A DNA stretch of 9,851 bases from Candidatus Hodarchaeota archaeon (GTDB lineage: Archaea; Asgardarchaeota; Heimdallarchaeia; Hodarchaeales; YT1-039): positions 1-9,851 of the forward strand of contig JAEOTF010000260.1 in NCBI GenBank assembly GCA_016840025.1, given 5' to 3'. The first letter of the stretch is position 1. Each line of letters opens with the position of its first letter. Shown piece by piece: positions 1 through 9,851 of this stretch. The translations under genes and the position numbers were made by a program. The notes under the pieces are model-generated. The model was not told the DNA's origin, searched no databases, and was given only the letters and a program-made list of their open reading frames with translations.

Positions 1-127
1 ATTGCCACACCAATAGTATTATAACGCATAGGAGTGTCAAAAAGTAAATGGATTCGGAAAATAAAAAGCAAGAATCCCCCGCATTAACCAAATTATTAGC
101 AAATCACTCCAACTTGGCTAATTTTGA
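1..127. repeat. Terminal direct repeat, copy 1 (circle overlap)
   Basis: Bases 1..127 are identical, base for base, to 9725..9851. The repeat covers the 5' leader and first 80 bases of the TFB-like gene. An exact overlap at both contig ends with nothing beyond it is best read as the same locus read twice on a closed circle of 9,724 bp. The length of 127 equals a commonly used maximum assembler k-mer. Less likely alternatives are a tandem head-to-tail array or a linear element with terminal repeats. Confidence 0.95.
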
Positions 128-950
128 CATTAATGAGCAAGAAATTGTAGATGATGAGACAGAAACTTCTTCATTACATTTTGAAGATCCATCATATGAT
201 TCTAGTACGTTTAAAACCCGACGATGGAAACTTGGAAGCCAAATAGGCGCTGTTTCCAGACATGATCGAAAAGAATTTCGGAAACTTAAACATATTCACC
301 AAAGTATTACTTCCAAGGAAAATGAATTAGATTCCAAAACAATTAAGCGCAATTTCTATTTTGCATCACTTTTAGTTCAATGGTTTCCTGAACCATTAAT
401 TGATCACGCTGTTGCTGAGCTAAACAATACAGATCCCACTAAGGTTGTGGCAGATGAATCGGTTATATGCAGGATTCTTGGATATATTGAAGCTTTATTA
501 CGTGTTTCATGTAGATCCATTCCATGGGCAACAGTGTTTGAGATAAATGAACAATTAGGAGTTAAAATTGAAAAGAAAAAAATCATCTCTTCAAAATTTA
601 AAGCAGTTAGTTCTGGTGCATTTAAAGAATTTTACAAAAAAAACGCATCCTTGGAATCCTTTAATGTTGTACGATTTTACATGACTCGCTTAATTGCGGA
701 AATTGATATCAAAAAGGTCGATATTTCTCAAAAAAAGGAGATTTTGGCCCTTAGTCGTCGGCTTTGTAAGTTTTTAGAATATAAGAGACTTGTACCCAAG
801 GATCCCGAAATTTATGGACATGCTATCGTAGAAATTGCATGTAAAAATGTACTAAAGACTCGAAACTTACAAACTCTTCAAGATCCCCGGTTAAAAAAGA
901 AACTTTCAACCGCTATTCACTATATCAAAAAACAATGTAAACAGGGTTAA
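48..950 (+). CDS. Divergent TFB/TFIIB-like transcription factor without zinc ribbon
   Basis: 300 aa, cytosolic, probably promoter-binding. Residues 1-55 are acidic and look disordered. Residues 60-86 (LGSQIGAVSRHDRKEF then RKLKHIHQSI) resemble the archaeal TFB linker 'GLST.IG..(x)n..RLRKWQ.RI'. Residues 100-190 match the first cyclin-like repeat (KRNFYFA like the family ERNLAFA; ICRILGYIEALLRVSC like the helix ending LYAACR). Residues 206-295 match the second cyclin repeat. The family's N-terminal CxxC...CxxC zinc ribbon, which contacts RNA polymerase, is absent: cysteines are only at 141, 155, 240, 265 and 297. An in-frame TAA directly precedes the ATG, so the ribbon has not been missed by start choice. 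The protein may modulate or repress plasmid or host promoters, or bind DNA for another purpose. The assignment comes from motif reading only; another cyclin-fold DNA-binding protein is possible. Confidence 0.62.
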   Translation: MDSENKKQESPALTKLLANHSNLANFDINEQEIVDDETETSSLHFEDPSYDSSTFKTRRWKLGSQIGAVSRHDRKEFRKLKHIHQSITSKENELDSKTIKRNFYFASLLVQWFPEPLIDHAVAELNNTDPTKVVADESVICRILGYIEALLRVSCRSIPWATVFEINEQLGVKIEKKKIISSKFKAVSSGAFKEFYKKNASLESFNVVRFYMTRLIAEIDIKKVDISQKKEILALSRRLCKFLEYKRLVPKDPEIYGHAIVEIACKNVLKTRNLQTLQDPRLKKKLSTAIHYIKKQCKQG

Positions 951-976
951 TTTTCTCTCCATTCTTTTATTTTTTT
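951..976 (+). terminator. T-rich terminator after the TFB-like gene
   Basis: Pyrimidine-rich tract directly after the TAA, including a run of seven T (970..976). Archaeal RNA polymerase stops at such tracts without needing a hairpin. It suggests that the following UbiA gene is at least partly transcribed from its own promoter. Confidence 0.4.
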
Positions 977-1002
977 GAGTGGTTATCCTTTTCTTTTTGG
1001 AT

Positions 1003-1012
1003 CTTTAAAACT
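1003..1012 (+). promoter_or_regulatory. TATA-like box for the UbiA-family gene
   Basis: CTTTAAAACT lies about 20-25 bases before the ATG at 1029. This puts transcription start at or very near the start codon, consistent with a leaderless or near-leaderless mRNA. Together with the lack of a ribosome site before the upstream TTG at 975, it supports the start at 1029. Confidence 0.35.
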
Positions 1013-1028
1013 GAAACTACAGGTGGGG

Positions 1029-1955
1029 ATGAGTGGAGAAACTCCGAACATGTATGCACTAAAAGAGACTGTTGCTGATCCACGGGCGCAAAGAAATCTC
1101 TTTCATTCATATAAAAAACTTGTTAGACCAACAGTTGTCATTATGGGCCTTACCAATGGATTGGTTGGAGTTTTTTATGCAGGAATTGCTTTTAATTCAC
1201 TTATTTATGCATTTATTGCCCTTTTCTCTATTGCATGCATTGCCGCGTTCTCTTATGGTTATAATCAACTTACAGATCTCGAAGAAGATCGAATTAATGC
1301 ACCTTTACGACCTTTAGTTACAGGAGAACTGTCAGTAAAGGAATGTAAGATATTTCTTACTATTTTATTACTTTTTAGTACAGTTCCTTTATTAATTTTG
1401 GGCCGTTATCTTGCTTTAGGCCTTATGCTTGCTGGCCCAGTATTTAGTGGAGTGATATACTCCCGTTGGCGAGTAAAAGGCTCAATGATCAAACCACTTT
1501 TTGTGGCTTTTGGATGGTCCTTTGTCCCTTTAATTGCTTATAGTGCGATAACTAATCAAATTACAGTCTTATTTTTAGTTTTTTTACCTTTTTTCCTGTC
1601 TTTAATGTTTCTTACTACAACTATGGGCGATTTACGTGATGTAGAGGGAGATAAAGAAAATGGTGTTAGATCTCTTCCTGTAATATTTGGAATTCGTGCA
1701 GTAATAGTTAATCTTCAAATCTACACTATTACGACTTACTTCATTCTTGTTTTGGGGATTATATTGCAGGTCCTACCAATCGACGCCACTTGTGGACTGC
1801 TTGGAGGGCTTCTTCTTTTACGCCACATAAGAACTCCAGACGTTCTCTCCCGTCAAAAAGGCATGAAAAAATCTCTTGCTCGATTTTCTTGGATAACTTC
1901 CATAGGATTAGTATGTGGAAGGATATTAGCTATTTTGTTTGGACTTATTCTTTAA
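1029..1955 (+). CDS. UbiA-family membrane prenyltransferase
   Basis: Integral membrane enzyme that moves an isoprenoid chain from a polyprenyl diphosphate to an acceptor, releasing pyrophosphate with Mg2+. From the ATG at 1029 it is 308 aa, normal for the family. Both Asp-rich metal/diphosphate motifs are present: NxxxDxxxD (N79, D83, D87, followed by RINAPLRPL) and DxxDxxxD (D201, D204, D208, in GDLRDVEGD followed by SLPV). About eight to nine hydrophobic segments surround them, and RP near residue 33 fits the first helix. In archaea such enzymes make digeranylgeranylglyceryl phosphate (a membrane lipid precursor), quinones or tetrapyrrole side chains; the acceptor cannot be told here. The frame extends upstream to a TTG at 975 (326 aa) without a ribosome site. 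All catalytic residues are present, so it is probably active. A lipid-type enzyme is unusual on so small a circle. Confidence 0.88.
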   Translation: MSGETPNMYALKETVADPRAQRNLFHSYKKLVRPTVVIMGLTNGLVGVFYAGIAFNSLIYAFIALFSIACIAAFSYGYNQLTDLEEDRINAPLRPLVTGELSVKECKIFLTILLLFSTVPLLILGRYLALGLMLAGPVFSGVIYSRWRVKGSMIKPLFVAFGWSFVPLIAYSAITNQITVLFLVFLPFFLSLMFLTTTMGDLRDVEGDKENGVRSLPVIFGIRAVIVNLQIYTITTYFILVLGIILQVLPIDATCGLLGGLLLLRHIRTPDVLSRQKGMKKSLARFSWITSIGLVCGRILAILFGLIL

Positions 1956-2029
1956 TTTTCTTCTTATTTTTAATTTTAAAATAGAAAATTAGTTAGTTCA
2001 AAAAAATAAGCAAAAAAAATTAAAGAAAA
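1956..2029. terminator. Convergent AT-rich terminator region
   Basis: Gap between the convergent UbiA gene and the 95-aa minus-strand gene. On the plus strand it starts with T-rich runs (TTTTCTTCTTATTTTTAATTTT). Its second half (about 2000..2020) has two runs of A, which are T-tracts for minus-strand transcription. It can serve as a terminator in both directions. Confidence 0.45.
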
Positions 2030-2317
2030 TTAATCTTCTTTATGAAAACTTTTTAGAAGTTTGGTTGCAGCAGATATGTCTCCTTTTTCATAGAAAAGAG
2101 CCACTAAATAGAGAAGTGCGGTTGTATTATCAGTATTATCGTAATGGGTTAGTGAAGGGGTAGAGGGACTAACACTTATTGACATTTCAATCCTCAATAA
2201 TTCATCTTCATATGCTTTATAAGTATCTGAAAGAACGAGAAAATAGGGCGTATTTCTTTTCTTTATAAACTCTAGGAAAAGGGATATATTGATACTCATG
2301 TCTTGCGTTGATACCAT
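2030..2317 (-). CDS. Hypothetical 95-aa protein, possible helix-repeat C-terminus
   Basis: Not recognised. It is a small soluble-looking protein with no signal peptide, membrane segment or cysteine. Residues 64-90 (NTTALLYLVALFYEKGDI then SAATKLLKSF) look like a pair of amphipathic helices of TPR type, hinting at protein binding. A Ser/Thr/Pro-rich linker covers about residues 47-60. Two starts are possible: the ATG at 2317 or the ATG at 2299 (residue 7), which shares a CATG with the oppositely directed start at 2298. A minus-strand TATA-like box (2335..2342) would start transcription near 2313, which fits either. The overlap with the 48-aa plus-strand frame means one of the two may be spurious or N-terminally shorter. 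Confidence 0.5.
   Translation of the reverse strand: MVSTQDMSINISLFLEFIKKRNTPYFLVLSDTYKAYEDELLRIEMSISVSPSTPSLTHYDNTDNTTALLYLVALFYEKGDISAATKLLKSFHKED
2261..2270 (+). promoter_or_regulatory. TATA-like box for the 48-aa/89-aa pair (plus strand)
   Basis: CTTTATAAAC lies about 28-37 bases before the ATG at 2298 and would start transcription near 2291, giving a very short leader. It sits within the 95-aa minus-strand gene. Confidence 0.3.
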
Positions 2318-2444
2318 TAATCGGACTATTTTTCAATATAATGTAGTTGCATCTTATACTGATGACCAAATGGGTTCTGCATTGTATGCACGAATTATTG
2401 CAGCTCTATATTCTCAAATTCAGGAATCTAAGGGCGAGGACTGA
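2298..2444 (+). CDS. Small hypothetical protein, 48 aa
   Basis: Not recognised. The frame begins MSCVDTINRT and has an Ala/Tyr-rich helical centre (DDQMGSALYARIIAALYSQI), ending KGED. Residue and codon composition look protein-like rather than random. The stop lies six bases before the ATG of the 89-aa gene, so the pair would form one transcript. Its 5' end overlaps the start of the 95-aa minus-strand gene by 20 bases. An ATG at 2370 could give a 24-aa product without that overlap. Confidence 0.35.
   Translation: MSCVDTINRTIFQYNVVASYTDDQMGSALYARIIAALYSQIQESKGED
2335..2342 (-). promoter_or_regulatory. TATA-like box for the 95-aa gene (minus strand)
   Basis: Reads ATTATATT on the minus strand, about 20 bases before the ATG at 2317. 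It lies inside the 48-aa plus-strand frame, so the two divergent promoters overlap each other's coding sequence if both are used. Confidence 0.3.
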
Positions 2445-2450
2445 TCCAAA

Positions 2451-2720
2451 ATGGAAAACAACGAAGAAGCTTACAGAATCATAATTACACCCATTATTAG
2501 CCATGAAACGTTTAATCATATCAAGAAAGTGGAAGCAATCCAAACTAAGACCATGACTTTTTTTCGATATATATCTGCTTCCCTTTATCGTGATTATGAA
2601 GCAATTGATGATGAAAAATTTTTCTTAGATGAAGATGAAGCAATTACTTACTGGAATCAAGCGATCAGTAGAGATTATTCCATGCTTGTCCCTGCTAAAT
2701 ATCTTGAAGCTACTGCTTAA
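2451..2720 (+). CDS. Hypothetical 89-aa protein
   Basis: Not recognised. It is a small cytosolic, acidic protein with no cysteine, signal peptide or membrane span. A beta-like segment near the start (AYRIIITPII) is followed by helices, including an acidic DDEKFFLDEDEAITYWNQAI stretch at about residues 53-72. A purine-rich GGGCGAGGA at 2432..2440 lies about 10 bases before the ATG and could act as the ribosome site. It is the second gene of a probable two-gene unit with the 48-aa frame. Its size and charge would suit a small regulator or binding protein, but no function can be assigned. Confidence 0.6.
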   Translation: MENNEEAYRIIITPIISHETFNHIKKVEAIQTKTMTFFRYISASLYRDYEAIDDEKFFLDEDEAITYWNQAISRDYSMLVPAKYLEATA

Positions 2721-2769
2721 TATAAAATTTAGCTACAATTAATATTTTTTAAAAAATAATTTTTTCTTT
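2721..2769. terminator. Bidirectional terminator with perfect A/T palindrome
   Basis: The 49-base gap between convergent genes holds a perfect 16-base palindrome at 2743..2758 (TATTTTTTAAAAAATA) followed by T6 on the plus strand. The T-tracts on both strands fit termination of the 89-aa gene and of the minus-strand membrane-protein operon. Confidence 0.5.
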
Positions 2770-3510
2770 CTATTCTACTGAATTATTACTTTCCCCGACT
2801 TTTGAAATAATTAGAAATAGAAAGAAATAAACTAAGGCATAGAACACGCCTTCCTTAAGACCAGTTATAGCGGAAGAAGTACGTTCAAGAGCAATGTATC
2901 CGCTAATAGCAAAGACAAAATAGGTCCATAACACATAACCTGGATGAAATGATCCGGGACTAATAGTACTACCACGAATCAGAAAAGAATAGTCTTTGAG
3001 AGAAGGAACAGCAAGTCCAAAGCAACAAAATATCAAATAAATATGAAAAATAAGACCAAATAGACCTAAGCCTCCAAAAATAGGATTAGACATAATTAAA
3101 AAAACAAATAATGTTATTGCTCCTAGAAAAGGAGCGGAAGCAATCTTTAAGGCGTCTATTGTAGAGAAGTAGGGCTGAAGAAGGGGAATTATGTCATTCC
3201 CTTTATTTTCTCCCCAAAAGCCCAAAGAGCGAGTTTTTTGGTTTTCGATCTTATATTTGTTCATTTCTATTCGTTTTGCCGTATTAATATGAAGCCAGAC
3301 ATGCATATACCGAAAAGGAGCCCCTAAAAGCAACATTAACTTCTTTAGAGGAGGAAAAATGAAAAATAACAGCTGAATTACCAAGTAACTTAAGAGAAAA
3401 GATAATAATACTTGAGGAAGTTGGTTTAATCCGCCCATAAAGGCTGTCTGATACCATTTTCCAAACTGAGCGAAGATAGCACCAAGTATAAGTTCAATCA
3501 GGTTACTCAC
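2770..3510 (-). CDS. Multi-pass membrane protein of unknown function
   Basis: 246 aa, starting with GTG (3510..3508). About five membrane helices are visible: residues 33-58, 124-142, 146-168, 190-208 and 219-236. A cytoplasm-type basic stretch (77-100) lies between helices 1 and 2. Residues 65-75 (PFRYMHVWLHI) carry H70-x3-H74, and 168-174 contain VPSLKDY with D173. The arrangement faintly recalls membrane metallopeptidases with HExxH plus a distant Asp, but the Glu is absent (W72 and L73 lie between the histidines), so this is only a hint. The start overlaps the stop of the upstream zinc-knuckle gene by 8 bases (GTGAGTAA), which implies translational coupling and probable joint function. 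Another possible start is the Met at residue 25, which would leave all five helices intact. Confidence 0.65.
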   Translation of the reverse strand: MSNLIELILGAIFAQFGKWYQTAFMGGLNQLPQVLLSFLLSYLVIQLLFFIFPPLKKLMLLLGAPFRYMHVWLHINTAKRIEMNKYKIENQKTRSLGFWGENKGNDIIPLLQPYFSTIDALKIASAPFLGAITLFVFLIMSNPIFGGLGLFGLIFHIYLIFCCFGLAVPSLKDYSFLIRGSTISPGSFHPGYVLWTYFVFAISGYIALERTSSAITGLKEGVFYALVYFFLFLIISKVGESNNSVE

Positions 3511-3796
3511 CTACTTCATCGCCAAATTCTGATACTATAAGGATTTTACGATAGCCAGGATGCCCAGTATGCACAATAAAGTGTCTAGCACACTGACATT
3601 GTTTTTCTACTTGCATGGTTCGTTTGGTGGTCTGAGAAAGACTGTTCAAGTCAATCTTATGTTCTTCACCACAAGGACATTCAATGAGCAAATAAGTTTG
3701 TGGCACAGAAACCAAAGGAACTGGAGATCCACTGACATACGAATCAACAGAGGCAGTTTTAGGTCGATTTTCAAGAGTTTGTACACATTCAGCCAT
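3503..3796 (-). CDS. Small zinc-knuckle-like protein, 97 aa
   Basis: Two CxC pairs, C40-P-C42 (ECPCGEEH) and C67-Q-C69 (QCQCARHFIVH), lie 24 residues apart and can make one treble-clef or ribbon-like zinc site. H46, H72 and H76 are extra candidates. The N-terminal 30 residues are Ser/Pro/Thr-rich and probably flexible; there is no membrane span. It is the first gene of a minus-strand pair, and its TAA lies inside the start of the membrane-protein gene. It may be a cytosolic partner or regulator of that membrane protein. A GGAGG motif 10 bases upstream supports the ATG at 3796. The zinc-site reading is firm as a pattern, but the exact family is not known to me. Confidence 0.6.
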   Translation of the reverse strand: MAECVQTLENRPKTASVDSYVSGSPVPLVSVPQTYLLIECPCGEEHKIDLNSLSQTTKRTMQVEKQCQCARHFIVHTGHPGYRKILIVSEFGDEVGE

Positions 3797-3806
3797 CTAG
3801 ATCATG

Positions 3807-3811
3807 CCTCC
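3807..3811 (-). promoter_or_regulatory. Shine-Dalgarno GGAGG for the zinc-knuckle gene
   Basis: GGAGG on the minus strand, 10 bases before the ATG at 3796. Between them lies ATG-ATC-TAG, a two-codon frame whose stop abuts the real ATG (TAGATG). That could tune initiation or be chance. Confidence 0.5.
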
Positions 3812-3922
3812 AAGAATCGTTTTGTCATGACTAAATTCCGTTTTCTGGAAGTCATTTTACTTTCACACTAAATCCAGCCTCCTAATGAATATAAAGATAA
3901 GAAAAACTTGGATAAAATTTCT

Positions 3923-3934
3923 GATATATAAAAC
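3923..3934 (+). promoter_or_regulatory. TATA box for the large surface protein
   Basis: GATATATAAAAC is one of the best TATA boxes in the window. Transcription would start near 3954-3958, leaving a leader of roughly 15-20 bases with a GGGTG motif at 3960..3964. The divergent gap 3797..3971 also has to hold the minus-strand promoter of the zinc-knuckle operon. A weak candidate for that promoter is the ATTTAG-like sequence near 3830-3840. Confidence 0.5.
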
Positions 3935-3971
3935 CTCTAGGACGGTGGAATGGGTATAAGGGTGTTCATCA

Positions 3972-6900
3972 TTGAAAAGAATGAAAAAAATGAACATTGG
4001 GCTTAGGATGAGCTTATTCTTCCTAGTTCTATTTAATATTGGAATTACTACTAACCCTGCATATGCGATACCTAGTGAAAGCCAAATCACTCTAACCGAA
4101 GTATTTGCAGATCGGACAGACGTATCTGTAGGTGAATCGGTCTTTTTTACAATTCACGTAACAGCCAACGGAACTCCTGTACCTGATGGTCAGGTGACCG
4201 TACGAGAGGCAACGGATCCAATTTATGAACCAAGTGGCACTATTTCAGATGGTGTAGCTATAATTGAATGGTATACTCAAACTTGGACGCCTACAGGATG
4301 GTGTGCCTTTATTGCAACTTATGAAGGAAGTGAAGGTTATAATACTTCTTCAGACACCACTCAAGTAGCAGTAAATAATCCAATTATTCCTGGAACACAG
4401 GAAACAGAAACTATTATTACTCCAAACATAGTAGACGTTTATCCTGATGATACAGTTAATTTTAATGTAGTAGTAACATACTTAGGCAGTTTTTTCCCGT
4501 TCTTTGACGGTGGATATATTATATTAGTAGATACCACAGAAAACATTGTGCTTCAACGACATGACATTGAATTTAAGATGGCACAATCCTATGTTGCATC
4601 TATGAGCTTCACTATTCCTTCTTGGTATGTTAAAGGAAACCATAGCATTGAATCCCGTTATACCGGCTCCAGTGATTCAGGACACGCTGCATCTATCGGT
4701 TCTTGTGTAATTAACATGATAAAAAATGATACTCCACCTCCTCCCGAGGTTTTTACCATTTCAATGATTGGAAATACAACGATTATAGATTATGAAGATG
4801 GAATACTTCAAATTGATGCTACTATCAACGGAGACGACCCTACAGGTAAAATACTCCGATTGCACTCCTATCAAGACGATCGCTCAATTCAGCATTTACT
4901 CGAAGAACTGACAGTAATCTCCCGAGATTATAATTATATTTTCGAACCTAGTCCTATAGACCAACTTGGATCAATTCTCTTTGAATTGACCTTAGAAGAT
5001 CCTAGTACACAAGAAATTAAGGCAACAGCCAATATCTCAGCAACCATTGAAGAAACTATTACGATATATGAAACCATCATTTCACTGGATCAAAACCCAG
5101 TCGAAACCACTTATGGAACTATTGAAATTATTTCTGTCTATATCACTTCTACCTCTGGTAATCCAATCACAGAAGGACAACTCTATTGTGATATTCTTGA
5201 TGAAGATATTATTTTATTAGAACTAGTTACAGATATTTCACAAGGAATTACTACCTTTGAGGTCCCCATTGAAGACTTTGGTGAAGGCAATTATCAACTC
5301 CGCCTTAATTGGCTTGGGAATGCAACACAGAACGCGACAACCTATATTGCAACTCTAAACGTAGCAAAAGGAATCCCATTATTGAATTCTGAAATTGCTT
5401 CCAATATGATCCAATATGGTGAGACTACCTCTTGGTCTGCTTATGTGAGCAATTATTTAGGGAACCCAATTGCAAATACTCCAATTAGCTTTGATACTTC
5501 TCTGACTGGCTTCTATTGGGATCATTGGGGGACTGTAATGACTGATGAGACTGGTTATGCTGAAATAGAGATCATATGGACTGAAGAAAATCAGATTCAT
5601 TATGGTAGTCCAGGGACTTACACCGTTCGGATTACTATCGAAGAAAATAACAAGGTCACCTCTCGATTGATGACTCATTCCCTAACTGTTACTGAAAACA
5701 ACGTTATATTAACTTTAGAGGATGTTAGTATTACTCGGTTAGGGACTGCTATACTTGAGGGTACTTTATTAACTTCTACTAGTGAACCTATTTTCAATGC
5801 ATTGATCACTTTATATTGGAATGGTACTGCAACAGAAACATGGGAAGAATTGACTACTACCACTACCAACGCTTTCGGACAATATTTCAGTGAAATAGAA
5901 ATTATTTTACCTCCTAAATATTATGGTTTAAGGGCAGAATATGATGGTGATGATAACTACGGTAGTTCATCTCAAACTGCCATTTTAGAGGTCTTAGACA
6001 ATCCTTCAGAACTCAAAAAAATCGATATTACACCTACCACCTTAGATTTAGGAGATATAGTTGAACTCAAGGTAAATGCAACGGATCCTGATTCTATCAG
6101 CTCTGTCACAGCTATTATTTACAATGATAACTATAACATCAGTATACCTCTTGATTATCAAGATAATCTCTTTCAGAAGACAATTTGGTGTGATACACAA
6201 TATCAACTTGGAATTTGGACAGTAGATCTAATTATTATTGATGAATTAGATATAGAAAGCACTTTTACTAACGTTGGACAATTCCATATTATAGCTAATC
6301 CTGCTCCAAATGTAATTTATAGTGTAACCCCAGATTCAATTCCTGATGGTTCTTCTGTTGAATTTCAAATAACTGCTACAGATTCTTTAGGTATTGCTTC
6401 TGTTAAAATAGAAATAGAACATACAATATATGATATTACTCAGGATAATAATATATCATCTAGAAATGGGCAACTTTCTACCCTTTTTGGTGATGAACAA
6501 AATTCTCGTGACATTATGAGTTATCTACGCGCGCGCGAAGAAAACAGCTTCTCCTTCTGCTATACCCCCAAAGGTATTGGTTCTGTACCATTTACCATCT
6601 ATGTGGAGGACTATGCTGGTCAGCAAAAAATTCTCAATGGAAATATTATGGTTGAGGCGATAGCGCCTGAGTTATCTGTTGCTTCAATGAGTTCTCTCAA
6701 CGGAACAGCACCCTTCTCCTTTTCTCTCGTATTGAATGGAACAGATGGCTCAGGTATAAATTATATATGCTTATACGCAAATGACGAAGAATTTCTTCTT
6801 CAATATACTCCTTCCAAAGATCAATGGGAAATTTCCATGGTCTTAAGTGCAGCTGACTATACTTTGATCGTTATAGCTGAAGATAATGTTGGAACACAGG

Positions 6901-7664
6901 CTACCTTAGATCTGGGTATGCTATCCGTTTCTCAGGCCGTTTTTGAAATATTTTTTGAAAACGAAAATTTATACGATGGAGAAGCTACAAATTTCACAAT
7001 TAAAGGTGATATTAGCTTAGCCAACGCCACTGTAGATGTATTTTGGGGCAATCAAAATATGACATTAATTTTAGACTCAAATGCTATAGTTACCAGTGAA
7101 CTCACCTTTTCTCAACCTGATACTTACATAATCGAGGTTATTATCACTGACCAAATGGGTGTTCAACTGACTCAAAATTATAGTTTTGATGTCGCGGCTA
7201 AAGGTCCAGAATTCGAAGCTGTTTATCCTGATGCGGCAATGATAGCCGAATTTCGTAATCCCTTTATACTTGAACTCGAAGCTCTCGTAACAGATGCTTC
7301 AGGAATAAATGGTGTGGTACTATACGCTGATTCCGCTGCTTATCCTCTTATTAACAATTTTGGTGTTTGGAATACTAATGTAGACTTTAATGAAGGCATT
7401 TACACCCTTAAATTAGTGGCTACTGATTACTATGGTACAGAAACGATCTATGAACTCGGTGAAATGACGATTCAAAAGATTTCATCTTCAGTTTCAGAAC
7501 CTATTCCAGTTCCATCCTCAAATCCTTCTCAAACATCTAAAAATGAGGGTAATAGCATAGAACCTGCAGTAGGCATGATAGTCCTCATAGTAGTTGCAGT
7601 TTCTGGAAGTTTAATTGTTTATTGGAGAAAGAAACCTAAACCTACCATGATTACTTCCACTTAA
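3972..7664 (+). CDS. Giant anchored surface protein with about eleven Ig-like domains
   Basis: 1,230 aa secreted cell-surface protein. A signal peptide covers residues 1-32: basic start, hydrophobic 12-27, then the cleavage-like TNPAYA. All-beta modules of about 90-110 residues follow, at roughly 38-135, 145-250, 260-360, 365-466, 468-575, 578-677, 680-776, 778-896, 897-988, 989-1077 and 1078-1169. Several carry Ig-like hallmarks (VSVGESVFFTIHV, GNPIANTPISF, YYGLRAEYDGDDNYGSS). A Ser/Pro-rich stalk (1170-1198), one membrane helix (about 1199-1217) and a basic tail RKKPKP end the protein. More than a dozen N-x-S/T sites suggest heavy glycosylation. The role is probably adhesion, a coat component or a spike. 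GGTG seven bases upstream favours the TTG at 3972; ATGs at 3981 and 3990 are alternatives. At 3.7 kb it fills over a third of the circle. It is intact, with no frameshift. Confidence 0.85.
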   Translation: MKRMKKMNIGLRMSLFFLVLFNIGITTNPAYAIPSESQITLTEVFADRTDVSVGESVFFTIHVTANGTPVPDGQVTVREATDPIYEPSGTISDGVAIIEWYTQTWTPTGWCAFIATYEGSEGYNTSSDTTQVAVNNPIIPGTQETETIITPNIVDVYPDDTVNFNVVVTYLGSFFPFFDGGYIILVDTTENIVLQRHDIEFKMAQSYVASMSFTIPSWYVKGNHSIESRYTGSSDSGHAASIGSCVINMIKNDTPPPPEVFTISMIGNTTIIDYEDGILQIDATINGDDPTGKILRLHSYQDDRSIQHLLEELTVISRDYNYIFEPSPIDQLGSILFELTLEDPSTQEIKATANISATIEETITIYETIISLDQNPVETTYGTIEIISVYITSTSGNPITEGQLYCDILDEDIILLELVTDISQGITTFEVPIEDFGEGNYQLRLNWLGNATQNATTYIATLNVAKGIPLLNSEIASNMIQYGETTSWSAYVSNYLGNPIANTPISFDTSLTGFYWDHWGTVMTDETGYAEIEIIWTEENQIHYGSPGTYTVRITIEENNKVTSRLMTHSLTVTENNVILTLEDVSITRLGTAILEGTLLTSTSEPIFNALITLYWNGTATETWEELTTTTTNAFGQYFSEIEIILPPKYYGLRAEYDGDDNYGSSSQTAILEVLDNPSELKKIDITPTTLDLGDIVELKVNATDPDSISSVTAIIYNDNYNISIPLDYQDNLFQKTIWCDTQYQLGIWTVDLIIIDELDIESTFTNVGQFHIIANPAPNVIYSVTPDSIPDGSSVEFQITATDSLGIASVKIEIEHTIYDITQDNNISSRNGQLSTLFGDEQNSRDIMSYLRAREENSFSFCYTPKGIGSVPFTIYVEDYAGQQKILNGNIMVEAIAPELSVASMSSLNGTAPFSFSLVLNGTDGSGINYICLYANDEEFLLQYTPSKDQWEISMVLSAADYTLIVIAEDNVGTQATLDLGMLSVSQAVFEIFFENENLYDGEATNFTIKGDISLANATVDVFWGNQNMTLILDSNAIVTSELTFSQPDTYIIEVIITDQMGVQLTQNYSFDVAAKGPEFEAVYPDAAMIAEFRNPFILELEALVTDASGINGVVLYADSAAYPLINNFGVWNTNVDFNEGIYTLKLVATDYYGTETIYELGEMTIQKISSSVSEPIPVPSSNPSQTSKNEGNSIEPAVGMIVLIVVAVSGSLIVYWRKKPKPTMITST

Positions 7665-7710
7665 GATTTGATATCATACTGCTTAAAGAGTTATTTCTTT
7701 TTTAATTCCA
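7665..7710 (+). terminator. T-tract terminator after the large surface protein
   Basis: Eight-base palindrome TGATATCA (7670..7677) followed by TTATTTCTTTTTTAATT, including T6 at 7698..7703. It fits termination of the surface-protein mRNA about 35 bases after the stop. Confidence 0.4.
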
Positions 7711-7861
7711 TAAATTCATCATAAGAATCTTTAGTTAACATCTTATTACGTTTGAGGTACTCTTGAATGAATTTTTTATTTTTAAAAGGAGATTTGACTT
7801 TTCAGAAACATTTTAACCCTTGAGCGTGGTTCATAATAATCAAACGTATGAGAATGTTATT
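7691..7861 (-). pseudogene. Possible decayed reading frame on the minus strand
   Basis: Reading the minus strand from 7861 to 7691 gives 19 codons ending MNHAQGLKCF, a TGA at 7804..7802, and then 36 codons (KVKSPFKNKKFIQEYLKRNK, then MLTKDSYDEFMELKKK) ending in TAA at 7693..7691. A further in-frame TGA lies at 7864..7862, preceded by an ATG codon at 7870..7868. The second segment reads like a protein C-terminus (alternating Lys/Glu, amphipathic). No family is recognised, and lysine-rich frames arise easily in AT-rich DNA, so this may be chance. If real, it is a remnant broken by two TGA codons. Confidence 0.2.
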
Positions 7862-7880
7862 TCACGCCATTTTTAGAATA

Positions 7881-7958
7881 CTGGCATATATAAAATAATT
7901 TACTAATTACTAATTATATAATTTTGAAAATAATTCGTAATTTTGGTTAAGTCAACTC
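7881..7958. other. AT-rich tract with short repeats (possible DNA-unwinding element)
   Basis: About 78 bases, almost all A/T, with a tandem 7-bp repeat ACTAATT (7902..7915), a perfect palindrome AATTATATAATT (7912..7923), and TTTTGAAAATAATTC-type runs. It directly abuts the GC-rich repeat block at 7962..8225. An easily melted tract beside repeated motifs is the usual architecture of plasmid and archaeal origins. This is an inference from layout, as no initiator gene is recognised. Confidence 0.35.
7884..7896 (+). promoter_or_regulatory. TATA-like box upstream of the structured intergenic block
   Basis: GCATATATAAAAT is a strong TATA-like sequence with no open gene for about 440 bases downstream. 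Transcription would start near 7917-7920 and run into the GC-rich structured block. Its presence is one reason to think that block is transcribed as RNA. Confidence 0.35.
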
Positions 7959-7961
7959 AAA

Positions 7962-7973
7962 GGGGAGACACCC
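7962..7973. repeat. Left arm of an imperfect inverted repeat around the GC-rich block
   Basis: GGGGAGACACCC can pair with GGGTGTCCCC at 8211..8220, with a two-base AG bulge, so the two arms enclose about 240 bases containing all the hairpins. The pairing is partly due to the G/C tracts themselves. Confidence 0.35.
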
Positions 7974-7991
7974 TTCCATCCTTATAATTGT

Positions 7992-8009
7992 CCCCCCCCA
8001 TACCCCCCC
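7992..8009. repeat. Double poly-C tract (C8-ATA-C7)
   Basis: Eight C, then ATA, then seven C; the minus strand has matching G runs with quadruplex potential. The tract can also pair with G10 at 8204..8213, closing the structured block. Such runs are striking in this AT-rich element and are also places where the exact count may be a sequencing error. Confidence 0.7.
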
Positions 8010-8070
8010 TTTACAAGCACGACTCATCGTGCGGGTGCGCCCGAGCTGAGCCGTGACTTGGATGCGCAGT

Positions 8071-8137
8071 CGTCGACGGTTGAGATATCTCTATCGTCGA
8101 CGGTACTATCCGATGGTACTGTACATGGGACGTCGAC
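8071..8137. repeat. Three copies of CGTCGAC (iteron-like)
   Basis: CGTCGAC occurs at 8071..8077, 8095..8101 and 8131..8137. The first two lie in an 11-bp direct repeat TCGTCGACGGT (8070..8080 and 8094..8104), 24 bp apart. Each core is almost a perfect palindrome (CGTCGACG). Regularly spaced repeats beside an AT-rich tract resemble initiator-binding iterons, but the same bases are accounted for by the RNA fold, so both readings remain open. Confidence 0.45.
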
Positions 8138-8203
8138 AGCGTCCCGGGGCGGCTTCCAAAAATGGTCATTTTTGAAAATTTTTTTCACAATTTCACAGTT
8201 GAT

Positions 8204-8223
8204 GGGGGGGGGGTGTCCCCCCC
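8204..8223. repeat. G10-TGT-C7 perfect hairpin
   Basis: Ten G, TGT, then seven C: a seven-pair stem with a three-base loop, about 20 bases after the T7 that ends the candidate RNA. It can instead pair with the poly-C tract at 7992..8009. It could block polymerases (replication or transcription) or insulate the downstream surface-protein gene. Confidence 0.65.
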
Positions 8224-8304
8224 TATGTCAGACCCAGACCATCAGGTGATGCATCTTCTTCATAATGAATTTTTCACATGGAGGAAAAAGAGGTATTTCT
8301 GAAA

Positions 8305-8312
8305 TTTAAATA
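8305..8312 (+). promoter_or_regulatory. TATA-like box for the second surface protein
   Basis: TTTAAATA would start transcription near 8331-8337, which coincides with the ATG at 8331 and lies just before the TTG at 8341. The mRNA is therefore probably leaderless or nearly so. Upstream, 8224..8304 holds only an 8-base motif CAGGTGAT (8243..8250) whose complement occurs at 8352..8359, and a short ATGGAGGAAA that starts an 11-codon frame. Confidence 0.4.
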
Positions 8313-8340
8313 GGGTAAGCAGTTGGTATTATGAAAGAAA

Positions 8341-9408
8341 TTGCATTCTATCAATCACCTGGGTGTTGTCATTGGACCAATTTTACTAGTTATATCTCTA
8401 GTTTTAGGTATGGTTGGACCTATTGGCATGGGAGGGGCTATGACTCCTATCACTAACGAAAAAGTAAATTTAAACATCATAACTACGTTTTCTTTGGATA
8501 ATACGAGTACAGTTGAGTTTTCTCGAGATTTTTCACTGTCTCAAAAACGAGAGATTTCTCTCCTTCATATTGAATGTCAAGCTACCGAAGATACAGTCAA
8601 CAGTGTATTTGTTAACATGACTCTTAATGGAATAACAACTTCAGAGATTTTTAAGGATTCTACTTCTAGTGCTTCTTCCCCCCATACTTTTTTGGTGGGA
8701 ACTACTCTTACTCTTCGAATTAATTCCTCTACTCCGATTTTTGTTCTCTCAAATTCAATTCAATTAGAAATTACTGTTGATAGTAGGGCTTTTTTTAATG
8801 CTAAAAAAGGAGATTTCCAAATTCAGAAAGTAGAATTTGAAGTTCTGACTCCTCCATCTATTACCTCCACTTCGGAGAACATTGAACTTCCTTTACGAAT
8901 ATCTCAAGGGAATTGGTATGTTTCTCCTTTATCTATGTTAATAGAACGTCAATTTGAATCAGAGATCTATACTCATATAATGGAAGACGTTTCCGTTCGT
9001 ATTGATATTAAACTTCACCCTGCTGATCTCTCTTTATCTTCAACTGCTGTCATCATTGAGACACCGAACTCTGCCTTTGAGAGCACCGGTTATTCTACAA
9101 GTCATTCAGTATTAGCAAGTTTAGTTCAAGGAGATACATTAGCTCTAAAGCTTAAGTTTCGCCCGTCTTCTGAGTTTTCTGAATCAGTTATTAGTATTAC
9201 TTTGACTGTAGCAATTTCAATACTACCTCCAATGACCAACAATGACTCACCAGAATCTCCTTCAGATACTGCACAACTCGATCTTTCATCTTCCGCTTTG
9301 GAGGTTATACGCTTTCTAATGATCGTAGTTCCTTTGTTTATTTTCTATAAGACGAAGAAAAATAAACAGTCATTAAAAGACCAGCCTGTTATAACTTCCG
9401 AAACTTGA
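8341..9408 (+). CDS. Second anchored surface protein, beta-rich, 355 aa
   Basis: Type I membrane topology: a hydrophobic export segment at residues 7-31, a long Ser/Thr-rich ectodomain of alternating beta strands (38-297), a Ser/Pro/Asp-rich stalk (298-318), a membrane helix at about 321-336 and a basic tail KTKKNK. N-x-S/T sites occur, for example at 54, 92 and 128. No family is recognised; the anchor and tail style match the giant surface protein, and the two may be partners. The only in-frame start before the signal segment is TTG at 8341. An ATG at 8331 is one base out of frame: dropping one base from GAAATTG would give MKKLHSIN..., a better signal-peptide start. The true 5' end may therefore be a TTG start or hide a frameshift. 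Its own TATA box makes it a separate transcription unit. Confidence 0.65.
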   Translation: MHSINHLGVVIGPILLVISLVLGMVGPIGMGGAMTPITNEKVNLNIITTFSLDNTSTVEFSRDFSLSQKREISLLHIECQATEDTVNSVFVNMTLNGITTSEIFKDSTSSASSPHTFLVGTTLTLRINSSTPIFVLSNSIQLEITVDSRAFFNAKKGDFQIQKVEFEVLTPPSITSTSENIELPLRISQGNWYVSPLSMLIERQFESEIYTHIMEDVSVRIDIKLHPADLSLSSTAVIIETPNSAFESTGYSTSHSVLASLVQGDTLALKLKFRPSSEFSESVISITLTVAISILPPMTNNDSPESPSDTAQLDLSSSALEVIRFLMIVVPLFIFYKTKKNKQSLKDQPVITSET

Positions 9409-9409
9409 G

Positions 9410-9415
9410 TTTTTT
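9410..9415 (+). terminator. T6 terminator after the second surface protein
   Basis: Run of six T two bases after the TGA, followed by CACCTCC. It fits intrinsic archaeal termination. Confidence 0.35.
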
Positions 9416-9457
9416 CACCTCCACATAACTACTTCAGCAGACAGGAAATCGCCAAAT

Positions 9458-9481
9458 TCGGTTTCTTTAATCAAAAACCGA
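9458..9481. other. Inverted repeat TCGGTTT/AAACCGA
   Basis: Perfect 7-bp arms at 9458..9464 and 9475..9481 with a 10-base spacer, placed just before a GGAGG motif and a tiny frame. It could be an operator-like site or an RNA hairpin in a leader. Apart from this and the two tiny frames, the 316 bases at 9409..9724 show nothing else recognisable. Confidence 0.35.
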
Positions 9482-9501
9482 TCAATCATTATGGAGGAAA
9501 T

Positions 9502-9585
9502 ATGCAAAGTTTAGACTTTTACATAAAAATATTGCAAATCCCCATGATGTTTTGCAAAAGTGCTAGATCAAACTCACCAACATGA
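9502..9585 (+). CDS. Possible 27-aa small protein or leader peptide
   Basis: Frame MQSLDFYIKILQIPMMFCKS, then 7 more residues. A GGAGG at 9493..9497 stands four bases before the ATG, one of the best ribosome sites in the window. The stop overlaps the next ATG as ATGA (9582..9585), a coupling pattern common in real operons. It is not recognised, and so short a frame may be chance. It might be a leader peptide for the following frame or for the TFB-like gene across the junction. Confidence 0.25.
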   Translation: MQSLDFYIKILQIPMMFCKSARSNSPT

Positions 9586-9740
9586 AGCAACTCGAGTATG
9601 TGTCCAATGGATATCCGTTGATTAGGGTACGAAATGCCTATACTGACCAGGTAAAACCATTAAAAAACGAGCGAGGACTAAATATCATATACTTTACTTG
9701 GACAGCAGCGTGTTATCCTTATATATTGCCACACCAATAG
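9582..9740 (+). CDS. Possible 52-aa small protein crossing the circle junction
   Basis: Starts in an ATGA overlap with the 27-aa frame (MKQLEYVSNGYPLIRVRNAY...) and ends at TAG 9738..9740, circular position 16, which is 31 bases before the TFB-like ATG. It has mixed basic and aromatic residues and no recognised family. It contains the TATA-like box of the TFB-like gene in its last codons, so if translated it would be a small upstream gene of that regulator. Alternatively it is a chance frame in a regulatory region. Confidence 0.25.
   Translation: MKQLEYVSNGYPLIRVRNAYTDQVKPLKNERGLNIIYFTWTAACYPYILPHQ
9719..9727 (+). promoter_or_regulatory. TATA-like box for the TFB-like gene
   Basis: TTATATATT lies across the circle junction. 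About 25 bases downstream would put transcription start near circular position 24-27, just ahead of an AGGAG ribosome-binding motif at 30..34 and the ATG at 48. This is the expected spacing for an archaeal TATA promoter with a short leader. The promoter is only visible upstream of the gene if the molecule is circular, or by reading the end of the window. Confidence 0.45.
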
Positions 9741-9851
9741 TATTATAACGCATAGGAGTGTCAAAAAGTAAATGGATTCGGAAAATAAAAAGCAAGAATC
9801 CCCCGCATTAACCAAATTATTAGCAAATCACTCCAACTTGGCTAATTTTGA
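9725..9851. repeat. Terminal direct repeat, copy 2 (circle overlap)
   Basis: Exact second copy of bases 1..127. It contains a second, truncated start of the TFB-like gene at 9772..9851, which should not be counted as a separate gene. Subtracting 9,724 from any coordinate here gives its position on the circle. Confidence 0.95.

Follow-up and report, generated by a model that had tools for sequence, protein, structure and literature searches.

A GC-rich, hairpin-forming block in the largest gene-free gap of a small circular Asgard contig: a candidate cis-acting DNA site

The plasmid pRN1 is described as needing a stem-loop of ~100 nt that lies outside its genes (PMC4234260), and SNJ2 is described as needing a hairpin plus an inverted repeat (PMC13107129). 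A composition screen of Pyrococcus abyssi reported 73 GC-rich regions, with 51 known RNA genes among them (PMC3124441). Here we describe a GC-rich block on a circular Asgard contig and weigh whether it is a DNA site, a gene for a structured RNA, a foreign insert, or an artefact.

The window (the whole stretch of DNA that we analyzed, 9,851 nt) represents a contig that is circular and 9724 bp in length: its first 127 nt are exactly its last 127 nt (1-127 and 9725-9851), so the ends close on each other. The GC content of the element is 35.8%. We accepted eight coding genes:

48..950, + strand: TFB-core-like protein of 300 aa, named for its relatives and for its predicted fold, which aligns best with TFB/TFIIB cores
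1029..1955, + strand: UbiA-family prenyltransferase (Pfam, E = 8.2e-35, and relatives)
four further genes: proteins of 89-246 aa that Pfam did not assign confidently to a family
3972-7664: 1230-aa protein with Ig-like domains (Pfam)
8341-9408: gene 8, a 355-aa protein

The 1230-aa protein is likely a surface protein. We placed the start of gene 8 at the TTG codon at 8341 because a relative, P0068, is also 355 aa long and its first residue is the one encoded by TTG. As side observations, a UbiA-family prenyltransferase gene is carried on a small circular element, and the 1230-aa protein, judged by eye, has a signal peptide and a C-terminal membrane segment. TFIIB sequence profiles did not match any of 33 members of the family of the 300-aa protein, even with E up to 1, and a sequence search of solved structures gave no match for the 300-aa protein itself. 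In NCBIfam, nothing was over the cut-off for the UbiA protein among the 25 of 31 matches listed, and the other seven proteins had no match. Neither Pfam nor PHROGs recognized a replication protein on the element; one of an unknown kind would escape both.

Besides itself, the 300-aa TFB-core-like protein has 33 relatives at E <= 0.001, and an organism is named in three of these rows (Promethearchaeota, Thorarchaeota, and Hodarchaeales). The relatives of the UbiA protein bear the names Hermodarchaeota and Hodarchaeales. The longest contig is 9-15 kb in 11 of 34 rows for the 300-aa protein and in 13 of 32 rows for UbiA, with several near 11.0-11.3 kb; most of the remaining rows of both lists have shorter contigs, and four rows in each list have longer ones, of up to 83,585 bp. 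Because 14 contig sizes recur in both lists, the two genes are probably linked, and a TFB-core-like gene beside a UbiA gene is probably a pair that other Asgard contigs share. The contig sizes of the relatives also suggest that the element probably belongs to a family of small circular Asgard plasmids. Gene 8 has five relatives, one of which is 91% identical (by protein comparison) and lies on a contig of 9744 bp. Another of the five comes from a record labeled as a Methylarchaceae genome (contig of 10,254 bp), a label at odds with Asgard archaea; this is possibly a binning error or a sign of a wider host range.

Other searches for relatives were negative. Scanning genome contigs with two protein alignments, or viral contigs with five protein queries, did not confirm any relative, and tblastn did not find the TFB-like protein in plasmids or phages or the UbiA protein in plasmids. 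Neither the listings from our searches of open-access papers nor passages of PMC8813620 showed a small Asgard plasmid with the TFB-core-like and UbiA pair.

The block lies between the genes for the 1230-aa protein and gene 8, with these features in and around it:

7665..8340: largest gene-free gap, 676 nt, which contains the block (of the eight gaps between accepted genes, the next largest is 363 nt)
8016..8155: GC-rich, CpG-rich, and palindrome-rich core, GC 0.607
7887..7921, + strand: TATA-like boxes found by pattern search (TATATA at 7887, TTATATAA at 7914-7921), a putative promoter
8179..8185, + strand: run of seven T, a possible archaeal transcription stop, and one of five runs of at least seven T on this strand of the element
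7992..8009: runs of eight C and seven C
8204..8223: runs of ten G and seven C
7962..7973, + strand: left arm of a possible inverted match around the block, with 8211-8222 as its partner (11 of 12 positions complementary)

Gap sizes were computed with the UbiA start at 1032 instead of 1029, which shifts only another gap, by 3 nt. A preliminary description of this DNA had called the block GC-rich within an AT-rich element, and the compositions agree (0.607 for 8016-8155 versus 0.358); the GC-richest 150 nt of the window begin at 8004, with a GC content of 0.613. The ratio of observed to expected CpG is 1.48 in 8010-8159 versus 0.69 outside 7959-8229, and those 150 nt contain 19 CpG versus at most 10 per 150 nt elsewhere. 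The small ORFs over the block (8058-8249 on the + strand, 8011-8169 and 8024-8188 on the - strand) had no Pfam match with E up to 1, and the first two had no match in PHROGs with E up to 0.1. The GC-rich block is real, and it is a well-delimited candidate.

The TATA-like box that had been reported upstream is present, and it is accompanied by a second. TTATATAA at 7914 is the sole copy on the + strand of the element, where TATATA occurs five times. Another sequence, TTTAAATA at 8305, lies ahead of gene 8 and could serve this gene alone, so the block need not be the leader of gene 8. Four of the five runs of at least six C or G in the window are at the edges of the block. One of these edges, 7992-8009, has on its - strand the window's only four-tract motif of the G-quadruplex type, as defined by a simple pattern.

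Within and beside the core, we found several dyads and a repeated motif:

8017..8032: perfect hairpin, stem 6, loop 4, absent from the preliminary description
8071..8102: 32-nt dyad without a spacer, 14 of 16 positions paired, which bears most of the folding signal
8102..8120, + strand: hairpin whose + strand RNA is more stable than the complementary RNA
8127..8145: perfect hairpin, stem 6, loop 7, pairing probability 0.99-1.00
8157..8174: A/T-rich perfect hairpin, stem 7, loop 4 (8157-8163/8168-8174)
8071..8139, + strand: three copies of CGTCGAC(A/G)G in one orientation, starting at 8071, 8095, and 8131

The motif CGTCGAC(A/G)G occurs nowhere else in the element on either strand. Because two of the three copies form the arms of the dyad, these two do not count as independent. 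Among the 16+16 dyads of the element, the one at 8071-8102 ranks first, but 1 of 20 locally shuffled elements reached its score. Palindromes of 6 nt are enriched in the block (8 versus 3.2 in shuffled sequences, with as many in 24 of 2000 shuffles); a count of eight is reached at 113 of 9573 window positions of the element, those over the block included. Perfect hairpins in 8010-8190 comprise 19 stem pairs versus 1.8 in shuffles (0 of 500 as many), and equally many perfect stem pairs are found near 1891-1936.

The earlier proposal was a fold with two hairpins and a three-way junction, and only parts of it held up. Of the 33 base pairs that it named, 32 are standard or G-U pairs, and the exception, 8081/8092, is T-T. 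The helix 8127-8132/8140-8145 is predicted with a probability of 0.99-1.00. The helix 8071-8084/8089-8102 is well predicted from 8074 inward (0.79-1.00), but its outer three pairs have probabilities of just 0.27-0.56. The helices that would join the three-way junction have probabilities of 0.11-0.14 (8048-8053/8150-8155) and 0.02-0.04 (8058-8064/8107-8113), and so we rejected the junction as the main fold. Within 8016-8155, the three-way structure as written has an energy of -41.8 kcal/mol versus a minimum free energy (MFE) of -63.1 kcal/mol, or 21 above the minimum; if its pairs are enforced and the rest is completed, the energy is -59.5 kcal/mol, or 3.6 above the minimum. The G-U pairs had also been offered as an argument for RNA. 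We rejected this argument because five of the six lie in the two improbable helices and because the two strands fold alike in most tests. A hairpin followed by seven T had been proposed as the end of the RNA, and both are present, but a terminator scanner called none (0 found, versus a mean of 0.6 in shuffles); the 7-bp stem (8157-8163/8168-8174) is A/T-rich and stops 4 nt ahead of the T run.

The block does fold better than shuffled sequence; the preliminary description had named the opposite outcome as one that would refute it. The span 7918-8186 has an MFE of -92.4 kcal/mol (z = -4.05), and 0 of 200 shuffles were as good. In a scan of 390 windows on both strands, the lowest z score was for 8001-8150 on the + strand (-4.33; its - strand, -2.40). 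The second lowest, -4.01, was for 5301-5450 on the - strand, inside the gene for the 1230-aa protein. When the dyad 8071-8102 was cut from 8010-8159, z rose to -0.88 (+ strand) and -1.17 (- strand), so the folding signal is chiefly that of one 32-nt dyad, with a further contribution from three perfect hairpins. We conclude that the fold exceeds chance and that it rests largely on this dyad.

For most choices of ends, the two strands fold about equally well. The z scores (+ strand/- strand) were -2.60/-2.76 for 8010-8159, -2.35/-2.39 for 8016-8155, -3.24/-3.53 for 7943-8186, and -5.42/-5.84 for 7959-8229; with DNA energies, they were -3.96/-3.95 for 8010-8190 and -5.89/-5.90 for 7959-8229. For 8048-8155, the + strand was favored (-3.87/-3.03). 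With three different sets of ends, the difference in energy between the strands was matched by 54.8%, 35.3%, and 56.5% of the 400 shuffles. With RNA energies, three of the hairpins are individually more stable on the + strand than on its complement: -20.1 versus -16.3 kcal/mol for 8071-8102, -9.9 versus -2.1 kcal/mol for 8100-8123 (which includes the hairpin 8102-8120), and -12.1 versus -10.5 kcal/mol for 8127-8145. The hairpin at 8017-8032 is equally stable on both strands, and the A/T-rich hairpin at 8157-8174 is weaker on the + strand (-3.0 versus -4.9 kcal/mol). Overall, folding does not settle whether the block acts as RNA or as DNA.

Could the block encode a structured noncoding RNA? Such an RNA would be ~240-270 nt long, would extend from one of the TATA-like boxes (7887 or 7914) as far as the T run at 8179-8185, would contain several hairpins, and might be an antisense or copy-control RNA or belong to an undescribed class. 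The z score of 7918-8186, the top rank of 8001-8150 in the scan, and the stability of the three hairpins as + strand RNA all speak for it, and so do the windows (8001-8150 and 8048-8155) in which the + strand is favored. However, the strand difference is no larger than in shuffles for three choices of ends, and z is equal on both strands for most ends, also with DNA energies. The window has no Rfam match at gathering scores, in keeping with the earlier view that the block resembles no known RNA class; there was also none with E up to 1 for 7940-8240, just weak, chance-level rows for 7600-8400, and no tRNAs. The scanner's failure to find a terminator also counts against an RNA, but a T run can be enough to stop archaeal RNA polymerase, with no hairpin needed, and therefore this result is not decisive. 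The arguments of the preliminary description do not establish an RNA. We consider the RNA doubtful and did not rate it lower because GC islands are often RNA genes in AT-rich archaea (as in P. abyssi; PMC3124441) and because TATA-like boxes and a T run flank the block. We also view as unlikely a foreign insert, that is, a short, non-autonomous mobile or recombined GC- and CpG-rich piece that landed in the gap and has no function for the element. We kept this explanation because the CpG content is so unusual; the inverted match 7962-7973/8211-8222 and a direct repeat, TTTTGAAAAT at 7922 and 8170, would also fit. However, 121 of 1000 shuffles had an inverted match as good as this one, which puts it within chance, and a local aligner preferred an A/T-rich inverted pair, which 70 of 2000 shuffles equaled. 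We therefore rejected the idea that the inverted repeat proves a mobile element. As for the direct repeat, it is a short, AT-rich sequence, and its copies do not enclose the inverted match. blastn did not find a copy in plasmids or phages. Of three exact probes searched against viral contigs, two had no hit and the third hit nine contigs (L002-L010), but what these share is the 19-nt probe itself, to which L003 adds a weak second piece of 19 nt. A miniature inverted-repeat element would have terminal inverted repeats and several copies; here the candidate repeat is the chance-level 12-nt match, and the probes used yielded no further copy in plasmids, phages, or viral contigs.

An artefact of assembly or sequencing, in which an unrelated piece was joined in or a homopolymer error arose between the C and G runs, seems highly improbable. 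We list it because homopolymer runs flank the block. Against it, the two ends of the contig overlap exactly, so that it forms a circle, and the contig with the 91% identical relative of gene 8 is similar in size. A cis-acting DNA site fits best, given the largest gap, the dyads, the repeated motif, the circular replicon, and the lack of a clear strand preference. Our leading, tentative explanation is that the block acts in cis on a small circular Asgard plasmid, most likely in replication or copy control (an origin-type region), since this is the likeliest kind of cis-acting site in a small plasmid. The enrichment of 6-nt palindromes and of perfect hairpins speaks for it, as do the archaeal parallels pRN1 and SNJ2; the dependence between two of the motif copies and the equally hairpin-rich stretch near 1891-1936 speak against it. 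We hold it at less than even confidence because a replication gene is absent or unrecognized and because tests of skew and of origin boxes were unsupportive. Namely, the extremes of GC skew (439 and 4344) and of AT skew (1977 and 6261) are not at the block, and sites that resemble the origin-box consensus are at the level of chance (9 versus 7.9 expected), with none in 7665-8340.

If the block is an origin-type site, then a dimeric protein may bind its dyads and all three copies of CGTCGAC(A/G)G; this could be an initiator from the host or the element's own TFB-core-like protein. Unwound or single-stranded DNA could let the hairpins extrude, and replication would start, or be controlled, at the block. 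A bolder version, which we consider very unlikely, is a new kind of replicon: circular Asgard plasmids of ~9-14 kb that do without a classical replication protein. In these plasmids, a TFB-core-like protein specific to the family, co-opted from transcription initiation, would recognize the palindromic GC island and start or control replication there, possibly via a structured transcript. If the island controls a family of small Asgard plasmids with the TFB-core-like and UbiA pair, it would reveal their mode of replication and might help in building a genetic vector for the archaea that are closest to eukaryotes. If it encodes an RNA, then this would be an undescribed one.

The known systems each share some features with the block. 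Like the origins of pRN1-type crenarchaeal plasmids, the block is noncoding, can form hairpins, and lies on what is probably a small circular plasmid of archaea; however, pRN1 has one long stem-loop downstream of its replication gene (PMC4234260), whereas the block has several separate hairpins and the element has no recognized replication gene. The origin of the pleolipovirus SNJ2, whose Rep is of the Rep-Arvir family, likewise has a dyad like a binding site near further hairpins, but the element lacks a recognized Rep of this or any other family (PMC13107129). In both pRN1 and SNJ2, the hairpins lie just downstream of the replication gene (PMC4234260, PMC13107129). The GC-rich RNA genes of AT-rich archaea resemble the block in being intergenic, with TATA-like boxes before them and a T run after; those GC-rich regions include known RNA genes (PMC3124441), whereas the block is a candidate without a clear strand preference. 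Finally, repetitive extragenic palindromes (REPs) are also palindromes between genes, but they recur across a genome, while the block is single in its element (PMC12306157).
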